A stretch of 45,174 nucleotides of DNA, from the NCBI GenBank assembly GCA_002323515.1, contig DCQQ01000020.1, positions 1 through 45,174 on the forward strand, given 5' to 3'. Positions 1 to 45,174 of this stretch are shown here, in pieces (position 1 is the first letter of the stretch; each line of letters opens with the position of its first letter). A program made the position numbers and the translations under genes. The notes beneath the pieces were generated by a model. That model made no database searches. It saw only the letters and a list, made by a program, of their open reading frames with translations, and was not told the origin of the DNA. This DNA comes from Balneolaceae bacterium UBA1514. Lineage in GTDB: Bacteria; Bacteroidota; Rhodothermia; Balneolales; Balneolaceae.

Positions 1-100
1 CCATCCCAACAGCCTCACTAAATACTAATGAGTCGGGTTTTTCCTGTGCAAATATTGGAGTTGTTAAAAATATGAATATGAAAAGAAGTTGATTTTTCAT
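1..100 (-). CDS. N-terminal fragment of an exported protein (runs off window)
   Basis: An ATG at 100-98 on the minus strand opens a frame that stays open to the window edge, giving 33 codons. The peptide starts MKNQLLFIFIFLTTPIFAQ, a textbook signal peptide: a Lys near the start, a hydrophobic core, and an Ala-Gln cleavage site. It is followed by EKPDSLVFSEAVGM. The signal peptide is clear. The mature protein is outside the window, so no function can be given. It lies 118 bases downstream of the AlkB-like gene on the same strand. No strong Shine-Dalgarno sequence precedes the ATG, which is common in this group. Confidence 0.6.
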   Translation of the reverse strand, partial: MKNQLLFIFIFLTTPIFAQEKPDSLVFSEAVGM

Positions 101-218
101 GATGTTTGTAGAATTATTTACTTGTGGATATCTAATAATATGGCAATTCTATTCAATAGACTCAATTATTCTCTAACTGATTAACTTTTTAACCGTTCTT
201 ATTTAATCATTAGAAAAA

Positions 219-1334
219 CTATTGATGTAAATGAACCTTATCGACTAATGGATTCATCACACGGAACCAAAGTGGTGGAATCATGGCTAGTAAAATCATC
301 CCAGGGTATCCTGTGGGCAGTTGAGGGCTTTCATCCAAACTACGAAGTACTTGATAGTGCCGGCTTGCAACCATATGATGATCTGAATGACGAGATAATT
401 CAAACAAGAACATCCGACTTACTATGTGATCAGAATTCCACGAATGATGATGATCTACCTTCTCATATCTGTCCCGCTCATTTTTTTCTCGTTCTAGACC
501 ATAATGTTCTAGATAATTTACTGCCTCCAATAATGAAAAAGCCAATATACAACTAAGTATGTAAATGATGCCGACGACAAACCCCATTAACCCGAAAATT
601 ACCGAGATCCATACCAATTGAAACACCTGAAATCCCAGCATCTCATTAGAATAAGACCAAAATCCTTTCTTTTTCTGCTTAAGCCGCTTACGTTCAATCT
701 CCCAGGCTGAGCGGTATTGATCGGGCACCGAACGAATTAAAAATCGGTAAAAAGTCTCCCCTTTACGCGCCGTTGCGGCATCTTCCTCGGTCCCAACATG
801 CTTATGATGCCCATACACGTGTTCAATGGCAAAATGCATATAAAGGGTCGTCAAAAGCAAAGCTCGACCGAGCCATTGCTCAAACTTCGAACTACGGTGA
901 ATAAGTTCATGGGCCACAGTAAAACCAATTCCACCATTACTGATGCCCAAAGAAAGAGTAGCTCCGATTAAGCCCACTACCCAAACTGCCGAGTTCATAC
1001 CCGTAGAAAATTCAGCACCAGTCAAGGTGCCAAATACTCCGATTTCAGGGTCTGAAAATCCACCCGCAGACAGTTTCAATAAGAAAAATCCAGTTAATGC
1101 GTATTGAATGGGTACATAGGACCACAACAACAAGGTATAGCCAAAACTGGCTTTGGCCTTGTCCTCTTGCTCTGGATTGTGGTTACTAGGATTGCTTCCC
1201 ACGAGCCATTCCACCAGAGGAATAAAAAGAAAGACGTAAATTGGAGTTACCAGAGTCCAATAGCCACCCAGCCACATCCCTAATGCAGCCGCTATTGGAA
1301 TCGAATACGAGGGTAGATACTTCCAAATAGACAT
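219..1334 (-). CDS. alkB: Alkane 1-monooxygenase (AlkB-type membrane di-iron hydroxylase)
   Basis: This 371-residue integral membrane protein carries the histidine boxes of the AlkB/XylM hydroxylase family: HELIH at about 142-146, HVYGHHKHVG at about 172-181, LEHYG in the middle of the C-terminal half, and HSDHH near residue 315. These ligate a di-iron centre that, in the family, hydroxylates the terminal carbon of alkanes or alkyl chains using electrons from rubredoxin. Hydrophobic stretches near residues 8-45, 65-90, 115-140 and 235-270 fit the usual six-helix layout, and the length is close to typical AlkB (about 370-410). No rubredoxin or rubredoxin reductase gene lies nearby, so the electron donor must be encoded elsewhere. 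The substrate cannot be told from sequence. Confidence 0.88.
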   Translation of the reverse strand: MSIWKYLPSYSIPIAAALGMWLGGYWTLVTPIYVFLFIPLVEWLVGSNPSNHNPEQEDKAKASFGYTLLLWSYVPIQYALTGFFLLKLSAGGFSDPEIGVFGTLTGAEFSTGMNSAVWVVGLIGATLSLGISNGGIGFTVAHELIHRSSKFEQWLGRALLLTTLYMHFAIEHVYGHHKHVGTEEDAATARKGETFYRFLIRSVPDQYRSAWEIERKRLKQKKKGFWSYSNEMLGFQVFQLVWISVIFGLMGFVVGIIYILSCILAFSLLEAVNYLEHYGLEREKNERDRYEKVDHHHSWNSDHIVSRMFLFELSRHSDHHMVASRHYQVLRSLDESPQLPTGYPGMILLAMIPPLWFRVMNPLVDKVHLHQ

Positions 1335-1430
1335 AATGAATATATTTTATTAGTCATTGGATTAATGAGTATTTGGTGAGTACAAAAATGATACAAAATT
1401 GGCATTAGATCACCAACTCTTTAACTACTT

Positions 1431-2237
1431 TTAACTCCGCTCTTCGTCGGTGGGATTTTGCCCAAACCTAGCAGGAACCCAACGCATCGCATCCAAACGA
1501 GGGCGAGTGTACTCCGGATGCTTGGTAATCTTTGGAAAGGCAATGGGTTCAGGGGTTAGGTCTTTATAGGAAATCTGATTGAGTAGGTGAGAAATGCAAT
1601 TCAATCGGGCGTGACGTTTTATATCGGCATTCACCACAAACCATGGGCATTCGTCGGTGTCGGTAGCGGCAAACATCTCGTCTTTTGCACGCGAATAATC
1701 CATCCATCGCACCCGAGCTTCAATATCCATAGGGCTTAATTTCCAGCGCTTCATCGGATTTTCGTTACGAGCAATAAAGCGCCGTTTTTGCTCTTTATCA
1801 CTAATCGAAAACCAATACTTAATTAGAATAATCCCCGAATTTTGTAGCATTTGCTCGAACAGTGGAGCGCTACGCAAGAATTCGGCATATTCCTGCTCGG
1901 TACAAAATCCCATCACTTTCTCGACCCCTGCCCGGTTGTACCAACTCCTATCAAAAAACACCATTTCACCCGCCGCAGGCAACTCCTTAACATACCGCTG
2001 AAAATACCACTGCGATCGTTCCCTCTCGGTCGGCTTGGGCAAGGCAGCAATTCGTACCACCCTCGAACTCAAGGGCTCCACGATTCGCTTAATCACCCCA
2101 CCCTTTCCAGCCGCATCCCGACCCTCAAACAGTACCGCCACTTTGAGCCCCTTCTCTTTAATCCAATACTGTAATTTTACTAGCTCTTGTTGTAGTCTAA
2201 ACAGCTCTTCTTCATACCGCTTTCGATTCATCTTCAT
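1431..2237 (-). CDS. ppk2: Polyphosphate kinase 2, single-domain (class I type)
   Basis: The 268-residue protein has the PPK2 Walker A motif FEGRDAAGKGG at about 37-47 and the lid and Walker B region FFDRSWYNRAG at about 95-105, followed by the family segments RWKLSPMDIEAR and MDYSRAKDEMF. PPK2 enzymes transfer phosphate between inorganic polyphosphate and nucleotides. The GRDAAGKGG form resembles class I enzymes that act on nucleoside diphosphates, so its likely role is regenerating ATP or GTP from polyphosphate in the cytoplasm. It is on the same strand as the upstream-coordinate AlkB-like gene but separated by about 100 bases, so a shared transcript is possible but unproven. The family call is firm; the class is inferred. 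Confidence 0.92.
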   Translation of the reverse strand: MKMNRKRYEEELFRLQQELVKLQYWIKEKGLKVAVLFEGRDAAGKGGVIKRIVEPLSSRVVRIAALPKPTERERSQWYFQRYVKELPAAGEMVFFDRSWYNRAGVEKVMGFCTEQEYAEFLRSAPLFEQMLQNSGIILIKYWFSISDKEQKRRFIARNENPMKRWKLSPMDIEARVRWMDYSRAKDEMFAATDTDECPWFVVNADIKRHARLNCISHLLNQISYKDLTPEPIAFPKITKHPEYTRPRLDAMRWVPARFGQNPTDEERS

Positions 2238-2455
2238 AAGGGTTCCCCCAGATAATTTAGCTCTTTACTCCAATAGAATAAGATTGTTTTTGCACATCAT
2301 CCAATTTATTATTATTTCATATTACAATTATATGAGGTAGATAGCCTAAACAAAATCTACCCTCGAGAACAAAATTTTGAACGTATATACTGGCAGCGCG
2401 TCAAACCAAGTAAAACGGATTAGAAGTAAGTCACAAATAAATATTAGCTTTAAAA

Positions 2456-3448
2456 ATGAATTACAGACAACTTGGAAAAACTGGATTTAAGGTATCTGAA
2501 TTATCTCTAGGAACGTGGCAGCTAGGCGGTGTTTGGGGCACTGGTTTTAACCATACTTCTGCCCAGCATTTACTCGAGGCTGCCTTCGACGAGGGCGTGA
2601 ATTTTATCGATACAGCTGATGTGTATGAGGATGGGGAAAGCGAAAAAGCGGTGGGGATATTTTTAGCAAAAAAAGGCTCCTCGGCTAATATCAAAGTGGC
2701 AACCAAATGCGGAAAAAGAATCAACCCTTTCGTAAATGAAAACTTTAGTCCCGAGGTGCTGCGTGGACATGTAGAGGATTCCCTGCAGCGACTTGGAATA
2801 GAGACCATCGATCTTATCCAACTACACTGCCCGCCAACCAAGGTCTACTATAGACCCGAAATTTTTGGTTTGTTTGACCGGCTTAAAGAAGAAGGTAAAA
2901 TCCAGCATCTAGGAGTGAGTGTTGAAAAAATAGAAGAAGGAGTAAAAGCCATTCAATTTGATAACGTGACTACCGTGCAGATTATCTATAATTTATTCCG
3001 GCAACGACCCGATGATTATTTTTTCGACATGGCGCGTGAAAAAAATATTGGGATCATCGTCCGCGTACCATTAGCAAGCGGTCTTCTGAGTGGTAAAATG
3101 ACATGCGAAACTACCTTTAATCCAAATGATCACCGGCATGGTAACCGAAACGGGGCATGGTTTGATAAAGGCGAAACCTTTGCAGGTGTTCCTTTTGAAA
3201 CTGGACTTGAAGCAGTGGAGAAACTCAAGGAGATTTTCAACGGATACGACTCATTGGCGCAGGTTGCTTTAAAATGGATCTTACTGAATAAAAAGATCAG
3301 TGTAATTATTCCAGGAGCCTCAAAGGCTCAGCACATTCGTACTAATATGAGAGCCGGAAATATTCTAAAATTTAGTGATGAGCAGCTTCAAGCTACTCAA
3401 AATGTTTATGAGTTTGTTATAAAACCACATATACATGATATATGGTAG
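2456..3448 (+). CDS. Aldo/keto reductase
   Basis: This 330-residue protein has the aldo/keto reductase (beta/alpha)8 signatures. The N-terminus reads MNYRQLGKTGFKVSELSLGTW. The catalytic set is visible as Asp and Tyr in DTADVYEDGESE (about 51-62), Lys in VATKCGK (about 80-86) and His in LIQLHCPP (about 120-127). The C-terminal NADPH-binding loop is IPGASKAQHIRTNM. The family reduces aldehydes or ketones with NADPH; the substrate here is unknown. The gene stands alone, divergent from ppk2 across about 220 bases and convergent with the serine hydrolase gene 20 bases beyond its stop. Its base composition is higher in GC than the AT-rich genes that follow. Confidence 0.9.
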   Translation: MNYRQLGKTGFKVSELSLGTWQLGGVWGTGFNHTSAQHLLEAAFDEGVNFIDTADVYEDGESEKAVGIFLAKKGSSANIKVATKCGKRINPFVNENFSPEVLRGHVEDSLQRLGIETIDLIQLHCPPTKVYYRPEIFGLFDRLKEEGKIQHLGVSVEKIEEGVKAIQFDNVTTVQIIYNLFRQRPDDYFFDMAREKNIGIIVRVPLASGLLSGKMTCETTFNPNDHRHGNRNGAWFDKGETFAGVPFETGLEAVEKLKEIFNGYDSLAQVALKWILLNKKISVIIPGASKAQHIRTNMRAGNILKFSDEQLQATQNVYEFVIKPHIHDIW

Positions 3449-3468
3449 TTTAATTCTTGTAAAAGCAT

Positions 3469-4860
3469 TTATTTTTCAATAACCGATGCTCCTACGATCT
3501 GTCTCATAATATTTCCCGTATTTTCCCATGGAATTCTCTGAGATTGCTTCATTAGAATCCCAATTATATTTAACTCTGGATCGGCATAATATTGAGTATT
3601 AAAATAACCACCCCAATCAAATGTGCCCACACTACCTCTTCCTCCTATACTGAATCCTTCATGAGTAACTACTCCAAATGCTAAACCATAGTGAGTATTT
3701 CCTTCTCCAAATAGATCTTTTGTTTGATTGCTCATAATCAAATCTACTGTAGTTGGACTCAATATACGGTGCTCATTAAATACACCACCATTTAAGTACA
3801 TTTGCAAGAATTTAGCATAATCTTGAGCGGTACTTGTTAATCCAGCACCCCCAGAATAGAATTTTTTTGCTCCAATTTTAGGATAATTGGCATCATAGTA
3901 ACCATCAGGATGACCATCGTATACAATCCATTCTCCTTTTTGATTTTTTGTTTGAACCGGCACAAGAAGATTGTATTGATCTTCACTTAGATAAAATTGG
4001 GTATTTGACATACCAAGTGGTTCAAATAAGTGTTCCTCTAAAAATTCACTAAATGACTGACCTGATAGTATTTCAACTAAGTATCCTAAGACATCTAATC
4101 CTTCAGAATAAGTAAAACGCTCACCTGGTTCATGATGCAAAGGTAGTTTAGCTAAAAGTTTTACGCTATGTTCAATGCTTATATCCTCTGTTGTATAAAG
4201 ATCAACAACTCCTGCTTTTTGATAAATTTTACGAATACGTTCATCTCCATCAATAATTCCATAGCCAATACCAGAAGTATGATTCAGCAAATGACGAATA
4301 GTAATCTGATTTTTTGCTGGAATGGTTTTGTAGGTAGAATCTGAATCATTTAACTTTTTCAAAATAGTTACATCTTTAAATTCAGTTATATAATTTGAAA
4401 TAGGATCATCTAGATTAAATAAACCTTTTTCCCAAAGCATCATAACTGCTGTAGCAGTTATAGCTTTAGTTTGAGATGCAATTCTAAATATATGATCAGT
4501 TTGATAAGGTCGATTTGTTTCAGGATCGGCGCTACCAAAAGCTTTTTCGTACACAACAAATCCATTTCTCGCTATCAAAGCTACCATACCAGGAATCTTT
4601 TCTTGCTCTATGTGCTGTACAAATATTGAGTCTAGATTTGCTAATCGACTACTTGACATACCTACTGACTCAGGTATAGATTTAGGCCATTGGTGAAGAG
4701 TATTAGACTTTTCCTGTATTTGAACTTCCCCAGCCTCTTTGATCTGTGCTTGCACCACATCAAATGCTGAATTAAAAAACACAAAAACTATAAGAAAAAA
4801 TAATGCCTTACATTGTAGATCTAGATTATTAGAGATGCATTTGTACATAATTTGGATCAT
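3469..4860 (-). CDS. Exported serine hydrolase, beta-lactamase class C/esterase family
   Basis: The 463-residue protein begins with a hydrophobic export signal (LFFLIVFVFFNSAF, ending near VVQAQ). The class C beta-lactamase-like fold is shown by SQTK (Ser-x-x-Lys, with the nucleophile Ser in RIASQTK), the HTSG loop, the second-motif Tyr in FTYSEG, and the C-terminal GGRGSVGTFDWGG strand region. The second motif is YSE rather than the YSN of true AmpC enzymes. That favours an esterase, D-amino acid peptidase or similar hydrolase over an antibiotic-resistance enzyme. A second in-frame Met lies four codons downstream (4848). The gene is divergent from the PD40 protein gene, 66 bases away, and is strikingly AT-rich. 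Confidence 0.85.
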   Translation of the reverse strand: MIQIMYKCISNNLDLQCKALFFLIVFVFFNSAFDVVQAQIKEAGEVQIQEKSNTLHQWPKSIPESVGMSSSRLANLDSIFVQHIEQEKIPGMVALIARNGFVVYEKAFGSADPETNRPYQTDHIFRIASQTKAITATAVMMLWEKGLFNLDDPISNYITEFKDVTILKKLNDSDSTYKTIPAKNQITIRHLLNHTSGIGYGIIDGDERIRKIYQKAGVVDLYTTEDISIEHSVKLLAKLPLHHEPGERFTYSEGLDVLGYLVEILSGQSFSEFLEEHLFEPLGMSNTQFYLSEDQYNLLVPVQTKNQKGEWIVYDGHPDGYYDANYPKIGAKKFYSGGAGLTSTAQDYAKFLQMYLNGGVFNEHRILSPTTVDLIMSNQTKDLFGEGNTHYGLAFGVVTHEGFSIGGRGSVGTFDWGGYFNTQYYADPELNIIGILMKQSQRIPWENTGNIMRQIVGASVIEK

Positions 4861-4926
4861 ATTATTAAAGATAAATACTATAATGTTACAAATTTTATTC
4901 TATTTACCAACTAAACAATAAAAGTT

Positions 4927-5877
4927 ATGGTACTTCCAAAAATCAAAAACACATGGTTACTTTTAATTGTAATTACTTTACTAGGCAATATAATGCCTAT
5001 GAGCTCATATTTATTTGGCCAACTACCCTCCTCAGACTTAGAAGTTTTCCTGGCAGATTTCAATGTATTGGATGAAAAAATCGAGTTAAATAATCTGCAA
5101 AATGTCTCGAATAATTTAGGATATGACAGTCAACCATGGTTTTCATCGGATGGTGAAATCTTATTATATGCATCAAACAGAGGCGGTGAAACTGATATAA
5201 TTTCTTTAAATATTTCTTCTTTAGAGAAGACATGGCTAACTGAAACCCCCAATAGAAGTGAATATAGCCCACAATTCAGGCCTATAACTGAGGAATTAAG
5301 TTATATCACACTATCAAAAGATGGTATTCAGGATTTTCGAATTCTGGAAGTAATGGTGAAAAATGGACAACAAAGTAAAATTGAGACAGTTCTTGAAAAA
5401 GAATCCATTATTGGCTATTACCATTGGTTTGATAGAGATTCTTATTTATGCTTTGTATTACCAACAGAAAATATGAATTCGACTTTACAGTGGCATAAAC
5501 TTTTTAATCAAACGGATTCAACAAATAAAAATATCATCCTGAATATGCCTGGTAGGTCTTTCTTAGCTATACCTGACACAGAATACTTAAGTTTTATAGA
5601 CAAAAGATCAGCTCCCTGGAAAATCATGAGCTTTGATCCTATTACCTTAGATATTAAGCCCATTTTAGATGTGTTGGATCAATCCGAAGACTTTGCGTGG
5701 TTGCCCAACGGATACCCTGTAATGGGGTCTGGTTCTATACTCATGCATCATAATGGCCATGAATGGTCAATTTTAAGAGATTTATCTGATGCAGGTATAA
5801 CAAATATTACAAGGTTAGCGATAAATGGGAAATCCAAAAAAATCGCTATAGTTGGTGAATTAATTAAAAATAATTGA
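4927..5877 (+). CDS. Exported PD40/TolB-like beta-propeller protein
   Basis: A 316-residue protein with an N-terminal signal or anchor (WLLLIVITLLGNIMPMSSY). It then carries PD40-type propeller repeats: YDSQPWFSSDGEILLYASNR followed by GETDIISLN, then YSPQFRPITEELSYI. These match the WD40-like beta-propeller repeats of TolB and related envelope proteins. The length would fit one propeller. It has no enzyme domain, so a binding or scaffold role at the envelope is the most that can be said. It sits between the divergent serine hydrolase and the convergent YHYH lipoprotein gene (10 bases from its stop). The function is not recognised beyond the fold. Confidence 0.7.
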   Translation: MVLPKIKNTWLLLIVITLLGNIMPMSSYLFGQLPSSDLEVFLADFNVLDEKIELNNLQNVSNNLGYDSQPWFSSDGEILLYASNRGGETDIISLNISSLEKTWLTETPNRSEYSPQFRPITEELSYITLSKDGIQDFRILEVMVKNGQQSKIETVLEKESIIGYYHWFDRDSYLCFVLPTENMNSTLQWHKLFNQTDSTNKNIILNMPGRSFLAIPDTEYLSFIDKRSAPWKIMSFDPITLDIKPILDVLDQSEDFAWLPNGYPVMGSGSILMHHNGHEWSILRDLSDAGITNITRLAINGKSKKIAIVGELIKNN

Positions 5878-5887
5878 TCTGCAAGAA

Positions 5888-6910
5888 CTAGTGAGCGTGA
5901 TGCCAAAAATCTTCCTTTAATTTAACTTTCATAGATGCTTTTGAAAATGATGTATGGGGGGTACCCACATGACATTTTAAAACCCAAGGATAATTGTCTG
6001 TCACATAATATCCATATATACCATCTAGTACCATTCCATTACACCTATCTAGATCACCCGCGTCAGTAAATTCATAATCATCATTGTACATACCATCATA
6101 CTCCCCACCAGGGTTTTGATCATCAGGACCAGGTCTAAAACCTACTTTTAATGTATAACCAGAAATAGCTTTACGAATTTGATTGGTTACTGGATCTAAA
6201 AAATAGCTACCAAAAATAGGAAACCCATCGGCTGCAAAACCAATGACTGGAGATCCATTTAGTCCTGGATTATCGTCAAATAATGCTAATGGATTCCCAT
6301 GATAATGATAGGTTCCATCAGGTTGCGTATGTGCATTATGGGCATCCGCACCAAATTTAGTTTCACTACCTAGTGGATCAATTAACCATGCTGCATTTGC
6401 ATTACATCCAATTTGTACATTTCCATTAGAATCTGCTCTAGAATCTGTAGGTCGATAGCAGCCAGCAGATAACATATCTACTACTACTCCATTCAACATT
6501 ATTGCGTCATAATACGTTTGTGATAAGGGAGTTGACTGATCAGAAATGACAGGACTATATGGAATATTGAATATCCTATTTACCTCAGAGATATCATGTG
6601 CAAACTGTGCTGACTGATCATTAAAATCGTGATTGGGTATCCCATTAACCGTAATGGTACACCCTGTATCACCGTTTGATAATGAAACTGAGCCCTCAAA
6701 TAAAATAGAGCGCTTAATGTCTTTTACAACTGAGAAATAATCTTGAATATATTCTTGGCAGTTTGAGCTTGTTTCAGTTAATATCGCATTTGTTATATCG
6801 ATTTTTGAATTATCTTCTACATTTAATCCTACATCAGTTTGTTTAGTATTACAACCTAAAATAGAAAGAACTAAAACAGCAGAGAATAAACTACTAAACT
6901 TATTATACAT
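5888..6910 (-). CDS. YHYH-domain lipoprotein
   Basis: The 340-residue protein starts with a lipoprotein signal whose lipobox SILGC places the lipidated Cys at residue 20. The middle holds the eponymous YHYH motif in DGTYHYHGNP, preceded by NAHTQPDG and followed by GFAADGFPIFG. The C-terminal part has DQNPGGEYDGMYNDDYEF and CNGM, as in the YHYH protein family (Pfam name from memory). These secreted or surface proteins have no established activity. The His- and Asp-rich core suggests metal or sugar contacts, but that is a guess. It is convergent with the PD40 gene and lies 47 bases downstream of the SDR gene on the same strand, so co-transcription with the SDR gene is possible. Confidence 0.78.
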   Translation of the reverse strand: MYNKFSSLFSAVLVLSILGCNTKQTDVGLNVEDNSKIDITNAILTETSSNCQEYIQDYFSVVKDIKRSILFEGSVSLSNGDTGCTITVNGIPNHDFNDQSAQFAHDISEVNRIFNIPYSPVISDQSTPLSQTYYDAIMLNGVVVDMLSAGCYRPTDSRADSNGNVQIGCNANAAWLIDPLGSETKFGADAHNAHTQPDGTYHYHGNPLALFDDNPGLNGSPVIGFAADGFPIFGSYFLDPVTNQIRKAISGYTLKVGFRPGPDDQNPGGEYDGMYNDDYEFTDAGDLDRCNGMVLDGIYGYYVTDNYPWVLKCHVGTPHTSFSKASMKVKLKEDFWHHAH

Positions 6911-6957
6911 TATATTTAACCTTTAATTTTTAAAATCTACAAATCTGATCCTATGCA

Positions 6958-8373
6958 TTACTCTGTTAGTTTTTTTATTAAACCATGAAATATCAAACCA
7001 TGAAAAGGAATAACTGCATACCAATACAACCGGCCTAATATTCCTAATGGTCTAAATGTTGCTGTTTGAATAAGTATATTTCCTTTCATTTTAAACTCTA
7101 ACCAAGCCTCACCCGGTAGTTTCATTTCAGCAAAAAGTAGTAAGCGACCTCTTTCTTTATCAACTTCCACAACACGCCAAAAATCTAAGGCATCTCCTAC
7201 CGTAATAGTATCCTGATTAGTCCTACCTCTCCGTAAACCTACTCCTCCCCACAACTTATCTAAATAACCACGTATTTGCCACAACCAGTTGCCATAGTAC
7301 CAACCATTATTTCCCCCAATACTCCAAATACGTTCAATACATATATTTCTGTCTTTGACTTCAGAAGATCTTATATCTTTAAAACATCCATATGAGGGTA
7401 CTTTCCCATATTTTTCAATTTGTATGGTACTACCACTACTAGTGTAAGAATCTTTCCATGATGACGTAATTCTATCGTTTTGGATTCTATGCATTGCCCG
7501 TTCTAATGCTTTTTTATATGGAACAGGTTCAATATTCAATAGTGCTCTCAAATTATTTGGTATACATACAACCTCAACTTTCATACTATCCACAAGAGAT
7601 CTTGCAAGCAAATAAGATGTCGAAGTAACAAAATATAACCAATAGGATGAAAGGCGCGGAGTCATCACAGGTACAGTATAAATTCGCCTAGTTAACCCTC
7701 TTACTTCTGCAAAATCTAATAACATTTCTTTGTATGTAAGTACATCATCACATCCAATATCATAATGGCTATCATATGTATTTTTGTTACCTAAGCAACC
7801 AATGAGATATTTCTTTACGTCATAGATTCCAATTGGCTGAGTCTTAGTCTCAAGCCATCTAGGTGCAATCATTATAGGGAGTTTTTCAACTAAATCTCTG
7901 ATGATTTCAAAAGAAGCACTTCCTGATCCCACAATAATTCCTGCACGTAGGGTAGTTAGTGAATAACTACCTTTTGATAACTCTAATTCAACTCGCTTAC
8001 GTGAAAGTAAATGCTCAGATAAATCATCTTGGTTTACAATTCCACTTAAATAAATTAGTTGTTGCGCTTTTGTTTTTGAAAATGCAGCACAAAAATTTTT
8101 AGCACATTCCAATTCCATTACCGCATAATTCTCAGAGCTTGACATCGAATGGACCAGATAATACCCTACATCAATATCAACAGGTAGTCTATTTAATGAA
8201 TCCCTATTTAACAAATCTACTTCTAATACTTCAATTGAGCTTCCAAATTCTTCCAATGGATTAAAACGATTAGCATCACGGACACAGCAGGTAATTTTAT
8301 GCCCAGCAGCAACTAACTCGGGTAGTAGTCTTTTCCCAATATATCCAGTTGAACCCGTTAATAGTATATGCAT
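6958..8373 (-). CDS. SDR-family NAD(P)-binding oxidoreductase with C-terminal DUF2867
   Basis: The 471-residue protein opens with the Rossmann nucleotide-binding motif TGSTGYIGKRLL (residues 6-17), typical of atypical extended short-chain dehydrogenases. About 300 residues of epimerase-like domain follow. The C-terminal part (about 320-471) includes WSIGGNNGWYYGNWLWQIRGYLD, then FWRVVEVDKERGRLLL and ATFRPLGILGRLYWY, which is the DUF2867 domain. The substrate is not known. From memory, such fusions often sit beside photolyase and carotenoid-type stress genes in marine Bacteroidota, but none is present here. Its start lies 122 bases from the divergent deacetylase gene, so the two may share a regulatory region. 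Confidence 0.85.
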   Translation of the reverse strand: MHILLTGSTGYIGKRLLPELVAAGHKITCCVRDANRFNPLEEFGSSIEVLEVDLLNRDSLNRLPVDIDVGYYLVHSMSSSENYAVMELECAKNFCAAFSKTKAQQLIYLSGIVNQDDLSEHLLSRKRVELELSKGSYSLTTLRAGIIVGSGSASFEIIRDLVEKLPIMIAPRWLETKTQPIGIYDVKKYLIGCLGNKNTYDSHYDIGCDDVLTYKEMLLDFAEVRGLTRRIYTVPVMTPRLSSYWLYFVTSTSYLLARSLVDSMKVEVVCIPNNLRALLNIEPVPYKKALERAMHRIQNDRITSSWKDSYTSSGSTIQIEKYGKVPSYGCFKDIRSSEVKDRNICIERIWSIGGNNGWYYGNWLWQIRGYLDKLWGGVGLRRGRTNQDTITVGDALDFWRVVEVDKERGRLLLFAEMKLPGEAWLEFKMKGNILIQTATFRPLGILGRLYWYAVIPFHGLIFHGLIKKLTE

Positions 8374-8495
8374 GTGATGTTTTATTTTATAAATCTATAT
8401 CATGATGAATTCATTCACTAAAAGAAAAGCAATTTGTTAAACTCTACTATTGTCATAAACTGAAATGAATACCTTTTAATTTCAGTTATCTGTAC

Positions 8496-9398
8496 ATGAT
8501 AAAAATTGCATGGCATCCTTCATATATTCACCCTGTCCCAGATGGTCACCGTTTCCCTATGGAGAAGTATGAACTCTTACCAATGCGTCTTATCCGAGAA
8601 GGTATAGTCAGTGAGGACAACTTCTTTGAGCCATCTCAGGGACTTACTTATGATCTTGATATTCATGATTCAGAGTATTTGAGGCGTTTATTTAACCTTG
8701 AATTAACTAAAAAAGAAGTACGGGCTAGTGGGTTTACTCTAAGTCAAGACTTAATTCAAAGAGAGTTACGCATTACAAATGGAACCGTTGAGGGAGCTCT
8801 TTGGGCTTTTAATAATCGTTCAGCAGCTTTCAATATAGCAGGAGGAACCCATCATGCATCTGCAAATAAAGCTGAAGGTTTTTGTTTACTTAACGATCAG
8901 GCTATTGCCTCTAGATATTTACTGGAAAACACAAATGTATCACAAATACTAATCATTGACTTGGACGTGCATCAGGGCAACGGAACTGCCCAAATATTTA
9001 AAAACATTAATAATGTATATACTTTCAGTATGCATGGGGCTAATAATTATCCATACCATAAACCTCCTTCCAATTTAGATATACCATTACCAGACAATAC
9101 TAGTGACAGAAAATATCTTAGCTTATTAAAAAAATATTTACCAAACATTGTAACTAAGATAAATCCCGATTTTATATTCTATTTAGCAGGTGTAGATGTA
9201 TTAGCCGAAGATAAATTAGGCCGGCTTGGATTAACTCTAAACGGTTGTAAAGAACGAGATGAGTTGGTTTTTGCCTTGGCTAAGGATAATGATATCCCAA
9301 TTATGACAACGATGGGGGGTGGATATGCCCCAGATATTAAAATAATTCTCGAGGCACATTGTAATACATTTCGTAGTGCCTCGAATATATATTATTAA
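8496..9398 (+). CDS. Histone-deacetylase-fold amidohydrolase
   Basis: The 300-residue protein has the complete arginase/deacetylase active site. The paired His are in GGTHHA (H119, H120), the zinc ligands are D157 and H159 in DLDVHQGNG and D234 in AGVDVL, and the catalytic Tyr is in GGGYA (Y277). Family members remove acetyl groups from lysines, polyamines or small amides. The short length and the sequence around YPYHKPPSNLD look closer to HDAC11-like or acetoin-utilisation-type proteins than to eukaryotic class I enzymes. It is divergent from the SDR-DUF2867 gene. With all catalytic residues present it should be active; the substrate is unknown. Confidence 0.88.
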   Translation: MIKIAWHPSYIHPVPDGHRFPMEKYELLPMRLIREGIVSEDNFFEPSQGLTYDLDIHDSEYLRRLFNLELTKKEVRASGFTLSQDLIQRELRITNGTVEGALWAFNNRSAAFNIAGGTHHASANKAEGFCLLNDQAIASRYLLENTNVSQILIIDLDVHQGNGTAQIFKNINNVYTFSMHGANNYPYHKPPSNLDIPLPDNTSDRKYLSLLKKYLPNIVTKINPDFIFYLAGVDVLAEDKLGRLGLTLNGCKERDELVFALAKDNDIPIMTTMGGGYAPDIKIILEAHCNTFRSASNIYY

Positions 9399-9428
9399 TA
9401 AATAAATTTAATTTTAAACTGATTCACT

Positions 9429-9447
9429 TAAAGCTTAAAAAGCTTTA
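9429..9447. other. Short perfect hairpin after the deacetylase gene
   Basis: TAAAGCTT and AAGCTTTA form an 8-bp perfect stem around an AAA loop, 30 bases after the deacetylase stop. The stem is AT-rich and no run of Ts follows, so it is at best a weak terminator or processing site. Confidence 0.35.
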
Positions 9448-9478
9448 GTTTGATTTATTGCTTAATTAACTTTCATAT

Positions 9479-10486
9479 ATGAAATATTTACCTCTCATCT
9501 TTCTATTATTTTTTGCTCTAAGCAATAATATAATGGCGCAAAGCAGCAATGAAAAAAAATCCCAAAATGAGTTAAACTATCTAATTCAGTTAGACGATAA
9601 TACATTACTTAAAGGAGAAATAAATAAATTAACTACAGACTCCATATATCTGAAGCTAGAATTTTTAGGTGATATCAGTTTATCAAGAAAATCAAATTTT
9701 ATAGTTGAAATAGAGGGGGGTTCAACATTTAGAGGTGAATTATTAGAAATATCAAATGACTCTTTACTATTTGATATGACCGAGTTTACAGTTGTGTGGG
9801 TAAAAAACATAGATATTGTCAAACTCACAGTTTTAAAGTGGCAAGATATTGGTACTGAAGGGTATAGTATTGCAAATCAACACAAAACAAGATATCTATT
9901 TAGTCCTTCAAGTTATTCTCTAGGTATGGGAAATGGGTATTATCAAAATATTTATGGAGTCTTTAATGCTGTAAATTATGGAGTTAGTGAAAATATAAGT
10001 ATTGGTTTTGGAGCAGATTTTCTATCACTACTAAATGAAGGTACCCCATCTGCATTTATAACTCCTAAGATTAGTAAGAAATACAATGATAATACTTATC
10101 TAGGTGGAGGCCTTTTAATTGGATCATTAGGCATTTTTGATCCAACTAACCCTTTTATTGTGTTAGGTTATGGAGTAGTCACTAGGGGAACAGAGAATAG
10201 AAATTTAACCCTAGCAATTGGCCATAGTTATGGAAATAAATCATTGACCTCTCATGTAATTACTTTAAATGCGTATAGTAGAATTAGCAATAGATACGGT
10301 TTTGTCTCAGAAAATTGGTTAATGAAAGAAACAGCAATACTAGCTTATGGTCTTAGGAAATTCGACAAAAGAATTTCCACAGATTTTGGTATCGCTTATA
10401 TTTCTGTGAAAATGAGCGATACTTTTGATGACTCATATAGAGTAGCATTTCCTTTTCCTTATCTTGGCTGGGTAATTAATTGGTAG
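9479..10486 (+). CDS. Hypothetical exported protein, probable outer-membrane beta-barrel
   Basis: Not a family I recognise. The 335-residue product has a clear signal peptide (MKYLPLIFLLFFALSNNIMAQ). Residues about 30-125 form a beta-rich domain with a repeated pattern (LLKGEINKLTTDSIYL and FRGELLEISNDSLLF), typical of periplasmic modules in which short strands line up with 'D-S' turns. From about 140 to the end there are alternating amphipathic strands rich in Gly, Tyr and aromatic residues (GFGADFLSLLN, YLGGGLLIGSLG), ending in PYLGWVINW with a terminal Trp, as in outer-membrane barrels. It is very AT-rich. The acetyltransferase gene starts 18 bases after its stop, so the two are likely co-transcribed. 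Confidence 0.65.
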   Translation: MKYLPLIFLLFFALSNNIMAQSSNEKKSQNELNYLIQLDDNTLLKGEINKLTTDSIYLKLEFLGDISLSRKSNFIVEIEGGSTFRGELLEISNDSLLFDMTEFTVVWVKNIDIVKLTVLKWQDIGTEGYSIANQHKTRYLFSPSSYSLGMGNGYYQNIYGVFNAVNYGVSENISIGFGADFLSLLNEGTPSAFITPKISKKYNDNTYLGGGLLIGSLGIFDPTNPFIVLGYGVVTRGTENRNLTLAIGHSYGNKSLTSHVITLNAYSRISNRYGFVSENWLMKETAILAYGLRKFDKRISTDFGIAYISVKMSDTFDDSYRVAFPFPYLGWVINW

Positions 10487-10504
10487 TCATTTTAAAGAGA
10501 TTGA

Positions 10505-10978
10505 ATGATTAGAATACTCACACCCAAGGATCTAGAATTAATATATGAGTGGAATGAATCTACAGTACCTAAAGTAAATTCACTTACCTTTGAAGAATTC
10601 CGTTTACAATCTATCAATTGTACCTATAGCTATATCCAGTATTCATCAGATTCCGATCCTGTAGGTTTCATATTCTTATATAACGAGAAAACTGAATATA
10701 ACAGCCTAAATTACTTATACTTCAAAAACCGGTACCAGAATTTCTTATATGTTGACAGAATCATTGTTGCCGAAGAACACCAAAAAAAAGGGTATGGTCA
10801 ACAATTATATGATTTTGTAATTGATACTCACAAACCAGATATATTTTGCTGTGAAGTGAATATTACCCCACCAAATGGACCATCGCTAAGTTTTCATCAA
10901 AAATATGGCTTCAAAGAAATAGGTCAACAGACTGTCTACAATAAAGTAGTTAGTCTGTTGACCTATTCTAAAAAGTAA
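10505..10978 (+). CDS. GNAT-family N-acetyltransferase
   Basis: The 157-residue protein has the acetyl-CoA binding motif of GNAT enzymes: VDRIIVAEEHQKKGYGQQLYDFV at about 79-101, with the Q/R-x-x-G-x-G/A pattern seen as QKKGYG. A typical C-terminal strand pair with FHQKYGFKEIG follows. The target (small molecule, peptide or protein) is not evident. The last 17 or so codons are written in a long palindromic DNA sequence (see the repeat at 10918-10967). The gene follows the barrel protein gene closely and is convergent with the large subtilisin gene. Confidence 0.82.
   Translation: MIRILTPKDLELIYEWNESTVPKVNSLTFEEFRLQSINCTYSYIQYSSDSDPVGFIFLYNEKTEYNSLNYLYFKNRYQNFLYVDRIIVAEEHQKKGYGQQLYDFVIDTHKPDIFCCEVNITPPNGPSLSFHQKYGFKEIGQQTVYNKVVSLLTYSKK
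10918..10967. repeat. Long inverted repeat inside the 3' end of the GNAT gene
   Basis: Two perfect 16-base arms, AATAGGTCAACAGACT at 10918-10933 and its exact complement at 10952-10967, enclose 18 bases. Inside these, CTAC and GTAG form four further pairs around an AATAAA loop. The hairpin lies wholly within coding sequence, ending 11 bases before the stop. It is between convergent genes but has no T-run on either side, so it does not look like a classic intrinsic terminator. Confidence 0.85.
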
Positions 10979-10994
10979 TATTAAAAGAAATGAC

Positions 10995-13900
10995 TTATTT
11001 AATAAGCATCATCTTTCTGGTTTCCAGGTAGCTACCTGATTTAAGCTGATAGATATAAACCCCCGAAGAGAGCGCTGAAGCATCAAACTGAATAGTATGT
11101 GCTCCTGCATTCTGAGTTCCATTAACCAGTTGAGCAACTTTTTGCCCAAGCATATTATAAACTTCTAAAGTTACATTGCCTGGCTCTGCTATACTGTATT
11201 GTATTAATGTACTTGGGTTAAATGGATTCGGATAGTTCTGCGCTAAAGAATAAACATTTGGATTGGTAAGATCCTCACTGCTTGTTAACACAGTTACACT
11301 CACATTTTCAGAGTATTCTGCTTCCGAACCACTATTATCAGTAACTTTTAAAGATACGCTATAATCACCCACTGCAGAATAATTGTGATACGGATCTTTT
11401 TCATTACTTGTTGTTCCATCTCCAAAATTCCATTCATATTGGACAATAGCGCCTTCTGGGTCACGAGCATCATTTGAAGTGTTAGCAAAATTAAATTCAC
11501 TGCCACCTGCTTGATTTTGCTCAATATTAAACGAAGCTACTGGTGCGTCATTAACAGGAGTTATTACCACAGAAACCATCATGGAATCCATGACATGATC
11601 TTCATGACCAGCATATATCATAGCTTCCGACTGCCCATAATAGTCCTCTGCAGCAGTAATCATAATAACATGCTCACCAGGTGTATGTGTCACTTGTACT
11701 GCATCATGCATTGATTTACCCCAAACCATCATATTTTTATCCATGCCACCTACACCGGCAGCCATCGTCATGGTACTAAGCTTTAACTCATTGTCTTCTA
11801 GCAGGACAAACTGCTGAGTCGCACCTGTTTTAAATCCAGGTTCTGCCATTACCATGATATAAATAACTGCTTCAGCATAGTCCATACCGTCATCTATTCG
11901 ATATGTTATCATGTCCATTCCATCAAAATTTAGAGGAGCAACATAGTATGGAGGGCCATCTATTTCAAGATGTTTAAAGCTACCATAAACGGGATCAGTC
12001 ATATCAGTTAAGAATACTTGTCCTGAATCATCATAATCATTAGAAGTTGCAAATGCTGCAATATCTAGGGTATTTATGACATCTCCGGAAACGACCATCA
12101 TAGTGTCATTTTTAGCAACAGGTGGTTGATTTTTGATCATGAAATCTAACGAGTGAACAGCAGGACCATAATAAAAACCATCTAAACTATTGTTATCAAT
12201 CATAGAAATAAGACTGAATGTACCAGTACCAATACCCATTTTTGCTGTTTCAACTCCTACAGTGACTGTTTCAGCATTTCCAGGTTCTACCATTCCATCA
12301 GTCTCAGACATAAAGTATGGGCTTTGTGCTACGGCTATACCAACATTATCAAATAATGCACCCCATCCTTCTACATAGTCCGTATCAGATGAAAGAAGAA
12401 ATGCAAATCTAACGTCAGTTTCTCCGGCGTACATTGAAATATCAATAATAGCTTTTTGGTATGAACCGTCTGCTATTAATGTGCCGTAATATGTCTCATC
12501 TATCATCCCAGCAAAACCACCATTAATGAATGCAGCAACTAAAAATTGGTCATACCCATCTTCTAATTGTGCTGCATAGTCAAATTCCAAGTAAGCTGGC
12601 ATATATTCATTCCCTTCTGCATCAACTAAATTACTAAAATCAAAAGAAGGAGTAATAGCATCAGTAAAAGCATCATTTAGATATCCATCTGCAAAATCGC
12701 CTGCAAGAAAAACTAGATTTTCCGCATTTTCAGGTTCTGGTAAATTGAATAACTCCCAAGATTCACCAACTCCAGTCAGATCTCTAACTATCCAATTAGC
12801 TAGTGTATAATTTGGATCATTTAGATCATCCATCCAAAGTGTAATTGGTTCACCCATAACTGGTACCCCTCCTGTGCCTCCGCCTTGGTCATGATCTAGT
12901 AAACCTGGATCTATTTCAAGCTTTATGCTCTCAGAATTATCATAATCACCCAAATTAATTCCTTTAAGTCTTTCAATCACTTTATCACGTTTGAGTTTTT
13001 TATCTTTTACAATTGAAAGGATTGGCTCAAATGTTATAATTTCATTCAATGATTCATTCATTGCTGGATCTAGCAATTGCAGTGATTGCATAACATTAAA
13101 ATAGAGTGGTATTTCACTTTCATTTATGATATCAAAAGAACCACTCACAACATCTCCCAATTCAACTTCACCAGCAAAAGTATTTTCTTCAGATAAACGA
13201 ATGGTTGGGAACTCAAGTGTTCTACCATATAGTGGTATTGAGACCTCTGTACCACCTGATAAGCTAAAAGCTAATTGACCAGTACTGTTTGAACTGTCAG
13301 GATCAAAGTAGCTAACTGTTGTACTAAACACACCGCCTGCATCAATTACAGTATTGGTCGGATCAGCTCCAATTTTGAAGCCTGGAGCATCAGTAAATGC
13401 ATAACCAGAAATTGTCACAGACTCTGATGAATTATTCACAAAACCAACTTGCTGATCGGCAGAATCTTCAAAGAATAAACGGTGATATCCAGAAAATAAA
13501 TCATGGGATGGAATAATATTACCATCTTTCTCTGGATTTATATTTGCATGTGCATTTAATCGTTCACCTTCCCCAACCATCATATATTGATTGAAAGCAT
13601 CTCCATTAGCTAGCACTCTTGTCATAAGCTCAACACCTGATTCATCCGGGAAATATGCTTTGGCTAGTGCTATGGCACCTGTGACATGTGGGGAAGCCAT
13701 TGAAGTGCCGCTCATATATACATACTGATTATCTGGATATGTCGATATGATATCAGAGCCAGGTGCAAATATGTCTACAGTATAGTTACCAAAATCAGTA
13801 AAAGAAGACGGTGTTTCATCTGCTGTACTACTAGCAACCGTGATTATGTTAGCCGAGTTGATGTTATTTGGATAAGAGTAATACATCTGATTATCTCTAT

Positions 13901-16490
13901 TCAAACTAGAGTTACCAGCTGACACGCTCCAAACTGCCCCATGGCTTCCGTGATCTTTTGCGAAAGCAGTCATTTCCATCACAAATGCATTGCTCTCCTC
14001 ATCTACTATTGCTGATCCACCACCCCAGCTGTGATTAATCGCTATGATCTCAACATCTTGATCAAGTAGTGTTGAGATATATTGGAATCCTTCTAAGATA
14101 GCTGCACTTGAACTACCACCAAATTCATCAAACATCATGACGTTAATGATCTTTACTTTTTGCGCAACACCAGAAACTCCTATCCCATTATTACCCACTG
14201 CACCTATCGTACCTGCAACATGAGTACCATGAAAACTTCCAGCATTAATGAATCTGTTATCTTGGTAAACAGGAGCCCAACCATGGAAGTCATCAACAAA
14301 GCCGTTTTGGTCATCATCAACTCCATTAACTTCATCTGCTGAAATTACCCCATCACCATTCAAATCCTCTCCTGAATTGACCCAAGCATTTCCTGCTAAA
14401 TCAGGGTGGCTAAAATCTACCCCATCATCAAAAACAACGACAATTGCTGAGTCTGATCCTGTTGCTAATTCCCAGGCATCGAATGCAGAGATATCTGCTC
14501 CAGGAGTTCCCCCTCCTTCCCAAGTGCCGTCATTATAGAATGAGTATTGCCTGTTAATTAGTGGATCATTTACAGGATATTCTTCAATTACTATATTGTC
14601 AAAGGTTGCTACAGTTTCAGAGTCAAAAGCTAATCCATCAACAATAAACTCATAGTAAATTGTATCACCTATAAAGCTTGCAGGTAATATATACCAAATA
14701 TATTCGTCATAAGCTGACATATCGAATGCAACTTCACCATTATTAGATGATTGTATATACAATTCTTTGTAACCACTTACTCCGTTATCATAATCAAACT
14801 TCATACGATATAACTTTGTAGAATCTAATCCAGATAGATCAAGTAATGGTGAACGATACCCACCATAAAATTCAGTGGGTAGTTTACCATCCAAATATCC
14901 TTCAAGAAATGTGTAGCTTAAATCAGAATTGTTGCTAGCCCAACCGAATGCATCATTAGCGATTCCTTCGTTAGTTTCTATTTTTAATCCACTTGGGCTT
15001 ACTTTATTAAGAGATATATTATCAATTATAAGATCTGCTGTATCACCAGATACTTCAAATCCTAATTTCATATTCTCCCAGATTTGAGTAATGTTTGTAT
15101 TGAGTGTGTAGGTTTTCATCTCGCCATCAACGTCAACATTACCATCCCAATAACGTGCCCAACCGCCACCGACTTCGCCTAAAAATACATGAAAACTTTT
15201 TGCACCATCAGGGCTCATAGCATCAAAAGTTAATTCCCAATCTCCACCTTGTGCTAATGCCTCAATCTGTTCTGTTGATAGCGATTGATATGCTTGTAAC
15301 TCCCAAGGATTACCAGATGATTCTACAACAAATTTAAGTGAATCATCAAAAGAAATAGTACCTCTGTTGCCTTCAGTGGTCCACAATGAATCACCATCTG
15401 AAAAATCTCCATTATGCACTATATTTTTTGGAATATGTTTTAAAACTACATCATCAATTTGAAGATCATTAACATCAGCACCCACCTCAAACCCTAACTT
15501 CATATTCTCCCAAGATCTATCTACTTCTGTAGTTAATGTGTACGTTTTCCAATCACCATCAACCGTTACAAGTCCATCTCCGTCTGCAGCCCAATAACGA
15601 TCCCAGCCACCTCCATTCTCTCCTAAGAATACATGGAAAGTTTTATCACCGTCTGGACTCATAGCTTTGAAACTTAATTCCCATGTCCCACCCATTGTCA
15701 ACCCATCAATTTGAATAGGTGCTAATTCCTGCCATGCTTGAACATCCCAAGGATCACCAGCCTGAGAAATAGTAAATTTCAGGGTATCATCAATACTTAT
15801 ACTTCCAAATTGTCCATTATTTTCTGATGAATTTTCTTCCCATAAACGATAATCGTCACTTTCAAATAATTGATCAAACCCGCCATTAAGTACGATATTT
15901 TCACCATCTCTATAAATAATCGCTGCCTGTGCATAACCATCTACACCATTTGAGAAATCTTGGTTATAAACTGTTGGAAGCTTACTATTTGTATGCTCAT
16001 TTCTTTCTGGTGAATGTAATGAGATAGTAGCGCCATTGAAGTTACCTTTAAAAAATCTATTACTAGACACCTCAGATCCATCCATGTTTGAATTAATCTG
16101 CTTAGCTTCTGTTATCTCATACTCACCTCGACTAAAATAATAGTTTGGGAATGCAGAAACACCAGGTACACTGTTAAGTCGCTTTAATACATCCTCATAA
16201 TCTTTGACTTTAACTTTCCATTCTTCTGCACCCTCAAAGAGAATTTTTTTGGTGTCTTCCACACCATAACCACTTTTGATACCTTCAAGTCTGGCTTGGT
16301 TAGAAACTTGTAGACCATTTAATTTAAATTTAGTTTCGTCTACTTTTACAATAACACTATTTGCAACGACTTTACTGCCTTTGTATTCTACAATGTTTTG
16401 AGATACTTGTGCATTTATATTTGAAGTTGTAAATAGTAAAGCAACGAACAGCAGTGTTAAGAGAGAGTTAGTTTTGTAGTGGTGTTTCAT
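10995..16490 (-). CDS. Secreted subtilisin-like peptidase (S8) with two CBM4/9-like modules, PKD and T9SS sorting domain
   Basis: The start is placed at 16490, where ATG follows AAGGTCAATC, not at an upstream in-frame Met at 16553. This gives 1831 residues. A signal peptide (LLTLLFVALLFTTSNINAQ) is followed by an inhibitor-like propeptide, then two tandem CBM4/9-like jelly-roll modules at about 196-352 and 356-496. The catalytic domain follows, with Asp688 in VVVFDDGVD, His757 in HGTHVAG and Ser930 in SGTSMASPH. Beta-sandwich modules come next, then a Met-rich region around 1460-1640, a PKD domain (VQYEWNFGDGT) and a C-terminal T9SS sorting domain beginning LAQNYPNPFNPS. It should be exported and proteolytic. 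The carbohydrate-binding modules between propeptide and catalytic domain are unusual and suggest attachment to polysaccharide-coated substrates. Confidence 0.9.
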   Translation of the reverse strand: MKHHYKTNSLLTLLFVALLFTTSNINAQVSQNIVEYKGSKVVANSVIVKVDETKFKLNGLQVSNQARLEGIKSGYGVEDTKKILFEGAEEWKVKVKDYEDVLKRLNSVPGVSAFPNYYFSRGEYEITEAKQINSNMDGSEVSSNRFFKGNFNGATISLHSPERNEHTNSKLPTVYNQDFSNGVDGYAQAAIIYRDGENIVLNGGFDQLFESDDYRLWEENSSENNGQFGSISIDDTLKFTISQAGDPWDVQAWQELAPIQIDGLTMGGTWELSFKAMSPDGDKTFHVFLGENGGGWDRYWAADGDGLVTVDGDWKTYTLTTEVDRSWENMKLGFEVGADVNDLQIDDVVLKHIPKNIVHNGDFSDGDSLWTTEGNRGTISFDDSLKFVVESSGNPWELQAYQSLSTEQIEALAQGGDWELTFDAMSPDGAKSFHVFLGEVGGGWARYWDGNVDVDGEMKTYTLNTNITQIWENMKLGFEVSGDTADLIIDNISLNKVSPSGLKIETNEGIANDAFGWASNNSDLSYTFLEGYLDGKLPTEFYGGYRSPLLDLSGLDSTKLYRMKFDYDNGVSGYKELYIQSSNNGEVAFDMSAYDEYIWYILPASFIGDTIYYEFIVDGLAFDSETVATFDNIVIEEYPVNDPLINRQYSFYNDGTWEGGGTPGADISAFDAWELATGSDSAIVVVFDDGVDFSHPDLAGNAWVNSGEDLNGDGVISADEVNGVDDDQNGFVDDFHGWAPVYQDNRFINAGSFHGTHVAGTIGAVGNNGIGVSGVAQKVKIINVMMFDEFGGSSSAAILEGFQYISTLLDQDVEIIAINHSWGGGSAIVDEESNAFVMEMTAFAKDHGSHGAVWSVSAGNSSLNRDNQMYYSYPNNINSANIITVASSTADETPSSFTDFGNYTVDIFAPGSDIISTYPDNQYVYMSGTSMASPHVTGAIALAKAYFPDESGVELMTRVLANGDAFNQYMMVGEGERLNAHANINPEKDGNIIPSHDLFSGYHRLFFEDSADQQVGFVNNSSESVTISGYAFTDAPGFKIGADPTNTVIDAGGVFSTTVSYFDPDSSNSTGQLAFSLSGGTEVSIPLYGRTLEFPTIRLSEENTFAGEVELGDVVSGSFDIINESEIPLYFNVMQSLQLLDPAMNESLNEIITFEPILSIVKDKKLKRDKVIERLKGINLGDYDNSESIKLEIDPGLLDHDQGGGTGGVPVMGEPITLWMDDLNDPNYTLANWIVRDLTGVGESWELFNLPEPENAENLVFLAGDFADGYLNDAFTDAITPSFDFSNLVDAEGNEYMPAYLEFDYAAQLEDGYDQFLVAAFINGGFAGMIDETYYGTLIADGSYQKAIIDISMYAGETDVRFAFLLSSDTDYVEGWGALFDNVGIAVAQSPYFMSETDGMVEPGNAETVTVGVETAKMGIGTGTFSLISMIDNNSLDGFYYGPAVHSLDFMIKNQPPVAKNDTMMVVSGDVINTLDIAAFATSNDYDDSGQVFLTDMTDPVYGSFKHLEIDGPPYYVAPLNFDGMDMITYRIDDGMDYAEAVIYIMVMAEPGFKTGATQQFVLLEDNELKLSTMTMAAGVGGMDKNMMVWGKSMHDAVQVTHTPGEHVIMITAAEDYYGQSEAMIYAGHEDHVMDSMMVSVVITPVNDAPVASFNIEQNQAGGSEFNFANTSNDARDPEGAIVQYEWNFGDGTTSNEKDPYHNYSAVGDYSVSLKVTDNSGSEAEYSENVSVTVLTSSEDLTNPNVYSLAQNYPNPFNPSTLIQYSIAEPGNVTLEVYNMLGQKVAQLVNGTQNAGAHTIQFDASALSSGVYIYQLKSGSYLETRKMMLIK
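15003..15900 (-). repeat. Tandem duplication encoding two CBM4/9-like modules
   Basis: Two units of about 430-450 bases within the subtilisin gene (roughly 15430-15900 and 15003-15425) encode aligned segments. NIVLNGGFD pairs with NIVHNGDFS, FHVFLGENGGGWDRYW pairs with FHVFLGEVGGGWARYW, and WENMKLGFEV occurs in both. The repeat is clear at protein level and still visible at DNA level, so it arose by internal duplication. Boundaries are approximate. Confidence 0.8.
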
Positions 16491-16627
16491 GATTGACCTT
16501 TTGAATTTATTTATCGGAGAACTATAACTATTTTGTAAAGAAATTATAATCATATTATAAGGACCTTATATTTAATGAATAAATCTATAAACACAAAATC
16601 AATCTTTTAACTTCAACGCGTTACCAA

Positions 16628-19006
16628 ATGATAATTAACCAGGAATTCTTGCATAGATATTTATTTTTGATAATAATTTTATTCATTTCAACAAATTCAA
16701 CCGCCCAAAATCTAAGTGAACAACAGAAAGTATCTGCTAATTTTGAATTAACCGAACGATTTACCACTCAAAAAATGGACAAGCTTATTGGGTCCACTAG
16801 AGTGTACCCCCGATGGATAAAAGACAGTGATGATTTTTGGTATACTTATGAAACAGCCGAAGGTAAACAATGGTACTATGTGCACACCGATGAGCGTCGT
16901 CAGCGTCCTCTTTTTGATCGTGAGCGGTTAGCCGCAGAGCTTTCTGAAAGCTTTAAGCGTCCTTTCAACGCGACTGATTTAAACCTGAAAGGCTTTGATT
17001 ATGATACCGATGAAGAACATTTCACCTTTCACGTCGATAGTATTGAATTTTTCTATAACATAGATAATAATACCTTGGTTAAAGGTGATTCTCTGCAACC
17101 GGATAAACAAGAACCATGGCAGACCTATTCTCCTGATAGCACATGGATAGCCTATGCACAGAATCACAATCTTTTTGTGATGAGCGCCGATAGCTCGGAC
17201 AGTACAGAAATCCAACTTACCGAAGATGGGGAACGTTATTTTTCGTATCAATTGGATCAAGGCTCAACTGATAGTACCGAAAAAGTGAGAGCTAGAGTGC
17301 GTTGGTTTGACGATGAAAAAAAATTATATGTTCAACGAACAGACTACAGAGATGTGGAAGAACTTTGGGTAATCAACTATTTAAAAAAACGACCCGAACT
17401 TGAAACTTACAAATATGCTATGCCAGGTGAAGAAGAAATCGGCATACAGTACCTCGAAGTTTTTGATATTGAAAGTCAATCTAAGACAATTGTAGACACC
17501 GAAATGTGGGAAGATCAAAATCTTAGCGCAGATCCAGGTAATTTGATTAAAGGTGACTTTCGAAAGAACAGCTCTGATTATTTATTCTTCACTCGCCTGA
17601 ACCGTGCCGCAAGTAAGGTTGAATTAGTTAGAGCAAACACCAAAACGGGAGAAAGTGAGGTTATTTTTGGTGAGGAAAGTAAACCGTACTGGAATTGGCG
17701 GTTTATGAATGTAGCTATTATCGAGGAGGGTAAGGAGTATATATGGTGGAGTGAGCGAACAGGTTGGGGCCAATTTTATCGATACGATGCCAATGGTAAA
17801 ATGATCAATGAGATTACAAAAGGAAATTTTGTAGCCGGAAATGTGGTAAAAATAGATACAGCCGCTCAAACCATGTTTTTTACGGCCTTTGGTAGAGAAA
17901 ATGGTGAGCATCCTTATTATCAACATCTTTACAGTGTACGATTCGATGGTAACCGGTTGCAGCACCTGAGCCCAGAGTCTGGAAACCATCAGGTGTATGC
18001 ATCGACCGAAGGGAATTACTTCGTGGACAATACCTCAACAGTTGATACTCCCACACGCTCGGTTCTTAGAGATGGATCTGGAAAGATTATTCTCGAACTG
18101 CAGCAAGTCAATATAGATCGTGCCACCGAATTAGGCTGGGAAGTACCCGAAACCTTCACCGTCAAAGCTGCCGATGGAGCTACCGACCTGTACGGGGTCA
18201 TGTGGAAACCCTTTGATTTTGATCCCAACAAGAAATACCCGATTGTTTCTTATGTATATCCAGGCCCTCAAACCGAGCCTTTCCCCATTACTTTTGGGGC
18301 TTCTCGTCACCAAACACTAGCTCAAGTTGGATTTATTGTTGTTGCTTTCGGGAATCGTGGGGGAAGCCCACTCCGAAGTCGTTACTATCATACCTATGGA
18401 TATGGAGATTTGAGGGATTACCCATTGGCAGATAACCGGTATGGTTTAGAGCAGCTCATCGGGCGGCACAATTTTGTTGACGGATCAAAAGTTGGAATTT
18501 ACGGACACTCTGGTGGGGGCTTTATGTCAACTGCTGCCCTTCTCACCCACCCAGATTTTTACGATGTAGCTGTTTCCTCGGCGGGAAACCATGACAATAA
18601 TGTATATAATCGTTGGTGGAGTGAAACGCACAATGGTGTTAAAGAGACTACCAAAGTAATAAAAGAAATGGGCGAGGATAGTGTAGAAATAGAAAAGACC
18701 GTTACTACCTTTGATGGCCCCATTGAAACCAATGCCTCACTGGCCAAAAACCTTCAAGGAAAGTTACTTTTAGTGCATGGGAACATTGACAACAACGTTC
18801 ATCCAGCCAATACAATCCGATTAGTGGACGCATTAATTAAAGAAGGGAAACGATTTGATATGATGATTTTACCTGGTCGTCGTCACGGCTTTGGCCCGTA
18901 TCAACCCTATTTTGAGCGTATGATGTGGTACTACTTCGCCGAACATCTACTGGGTGATTACAGGGGCTTAACAGTCGACTATCACATCCCTGAAGATTTG
19001 GATTAA
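16628..19006 (+). CDS. S9 family prolyl-oligopeptidase / dipeptidyl peptidase IV-like
   Basis: The 792-residue protein begins with a signal peptide (YLFLIIILFISTNSTAQ). A beta-propeller domain covers about 45-530. The C-terminal alpha/beta-hydrolase domain has the triad Ser628 in GIYGHSGGGF, Asp721 in HGNIDNNVH and His753 in RRHGFGPY. DPP IV-type enzymes clip dipeptides, often after Pro, from peptide N-termini and usually act in the periplasm. Here it could finish peptides released by the secreted subtilisin encoded on the other side of a 137-base divergent gap. The first 150 or so bases are AT-rich and the rest has higher GC. A bidirectional hairpin terminator follows. Confidence 0.93.
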   Translation: MIINQEFLHRYLFLIIILFISTNSTAQNLSEQQKVSANFELTERFTTQKMDKLIGSTRVYPRWIKDSDDFWYTYETAEGKQWYYVHTDERRQRPLFDRERLAAELSESFKRPFNATDLNLKGFDYDTDEEHFTFHVDSIEFFYNIDNNTLVKGDSLQPDKQEPWQTYSPDSTWIAYAQNHNLFVMSADSSDSTEIQLTEDGERYFSYQLDQGSTDSTEKVRARVRWFDDEKKLYVQRTDYRDVEELWVINYLKKRPELETYKYAMPGEEEIGIQYLEVFDIESQSKTIVDTEMWEDQNLSADPGNLIKGDFRKNSSDYLFFTRLNRAASKVELVRANTKTGESEVIFGEESKPYWNWRFMNVAIIEEGKEYIWWSERTGWGQFYRYDANGKMINEITKGNFVAGNVVKIDTAAQTMFFTAFGRENGEHPYYQHLYSVRFDGNRLQHLSPESGNHQVYASTEGNYFVDNTSTVDTPTRSVLRDGSGKIILELQQVNIDRATELGWEVPETFTVKAADGATDLYGVMWKPFDFDPNKKYPIVSYVYPGPQTEPFPITFGASRHQTLAQVGFIVVAFGNRGGSPLRSRYYHTYGYGDLRDYPLADNRYGLEQLIGRHNFVDGSKVGIYGHSGGGFMSTAALLTHPDFYDVAVSSAGNHDNNVYNRWWSETHNGVKETTKVIKEMGEDSVEIEKTVTTFDGPIETNASLAKNLQGKLLLVHGNIDNNVHPANTIRLVDALIKEGKRFDMMILPGRRHGFGPYQPYFERMMWYYFAEHLLGDYRGLTVDYHIPEDLD

Positions 19007-19054
19007 TCTTGGAGGGTTAACGCTCGATTAATTGCTGATTCAGAACGATTATTA

Positions 19055-19086
19055 AAAAGCCAATGACTAACTCATTGGTTTTTTTT
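19055..19086. terminator. Bidirectional intrinsic terminator
   Basis: A CCAATGA/TCATTGG stem (19060-19066 with 19072-19078) has a five-base loop. It is followed by eight Ts on the plus strand and preceded by AAAAA, which reads as a T-run on the minus strand. It lies between the convergent S9 peptidase and GH81 genes and can serve both. Confidence 0.85.
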
Positions 19087-19093
19087 ATGCAGT

Positions 19094-22000
19094 TTACTTT
19101 AGCAAAATCATTTTATTGGTCAGTACCGATCCATTGAAGCGAAGCTCATACACATATACCCCACTTGCTAGGGCTGACGCATTAAACTGAATGGAGTGAG
19201 CACCCGCATTTCGCCGCTCATCAACCAAGACCGAGACCTGTTGACCTAACATATTATACACACGTAATTGTACTTGGCCAGATTGGGGTAAGCTAAAATT
19301 AATTTGTGTGTTCGGGTTAAATGGATTGGGATAGTTCTGAGCAAGAGAAAACTCATTTATTTGGATTTCCTCTTCCTCATTTGAGGTCCCTGCAACTTTG
19401 GTTACAACCGTTTTATCGAAACTAAACAACCAATTATTTACCTCTGAGTCATAGTCAGTATCAAATTCGTAACGCATTATATGCGTGCCTTCACTAAGTG
19501 ATATAGGACCTACATCAATTCCAACAAAGTTTATAAAACTACCTGTACCCTTCACCTGTTTTTTACCACTTACATCTTCATTGTCAATAAACATAGTAAA
19601 ATTACCAAACCCTGGTACAGTTCCAACATGAGTTGTAAATCTGTAGTTACCTGCTTCATTTACTTTAAAAGTGTATTCTATCCACTCACCTGCCACTATC
19701 CAATTAACATGGATTTTCCCTCCATCTCCACTCAAATCAACACCCTCACCAGCTCTATAAAACTGATTGTTTGAATCTACATCATGATATGCAATACCTT
19801 CTCCTCCATTATCGTAATGTTCCGCTTCAATAGTACCCGGCACGTTTGTAGGAGCTCCACCATAAGGTGTCCCATTAGGTAAAACATTTATTATCAGACT
19901 ATCTTCTGAAACCAAACCATTGCTATTGGTCACTTTTAGATTAACTGTGTAATCTCCTGTTTCATAAAATGTAAATGTAGTGTCAGCTTTGGAAGAGCTT
20001 CCTAAAGAACCAAATCTCCAATCAAAATTTATTGCCAAGTCATTTCTATCAAAACTATTTGAAGCTTTAAAATTTATAGATAGTGGAGATTTACCTGAAG
20101 TTTTATCTGCATTTAATAAAACAACAGGAGCATTGGTATTAAATTGCTGTGTAGATTCTGCATAAGTTACACCAGCTGGAACGGTCATTAAGTAACCATC
20201 AGAAAATGTCACTAATCTATCGGTTTTACTAGCATTGTATGCTACATATGTTTTGTCTTCACCTTTTTTAAACACTGAATAAGTAGGTATATCTGCCGTT
20301 ATTGTTATATCAACATGTCCCATTCTTTTCATGTTATAAAGCCAATGCATAGTAAACGGTTGAGATAACCCGTTGAAAACCTCATCATGATCATTATAAT
20401 TTAGCTTTGGAGACTCTGTGAGATAATATGCTAAAGCTTGATTTGGATCTGACATTGATAAATACAACCAAAATAAATCTTTCCATAATTTTGGTTGTCC
20501 GCTTCTTTTCTCTACTAACTCATTATAATTTTTAATTATATAGTCAGGGTGTCTACCCAAATATAAAGATCCACTAGTAATTGGAAGAAAATTTATACCA
20601 TGTACAAATTCTGGATCTCCACCAAACCACGTTGCATGAACACCTTTGGAACCCCAAACCATGGCAAGTGCTACATGGGGATAGCCTTCTGGAAATACTT
20701 CTTCATCAATATCAAACCAGTACTGTTCTACGGCCGTAGTTTCTGTTGTATATAGAAAAATACCCATGTCACGTATCTCTGGTTGATTGGTAACCTCACC
20801 CCATAAAATTACAGCTGAAGCATAATTCATAGATTCTGAGCTCGATTCCTGATTATTTCCCTCAGCAAAATCACCATGTCCTGCTGCCCATGAGTGCCCG
20901 GCATAAATATCAAAAGACCGAAGAAAAGGGAATAATTCATCTTCTCGATCCCAATTATTTGCATCCCGTATAAGCATATTCACCATTCCACCCCATTGTT
21001 CCTGAGAGGCCCATTCTGGATCATACTGAGCGATAGTTGCCGCACTTACAATGGCATAACTCATATGAAAATGGTGATCATTGATTTGGTTATCTGCACC
21101 ATAACCAGATGGATAACCAGTTAATACATCCCAATCAGAATTATAAGAATACTCTTGTTCTCCCCCAACGGTAAACCAATCTTCTAGTCTTGTTTTTAAT
21201 TTTGTTAGAAAATAATCTCGTTCACTTGATAAACCCATCTGATCTGCTAAGTGAACTAAATTTGCAAATCGAGCCATTGATTTACCATTTTCATATGATG
21301 GGCCTGCATTAAGAGATTCTTTAGTTACATCTGAAATCAAATTACTTAGTACATCCGGATTATAATCTCCTTGATTAGGAAGAGCGGGTAAAACTCCTTG
21401 AAATTTTAACGATGTAGTAAACGTATTGCCTTTAATAACCTTCATTTCTCCTCTAGGTGAAACATAGGAATAGTCAGTCAAAGGCTCATTTACATTTAAC
21501 CACTGATGTCTATATAATGCTGAAATTGTTTCATTGAGATTCCCAACTGCTGAATCTTTCAGTACCGTTTCATATGAATAAATTGACGTCAAAGTTGAAG
21601 TTTGTTCATCATAATTCCAATCAACCACACTATTGGTCACAAAAGCATAGGCCCTGACTTTGAATTCATTTAATGTTTCTTGCGAATTATTCGGCAATAA
21701 AGCTACAGATAAATAATCTTTACCATCTAGGTCAGAAGTAAAAATATTCCCTGTATCCCAAGTTGATCCTGTTGGCGCAAAAATTCCATAATGTTTACCA
21801 TCAATAGTTATACCTAGTACACCATCTTTGTTATACCAAATTGTTGGATTTCCAGTAAAATCAATAAATGCATTACCTCCATTTATTTGAAAGTATACAA
21901 ATGGTAATCCATGACCCATTGTAGCAAGCATAGATTTATCACCATTTATCCATTCTGCTGTAACTGTCCAATCATCATATCTATATGTTTTTGTATTTGA

Positions 22001-22450
22001 CGAATTTAATCCTTGAATACCAACCGTCATTTGAAGAACATAAGGAAACAAATAATCTGATCCAGGTGCAGCATTTATTAACACATGCTGTGGTTGATAA
22101 CTGAGTTCCAATCCTGATTTGTTTGCTTGCATAGAAAGTGGATGAGCAATTAACTTTCCTGAATGCTGGTTTCCAAAGAATGGGAAAATTAAACTACTCC
22201 ACCAATCATTTGTTTGGACTCTTTGATCAAATGTATTTGAAACTTTGGGTAAGATATTTTGACCACTTGCATTTTGAGGTCCTATTTCACCAGATGGTAA
22301 AGATGTACTGTAACTACCAGCACCTACTTGAACCACTTGTGCATTTGATCTCACAGAAAATAATGTCAGCAATAAGAAAATAGTGGAAACAAGTATGCTT
22401 AAATTTTTTTTAAATGGAATTAATTTTTGGCTATCGTTCAAAAAAGACAT
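19094..22450 (-). CDS. GH81 endo-beta-1,3-glucanase with PKD, CBM6 and T9SS sorting domain
   Basis: The 1118-residue secreted enzyme has a signal peptide ending near SNAQ. The GH81 N-terminal region contains TNDWWSSLIFPFF. The catalytic region is marked by NDHHFHMSY (about 452-460) and HSWAAGHGDFAEGNNQESSSE (about 515-540), where the family's acidic catalytic residues lie. A PKD domain (about 785-860), a CBM6 module (EAEHYDNGGEGIAYHD, about 870-1010) and the sorting domain with LAQNYPNPFNPN follow. GH81 enzymes cut beta-1,3-glucans such as laminarin, callose and fungal wall glucan. The T9SS tail implies release or surface display through type IX secretion. It is convergent with the S9 peptidase gene. 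Confidence 0.93.
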   Translation of the reverse strand: MSFLNDSQKLIPFKKNLSILVSTIFLLLTLFSVRSNAQVVQVGAGSYSTSLPSGEIGPQNASGQNILPKVSNTFDQRVQTNDWWSSLIFPFFGNQHSGKLIAHPLSMQANKSGLELSYQPQHVLINAAPGSDYLFPYVLQMTVGIQGLNSSNTKTYRYDDWTVTAEWINGDKSMLATMGHGLPFVYFQINGGNAFIDFTGNPTIWYNKDGVLGITIDGKHYGIFAPTGSTWDTGNIFTSDLDGKDYLSVALLPNNSQETLNEFKVRAYAFVTNSVVDWNYDEQTSTLTSIYSYETVLKDSAVGNLNETISALYRHQWLNVNEPLTDYSYVSPRGEMKVIKGNTFTTSLKFQGVLPALPNQGDYNPDVLSNLISDVTKESLNAGPSYENGKSMARFANLVHLADQMGLSSERDYFLTKLKTRLEDWFTVGGEQEYSYNSDWDVLTGYPSGYGADNQINDHHFHMSYAIVSAATIAQYDPEWASQEQWGGMVNMLIRDANNWDREDELFPFLRSFDIYAGHSWAAGHGDFAEGNNQESSSESMNYASAVILWGEVTNQPEIRDMGIFLYTTETTAVEQYWFDIDEEVFPEGYPHVALAMVWGSKGVHATWFGGDPEFVHGINFLPITSGSLYLGRHPDYIIKNYNELVEKRSGQPKLWKDLFWLYLSMSDPNQALAYYLTESPKLNYNDHDEVFNGLSQPFTMHWLYNMKRMGHVDITITADIPTYSVFKKGEDKTYVAYNASKTDRLVTFSDGYLMTVPAGVTYAESTQQFNTNAPVVLLNADKTSGKSPLSINFKASNSFDRNDLAINFDWRFGSLGSSSKADTTFTFYETGDYTVNLKVTNSNGLVSEDSLIINVLPNGTPYGGAPTNVPGTIEAEHYDNGGEGIAYHDVDSNNQFYRAGEGVDLSGDGGKIHVNWIVAGEWIEYTFKVNEAGNYRFTTHVGTVPGFGNFTMFIDNEDVSGKKQVKGTGSFINFVGIDVGPISLSEGTHIMRYEFDTDYDSEVNNWLFSFDKTVVTKVAGTSNEEEEIQINEFSLAQNYPNPFNPNTQINFSLPQSGQVQLRVYNMLGQQVSVLVDERRNAGAHSIQFNASALASGVYVYELRFNGSVLTNKMILLK

Positions 22451-22738
22451 TATGTAAAATTTTATAAAATGTTATTTAGCAAAATTTAAATGTTAAATTG
22501 ATCATTTAATTCGTACTCTTAATTGTTTTTTTTAGTTTAAATAAACAATTAGTTTTTAGCTTTATCCTATCATTTTGTAAGGTGTACAAAATACCTAATA
22601 TCTAAAGCAGATATGCCTAAAATGCTACCTATATCAATTTTTTACATCTAAACATTAATAAAATCACCCTATAGATTTTCAGTAATATTAAATGGTGTAT
22701 ATTTATAACAATTATCCTGTAAAAGCATACTTAAAATA
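22451..22738. other. Divergent AT-rich intergenic region (GH81 / ispH)
   Basis: About 290 very AT-rich bases separate the two divergent genes and must carry both promoters. I searched for TTG-N19-21-TAnnTTTG by eye and found no good match. No open frame or hairpin stands out. Confidence 0.5.
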
Positions 22739-23983
22739 ATGGCTCGTAAAAGCTTTGACATCCCCGATCAGTATCGTTCCCCAGTTATTCGCCAAGTGAA
22801 AGAAGCCACTAAGATACTGGACCCCACAAAAAAAAATCTCACACCTACCATGTTGGATTTTGGCCCTGTACAGTTTTACATCCCCAGATTTTTTGGCTTT
22901 TGTTACGGAGTAGAAAACGCCATCGATATTGCCTATAAAGCACTCCGAGAGCATCCTGATAAAAATATTTATTTGCTCAGTGAAATGATCCACAATCCCA
23001 CAGTAAACGAAGATCTCCTCAAAAAAGGTATGCAATTTCTTCAACACACCGATGGAAGCGAGCGCATTCCTATCGATTCCTTGAGTTCTGAGGACATCGT
23101 TATTGTACCCGCCTTTGGTACCACGGTAGAGATTGAAGAACAGCTAAAAGCTAGGGGAATTGATCCCTATGCTTTCAACACGACCTGCCCATTTGTCGAA
23201 AAAGTTTGGAAACGAGGTGCTCAATTAGGAAAAAAAGACTACTCCCTTATAGTTCATGGGAAATATGAACATGAGGAAACCCGCGCCACCTTTTCGCACA
23301 GCTCTACCCACTCAAACGTGGTGGTCGTACTAAACCCTGAAGAAGCCCATATCTTAGCTGATTGTATGCTGGGAAACCGACCCAAAGAAGACTTTGAGCA
23401 CTATTTTGGCCATAAATGCACCCCTGGATTTGATCCGCAAAAAGATCTGCAGCGTTTCGGGGTCATAAACCAGACTACGATGTTAGCTACCGAGACTCAA
23501 GAGGTCATGGATGCTCTAAAAAAAGCAACCCTTCAATTGTTTAGCGAGTCAGATATTCAGCAGTATTTTGCTGACACCAGTGACACCCTATGTTACGCAA
23601 CCAACGAAAATCAATCCGCTACCATGGCTCTCTCTATGGTAGAGGCCGATCTAGCTTTCGTTGTGGGTGGGTATAATTCATCCAATACCATGCATCTAGT
23701 CGAAATTTTGGAACATTCTTTCCCAACTTATCACGTTCGAGATGCAGCAGAAATCATTGATCAAAGCCAGCTAAGGCACTTTAACCAGTGGGAAAAAAAA
23801 ATACTGATAACTACAAACTGGCTAGACCGCTCCAGAAACCCACTCAAAATTGCTCTGACATCGGGAGCATCGTGTCCGGATGCACTGGTCGATGAAGTTC
23901 TGACATGCTTACTGGAGTTTTTCCCAGGACATCGCGACATTGAGGACGTCCTGGTACCTTTTCAAGCAACTAGCTCTGCTTAG
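22739..23983 (+). CDS. ispH: 4-hydroxy-3-methylbut-2-enyl diphosphate reductase, long form
   Basis: This is the last enzyme of the MEP isoprenoid pathway, reducing HMBPP to IPP and DMAPP with a [4Fe-4S] cluster. The three cluster cysteines are visible: C55 in FFGFCYGVENAI, C150 in FNTTCPFVEKV and C379 in TSGASCPDALVDEV. At 414 residues it is the long type, with an N-terminal extension of about 45 residues and internal insertions, resembling cyanobacterial and plant LytB rather than the roughly 315-residue E. coli enzyme. It stands alone between a divergent GH81 gene and a convergent ybbR-like gene. No other MEP gene is in the window. Confidence 0.95.
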   Translation: MARKSFDIPDQYRSPVIRQVKEATKILDPTKKNLTPTMLDFGPVQFYIPRFFGFCYGVENAIDIAYKALREHPDKNIYLLSEMIHNPTVNEDLLKKGMQFLQHTDGSERIPIDSLSSEDIVIVPAFGTTVEIEEQLKARGIDPYAFNTTCPFVEKVWKRGAQLGKKDYSLIVHGKYEHEETRATFSHSSTHSNVVVVLNPEEAHILADCMLGNRPKEDFEHYFGHKCTPGFDPQKDLQRFGVINQTTMLATETQEVMDALKKATLQLFSESDIQQYFADTSDTLCYATNENQSATMALSMVEADLAFVVGGYNSSNTMHLVEILEHSFPTYHVRDAAEIIDQSQLRHFNQWEKKILITTNWLDRSRNPLKIALTSGASCPDALVDEVLTCLLEFFPGHRDIEDVLVPFQATSSA

Positions 23984-24021
23984 CGCCTATTACTAATAAT
24001 TTAGACTCCTCGCTAAAGTAC

Positions 24022-25059
24022 CTACTCATTAATCAAACTAAAGAAACTAACCACAGTTGGTCTAAACCCCTTTAATTCAATGGCAAGGTTTGCATCGACC
24101 AGGCGGATTTCAGGGGTCACAATTCCGGTAGTATTGTTTCGAATAGCCCCATAGTCAACGTATGCTTCAAATGGTCTGGTTTTTTCAGCTTCGCTATATT
24201 GTTCTATAGGTATGCGATATTGTACCGTAACCGTAGATGGAGAGAAATTAAACCGTTGATTTCTTGGCGCATTTTCGAGCCGTAACACCAACGTTAGTTC
24301 CCCCTCAGTAAATTCGGTTACTGTTTCATGATAGCTCACCAAGTTCTGCTCGAAGCTAAGAGCAGGATCCGAAGAAATGATAGGGAGTTGCAGGGTGATG
24401 TTATCGCGAATATTGTTGAGTTTAACCGAATAATCAATAATCCAAGCTTCTAAGTTTTCCACTTTAGACACCGCACCAGACACCCTAATACTATCCGGTT
24501 CTAGGTAGCCTTGCCCAACTCGGTCGTAGCGCTCGGCATAGTTAAACGTAGGCTCCCAAACCAGCGGAAGTTGTTTACTTATCATCGGTTCTAGATTTAA
24601 GGATAAACGAGTGGGGTTCACGTTTAAAACCGAGACATCTTGTTCAGGGGCAAAGCGCTGCCGAACCTGACTAAAGACGTCAATCTCACCCGTACTAATA
24701 TCTACAGGTACAGCTGGAGGATTGTTTTTCAGGCTAATTAGTTTCCAACCCTCTCCACTTATTTCGGCCGCAATGGTTTCAGGAATAGCATCTACCAAAG
24801 CCATGCCTTCTGGAACAGAACCCACTTCTAAAGGAACTTCTACATCGATGTTATAGGATCCATTCAAATTAACCACCATCCACAAGGTCATGGCAAGAAC
24901 ATAGGAAACAACGAAAACAGTGATTTTTTCCTCCCGGGATGTATTTGAGGCTCCATTCTCTTTCCGCAATCCAATAAGGGCGGTATCAATGGCTCGAACC
25001 GCCTTTATTAAGGGGCTAAAAATGGTATTTGGGCTATTCTTCGGGTAGATTTTTTTCAT
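24022..25059 (-). CDS. YbbR-like (CdaR-type) membrane-anchored protein
   Basis: The 345-residue protein has one transmembrane helix near the N-terminus (ITVFVVSYVLAMTLWMVVNL, about 47-66) followed by repeated YbbR-type beta domains. Examples are IDVEVPLEVGSVPEGMAL, the segment around PLVWEPTFNYAERYDRVGQGYL with PDSIRVSGAVSKVENL, and NFSPSTVTVQYRIP. In Firmicutes, YbbR (CdaR) proteins regulate the diadenylate cyclase CdaA next door. No cdaA gene is adjacent here, so the partner is unknown. It is the last gene of the probable eno-endA-recF-DUF721-ybbR run, 72 bases after the DUF721 stop. Confidence 0.75.
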   Translation of the reverse strand: MKKIYPKNSPNTIFSPLIKAVRAIDTALIGLRKENGASNTSREEKITVFVVSYVLAMTLWMVVNLNGSYNIDVEVPLEVGSVPEGMALVDAIPETIAAEISGEGWKLISLKNNPPAVPVDISTGEIDVFSQVRQRFAPEQDVSVLNVNPTRLSLNLEPMISKQLPLVWEPTFNYAERYDRVGQGYLEPDSIRVSGAVSKVENLEAWIIDYSVKLNNIRDNITLQLPIISSDPALSFEQNLVSYHETVTEFTEGELTLVLRLENAPRNQRFNFSPSTVTVQYRIPIEQYSEAEKTRPFEAYVDYGAIRNNTTGIVTPEIRLVDANLAIELKGFRPTVVSFFSLINE

Positions 25060-25131
25060 CGTTATGCAGTTTCCTTAAATATACTTTGGCCAATGCCTAT
25101 TTCCAACCATTGAGTAGGGCGTGGCATAGCC

Positions 25132-25428
25132 TTACTTGGCCACTACTTTAAGCTCTTGTACTACCTTATGATCCACCAAATCGTTCAGCCTTTTGACAAT
25201 ATGAAATCTGTTCGCATGAATTTCATGTCGCCACACCGCATTTGAAACCACACAGGTCAGTATGCTCCCCTGGAAATACAAATCGTGTGTTTGTTCCGCT
25301 ATTTTTAGCCCAACAACTTCACTCCATTTAGCTAATACCATTCCCTGTCGCAGTTTTTTTTGATGGGGATAGCGGTCTAAAAACTGCTGTAATGCTTCTG
25401 ATATTGATTTTGGCTTGTCTAGTCGCAT
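25132..25428 (-). CDS. DUF721 (DciA-like) small protein
   Basis: A short protein (98 residues from the ATG at 25428; a TTG three codons upstream would overlap less naturally). It has the DUF721 core: GMVLAKWSEVVGLKIAEQT and the strand-helix segment ILTCVVSNAVWRHEIHANRFHIV. DUF721 proteins include DciA, which helps load the DnaB helicase in bacteria lacking DnaC, and they are often encoded beside recF, gyrB or dnaA, as here just after recF. A role in replication is inferred from family and neighbour. The gap to the recF stop is 11 bases. Confidence 0.8.
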   Translation of the reverse strand: MRLDKPKSISEALQQFLDRYPHQKKLRQGMVLAKWSEVVGLKIAEQTHDLYFQGSILTCVVSNAVWRHEIHANRFHIVKRLNDLVDHKVVQELKVVAK

Positions 25429-25439
25429 AGTAACCAAAC

Positions 25440-26663
25440 TTAGTTAGTTTCGGCTACATTTCCATCCTTAATCGTGATACACAAGTGATCCGGATGATCA
25501 AAATCCACAAAATCACTAAACGCCACCGGATGGGCCGCTGTAATAAAGCTCTGGCCTTGATGTGCTTTTAAATGTTCGAGTAAAATTCGCACTCGTTCCC
25601 CATCCAAGTCACCAAATACATCGTCCAGAACCAAGAGCGGAGCGTCCTCTAATTCCTTCGTGTAATAATCCAACTGCCCTAATTTTAAGGCAAGTGTAAA
25701 CAACCGATGCTGACCTTGCGAGCCGTACCGGCGCAGCTCTACCTTGTCCAAATTAAACACAATTTCGTCCCTATGAGGCCCGACTAGGCTTTGCCCTCGC
25801 TCCAATTCCTTATCAAATTGCTCGTCCAATGCTGCTTTGAAACATTGCTCGATCCGCTCTACTCGGGTTAATGGTGTTGGGGAGTCGACCTTGGCTTTGC
25901 TCTTGGCCTGATCTGAGTCTACGGTGACCTCCTCATTTTCCTCCCATCCACGCACCATGGATTCGTAGCGCATTCCAGGCTTCATTTCTAAACCAGATAT
26001 CTCGGTAAAATTAACCTGTACAAAGCGTTCAAGTTGCGTAATAACACTTGCCCGTTCATCCATTATTTTTGACCCAATTCGAACTAATTGCTCATTCCAA
26101 GGCTCTAAATAGCTTTGCATAAGGGTCTTATCAACCCGTAAAGATCCTCCTTCGGCATACTTTTGTAATAATTTATTACGCTGACGTCGAATCTGACGGT
26201 ATTCCATTAAATTTCGCAAATATGACCGGGATAATTGGCTAATGAATGCATCAATAAACACCCGCCTTTCAACTGGCCCGCCTTTGGTTAGTTGCTCGTC
26301 TTGAGGGCTCAATACCACCACAGGAACCATTCCTATGAGATCGGAGAGCTTGTCCAATGGACCTTCGTTCACGAAAATTTTCTTTCCATCTCCTCTCGAA
26401 TAGCTAAGCGACAACTGAAATTTTGCCCGTATTTGACCTTGAAAATGGCCGCGAAGCAAAAATGATTTGGTGTCCTGTTTAACCACATGAGAATCTGAGC
26501 TAGTGACAAAACTTCGAGACATACACAGATAATGAATGGCATCTACAATGGAGGTCTTTCCCGCGCCATTTGGACCAATGAGGACGTTGATATAGGGTGC
26601 CCAGGTCACCTTGGTATGCGTATGATTCCGGAAATGAAATAATTCTATTTCGTGAATACGCAT
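25440..26663 (-). CDS. recF: DNA replication and repair protein RecF
   Basis: The 407-residue SMC-like ATPase has Walker A in NVLIGPNGAGKTSIVDAIHYL (about 27-47), the RecF signature around GSQGQHRLFTLALKLGQ (ABC signature-like) and Walker B in APLLVLDDVFGDLD with the following D-loop. RecF binds gapped DNA with RecO and RecR and helps load RecA at stalled forks. The length is slightly above E. coli RecF (357) because of an acidic insert near residues 245-265. It is 12 bases after endA and directly ahead of DUF721 in a tight same-strand run. dnaA lies about 6 kb away. Confidence 0.95.
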   Translation of the reverse strand: MRIHEIELFHFRNHTHTKVTWAPYINVLIGPNGAGKTSIVDAIHYLCMSRSFVTSSDSHVVKQDTKSFLLRGHFQGQIRAKFQLSLSYSRGDGKKIFVNEGPLDKLSDLIGMVPVVVLSPQDEQLTKGGPVERRVFIDAFISQLSRSYLRNLMEYRQIRRQRNKLLQKYAEGGSLRVDKTLMQSYLEPWNEQLVRIGSKIMDERASVITQLERFVQVNFTEISGLEMKPGMRYESMVRGWEENEEVTVDSDQAKSKAKVDSPTPLTRVERIEQCFKAALDEQFDKELERGQSLVGPHRDEIVFNLDKVELRRYGSQGQHRLFTLALKLGQLDYYTKELEDAPLLVLDDVFGDLDGERVRILLEHLKAHQGQSFITAAHPVAFSDFVDFDHPDHLCITIKDGNVAETN

Positions 26664-26675
26664 CAGCTACCCCAA

Positions 26676-27800
26676 TTATTTAATCAAGGTCATTCTGCGG
26701 GTAAACGAAGCTTCTCCTGAGAGTTGTTCAAGTCTGTAATAGTAAATGCCTGACGGTAAATGCGCCGCATCGAAAGCAACGCGATGCCAACCAGCCGCTC
26801 GCTGACCATCTGCTAACACCGCAACACGCTGACCTAACATAGTAAAAATCATTAGTCGAATGTGTTCAGAGCTCGTTAGCTCAAAAGAAATAGTTGTACT
26901 CGGGTTAAAGGGATTTGGGTAATTCTGCAGTAAATGAATTTCTTTTTGGGCCTGGTCGAAGTCCTGCTGCCTAGTGTATTCTGCTGCTACGGCTTGTCCC
27001 CCAAAATAAGCCCGTTCCACTAGGGTAGAATCATGCACAAAAGGATTTCTATTTCCCTGTGCCTGTTCGGCCCCTAAGCTCCGGTTCCATTCCGCCTCAT
27101 CTACTGGATCTAGTTTATGCCAATCAAACAGCACATCTTTCATTCCATTGAAAAAGGAGACATCGTCTTTAACCACCGCTCTGGTTTGATAAACCGACCA
27201 AAAATAGAAGATGGCTCGCGCAACATTCCCTTTAAAATCTTCCCGTGGCTCAAAAGCTCTACCATTGTCCAATTCACTGTGCAAATCAATATTTGCCGAG
27301 GGTATTCCACTCGATTCGCCCGATAAATAAAACCACTTATCGGCTTCATTGTCAGGTATCTCATCGAATGGATAATTAGAACGAGCCGAATTTGCTTCTA
27401 CTCGAGTGGGAAATAAATGATGAATATCGCCCCGCATGGGTTCATCTCTGTCAAATAATCCTTGCGGCCAAACGTGCTCGGTGTTAATGCCTTTGTTAAA
27501 TGCATCGGTTCTATTATTACTGGTAATTGTATAACCGGTATATACCCCAATAATTTGCCCATTCACATTATCAATAGAGCCATACATCTGATCTCTGGCG
27601 CCGTTATAACCTAGGGTATTGCTTACTGCGTATTCCTGAAGAATGAATTGTTGCAGGTTCTCACCCGTGAGATTGGGCGCGATATATTCCTGCGGACGCT
27701 GCTGAGCCTGTAACGAATTTGAACTTAGCCAATTTGGACTTAGCAAAATTAGACTCAGCGAAAATCCCAGAAAAAAAACTACCCTTGAAAAAAGACGCAT
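26676..27800 (-). CDS. Secreted endonuclease I with T9SS sorting domain
   Basis: The 374-residue protein has a signal peptide followed by an endonuclease I (EndA/NucM, His-Me finger) domain. NTEHVWPQG at about 106-114 and DIHHLFP at about 124-130 hold the catalytic His and Mg ligands. The YNGARDQMYGSID opening is typical. A C-terminal sorting domain starts at LLQNYPNPFNPSTTI. It should be exported via Sec and then T9SS, to cut extracellular DNA for nutrients or biofilm turnover. It is wedged between eno and recF with gaps of 9 and 12 bases, an odd place for a secreted nuclease. Its signal peptide is built from 15-base tandem repeats. Confidence 0.92.
   Translation of the reverse strand: MRLFSRVVFFLGFSLSLILLSPNWLSSNSLQAQQRPQEYIAPNLTGENLQQFILQEYAVSNTLGYNGARDQMYGSIDNVNGQIIGVYTGYTITSNNRTDAFNKGINTEHVWPQGLFDRDEPMRGDIHHLFPTRVEANSARSNYPFDEIPDNEADKWFYLSGESSGIPSANIDLHSELDNGRAFEPREDFKGNVARAIFYFWSVYQTRAVVKDDVSFFNGMKDVLFDWHKLDPVDEAEWNRSLGAEQAQGNRNPFVHDSTLVERAYFGGQAVAAEYTRQQDFDQAQKEIHLLQNYPNPFNPSTTISFELTSSEHIRLMIFTMLGQRVAVLADGQRAAGWHRVAFDAAHLPSGIYYYRLEQLSGEASFTRRMTLIK
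27715..27759 (-). repeat. Three 15-bp tandem repeats in the endonuclease signal peptide
   Basis: Units at 27715-27729, 27730-27744 and 27745-27759 share the pattern AATTTGAACTTAGC with a few changes. They encode the pentapeptides LSLIL, LSPNW and LSSNS at the hydrophobic core and C-region of the signal peptide. Copy-number change would lengthen or shorten the signal peptide in frame. Confidence 0.75.
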
Positions 27801-27809
27801 TCTTATCTC

Positions 27810-29240
<1,431 letters not shown>

Positions 29241-29261
29241 TTAGCAAAAACACCTCTAATT

Positions 29262-29948
29262 ATGTCCCTTCACCCTTGGATTATTCTTTTCGATATCGAC
29301 GGAACCTTGCTTACAGTAGACCGTACGTTCAACCGCCCCTTGCTCAGAAGCATCATTGATGAGTTACATATCGACTACCCAGACATGGAAAAAGACCCCT
29401 TTTCAGGGAGAACGGACTTCGATATCATTTCATCCTTTTTAGTCCATCATGACAACCAAGAAGAGCTTTACCAAGACTTCAAAGCTCTATATCTAGAGCG
29501 TCTATCTGAGGAAATCCAAGAATATCATGTACTTCGGCACGCCTATGTAAATGAGGCATTGGAATATTTTTCGGGTCCCACCTTCATCAGAGGGCTCCTC
29601 ACTGGTAACTATCCAGAAGCCGCCGTAACAAAATTGCGCGCAGCAAACATCCATCAAGAGTTTAGTTTTGGAGCTTTTGGCGAATTTCACTCCGACCGAA
29701 ACATGCTTCCTCAACTTGCGCTCGAGCACATTCAAGACTCTCTGGCCGTTACACCCGATCCCCAGCGATTCCTCATCATTGGGGACACACCGCGTGACGT
29801 AATTTGCGCAAAAAGCGCCCACATGAAGTGCATAGCTGTCACAACTGGGAAATTTTCGCAAGAAGAATTAGCCGAGTATGAACCTGATATAATCATCGAT
29901 TCCCTGGCTCATCCAGCAGACTGGTTCCAAAGAATTACTACTGGTTGA
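29262..29948 (+). CDS. HAD-superfamily hydrolase (phosphoglycolate-phosphatase-like)
   Basis: The 228-residue protein has the HAD motifs in order: motif I FDIDGTLL (Asp nucleophile, about 9-16), motif II TGN in GLLTGNYPEAA (about 113-123), a Lys in AVTKLR, and motif IV GDTPRDVICAKSAHMKCIAVTTG. The helical cap between motifs I and II makes it subclass I, as in phosphoglycolate phosphatases and beta-phosphoglucomutases. The substrate is not known. It is divergent from eno, and the predicted outer membrane protein gene is convergent with it, ending 30 bases after its stop. Confidence 0.88.
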   Translation: MSLHPWIILFDIDGTLLTVDRTFNRPLLRSIIDELHIDYPDMEKDPFSGRTDFDIISSFLVHHDNQEELYQDFKALYLERLSEEIQEYHVLRHAYVNEALEYFSGPTFIRGLLTGNYPEAAVTKLRAANIHQEFSFGAFGEFHSDRNMLPQLALEHIQDSLAVTPDPQRFLIIGDTPRDVICAKSAHMKCIAVTTGKFSQEELAEYEPDIIIDSLAHPADWFQRITTG

Positions 29949-29978
29949 TATACACCCAAGTCGTGGCTAAATACTGGC

Positions 29979-30926
29979 TTAATCCCGCGCCCACATCTTA
30001 CCAAACACAAAAGTAATCTGAATAGAACCTAAGAAATTCACAGGATCGTTAGAACGCTCGTAGGCATCTGGAATTTGATCTTGATCAACATCTACAATGA
30101 CCCCGTTTGAGCGTAGTGGTTCAAAAGGCTCCATGATTTGTATCCCATTGGGCATGTAATAGAAGGTATAGCCAAATTGAAAACTTTGAAGCTGTGCAAA
30201 GTTGTCCCCAAAATCGATGCCCAACACCCATTCACCTGTCATTGCAAGGGTTGTTTCGAGCTCATTCCAACTCTGAAACACATCATTCACTGGTTCATAG
30301 ACCAAAAACTCATTTACATTTGCTTCGCGAAAACCGTTTTCATTATAATCTTCAAAATAAGGCAACACAAACATCATCGCCCCGCCCAAGCTAACCGAAC
30401 TGTGCACCCGGAAATTGTCGGTAATTTGATTCGGGAAAAATCGTTTCTTGAGCCCCAAGGTTAGAGGAGTACTCAAGACGCGTTTGAATTTACTTGGCAC
30501 TACTCGGTTTCCAAAATAGTAATCAATGTACGTCTGTTCACTTGGATCTCGTACTCCACTCAAGCTTAGACTTACTAAGGCTTCAGTGTAGGGTCGTAAC
30601 GAACGTCGGTATTGCGCTCCAAGTTGGAGGCCAAAATCATTTAACCCGATTCGAACACCTAATCCTGAACGATAGCCTTCGTCAAACAAATTGAGAGTAA
30701 CATTTATACCTTCCAATTCAGGCTCACCAAATACGTACTCCTGCGCATTTTCGTTCGTCTGAGTCTGAGCTAATGATTGTTGAGACGCAAACACACTTAA
30801 CAACAATCCTACTATACATACCGAAAATAAAATAGGAACGGAAGTTGAGAGTCGTGAGTAAACTATTTTTGCTGTTAGCATTTCAAAAAATAGAGTTAGA
30901 TGGAAATCTCGAAGCGAAAAAAGCAT
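29979..30926 (-). CDS. Hypothetical outer-membrane protein
   Basis: Family not recognised. The product is up to 315 residues. A signal peptide ends near QQSLAQ, and an alternative ATG at 30881 would give a more compact signal. The mature part has alternating amphipathic strands (VTLNLFDEGYRSGLGVRIGL, LGLQLGAQYRRSL-like segments, QSFQFGYTFYYM) and ends in FVFGKMWARD, suggesting a small beta-barrel. No binding motif is visible. It is convergent with the HAD gene and divergent from the unknown gene ahead of prmC. Confidence 0.6.
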   Translation of the reverse strand: MLFSLRDFHLTLFFEMLTAKIVYSRLSTSVPILFSVCIVGLLLSVFASQQSLAQTQTNENAQEYVFGEPELEGINVTLNLFDEGYRSGLGVRIGLNDFGLQLGAQYRRSLRPYTEALVSLSLSGVRDPSEQTYIDYYFGNRVVPSKFKRVLSTPLTLGLKKRFFPNQITDNFRVHSSVSLGGAMMFVLPYFEDYNENGFREANVNEFLVYEPVNDVFQSWNELETTLAMTGEWVLGIDFGDNFAQLQSFQFGYTFYYMPNGIQIMEPFEPLRSNGVIVDVDQDQIPDAYERSNDPVNFLGSIQITFVFGKMWARD

Positions 30927-31017
30927 ATACTGCTTTCTTATGTTTGAACTAAAGAAACACTCCTGATAAGTTAATAGTTTAAAAGATCAAAGAATAAACG
31001 AAAAAAAATAGAATTTC

Positions 31018-31069
31018 TTATTGCCTTAAATACAGAACATGTTATTTTTTAACGGAAAATAGGCAATAA
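31018..31069. repeat. Intergenic inverted repeat TTATTGCCT/AGGCAATAA
   Basis: Perfect 9-base arms at 31018-31026 and 31061-31069 lie 34 bases apart in the 240-base gap ahead of the unknown gene that precedes prmC. The arms could be an operator pair or close a stem-loop in a leader. No protein or ligand is suggested by the sequence. Confidence 0.5.
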
Positions 31070-31165
31070 CCGACAGCAACTTTATTTTAAGCTACAATTG
31101 GTTTATTCTACGCCATCGAAAAAAAATACAGCGCACGTTTATTGTCTTTCAGAAAACCTAGTGGA

Positions 31166-31552
31166 ATGAATTCTCACAATACCTTTCTTATTTATGGCCC
31201 TTCGGCAACGTTACTCCGAATGGCTTCCAAATTATTTGAAAAGCACAAGCCCAAGTTTTTACATACTCGCAGCTTTGATGAACTCAAGCATACCCAATAT
31301 GTCGCAGTTTACGAAGAGTATGAAAAACAAATCAACTCCAGTGTCACCCTAACATGCATTGTGGAAAGTAACCCAAAGCAAACCAAGATCATCCTTAAAA
31401 AAACCGGCGGACGTATGGGTTTTAGAGGTAGCTCACTATACGAAGAGCGAAGCATGGATTCCCTAGTGAATGATTTCATATTTGATTTTGGAAAGCGCTA
31501 CGGCTTAACCGTACAAGAAGAAAAAGTTTCTGACGCTATCGGCGACGAATAA
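31166..31552 (+). CDS. Conserved-looking hypothetical protein ahead of prmC
   Basis: No family recognised. From the ATG at 31166 it is 128 residues; a TTG eight codons upstream is also possible. It is a compact soluble protein with LIYGPSATLLRMASKLFEKHKPKFLHTRSFDE at the start and a basic beta segment with RMGFRGSSLYEERS. It has no signal or membrane segment. Its TAA overlaps the prmC ATG as TAATG, so the two genes are almost certainly translationally coupled. A role linked to translation termination or to local housekeeping is a guess from that coupling alone. Confidence 0.65.
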   Translation: MNSHNTFLIYGPSATLLRMASKLFEKHKPKFLHTRSFDELKHTQYVAVYEEYEKQINSSVTLTCIVESNPKQTKIILKKTGGRMGFRGSSLYEERSMDSLVNDFIFDFGKRYGLTVQEEKVSDAIGDE

Positions 31553-32430
31553 TGCAAGATAGGTCATGGACGGTCCTCAGTATATTGGACTGGGGCACGG
31601 AATACTTTAAGCAAAAAGAGGTTCGCAATCCGCGATTTAGCATCGAGTGGTTGTTATCTCATGTGTTAGAAGTAAAACGCCTAGAATTGTATTTACTTTT
31701 TGAGCGCCCCCTCCACTCCACAGAATTAGAGCACCTACGTCCGATGGTTCAACGTCGCGGGAAACATGAACCACTACAGTACATAACGGGCAAGGTAGAT
31801 TTTTTCGGAATCGAACTATCGGTGGCTTCTGGGGTTTTAATCCCAAGGCCGGAGACCGAAGAGCTAGTTGAATATATTCTAGCCTCGCATGACAAAGATG
31901 CCCCTAAAAAACTAATCGACATAGGAACCGGCTCTGGCTGCATTGCCTTAGCCATAAAAAAGGAACGACCTAACTGGGAAGTATGGGCTACCGACCTCTC
32001 CGAATCCGCCCTGCGAGTCGCCCAACAAAACGGAAATGAAATCGGATTACAAGTGCATTGGTTTCAGGATAATGTTTTTGCCCCAGAGTTATTGCGCCAT
32101 CATCCCGAGCTTGCACACTCATATGATATTTTAGTTTCTAATCCTCCCTACATACTCAAAGAGGAATGGGAAGCCTTAGATCGAGAAGTACGTGAGTTCG
32201 AGCCAGAAGAAGCTCTGTTTTGTTGCTCTACCCATCGTATGTATTCCGCACTTGTCGAACATGCAAGGTCCCTGCTCCTTCCACACCATTCTCAGATGTA
32301 CTTTGAGGTTCACGAACAGTATGCCAATGAGGTTCAGAATATTTCAAAAGACTACGGATTCACCGCAGAAACTCGTCACGATTTAGCGGGTAAAGATCGG
32401 TTCGTAACAAGCACTCTTAGCTCATCCTAA
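31552..32430 (+). CDS. prmC: Peptide chain release factor N5-glutamine methyltransferase
   Basis: The 292-residue protein has the two-part PrmC layout. An N-terminal helical domain (about 1-85) binds the release factor, and a SAM-dependent methyltransferase domain shows DIGTGSGCIALAIK (motif I, about 123-136) and the catalytic NPPY in VSNPPYILKEEW (about 196-207). It methylates the Gln of the GGQ motif in RF1 and RF2, which raises termination efficiency. The upstream PRPETEEL segment is typical of the family. It starts within the preceding gene's stop (TAATG), and the presumed replication origin follows it. Confidence 0.93.
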   Translation: MQDRSWTVLSILDWGTEYFKQKEVRNPRFSIEWLLSHVLEVKRLELYLLFERPLHSTELEHLRPMVQRRGKHEPLQYITGKVDFFGIELSVASGVLIPRPETEELVEYILASHDKDAPKKLIDIGTGSGCIALAIKKERPNWEVWATDLSESALRVAQQNGNEIGLQVHWFQDNVFAPELLRHHPELAHSYDILVSNPPYILKEEWEALDREVREFEPEEALFCCSTHRMYSALVEHARSLLLPHHSQMYFEVHEQYANEVQNISKDYGFTAETRHDLAGKDRFVTSTLSSS

Positions 32431-32538
32431 AATGAGCCAAGCTGGCTGGGTCATTTAGCTACATCACATTCTTCACTAAGCGCCATAAATTACTCTCTAA
32501 CAAAGGACTCAAAAAGAATTTCATGATTTGCAAAAAAA

Positions 32539-32548
32539 TGTGGATAAC
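32539..32548 (+). promoter_or_regulatory. DnaA box 1
   Basis: TGTGGATAAC, the exact complement of the consensus TTATCCACA plus one base, on the prmC side of the presumed origin. Confidence 0.75.
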
Positions 32549-32612
32549 TTGTTGAAAAGTACTCGAAAAAATTCTAGCCTTAACGAAAACTATGAAAACA
32601 ACCTTGTTAAGG

Positions 32613-32633
32613 CAATATTACCCCAATATTACC
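32613..32633 (+). repeat. Tandem CAATATTACC pair in oriC
   Basis: Two copies of CAATATTACC at 32613-32622 and 32624-32633, one base apart, give an 11-base period, close to one helical turn. They may be low-affinity initiator sites or part of the unwinding element. Confidence 0.7.
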
Positions 32634-32702
32634 TGTCTTACTAAGTTTACAGTTGACTCAATATAAATACTGTTTTATATAGCTTTAAGGCTAATTATAA
32701 AC

Positions 32703-32712
32703 TGTGGATAAC
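32703..32712 (+). promoter_or_regulatory. DnaA box 2
   Basis: TGTGGATAAC, 21 bases upstream of a possible -7 element TAGGTTTG at 32733-32740, placing the box where it could repress dnaA transcription. Confidence 0.75.
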
Positions 32713-32716
32713 TTCA

Positions 32717-32752
32717 ACAAGTAGCTAACGATTAGGTTTGACAAGTAGCTAA
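32717..32752 (+). repeat. Direct repeat ACAAGTAGCTAA in oriC
   Basis: Identical 12-mers at 32717-32728 and 32741-32752. A related AATAGCTAAAT lies at 32790-32800, next to DnaA box 3. Spacing of the TAGCTAA core is 24 and 46 bases. Confidence 0.7.
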
Positions 32753-32801
32753 ATTATCATCATTTTCAATCCAAGAAAAAATCGCGCTAAATAGCTAAAT
32801 A

Positions 32802-32811
32802 TGTGGATAAC
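32802..32811 (+). promoter_or_regulatory. DnaA box 3
   Basis: TGTGGATAAC immediately after a TAGCTAAATA element, about 75 bases ahead of the dnaA start codon. Confidence 0.75.
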
Positions 32812-32884
32812 TCTAAAAAAGCGCAGACGGAGTAGATGAAACATGGATTTAATGATGTATATAACGTGTAGGAGGTCTTAAGCA

Positions 32885-34330
32885 TTGCAAACGGAATCGG
32901 CAGAGGTAACCTGGGAGAAGTGTCTCAGTATTATAAAGGACAATATTAGCTATCAAAAGTATAAATCTTGGTTTGAACCCATACGCGCTATAAGTCTATC
33001 AGAAAACACTCTAACTATTCAAGTACCTAGTCAGTTTTGGTATGAGTGGCTCGAAGAACATTACTATACTATGTTGCGCTCGACCCTATCCAAAGTCATG
33101 GGCGAACACGGTAAGCTTGAGTATTCTGTTGTCATGGAAAAATCTGATCTATATGAGCACAACAAATCAATACGACTTCCACAACGTTCTATGCCTCCGG
33201 TTCAAGACCAACATATTCAGAGTTATCCCGACTATTCTCCTGACAGAATAGAAAATCCCTTTGTTATTCCTGGAATTAGAAAAACTAAAATAGATTCCAA
33301 CTTAAATAGATCTTATGTTTTTGAACGCTATATAGAAGGTGACTGCAACCGCTTAGCCCGTTCCGCTGCCATGGCTATTTCTGACAACCCTGGTAGTAAT
33401 TCATTCAATCCTTTTTTTATTTATGGGCCTACCGGTCTAGGAAAAACTCACTTAGTCCAGAGTATTGGTAACCGAATTAAGCACAAATATGGGGACGAAA
33501 AATCAGTTCTCTATATCTCTTCTGAAGCATTTACTAATGAATTTGTGCATGCGATCCGAAACAACCGTGCTAGCGAATTCTCTATGTTTTACCGAAACAT
33601 CGATGTACTCATTGTAGATGACATCCAGTTTTTTAGTGGTAAAGAAAAAACTCAAGAAGAATTCTTTCACATCTTCAATGCGCTCCACCAAGATGGCAAG
33701 CAGATTATTTTAAGTAGTGACAGAGCGCCAAAGGATGTTCCCGACATTGAGGAGCGACTTATTTCTCGATTTAGTTGGGGGCTAAGTGCTGACCTGCAAA
33801 TGCCGGAGTACGAAACACGCTATGCTATACTAGAGCGTAAAGCAAACGACAATGGTATTGAAATCCCTGGCGATATACTGGAATTCATAGCTCACAATTT
33901 CAAATCCAATGTCCGGGATTTAGAAGGAGCCATTATAAAGCTGTTGGCCCATGCGTCTCTGCAAAACCTAGATGAAATTGATCTAGCCATGGCTAAGCGC
34001 GTTCTCAAGGATATGGTCAAGGATTCACACACACAGATTTCTATCGAATCCATTCAAAATTACGTCTGTGAATACTTTGGAATAGATACCAATAAAGTGC
34101 GTGAAAAAACCAGAAAACAAGAAATTGTGGAAGCGCGACAAATAGCCATGTACCTATCTAAACGTTTCACAAAATCTAGCCTCAAAACCATTGGCTTACA
34201 CTTTGGGGGACGAGATCATTCCACGGTAATTCACGCTATTTCAACCGTAGAAGAACGAATGACCACCAGCCCTAAACACAAGCGCATTCTAGAAGAACTG
34301 CACCAACGAATCGAAGTTGCTAGTCTATAA
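32885..34330 (+). CDS. dnaA: Chromosomal replication initiator protein DnaA
   Basis: The 481-residue protein contains all four DnaA domains. Domain I begins WEKCLSIIKDNISYQKYKSWF. The linker is about residues 90-135. The AAA+ domain has Walker A GPTGLGKTH (about 180-188) and Walker B VLIVDDIQFF. Domain IV carries the DNA-binding signature GGRDHSTVIHA near 445-455. The start is TTG at 32885, preceded at nine bases by a full AGGAGG (32870-32875). No ATG fits better, since domain I needs this start. The rare codon with a strong ribosome site may set DnaA dosage. It sits directly after the presumed oriC and may be autoregulated by boxes 2 and 3. Confidence 0.97.
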   Translation: MQTESAEVTWEKCLSIIKDNISYQKYKSWFEPIRAISLSENTLTIQVPSQFWYEWLEEHYYTMLRSTLSKVMGEHGKLEYSVVMEKSDLYEHNKSIRLPQRSMPPVQDQHIQSYPDYSPDRIENPFVIPGIRKTKIDSNLNRSYVFERYIEGDCNRLARSAAMAISDNPGSNSFNPFFIYGPTGLGKTHLVQSIGNRIKHKYGDEKSVLYISSEAFTNEFVHAIRNNRASEFSMFYRNIDVLIVDDIQFFSGKEKTQEEFFHIFNALHQDGKQIILSSDRAPKDVPDIEERLISRFSWGLSADLQMPEYETRYAILERKANDNGIEIPGDILEFIAHNFKSNVRDLEGAIIKLLAHASLQNLDEIDLAMAKRVLKDMVKDSHTQISIESIQNYVCEYFGIDTNKVREKTRKQEIVEARQIAMYLSKRFTKSSLKTIGLHFGGRDHSTVIHAISTVEERMTTSPKHKRILEELHQRIEVASL

Positions 34331-34377
34331 CAATTAGGCTCAGCTGTTACAAAGAGTTCAATCCAACGCCACGGCTC

Positions 34378-34755
34378 ATGGAGCATACCGACCTTCTTAC
34401 TCTAAAAGCCTTACGCTATCATGCTTTTCACGGAGTGCATGCCATCGAACGTGAGCAGGGCAATAGCTTTGAGGTGGATGTACTCTTTCGCGCGGAATTA
34501 CGCCAAGCTGGCGCCCATGACCAATTGGATCTAACCTTGGACTACGAAAAAGCCGAACAAATCGTTAGTGGCGTCATGTTTGGTCCCTCCGTTCATTTAA
34601 TCGAAAAACTCTGTGTGGACATCGGCGAGCAATTAATGAACACCTTCCTTCTGGTTGATGCGGTTCAGGTCGTGATTCGAAAACTCAACCCGCCTATTAA
34701 GGTCCCTACCGCTTATTCCGAAATAAGTATGCAGTGGCAACGATCTAGTAAGTAA
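34378..34755 (+). CDS. folB: Dihydroneopterin aldolase
   Basis: The 125-residue protein has the FolB opening LKALRYHAFHGVHAIEREQGNSFEVDV (about 7-33), with the His/Gly-rich turn and the Glu near ERE that contact the pterin. The C-terminus carries VIRKLNPPIK with the family's catalytic Lys region. FolB cleaves 7,8-dihydroneopterin to 6-hydroxymethyl-dihydropterin in folate synthesis. The product is the substrate of FolK, whose gene starts six bases after this stop, so the two steps are encoded in series. Confidence 0.92.
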   Translation: MEHTDLLTLKALRYHAFHGVHAIEREQGNSFEVDVLFRAELRQAGAHDQLDLTLDYEKAEQIVSGVMFGPSVHLIEKLCVDIGEQLMNTFLLVDAVQVVIRKLNPPIKVPTAYSEISMQWQRSSK

Positions 34756-34761
34756 GTACAA

Positions 34762-35334
34762 GTGAGTAAAAATAGTCCGCATAGTACTCCGGATAGCGTT
34801 CACTCTGAGCCGGTATCGATGAACCCAAGAGCGGAAGATTCTGCACAATCTGTTTTTATAGCTCTAGGGTCAAATGAAGGTGATTCCACTGCACATCTAA
34901 CACAAGCTCGATTATTCCTTCAAGAAATTAGTACTTCGCCTATACGAGCTTCCCGAGTCTACCAAACAGAACCCATTGGCCCCTCTGACGACGACTTTCT
35001 AAATGCGGTTATCCATATTGGCTGGGAAGGCAGCCCAGAGTCTTTGCTCGAACGGTTAAAAGAACAAGAACGAATACAAGGCCGCCCCTCTCGCTATCCC
35101 AAATGGACTTCCAGAACCTTGGATTTGGATATCATAGATTTCGGCGGGCTCATTCTGAACAATGACCGCCTACATCTCCCCCATCCTGCCGCTGCAAAAC
35201 GATTATTTGTCCTACTACCCCTTTACGATTTGGCTCCTGAATGGCATGAGCCAGTAAACAAGAAAGCTATCTCAGAACTAATCCATCAAGCTCCAGAAAT
35301 GAGGATTGAAGTAGGTGCATGGCAATGGGAATAG
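34762..35334 (+). CDS. folK: 2-amino-4-hydroxy-6-hydroxymethyldihydropteridine pyrophosphokinase
   Basis: HPPK transfers pyrophosphate from ATP to hydroxymethyl-dihydropterin. The core starts at VFIALGSNEGD. It continues with SRVYQTEPIGPSDDDFLNAV, the catalytic loop with RYPKWTSRTLDLDIIDFGG (two Asp bind Mg) and LHLPHPAAAKRLFVLLPL. The start taken is GTG at 34762, giving 190 residues. An ATG at 34819 (MNPRAEDS) would still include the whole domain, and the roughly 30 N-terminal residues before the core are low complexity, so either is possible. It lies in tight series with folB and the deoxynucleoside kinase gene. Confidence 0.92.
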   Translation: MSKNSPHSTPDSVHSEPVSMNPRAEDSAQSVFIALGSNEGDSTAHLTQARLFLQEISTSPIRASRVYQTEPIGPSDDDFLNAVIHIGWEGSPESLLERLKEQERIQGRPSRYPKWTSRTLDLDIIDFGGLILNNDRLHLPHPAAAKRLFVLLPLYDLAPEWHEPVNKKAISELIHQAPEMRIEVGAWQWE

Positions 35335-35348
35335 TGTTAGTTTAGGTT

Positions 35349-35987
35349 ATGCAGGTTGAACCAAGATTTATCGCAATAGAAGGGGTTATTGGTGCAGGGA
35401 AAACCACCCTAGCTCAGATGCTTTCCCAGCGCCGTCAGGCTAGATTGGTACTCGAAGAATTTGAGGATAACCCCTTTTTACCGAAGTTTTATGAGGACAG
35501 AGAACGCTATGCTTTTCAAACACAGTTAGCCTTTCTGGCCAGCCGTTTTCGCCAACAACAAAACATGATGAGCCAAGATCTTTTTCACACCATGACAGTA
35601 TCGGACTATATTTTTGAAAAAGACCGAATATTTGCACGTTTAAACCTCGATACTGATGAATTAGCCCTTTATGATTCCATCTTTTCCATCATGACGGGTA
35701 TCGCTGCTCAACCTGATTTGGTGGTTTTTTTACAATCCACGGTAGAACGGCTCATGCAAAATATAGACCAACGAGGCAGAGAGTATGAGCAACATATCAC
35801 ACCAGAATATCTTAGAGACCTAAATGAGGCATACAATCATTTTTTTTATCATTATCAAAGAAGCCCTGTGGTGTTCATTAACGTAAGTGATGTAGATTTT
35901 GTTAAAAACCCCGAGCAACTTTTGTATATTGAAAAGCAATTATTCGAGCGCCCTATATTAGATAATATGCATATACATTTATCGTAA
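35349..35987 (+). CDS. Deoxynucleoside kinase
   Basis: The 212-residue protein belongs to the deoxyadenosine/deoxycytidine/deoxyguanosine kinase family. The P-loop is EGVIGAGKTTLAQML (about 10-24). FLASRFRQQQ and the DRS-like DYIFEKDRIFARLNL are substrate-site segments. DLVVFLQ and the lid RQ-type region QRGREYEQHITPEYL follow. It salvages deoxynucleosides by 5'-phosphorylation; which base it prefers cannot be read off. It follows folK by 14 bases and probably belongs to the dnaA-folB-folK transcript. Confidence 0.88.
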   Translation: MQVEPRFIAIEGVIGAGKTTLAQMLSQRRQARLVLEEFEDNPFLPKFYEDRERYAFQTQLAFLASRFRQQQNMMSQDLFHTMTVSDYIFEKDRIFARLNLDTDELALYDSIFSIMTGIAAQPDLVVFLQSTVERLMQNIDQRGREYEQHITPEYLRDLNEAYNHFFYHYQRSPVVFINVSDVDFVKNPEQLLYIEKQLFERPILDNMHIHLS

Positions 35988-36008
35988 AATTGAGAATCTT
36001 CGCTATTT

Positions 36009-36287
36009 ATGACTTTTAAGCTGCTACTATTTTTCTTCTTAATCTGGGTTTTCTTTCGATTTGTGGGAAGAATTTTTTTACCCTTGGCTATTTTTCGTAA
36101 AGCTGTAAAAAATGCCCGAAATCAACAGCCCTATAATAATAATCCGTTTTCAGGAAACGGTGGGAGAAAAAAAGATTTTTCAGCTATTCAAGATGCAGAA
36201 TTCGAGGATTTAAGTGAATCAGAACCAGCTGCTAAGGATAAGGATGGAGCCAAGGAGGCATCCACAGGAACCAGTAATAACACCTAA
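36009..36287 (+). CDS. Small membrane protein, DUF4834-like
   Basis: The 92-residue protein has one hydrophobic helix (LLLFFFLIWVFFRFVGRIFLPL, about 4-25), a basic stretch, then a low-complexity acidic tail. Small proteins of this shape in Bacteroidota are often labelled DUF4834; that label is from memory. No activity can be inferred. It lies 21 bases after the kinase gene and 28 bases before the TPR protein gene on the same strand. Confidence 0.65.
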   Translation: MTFKLLLFFFLIWVFFRFVGRIFLPLAIFRKAVKNARNQQPYNNNPFSGNGGRKKDFSAIQDAEFEDLSESEPAAKDKDGAKEASTGTSNNT

Positions 36288-36315
36288 TAGTACAACGACC
36301 TAAACAAGCAATAAC

Positions 36316-36867
36316 ATGAATATTGAAGAAAAACTAAGCCGCGGCTTCGAACTACTCCAAGAAAAAGACATCGACCATAGCTTAGATATCGCTAGAGAGG
36401 TCCAAAAAGAAGCGCCCGATACCCCAGAAGGGTACTATCTTGAGGCGCTAATCATGCAGCAGCTAAATCAGATGGATATTAGTTTTTCGTGCATTAATAA
36501 GGCCATCGAGCGATCCGATAATAACGGGGTTTATTTGAATCTGAGGGGTCATATACACATGATGAAGGAAGATTTGGAGAAAGCGGAAGCGGATTTTGAT
36601 ACAGCTATAGAATCTAGTGATCTTGCAGCAGCTCACCGGAATAAAGTGATGATTATGTTAATGACTGACCGTGGAGCAGATGCCGTAAATTATTTGATAG
36701 GGCGAATAAAAGCCGAGCCAAGAGATGCGGAAAATTGGATACTGATGGGTGATATGATTATGAAAGGTGGTCAAAATGATAAAGCTCGCACTTATTATGA
36801 GCAGGCAATTAAGATCGATCCAGATAATGAATATGCCCAACGACAGTTGCTAGAAATAGACGGATAA
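36316..36867 (+). CDS. TPR-repeat protein
   Basis: The 183-residue protein is soluble, with about five tetratricopeptide-like repeats. Examples are PEGYYLEALIMQQLNQMDIS, YLNLRGHIHMMKEDLEKAEA and ENWILMGDMIMKGGQNDKAR followed by TYYEQAIKIDPDNEYA. The last is a near-ideal TPR. There is no signal peptide and no enzyme domain, so it is a protein-protein adaptor. It ends the plus-strand run that begins at dnaA. A T-rich stretch follows its stop but I see no hairpin. Confidence 0.82.
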   Translation: MNIEEKLSRGFELLQEKDIDHSLDIAREVQKEAPDTPEGYYLEALIMQQLNQMDISFSCINKAIERSDNNGVYLNLRGHIHMMKEDLEKAEADFDTAIESSDLAAAHRNKVMIMLMTDRGADAVNYLIGRIKAEPRDAENWILMGDMIMKGGQNDKARTYYEQAIKIDPDNEYAQRQLLEIDG

Positions 36868-36882
36868 GTTGCTGCCTCTTTT

Positions 36883-36914
36883 TTGATTTTTGTCTTATGG
36901 GGTATTTATTTTTG
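36883..36914 (+). promoter_or_regulatory. Bacteroidota-type promoter for the broken Spy-like gene
   Basis: TTG at 36883-36885 is followed by 21 bases and then TATTTTTG at 36907-36914, matching TTG-N19-21-TAnnTTTG. Transcription would start near 36921 and leave a leader of about 110 bases before the ATG at 37032. Confidence 0.6.
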
Positions 36915-37031
36915 AGGCAAACGTATTTTTAGGAGCAGATTGTATTAGGGGTACAAGCTTTTACATGTGTAATAATACCAAGGCAGTGCTCTTGCCGTTT
37001 TCAGAGCATACCCTTAATTAATTGAAAGACC

Positions 37032-37714
37032 ATGTATAAACAACCCACTTCCCCATCTTATTTTTCCTTCCATACAAGCTTTTTTATAGGTTTTTTGGTT
37101 TATTTCTAGTGAGTTGTACAGTTTTATTTGCCCAGGAAAAAAACTCACGTACATACCAACATGAAACTGAAGAAATGGTTCATAAGCGTGGTCAGCAGTC
37201 AGGGCGATCTATCCAAAATCAACGAGGGATGCAAAACCATTAAGGAAATAGAAAGGATGATTCGAGCTTACCAAGACTAGAAAAATTTATGGAGCTTGAA
37301 ACAGAGCTCATGGCCGAACAATTTAAGCTAACCAAAGAACAGGTAGAAGTACTAACCGCTACCCAAGCTGGATTAGTTGAAAAGTATAGAAAGGCCCGTT
37401 TAGAATTTGAAAAAGAGGTGCAAGTCAAGCGGGAAGAAATGAATCTTCGGAGAGAATCTATGCGGAAAATTCACCAAGAAAACCCTGAAGCAAAGCCGTC
37501 AAGAGAAGTTCGTGAGGCTATGCAAAAGGCGTTGAAAAACGAACGTGAAAATCTTGAGAAGGACTTTATAGAAGCAAATAGAGCAATGATGAGCGAATTC
37601 CAAAAAGATCGAATGCTCATGATGTTCGACGTATTAAGTGATGTGCAATATCGTGGTTATTTAGAACAGCGTGAGGCTATGCGTAAAGAGATCCGGTCTA
37701 AGCGTACTAGATAG
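37032..37714 (+). pseudogene. Spy/LTxxQ-like periplasmic protein gene, broken by a frameshift and a stop
   Basis: An ATG at 37032 begins a signal-peptide-like frame (MYKQPTSPSYFSFHTSFFIG) that ends at TAG 37107. Moving to another frame near the T-run at 37091-37096 continues it as FLVSCTVLFAQEKNS, a plausible end of signal peptide, and on through HETEEMVHKRG. That second frame hits TAA at 37241. After the stop the same frame resumes as GNRKDDSSLPRLEKF and runs into the 141-residue helical ORF at 37289. One base indel plus one CAA-to-TAA type change would explain everything. This is either a decaying gene or two assembly errors. Confidence 0.6.
37289..37714 (+). CDS. Helical Spy/LTxxQ-like protein, mature part without signal
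   Basis: The open 141-residue frame is almost wholly helical and charged (LTKEQVEVLTATQAGLVEKYRKARLEFEKEV, then REVREAMQKALKNERENL). It contains the L-T-x-x-Q pattern (LTKEQ at about 14-18) seen in Spy/CpxP-type periplasmic proteins. Met1 follows no clear ribosome site and there is no signal peptide. The true start was probably in the upstream frame (see the overlapping pseudogene). If translated as it stands, it would remain in the cytoplasm. Confidence 0.5.
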   Translation: MELETELMAEQFKLTKEQVEVLTATQAGLVEKYRKARLEFEKEVQVKREEMNLRRESMRKIHQENPEAKPSREVREAMQKALKNERENLEKDFIEANRAMMSEFQKDRMLMMFDVLSDVQYRGYLEQREAMRKEIRSKRTR

Positions 37715-37737
37715 TATTCGCATTTACCGAAGTACCT

Positions 37738-37769
37738 TTGCGGTTTCTGCTAAGAAAGCAGTATATTTG
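37738..37769 (+). promoter_or_regulatory. Bacteroidota-type promoter of tRNA-Leu
   Basis: TTG at 37738-37740, a 21-base spacer, then TATATTTG at 37762-37769, matches the group's housekeeping promoter. The tRNA begins 13 bases after it. Confidence 0.75.
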
Positions 37770-37781
37770 TAGCCCTATTTA

Positions 37782-37865
37782 GCTCACGTGGCGGAATTGG
37801 TAGACGCGCACGCTTGAGGGGCGTGTGGCTTAACGGCCGTGATGGTTCGACTCCATTCGTGAGCA
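37782..37865 (+). tRNA. tRNA-Leu (anticodon GAG)
   Basis: The acceptor stem GCTCACG pairs with CGTGAGC, followed by discriminator A. The D-arm reads GCGGAATTGGTAGACGC. The anticodon stem CACGC/GCGTG encloses the loop TTGAGGG, giving GAG, which reads CUC and CUU. A long class II variable arm (TGGCTTAACGGCCG) precedes the T-arm with GGTTCGACTCC. The CCA end is not encoded. It has its own promoter and a weak hairpin with a T-run just downstream. Confidence 0.95.
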
Positions 37866-37875
37866 CTTAATAATT

Positions 37876-37912
37876 AAGCTAAGTAACATAATTACAGATA
37901 TTTAGCTTTTTT
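37876..37912 (+). terminator. Weak terminator after tRNA-Leu
   Basis: AAGCTAA (37876-37882) pairs with TTAGCTT (37902-37908), followed by more Ts. The loop is long (19 bases) and the stem AT-rich, so it is weak, but it is well placed 11 bases after the tRNA. Confidence 0.5.
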
Positions 37913-37917
37913 ATTTT

Positions 37918-38061
37918 ATGGATGATGTAGGACCTATTAAAGATTTGTTCATAGAAACAACAATAGGAAAGGAAAAAACTGTATCAATTGTAAAAATGGT
38001 ATTTAAATTAGATCAACCAGTTGAATCAAATATGTTTGATTATATTACCGATAAGGAATAG
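37918..38061 (+). CDS. Possible 47-residue ORF after the tRNA
   Basis: ATG at 37918 opens 47 codons to TAG at 38059: MDDVGPIKDLFIETTIG, then EKTVSIVKMVFKLDQPVESNMFDYITDKE. No ribosome site precedes it, and the ATG lies just behind the presumed tRNA terminator. It could be a small gene, a remnant of a longer one, or chance. There is no recognisable domain. Confidence 0.25.
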   Translation: MDDVGPIKDLFIETTIGKEKTVSIVKMVFKLDQPVESNMFDYITDKE

Positions 38062-38369
38062 TACTAAACCTATCCAAAGGCTATTTATTTTCTTATCCAG
38101 ATGGCTTTTGATTATATCCCGCTACTTCACTACTTAAAAAGAACGTAAAGTACACGGAATAAATCCACTCACTGTGAGCTTCATTGCCCCTCGGGCTAGA
38201 TAATTCCACCACGAACCAGTTAAAAGGAACGTTATTTAGGTAAAAATGCCTTTACTTAGTTGTTACATGTTGGCAGACTTTCTGATTAATTTAAGCTTAT
38301 CAGAGGTTAAAGAATCCAACACTAAATACTAGGAAATTCATTACTAAATCTAACAAGATTCATAAAATA
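38062..38369. other. Intergenic stretch without a convincing gene
   Basis: About 300 bases ahead of msrA. A patch around 38130-38230 is less AT-rich than its surroundings and could be the remains of an insertion or a decayed gene: one plus-strand frame gives KERKVHGINPLTVSFIAPRAR before a stop. No terminal repeats, transposase motif or RNA structure could be made out. It must contain the msrA promoter, but no TTG/TAnnTTTG pair was seen. Confidence 0.4.
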
Positions 38370-39101
38370 ATGATTGCTAAAACGTATATTTCTTGGCTTG
38401 TTGGAATTACGGTGTTACTTGGTGGTATCGGTTTAAGTCTAGCTGGATCATCCACTACCATACCGGCTAACAGTCTCCATAACAAGACCAATAACGGACC
38501 TATTGCAACCAATAATTTAGATAATAATACCCTTATGAGTACGATTTCTATACCCGATTCTTTAGAAATGGCTACCTTTGGCGCCGGATGTTTTTGGTGC
38601 GTTGAAGCCATTTATGAACTGATGGAAGGCATCCATCATGTTGAGTCAGGATATTCAGGTGGGCATGTAGAAAACCCGACCTACAAAGAAGTAACCACAG
38701 AACGAACCGGGCATGCTGAAGTTGCACGTATTCATTTCGATCCGAAAGTGATCAGCTATAAGGATTTATTGCAGGTTCTGTGGCATACTCACAATCCTAC
38801 CACATTGAACCGGCAAGGAAATGATGTAGGGACGCAATACCGAAGTGTTATCTACTACCATAATGATGAACAAAAAGCCATTGCAGAAGCTTCAAAAAAA
38901 GCGGTTGATACGACTGATTTATGGGACGATCCCATCGTAACTACCATAGAACCATTGACAAACTATTTTATAGCAGAAAATTACCATCAGGACTATTTCG
39001 AGAATAATCCTACCGCAGGGTACTGTTCGTTTGTAATTGCTCCTAAAGTTCAAAAATTCAAAAAAGAATTTGCTCACTTGCTGAAAGAAAACAATTCATA
39101 A
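38370..39101 (+). CDS. msrA: Peptide-methionine (S)-S-oxide reductase, exported form
   Basis: The 243-residue protein has the catalytic motif GCFWCVE with Cys74 as nucleophile, then the MsrA markers GYSGG, TGHAEVARIHFDP and the GTQYRS loop. The end NYHQDYF is also typical. The first 35 or so residues include a hydrophobic segment (WLVGITVLLGGIGLSLAG), so the enzyme is probably exported or membrane-anchored and repairs oxidised methionines in envelope proteins. No msrB is fused or adjacent. The length is near the usual size plus the signal. It stands alone ahead of the DUF2911 gene, 57 bases away. Confidence 0.93.
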   Translation: MIAKTYISWLVGITVLLGGIGLSLAGSSTTIPANSLHNKTNNGPIATNNLDNNTLMSTISIPDSLEMATFGAGCFWCVEAIYELMEGIHHVESGYSGGHVENPTYKEVTTERTGHAEVARIHFDPKVISYKDLLQVLWHTHNPTTLNRQGNDVGTQYRSVIYYHNDEQKAIAEASKKAVDTTDLWDDPIVTTIEPLTNYFIAENYHQDYFENNPTAGYCSFVIAPKVQKFKKEFAHLLKENNS

Positions 39102-39158
39102 TAGGGTCAAGAGATTATATCAATACACATAAACTCATAACTTTTTATAATACATACC

Positions 39159-39707
39159 ATGAAAAAAATCATTACATCCTTATTTTCAGTATTCGCACTT
39201 GCGGTGCTACTCACTTTTAGTTCAACAATTGCTTTTGCACAGGAAAGAGCAGAAGGAGGAGTTCGTGTAAGCCCTAATGCAGCAGTTAGTCAAAATATTG
39301 GCGCTACTAAAGTGAATGTTACCTACGGACGTCCAGGACTAAAAGGACGCAGCTTAAAAAGTCTAGCTCCTGCTGGCCAAATATGGAGAACTGGTGCGAA
39401 TGAATCAGCTGCTATTACTTTTTCTACAGACGTTATGTTTGGTGGCGAAATGGTAGAAGCCGGCACTTATTCTCTTTACACCATTCCTGGTGATAATTGG
39501 ACCATTATTCTCAACAAAAAACTAAGTTGGGGAACCTCCTACGATATAGCCGAAGACGTAATTCGTGTACCAGCGGCGGTTACCACGACCGAGGCAGCTC
39601 CAATGGAATGGTTCGCTATTTATTTTGATACACTTAGCGAAACCAAAGCCCATTTAAACCTACACTGGGGAACAACGTTAACAGCTATTCCAATTACGAT
39701 TGAATAA
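39159..39707 (+). CDS. DUF2911 exported protein
   Basis: The 182-residue protein has a signal peptide (LLTFSSTIAFAQ) and the DUF2911 core: SQNIGATKVNVTYGRPGLKGR, the loop with GQIWRTGANESAAITF, GTYSLYTIPG, and a final LNLHWGTTLTAIPI. The family is common in Bacteroidota and has no known activity; the Trp-Arg-Thr-Gly-Ala-Asn-Glu loop is the likely functional site. It is followed by a strong intrinsic terminator at 39761-39787, so it ends a transcription unit. Confidence 0.88.
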   Translation: MKKIITSLFSVFALAVLLTFSSTIAFAQERAEGGVRVSPNAAVSQNIGATKVNVTYGRPGLKGRSLKSLAPAGQIWRTGANESAAITFSTDVMFGGEMVEAGTYSLYTIPGDNWTIILNKKLSWGTSYDIAEDVIRVPAAVTTTEAAPMEWFAIYFDTLSETKAHLNLHWGTTLTAIPITIE

Positions 39708-39760
39708 GCTGCACCCCCTCTGAAAATAGGAGTTAGACTACGTTCCTTTTTTGTATCTTT

Positions 39761-39787
39761 AAGCAGGCCTATGGGTCTGCTTTTTTT
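39761..39787 (+). terminator. Strong intrinsic terminator
   Basis: AAGCAGGCC and GGTCTGCTT form a 9-bp stem (one G-U) with a TATG tetraloop, followed by seven Ts. It ends the DUF2911 unit. It also rules out the in-frame ATG at 39771 as a natural start of the next gene, as that codon lies inside the hairpin. Confidence 0.92.
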
Positions 39788-39836
39788 ATGCCTACATCCT
39801 TCAAATATGTTATATTTTAGTCCACTAATGTTCCGT

Positions 39837-42299
39837 ATGAACTCTCTCAAAAAATCGTTCATCTTCGTTTTTTCCGGGTACTTTGGACTGCTTTTACTCT
39901 TGAGCAACACTATACTATCCGCACAGTGGGCACCGGGCCAAGATACCCGATACCCTTTTTCTAGTGAGACCTTAGATCGCATAGATGTCGTAATTGATCA
40001 AGATTCATTGGACATTATTCTGCAGGATGGAAATCAACTAAGTGACTATGAATTCCCCGCTACTTTTATCTACACCTACCGAAATATCGACAGTCAGGTT
40101 GTAAGCATAGATACTGTAGAACAAATAGGCTTTCGGCTTCGAGGTAATACCTCCCGTAATTCCGCCAAAAAATCGTTCAAAGTTTCTTTTAATACCTTCC
40201 AAGCCGGACGTCAATACCGGGGTTTGGATAAAATGAATCTGAATGGAGAGCATAACGATCCCACAATGATGCGTGCGTTGCTAAGCTGGGACTTGTTACG
40301 AAAAGTGGATCTACCCGCTCCATCAGCTAACCCAGTTCAATTGTACATTAACCAGGAATACAAAGGTCTATATATTAACGTAGAGCATATAGACGATGAA
40401 TTCGTGCAGCACCGCTTTGGCAGTGATGCGGGAAATCTATACAAAAATTTATATCCTGCCGACCTAAACTATCGCGGTTCCAATCCCGATGCGTACAAGT
40501 TCAGCCCTAGTTGGACCAACAGACGCACTTATGAATTAAAAACCAACACTGAGGAAGATAACTATAGCGATCTTGCAACATTAATCAATATGTTAGAAAA
40601 TACTCCGGATTCCAATTTACCCGAAGAATTAGAAGCCATTCTCAACGTAGATAACACCCTGCGATGGATGGCGGTAGATATTGTCACAGGAAACTGGGAC
40701 AATTACTGGTATAACAAAAATAATTTCTATCTCTACCATAACCCTACGACCAACCGCTTTGAATTCATTCCCTATGACTACGATAATACCTTTGGCATCG
40801 ACTTTATAGGCCCGGATTGGGGGCGACGCTCATGGGAAAACTGGGGACATCCTACCGAGTCCCGACCACTCACCGATCGCCTCATCGGCGTTCCAGAGTA
40901 CCGCCAACGCCTAGATTATTATTTGCGGGAATTAGTTGAAGGGCCCTTTCAGCCCGATAGTTTATTCCCCGAAATCGACTGCTTTGCTTCGTTAATGCTG
41001 CAATCCGCTCGGGATGATGTGTACCGCAGCTATGACTGGGGTTTTTCCCCGGAAAGCTTTCTACTCTCACTGGATCAAGCGCTAGGCGGACATGTAGCCT
41101 ACGGGTTAAAACCCTACATCCAAACCCGATTCGAACATACCAAAACCCAGAATTCAGAAACTCAAATCCTCCCCATTATCCGTAAAGAATGGAGTCAGGT
41201 ACAGTCGTTTAGTAGCGACAGTCTAGCTTTCGAGATAGCTGTGGAATGGATGGACGACGATCCAAAAGAAATAAATTTAGAAGTTAATCTGGGGAATTAT
41301 TCAATATTTATTCCATTAACAAAAGCCTTACAACGACCTGCTGAACTTACAGCCACTCAAGATCAGATGTCATACGCAGATCCTCAATGGGCCGAGCTAT
41401 CCCTAATCATCCCATGGGTGGGGAATGAACTGCGTTATGCCCTGCACGCACGTTCAATTGATGGGGGCGTTAAGCGCTTCCCACGTGCTACGGAAAACTA
41501 CCGAACCCTTGCCGTGCAACGAACCAGTGAAAAGCTACTTATAAATGAACTAATGGCCGATAATGAGACCACCTTACAGGATCCATTTGGTGCTTTTGAA
41601 GACTGGGTGGAGCTATATAATCCAGGCTCATCAGAGTTACAACTAAACGGTTATTATCTAACGGATGACCTGAGTAATCCTGGAAAATGGGCATTGCCCG
41701 ATACCCAACTACAAGCAGGCGAATACCTGCTTATTTGGACCGATAATGACGATGAAGAAGGTAGCTTGCACACAAATTTTGCCCTGAGTAAAAATGGAGA
41801 AGAATTGGGTTTATTCTATAAAGATGTTTTAAACTGGGCACCAGTGGATTCGGTACGATTCCCTGCCTTGGGTAATGATCAAAGTTTCGGGCGATCTCCC
41901 GACCAGGAAGGTTCTTTTGATTATTTACAGTATCCAACCCCAGGCTCAATTAATGCCCAAGCGGTGAATAGTGAACTGCAAGACGGCGAAGCATCTTCAG
42001 ATACCCCTTCGACACTGGAATTACTCCCAAATTATCCAAATCCCTTTAATCCAAGCACTCAAATCCAATTTCGGCTAACAAAAGCCAGTTGGGTAGAGCT
42101 TAGCGTCTACAACGCACAAGGTCAAAAGGTTCGTGAATGGCCCAATAAGTACTTTGGGCCTGGACTTCACTCTGAAACATTCCATGGAGAAGATTTAGCA
42201 AGTGGACTATATTTTCTTCGAGCCGCCATCTATGGCCAAAGAGATCAGGAAACAGGTAGCACGGAACTTCAACATCGCTCCATGCTACTTGTCCGGTGA
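39837..42299 (+). CDS. Secreted CotH-kinase-like protein with lamin-tail domain and T9SS sorting domain
   Basis: The start is taken at 39837 (MNSLKKSFIFVFSGY), which gives a good signal peptide; two in-frame ATGs upstream lie in or near the terminator hairpin. It has 820 residues. The CotH-like domain covers about 35-460, with FRLRGNTSRNSAKKSFKVSF, DNYWYNKNNFYLYHN and EFIPYDYDNTFGIDF, the last resembling the Asp-rich active site of CotH protein kinases. A lamin-tail domain (LLINELMADNETT, about 565-670) follows, then the sorting domain beginning LLPNYPNPFNPST. Such proteins are exported; CotH in Bacillus spores phosphorylates coat proteins, but the extracellular substrate here is unknown. Confidence 0.88.
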   Translation: MNSLKKSFIFVFSGYFGLLLLLSNTILSAQWAPGQDTRYPFSSETLDRIDVVIDQDSLDIILQDGNQLSDYEFPATFIYTYRNIDSQVVSIDTVEQIGFRLRGNTSRNSAKKSFKVSFNTFQAGRQYRGLDKMNLNGEHNDPTMMRALLSWDLLRKVDLPAPSANPVQLYINQEYKGLYINVEHIDDEFVQHRFGSDAGNLYKNLYPADLNYRGSNPDAYKFSPSWTNRRTYELKTNTEEDNYSDLATLINMLENTPDSNLPEELEAILNVDNTLRWMAVDIVTGNWDNYWYNKNNFYLYHNPTTNRFEFIPYDYDNTFGIDFIGPDWGRRSWENWGHPTESRPLTDRLIGVPEYRQRLDYYLRELVEGPFQPDSLFPEIDCFASLMLQSARDDVYRSYDWGFSPESFLLSLDQALGGHVAYGLKPYIQTRFEHTKTQNSETQILPIIRKEWSQVQSFSSDSLAFEIAVEWMDDDPKEINLEVNLGNYSIFIPLTKALQRPAELTATQDQMSYADPQWAELSLIIPWVGNELRYALHARSIDGGVKRFPRATENYRTLAVQRTSEKLLINELMADNETTLQDPFGAFEDWVELYNPGSSELQLNGYYLTDDLSNPGKWALPDTQLQAGEYLLIWTDNDDEEGSLHTNFALSKNGEELGLFYKDVLNWAPVDSVRFPALGNDQSFGRSPDQEGSFDYLQYPTPGSINAQAVNSELQDGEASSDTPSTLELLPNYPNPFNPSTQIQFRLTKASWVELSVYNAQGQKVREWPNKYFGPGLHSETFHGEDLASGLYFLRAAIYGQRDQETGSTELQHRSMLLVR

Positions 42300-42390
42300 G
42301 TACAGCATGCAGAACATACCGCAACGTCTTTAGTTGGTCTCTTTTTATTTAGATTCTGCTTATTTAGCTACTGTTATTTAGCTCAAAAAA

Positions 42391-44868
42391 TTAAAAGCGG
42401 AAACGGGTACTCAACATAAGATTTCGCCCCGCATTAGCTAAAAATCCTGGCTCATCCATACTCCCGTTAAAATCGACATCAACCGGACTCCCTGTAGAAT
42501 AGTACTGTACGTCGAGCAGATTATTGAAATCCATTCGAAGGTCAAATCGTGAACCCTTCCAGCTAATTTGCGCGTTTAGCAAGGTGTAGGCTGGTACCAC
42601 GAAGCTTGGGTTATTGGTAAGCTCCATAAAAGATTCACTCACATATCGCCCTTCCAAACGAATCCCCCATCGGGTTAATGCATCCAGCACCAACGCTTGA
42701 TTGATGATCCAATTAGGACTAAGAATCGCTTCTCGATCTATATAGCTTTGCCCATCGGGTGTGCTGAAAGCATCTATCTGACTCTGCATCCAAGCCAAAC
42801 TCCCTTCCCAACTTAGGCTGCTACTTCGTGAAGAGGATCCTACAGGCAATAAGGACGAAACCAACAGAGTATTCCATTCAAGCTCTGCCCCATAGCGAGC
42901 ACTTGAAGCTATGTTTTCACGTTTTTGGACACCAAATGCGAGTACCTGACCAATAGGAGCGATTTCATCCACAAAATCCATATAAAATAGATTCCCTGAC
43001 ACGGCCATTTTGCTCCGGTTCCAACGAAGACCGGCTTCTATGTTGTTCACAAATTCTGGTCCAAAACTAGTGTTTACCGCCGATTCAAAGTTCTCCTGAA
43101 CAAGGCTAAATCCACCAAATATGTCTACTTTAGTTGGCTCACGACCCATGCGACCCAGAGAAGCAAAGCTACTGAGAGAGGGAGAATGTACAAAAGTTAT
43201 TCCAACCCGAGGGTTAATGAAGGTCCAATCATAAAGTAAATCTCCCTCCGAGGGTCTACCTATAAACTCATAATCAGGTTCTACCGTCAAACGCATACTT
43301 CGAATTTGCAGGTCGGCTTGAACTTGAAGTTTATCTGCCAGCCACTGCGCACGACCAAACCAACTGAGCTCTTCTTTATACGATTGTTCATTGTAATAGG
43401 CCTGCTCAAAATTAGGAGTAACCGATTCCTCATTGATTCGATTAAAACGATAAGCATGCACTCCCGTACTAAGACTCCATTGCTCCTGCTCATAAAAATA
43501 GGTGCTCATAAACCCGTAATGATTATTGTACAGTGGATAATTAATCTGAGCAAGGCTCCCAGTTCCGTCATCATAGGTATAAAAGAAATCTCCACCCGCA
43601 CCCCCATAATACAACGAAGATTGAAGCGAACTGCTCTGGTCAATAGTCATACTGTGTTGAAACTGCACTAATCGTTGCCCAAAATCATCTTTATCGTTAG
43701 GGTCTAACAAGTTGATGCGAGGGTCGGCCTCCATTTGAGGTCTAGTGGCAACTAAATAACCAAGTCCATTCTCTGAATGGGCGTCAAAGGCATTCCATTT
43801 GAACAAATGACGATCTCCAATATAGGCCCCAGAAAAGAAAAAAGAGTAAGCGATGGTAGCGGTGTAATCCCGAAATCCATCGGATTGTAGAGAGCTATAA
43901 CTTCCATATAGCGACCACCGATCATCAATGAGCCCAGAAGAAACACTCCCCGAAAGCCGGTAGGTATTGAAGGCCCCTACACCTACGTTCATTTCGCTAC
44001 CGCGTTCTCTGTCTTGGAGTCGAACCGTTTCAAAGTTCACACTTCCGGCGTAGGAAGCTACCCCATTGGGTGCGATACCCACCCCTCGCTGAATTTGTAT
44101 CGATTCAAAATTAGCTCCCAAGTCGGTAAAATTAGAGAAAAATACGCCATGATCTATCATGTCGTTAAGGGGAATTCCGTTTAAGGTCATGTTGATGCGT
44201 TCCTGGGCAATCCCTCTCAGGCGCATACCCCCATAATTACCCATGTGGGTGCCAGATTCGCTAAACGAAATCACCGACGGACTAAGGCCTTCCAATAAAA
44301 AAATAGGCTGTTGTCCTCGATAACTTTGCTTAAGTTGCACCGGTGATAAGGTTGTTTGACTAACTGGATCGGAGCTTTTTGCCCGAACACCCTTAATAAG
44401 TAGAGCTTCCAGTTCATTATCTGCCTGCAAACGAATGACCCAAAGTTGATCTCCCGCCGCTGCTTTGGCCTTTTCCATTTCTTGAAGAGCTGTTTCCAAT
44501 GGAAAGTGTAATGAGGTATAGCCTACATAGCTAACGTTTAGGTCCAGATCAGCGTAGCCCTCAGTAAAAGCTTCTGACCAAATACCTCGAAATCGCCCGT
44601 TGGCATCGGCGCTAAATCCTTGAAGTACTTTTTCAGGTTCTCCTTTTGGACTTATCCAAATATTTACCCCAATGAGTGCATCACCCTGGTTTAAATCTAG
44701 TATCATTCCGCTTAATTCAATCGCATTTTGTGCAGATCCAGCAGATTTTATTTGTGCCCAAGTAGATACTGGGACTAAGATTGTGATGAGTAAAATAATA
44801 GATCTTCTTAGGCTTCTAATGCGTTTAGATGCCGAATCTATTATTCTTTTTGATAGAATAGAATACAT
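42391..44868 (-). CDS. TonB-dependent outer-membrane receptor under TPP riboswitch control
   Basis: The 825-residue receptor has a signal peptide ending near TWAQ. A carboxypeptidase-like regulatory domain (about 50-150) is followed by the plug domain with GGMRLRGIAQERINMTLNGIPLND and VQIQRGVG-type strands. A 22-strand barrel region rich in aromatic strands ends in NLMLSTRFRF with terminal Phe. Such proteins take up large or scarce ligands with energy from TonB-ExbBD. The TPP riboswitch upstream (44924-45047) points to thiamin, its precursor or a phosphate ester; Bacteroidota riboswitch-linked receptors of this sort have been described from comparative genomics. ATG at 44868 follows GGAGGA. 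It is convergent with the CotH gene. Confidence 0.92.
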   Translation of the reverse strand: MYSILSKRIIDSASKRIRSLRRSIILLITILVPVSTWAQIKSAGSAQNAIELSGMILDLNQGDALIGVNIWISPKGEPEKVLQGFSADANGRFRGIWSEAFTEGYADLDLNVSYVGYTSLHFPLETALQEMEKAKAAAGDQLWVIRLQADNELEALLIKGVRAKSSDPVSQTTLSPVQLKQSYRGQQPIFLLEGLSPSVISFSESGTHMGNYGGMRLRGIAQERINMTLNGIPLNDMIDHGVFFSNFTDLGANFESIQIQRGVGIAPNGVASYAGSVNFETVRLQDRERGSEMNVGVGAFNTYRLSGSVSSGLIDDRWSLYGSYSSLQSDGFRDYTATIAYSFFFSGAYIGDRHLFKWNAFDAHSENGLGYLVATRPQMEADPRINLLDPNDKDDFGQRLVQFQHSMTIDQSSSLQSSLYYGGAGGDFFYTYDDGTGSLAQINYPLYNNHYGFMSTYFYEQEQWSLSTGVHAYRFNRINEESVTPNFEQAYYNEQSYKEELSWFGRAQWLADKLQVQADLQIRSMRLTVEPDYEFIGRPSEGDLLYDWTFINPRVGITFVHSPSLSSFASLGRMGREPTKVDIFGGFSLVQENFESAVNTSFGPEFVNNIEAGLRWNRSKMAVSGNLFYMDFVDEIAPIGQVLAFGVQKRENIASSARYGAELEWNTLLVSSLLPVGSSSRSSSLSWEGSLAWMQSQIDAFSTPDGQSYIDREAILSPNWIINQALVLDALTRWGIRLEGRYVSESFMELTNNPSFVVPAYTLLNAQISWKGSRFDLRMDFNNLLDVQYYSTGSPVDVDFNGSMDEPGFLANAGRNLMLSTRFRF

Positions 44869-44871
44869 GAT

Positions 44872-44899
44872 TCCTCCATTAATTGTTGATTAAGGAGGA
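44872..44899 (-). promoter_or_regulatory. Hairpin able to mask the receptor's Shine-Dalgarno sequence
   Basis: On the minus strand, TCCTCCTTAAT (44899-44889) pairs with ATTAATGGAGGA (44883-44872) with one bulged T and a five-base loop. The second arm contains the GGAGGA ribosome site of the TonB receptor. The first arm can instead pair with GGAGGA (near 44929-44934) of the riboswitch aptamer, so the two foldings compete. Confidence 0.75.
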
Positions 44900-44923
44900 G
44901 GTTAACAAGTCAAGATGTGAACA

Positions 44924-45047
44924 GGTTTTCCTCCGCCGGTATGATCCGGTTCAGGTTCAAGGGTATGATCTCAGTCCAAGTTTGTAAGCCTGTGTTATGC
45001 CATTTAATATGGTGTAACTGAACTCACTCAGTTGGACACCCCTAACC
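44924..45047 (-). promoter_or_regulatory. TPP riboswitch (THI element)
   Basis: Read on the minus strand the leader contains the conserved pieces in order: GGGGTGTCC (45042-45034), CTGAGA (44974-44969), CATACCC, ACCTGA (44956-44951), and the near-consensus run from CCGGATCATACCGG to CGGAGGAA (44950-44929). Flanking GGTT (45047-45044) and AACC (44927-44924) can close stem P1. The P3 arm between GTGTCC and CTGAGA is somewhat long. It controls the TonB receptor about 55 bases downstream. Confidence 0.93.
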
Positions 45048-45174
45048 GCATTTAAAAATACAGTCTTTTATTCACCAGTAGCAAGTAGAATGTTTTTTAG
45101 ATGAGTATTGTTGTATTTTTATAATTCGCTAACAGTTCATTTATGCTTTTTTATATATCTAATAGTTATATGTT
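45048..45174. other. Upstream of the riboswitch, end of window
   Basis: AT-rich sequence that should carry the receptor's promoter. No CAAAnnTA (minus-strand TAnnTTTG) match and no gene start was seen. Confidence 0.4.

Follow-up and report, generated by a model that had tools for sequence, protein, structure and literature searches.

The window analyzed here is a stretch of 45,174 nucleotides from the marine bacterium Balneolaceae bacterium UBA1514. On its minus strand, at positions 42391 to 44868, lies an open reading frame that starts with ATG and encodes a protein of 825 amino acids. The protein carries both a plug domain (PF07715, 27.2 bits) and a beta-barrel domain (PF00593, 88 bits) above the Pfam cut-offs, which together identify a TonB-dependent receptor, and its AlphaFold2 model (mean pLDDT of 81.8) matched TonB-dependent receptors in the PDB. 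We refer to it as a type A receptor, one of two types described below, and predict that its cargo is thiamin. Searches of NCBIfam, PDB sequences, and PDB folds led to distant receptors with mixed ligands, and a ligand call from sequence or fold was dropped. Among known systems, the structures of PqqU/YncD, FecA, and BtuB are counted with the closest. The closest named relatives are from Balneolaceae, with more distant homologs, showing approximately 40 to 45% identity, in Fulvivirga, Ekhidna, and Tunicatimonas, outside the family; most named relatives are designated "TonB-dependent receptor" or "iron complex outermembrane receptor."

The receptor gene stands alone, since the gene downstream of it is convergent (39771 to 42299, plus strand). 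Its product, large and predicted to be secreted, combines CotH kinase, lamin-tail, and Por secretion-tail domains, and a CotH-kinase-like gene seems, by eye, to flank the receptor in several other type A loci. In 48 of the 85 receptor loci of the family, the upstream neighbor is a divergent gene related to M28-family peptidases (Pfam was applied to one). The genome's own thiamin pyrophosphokinase (TPK) and PnuC-family genes are on contigs C13 and C16, away from the receptor.

Upstream of the receptor, on the same strand, is a TPP riboswitch aptamer (RF00059, positions 44911 to 45053). It scored 57.4 bits in Rfam cmscan against a gathering score of 54.3 (E = 8.7e-9), covers the model over its full length (positions 1 to 105), and was the sole over-threshold Rfam match in the whole window. 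The initial annotation had named this aptamer and proposed the RF00059 covariance model as the check on it, a check that the aptamer passed. Its description as near-consensus holds for the core, which is unbroken, but is generous given a P3 arm enlarged by a 52-nt insert and a score 3 bits above the cut-off, and the end coordinate of 45047 proposed there cuts 6 nt into the aptamer. The same annotation had placed nothing but the expression platform between aptamer and receptor, and indeed the 42 nt that separate the aptamer from the ATG hold the platform alone, with a hairpin that sequesters the Shine-Dalgarno (SD) sequence. The aptamer is 142 to 143 nt long in five of the six members of the genus with a match and 109 nt in the sixth (G087); most other Balneolaceae TPP matches are about 90 to 110 nt, and the extra length of the window aptamer is in P3. 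A second TPP riboswitch was not found in the genome (assembly of 1.58 Mb, 67% complete).

The pairing of aptamer and receptor is conserved well beyond this contig. Across 92 Balneolaceae genomes, all 20 type A homologs (E <= 1e-100) have a TPP match upstream on the same strand, 43 to 398 nt before the first aligned residue. A phylum sample of 394 genomes, with the two best candidates scored per genome and a threshold of E <= 1e-80, gave homologs in 21 genomes, 11 inside the family and 10 outside, and all 10 of the latter had an over-cut-off TPP riboswitch upstream on the receptor strand. In total, 30 of 30 examined type A homologs, from three family groups (f1, f30, and f50), are TPP linked, a count that excludes the homologs of about 40 to 45% identity listed by name, such as those of Fulvivirga and Tunicatimonas. 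The linkage is not chance. Within the window's genus, receptor and aptamer are both missing from three of nine genomes, which are 63, 86, and 89% complete.

This linkage bears on whether the receptor could take up some other cargo, such as iron or haem chelates, with TPP control being incidental. The closest NCBIfam models are those for haem, haemoglobin, and related receptors, with scores far below cut-off (58 versus 324 bits), and the structure neighbors of the receptor span many ligands, both of which would be compatible with such a cargo. However, a ligand unrelated to thiamin is difficult to reconcile with a TPP aptamer upstream of 30/30 homologs in three family groups, and we regard another cargo as very improbable.

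TPP-riboswitch-linked TonB receptors for thiamin have already been described under the names omr1 and OMthi (PMC5613172, PMC10881298), which bears out the remark in the initial annotation that riboswitch-linked receptors are known in Bacteroidota. In Bacteroides thetaiotaomicron, deleting both OMthi (BT2390) and the biosynthesis operon makes the cells need more thiamin, and RNA-seq is reported to show no significant change with thiamin for OMthi and the transport operons (PMC5613172). An omr1 gene with a nearby riboswitch is reported for two SAR86 and two Flavobacteriales clusters (PMC10881298). The window receptor, being TonB dependent with a TPP riboswitch directly upstream, is of the omr1/OMthi kind by that linkage, and it is set beside BT2390 on the same ground. 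An operon with pnuT and TPK is usual for OMthi/omr1 but not universal, being split in B. thetaiotaomicron itself. The window receptor differs in that it stands alone, without pnuT-tnr3, and comes from a lineage in which no ThiC was detected.

The window's own genome is only 67% complete, so gene absences lean on its genus, represented by nine genomes that are 63 to 98% complete. The pathway search covered ThiC, ThiE, ThiG, ThiL, TPK, and the PnuC family. ThiC was found in none of the 92 family genomes, while the same search was positive in 13 of 14 controls. In the genus, matches over the cut-off numbered 0/9 for ThiE-family proteins (five partial matches of 20 to 24 bits against a cut-off of 27), 0/9 for ThiG (one weak match), and 0/9 for ThiL (seven below cut-off, two genomes with no match). 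TPK, on the other hand, is present in eight of nine genomes and a PnuC-family transporter in all nine. The window's own TPK passes TIGR01378 (142 bits against a cut-off of 76), and its own PnuC protein passes the PnuC model, whose NCBI name is nicotinamide riboside transporter. The bacterium thus seems unable to make vitamin B1, and the ThiC result suggests that the whole family, which is marine and halophilic, cannot make the thiamin pyrimidine. A Fodinibius strain is credited with thiamine-metabolism orthologs, in general terms, in PMC9909488, and the literature searched, which was mostly outside subscription journals, contained no report of family-wide ThiC absence.

Against this background we consider it about 85% probable that the locus serves thiamin uptake by a thiamin-auxotrophic Balneolaceae bacterium through a riboswitch-controlled receptor, and the conserved linkage and genus gene content support the function of thiamin import put forward in the initial annotation. 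Points that count against it are the three genus genomes without receptor and aptamer, the nicotinamide riboside name of the PnuC model, the distance of the PnuC and TPK genes from each other and from the receptor in this genus, and the SD burial in the unconstrained fold described below. Thiamin, or a phosphate ester hydrolyzed before entry, fits best as the ligand, and from the combined gene content and loci we infer thiamin to be the most economical choice. The initial annotation had listed thiamin, a pyrimidine or thiazole precursor, or a phosphate ester; the TPK kept in 8/9 genomes and the PnuC-family transporter kept in 9/9 fit the first and the last of these, and the pyrimidine and thiazole precursors are unlikely because the genus lacks over-cut-off ThiC, ThiE, and ThiG while TPK is found.

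Import of a precursor or breakdown product (HMP, AmMP, or thiazole) for salvage does have precedent, as pyrimidine salvage is reported in marine bacteria such as Pelagibacterales (PMC10881298), and ThiE-type genes are kept by other family members, with matches of at least 100 bits in 25 of 92 genomes. The number of family genomes over the ThiE cut-off is 35 of 92, those beyond the 25 having short matches of less than 30 bits. With ThiE and ThiG over cut-off in 0/9 genomes of the window's genus, however, the bacteria could not assemble thiamin from precursors with the usual enzymes, and receptor type is not associated with ThiE across the family (4 of 17 genomes with A only versus 18 of 62 with B only; Fisher p = 0.77). 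Salvage is therefore an unlikely role for this receptor. Strong ThiG and ThiE matches lie 4 to 9 kb downstream of a TPP aptamer at seven loci of genus g3 (L117, L146, L161, L171, L173, L181, and L184), and these seven genomes, with ThiG and ThiE but without ThiC, seem to need an outside pyrimidine.

A second alternative, which overlaps with thiamin uptake but has a different main ligand, is that thiamin phosphates (TMP or TPP), such as those released by cell lysis, are what the receptor mainly captures. The TMP kinase ThiL is over cut-off in 76 of the 92 family genomes although strong ThiE occurs in only 25, a pattern that would be sensible if TMP entered cells. In the window's genus, however, ThiL is over cut-off in 0/9 genomes (seven sub-threshold, two none), and TMP would have to be hydrolyzed to thiamin ahead of TPK action; capture of phosphates as the main role is possible but clearly less likely than uptake of thiamin.

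Several other loci join thiamin genes to one another or to the receptor. Of the 37 family genomes that carry PnuC, 13 have it 299 to 560 nt from the TPK gene (pairs picked by eye), and such proximity was found in none of the window's genus, where neither gene is next to the receptor. At five type A loci beyond the genus, the gene after the receptor looks YkoF-like by eye, and the one checked was PF07615 (E = 4.5e-52). At two loci in other families, TPK and then a sodium:solute symporter come after a receptor that is TPP linked but of a different type. By appearance, a TPP riboswitch heads such a receptor, TPK, and symporter operon at L281, L282, and L283, with TPK and the symporter Pfam checked in L282 and L283.

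The leader sequence offers a means of control. After the aptamer comes a candidate anti-SD, CCUCCUCC (44894 to 44901, minus strand), and then a hairpin of 11 bp with one bulge (44872 to 44899, minus strand; fold of -11.0 kcal/mol, z = -4.7) that buries the SD sequence GGAGGA (44872 to 44877, minus strand), which ends 3 nt ahead of the ATG. The 3' strand of P4, also GGAGGA (44929 to 44934, minus strand), is a candidate anti-anti-SD, as seen in the best SD-free fold. With the P2, P4, and P5 pairs enforced, the SD-buried fold has an energy of -48.8 kcal/mol and the SD-free fold one of -36.9, a cost of 11.9 kcal/mol for SD release. When the aptamer pairs are not enforced, the best SD-free fold reaches -48.4 kcal/mol; in it, the P4 3' strand GGAGG (44934 to 44930) pairs with CCUCC (44901 to 44897) and P4 is broken. 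The anti-SD of this leader can thus pair, in alternative folds, with either the SD or the aptamer strand, which is the hallmark of a thiM-type switch. The unconstrained fold of the leader (-53.8 kcal/mol) buries the SD even without ligand, so any switching would have to rely on cotranscriptional folding.

The same elements recur in other leaders. Of 85 receptor leaders, four had no usable motif or linker; among the other 81, CCUCC is present in 66, where shuffles give an expectation of 8.1, and 11 of the 15 linkers that lack it are from genus g3. At least four of the five SD bases fold onto CCUCC in 58 of 58 distinct leader segments, all picked for containing CCUCC (median z = -3.97). All three motifs, namely, the P4 strand, the anti-SD, and the SD, occur in six of six leaders of the window's genus. 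P4 has the sequence GUAGGGAA in many other genera, for which the leader motif comparison gave no evident anti-anti-SD. A longest-complement shuffle test of the linkers was also tried and set aside: it gave p <= 0.05 in 14 of 81 leaders for the SD and 2 of 81 for the anti-anti-SD, with the window's own leader in neither group. That test is weak because the linkers are C and U rich, and motif counts and folding were used instead.

The E. coli thiM TPP riboswitch turns translation off by way of an anti-SD and an anti-anti-SD. Folding of the window leader predicts a translational OFF switch with the same two elements, a likeness drawn from its sequence and computed structures. At high cellular TPP, TPP would bind the aptamer and P4 would form, leaving CCUCC free to pair with the SD, and the receptor would go untranslated. 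At low TPP, the GGAGG strand of P4 would instead pair with CCUCC, freeing the SD so that the receptor would be made. Using TonB energy, the receptor would then draw thiamin, or a phosphate hydrolyzed ahead of the cytoplasm, through the outer membrane; the PnuC-family protein would probably move thiamin over the inner membrane, and TPK would convert it to TPP. A translational switch would also account for the unchanged RNA-seq signal in B. thetaiotaomicron, offered here as a parallel and not as evidence of a response in this bacterium.

A receptor with a generic name thus becomes a testable thiamin importer. A coastal survey lists several Bacteroidota clusters without described B1 synthesis and transport systems (PMC10881298), and the type A finding may bear on that gap.

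The 139 TPP matches in 85 family genomes precede a type A receptor in 20 cases, a type B receptor in 65, and other genes in 28; the remaining 26 have no frame of at least 140 amino acids within 330 nt. Types were assigned by the better BLAST score; G037 and G089, both placed in B, share just 35% and 46% identity with the exemplar of that type. Mean identities, from 83 of the 85 receptors (two fragments were left out), show how far the types have diverged: A and B share 35 to 42% in the plug and 26 to 29% in the barrel within genera and 38% and 27% across genera, versus 65% and 48% for A with A and 69% and 58% for B with B across genera. In a tree of plug plus barrel, A and B fall on opposite sides of a branch with support of 100, in a tree that carries a long-branch warning, with G037_B and G089_B among those branches. 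A genome-wide search for B, scoring the ten best candidates per genome, located it at 65 sites, and at 64 of these a TPP aptamer lies no more than 500 nt upstream. Among the 66 genomes with completeness of 90% or more and contamination of no more than 5%, 13 have A, 53 have B, 64 have either, and only 2 have both, where 10.4 would be expected if the types were independent (P = 5e-9, relatedness ignored). All 92 genomes comprise 20 with A, 66 with B (one a contig-end fragment), 3 with both, and 9 with neither. The family uses two deeply diverged receptor bodies, rarely together, and the window's genus has type A only.

In each of genera g2, g3, g4, g6, and g11, some genomes have A and others B, and pairs of such genomes were compared at the DNA level. 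When G019 (A) is compared with G020 (B), DNA matches of 79 to 81% take in the greater part of the flank upstream, continue through aptamer and leader, and reach 82 nt into the coding sequence; they are lost over the rest of the receptor and return 7 nt beyond the point where the A gene ends, which in the B gene is still 36 nt short of its end. The two leaders are 96.6% identical, and neither genome has the other receptor type anywhere (E <= 1e-100). A similar pattern was seen for G009/G014, G018/G013, and G041/G040, with breaks 44 to 150 nt into the gene, and for G022/G030 the break is 57 nt in and the downstream flank is rearranged. For G032/G033, G006/G008, and G003/G001, the aptamer and some flanks are common and the gene start is not. 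These patterns make g3 and g11 the clear cases of in-place exchange.

Further comparisons point to which parts stay. Leader and signal peptide are common to both types in g3 and g11 (means of 79% DNA and 54% protein), and in g4 the leader is 83% common while the signal peptide is only 35%; in g2, g6, g12, and g18, signal-peptide identity between A and B is only 20 to 27%, versus 18% between genera (G089_B and G037_B were left out of these comparisons). A tree of the N-terminal region, with few columns, shows three type changes and follows receptor type more than genus, so the N-terminal domain mostly travels with the receptor body. A tree of the M28 peptidase that neighbors 48 of the 85 loci shows seven receptor-type changes, at least five on well-supported branches, in a count that omits g3, whose neighbor gene differs.

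Differential loss from an ancestor with both receptors, as three genomes now have, was considered and rejected. A and B leaders inside one genome average 47% identity (three pairs), and loss does not explain leaders 96.6% identical between A and B loci. We read the exchange as recombination in place, and by this sequence comparison the body has been exchanged, with the riboswitch and signal-peptide start kept, in at least two other genera. It is likely that the thiamin slot of Balneolaceae is a riboswitch-controlled cassette site in obligate scavengers of thiamin or its pyrimidine, where aptamer, SD hairpin, and signal peptide stay and the body is swapped repeatedly by recombination between two forms of ancient divergence, with phage or bacteriocin attack or a change of vitamer as the likely driver and control retained. 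The exchange would be a natural experiment on which receptor parts are tied to regulation and which are free to change. A 2009 survey placed predicted thiamin TonB-dependent transporters in three separate regions of a sequence map (PMC2771747), and the available part of that paper makes no mention of receptor replacement at one locus. Nor did the literature searched report repeated in-place receptor exchange.

PnuC is more frequent with A only (12 of 17 genomes) than with B only (22 of 62; p = 0.013), an association set aside as confounded by genus, PnuC being all-or-none in g2, g3, g4, g6, and g11. Eleven other TPP-linked receptors, from 20 regions in other families, are 21 to 32% identical to type A, and they include two type B receptors from the same order. 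One genome holds A and B receptors back to back (G063:C142:3981-4296; L140 and L207), each with its own TPP riboswitch, and there the B frame is interrupted by an internal stop.
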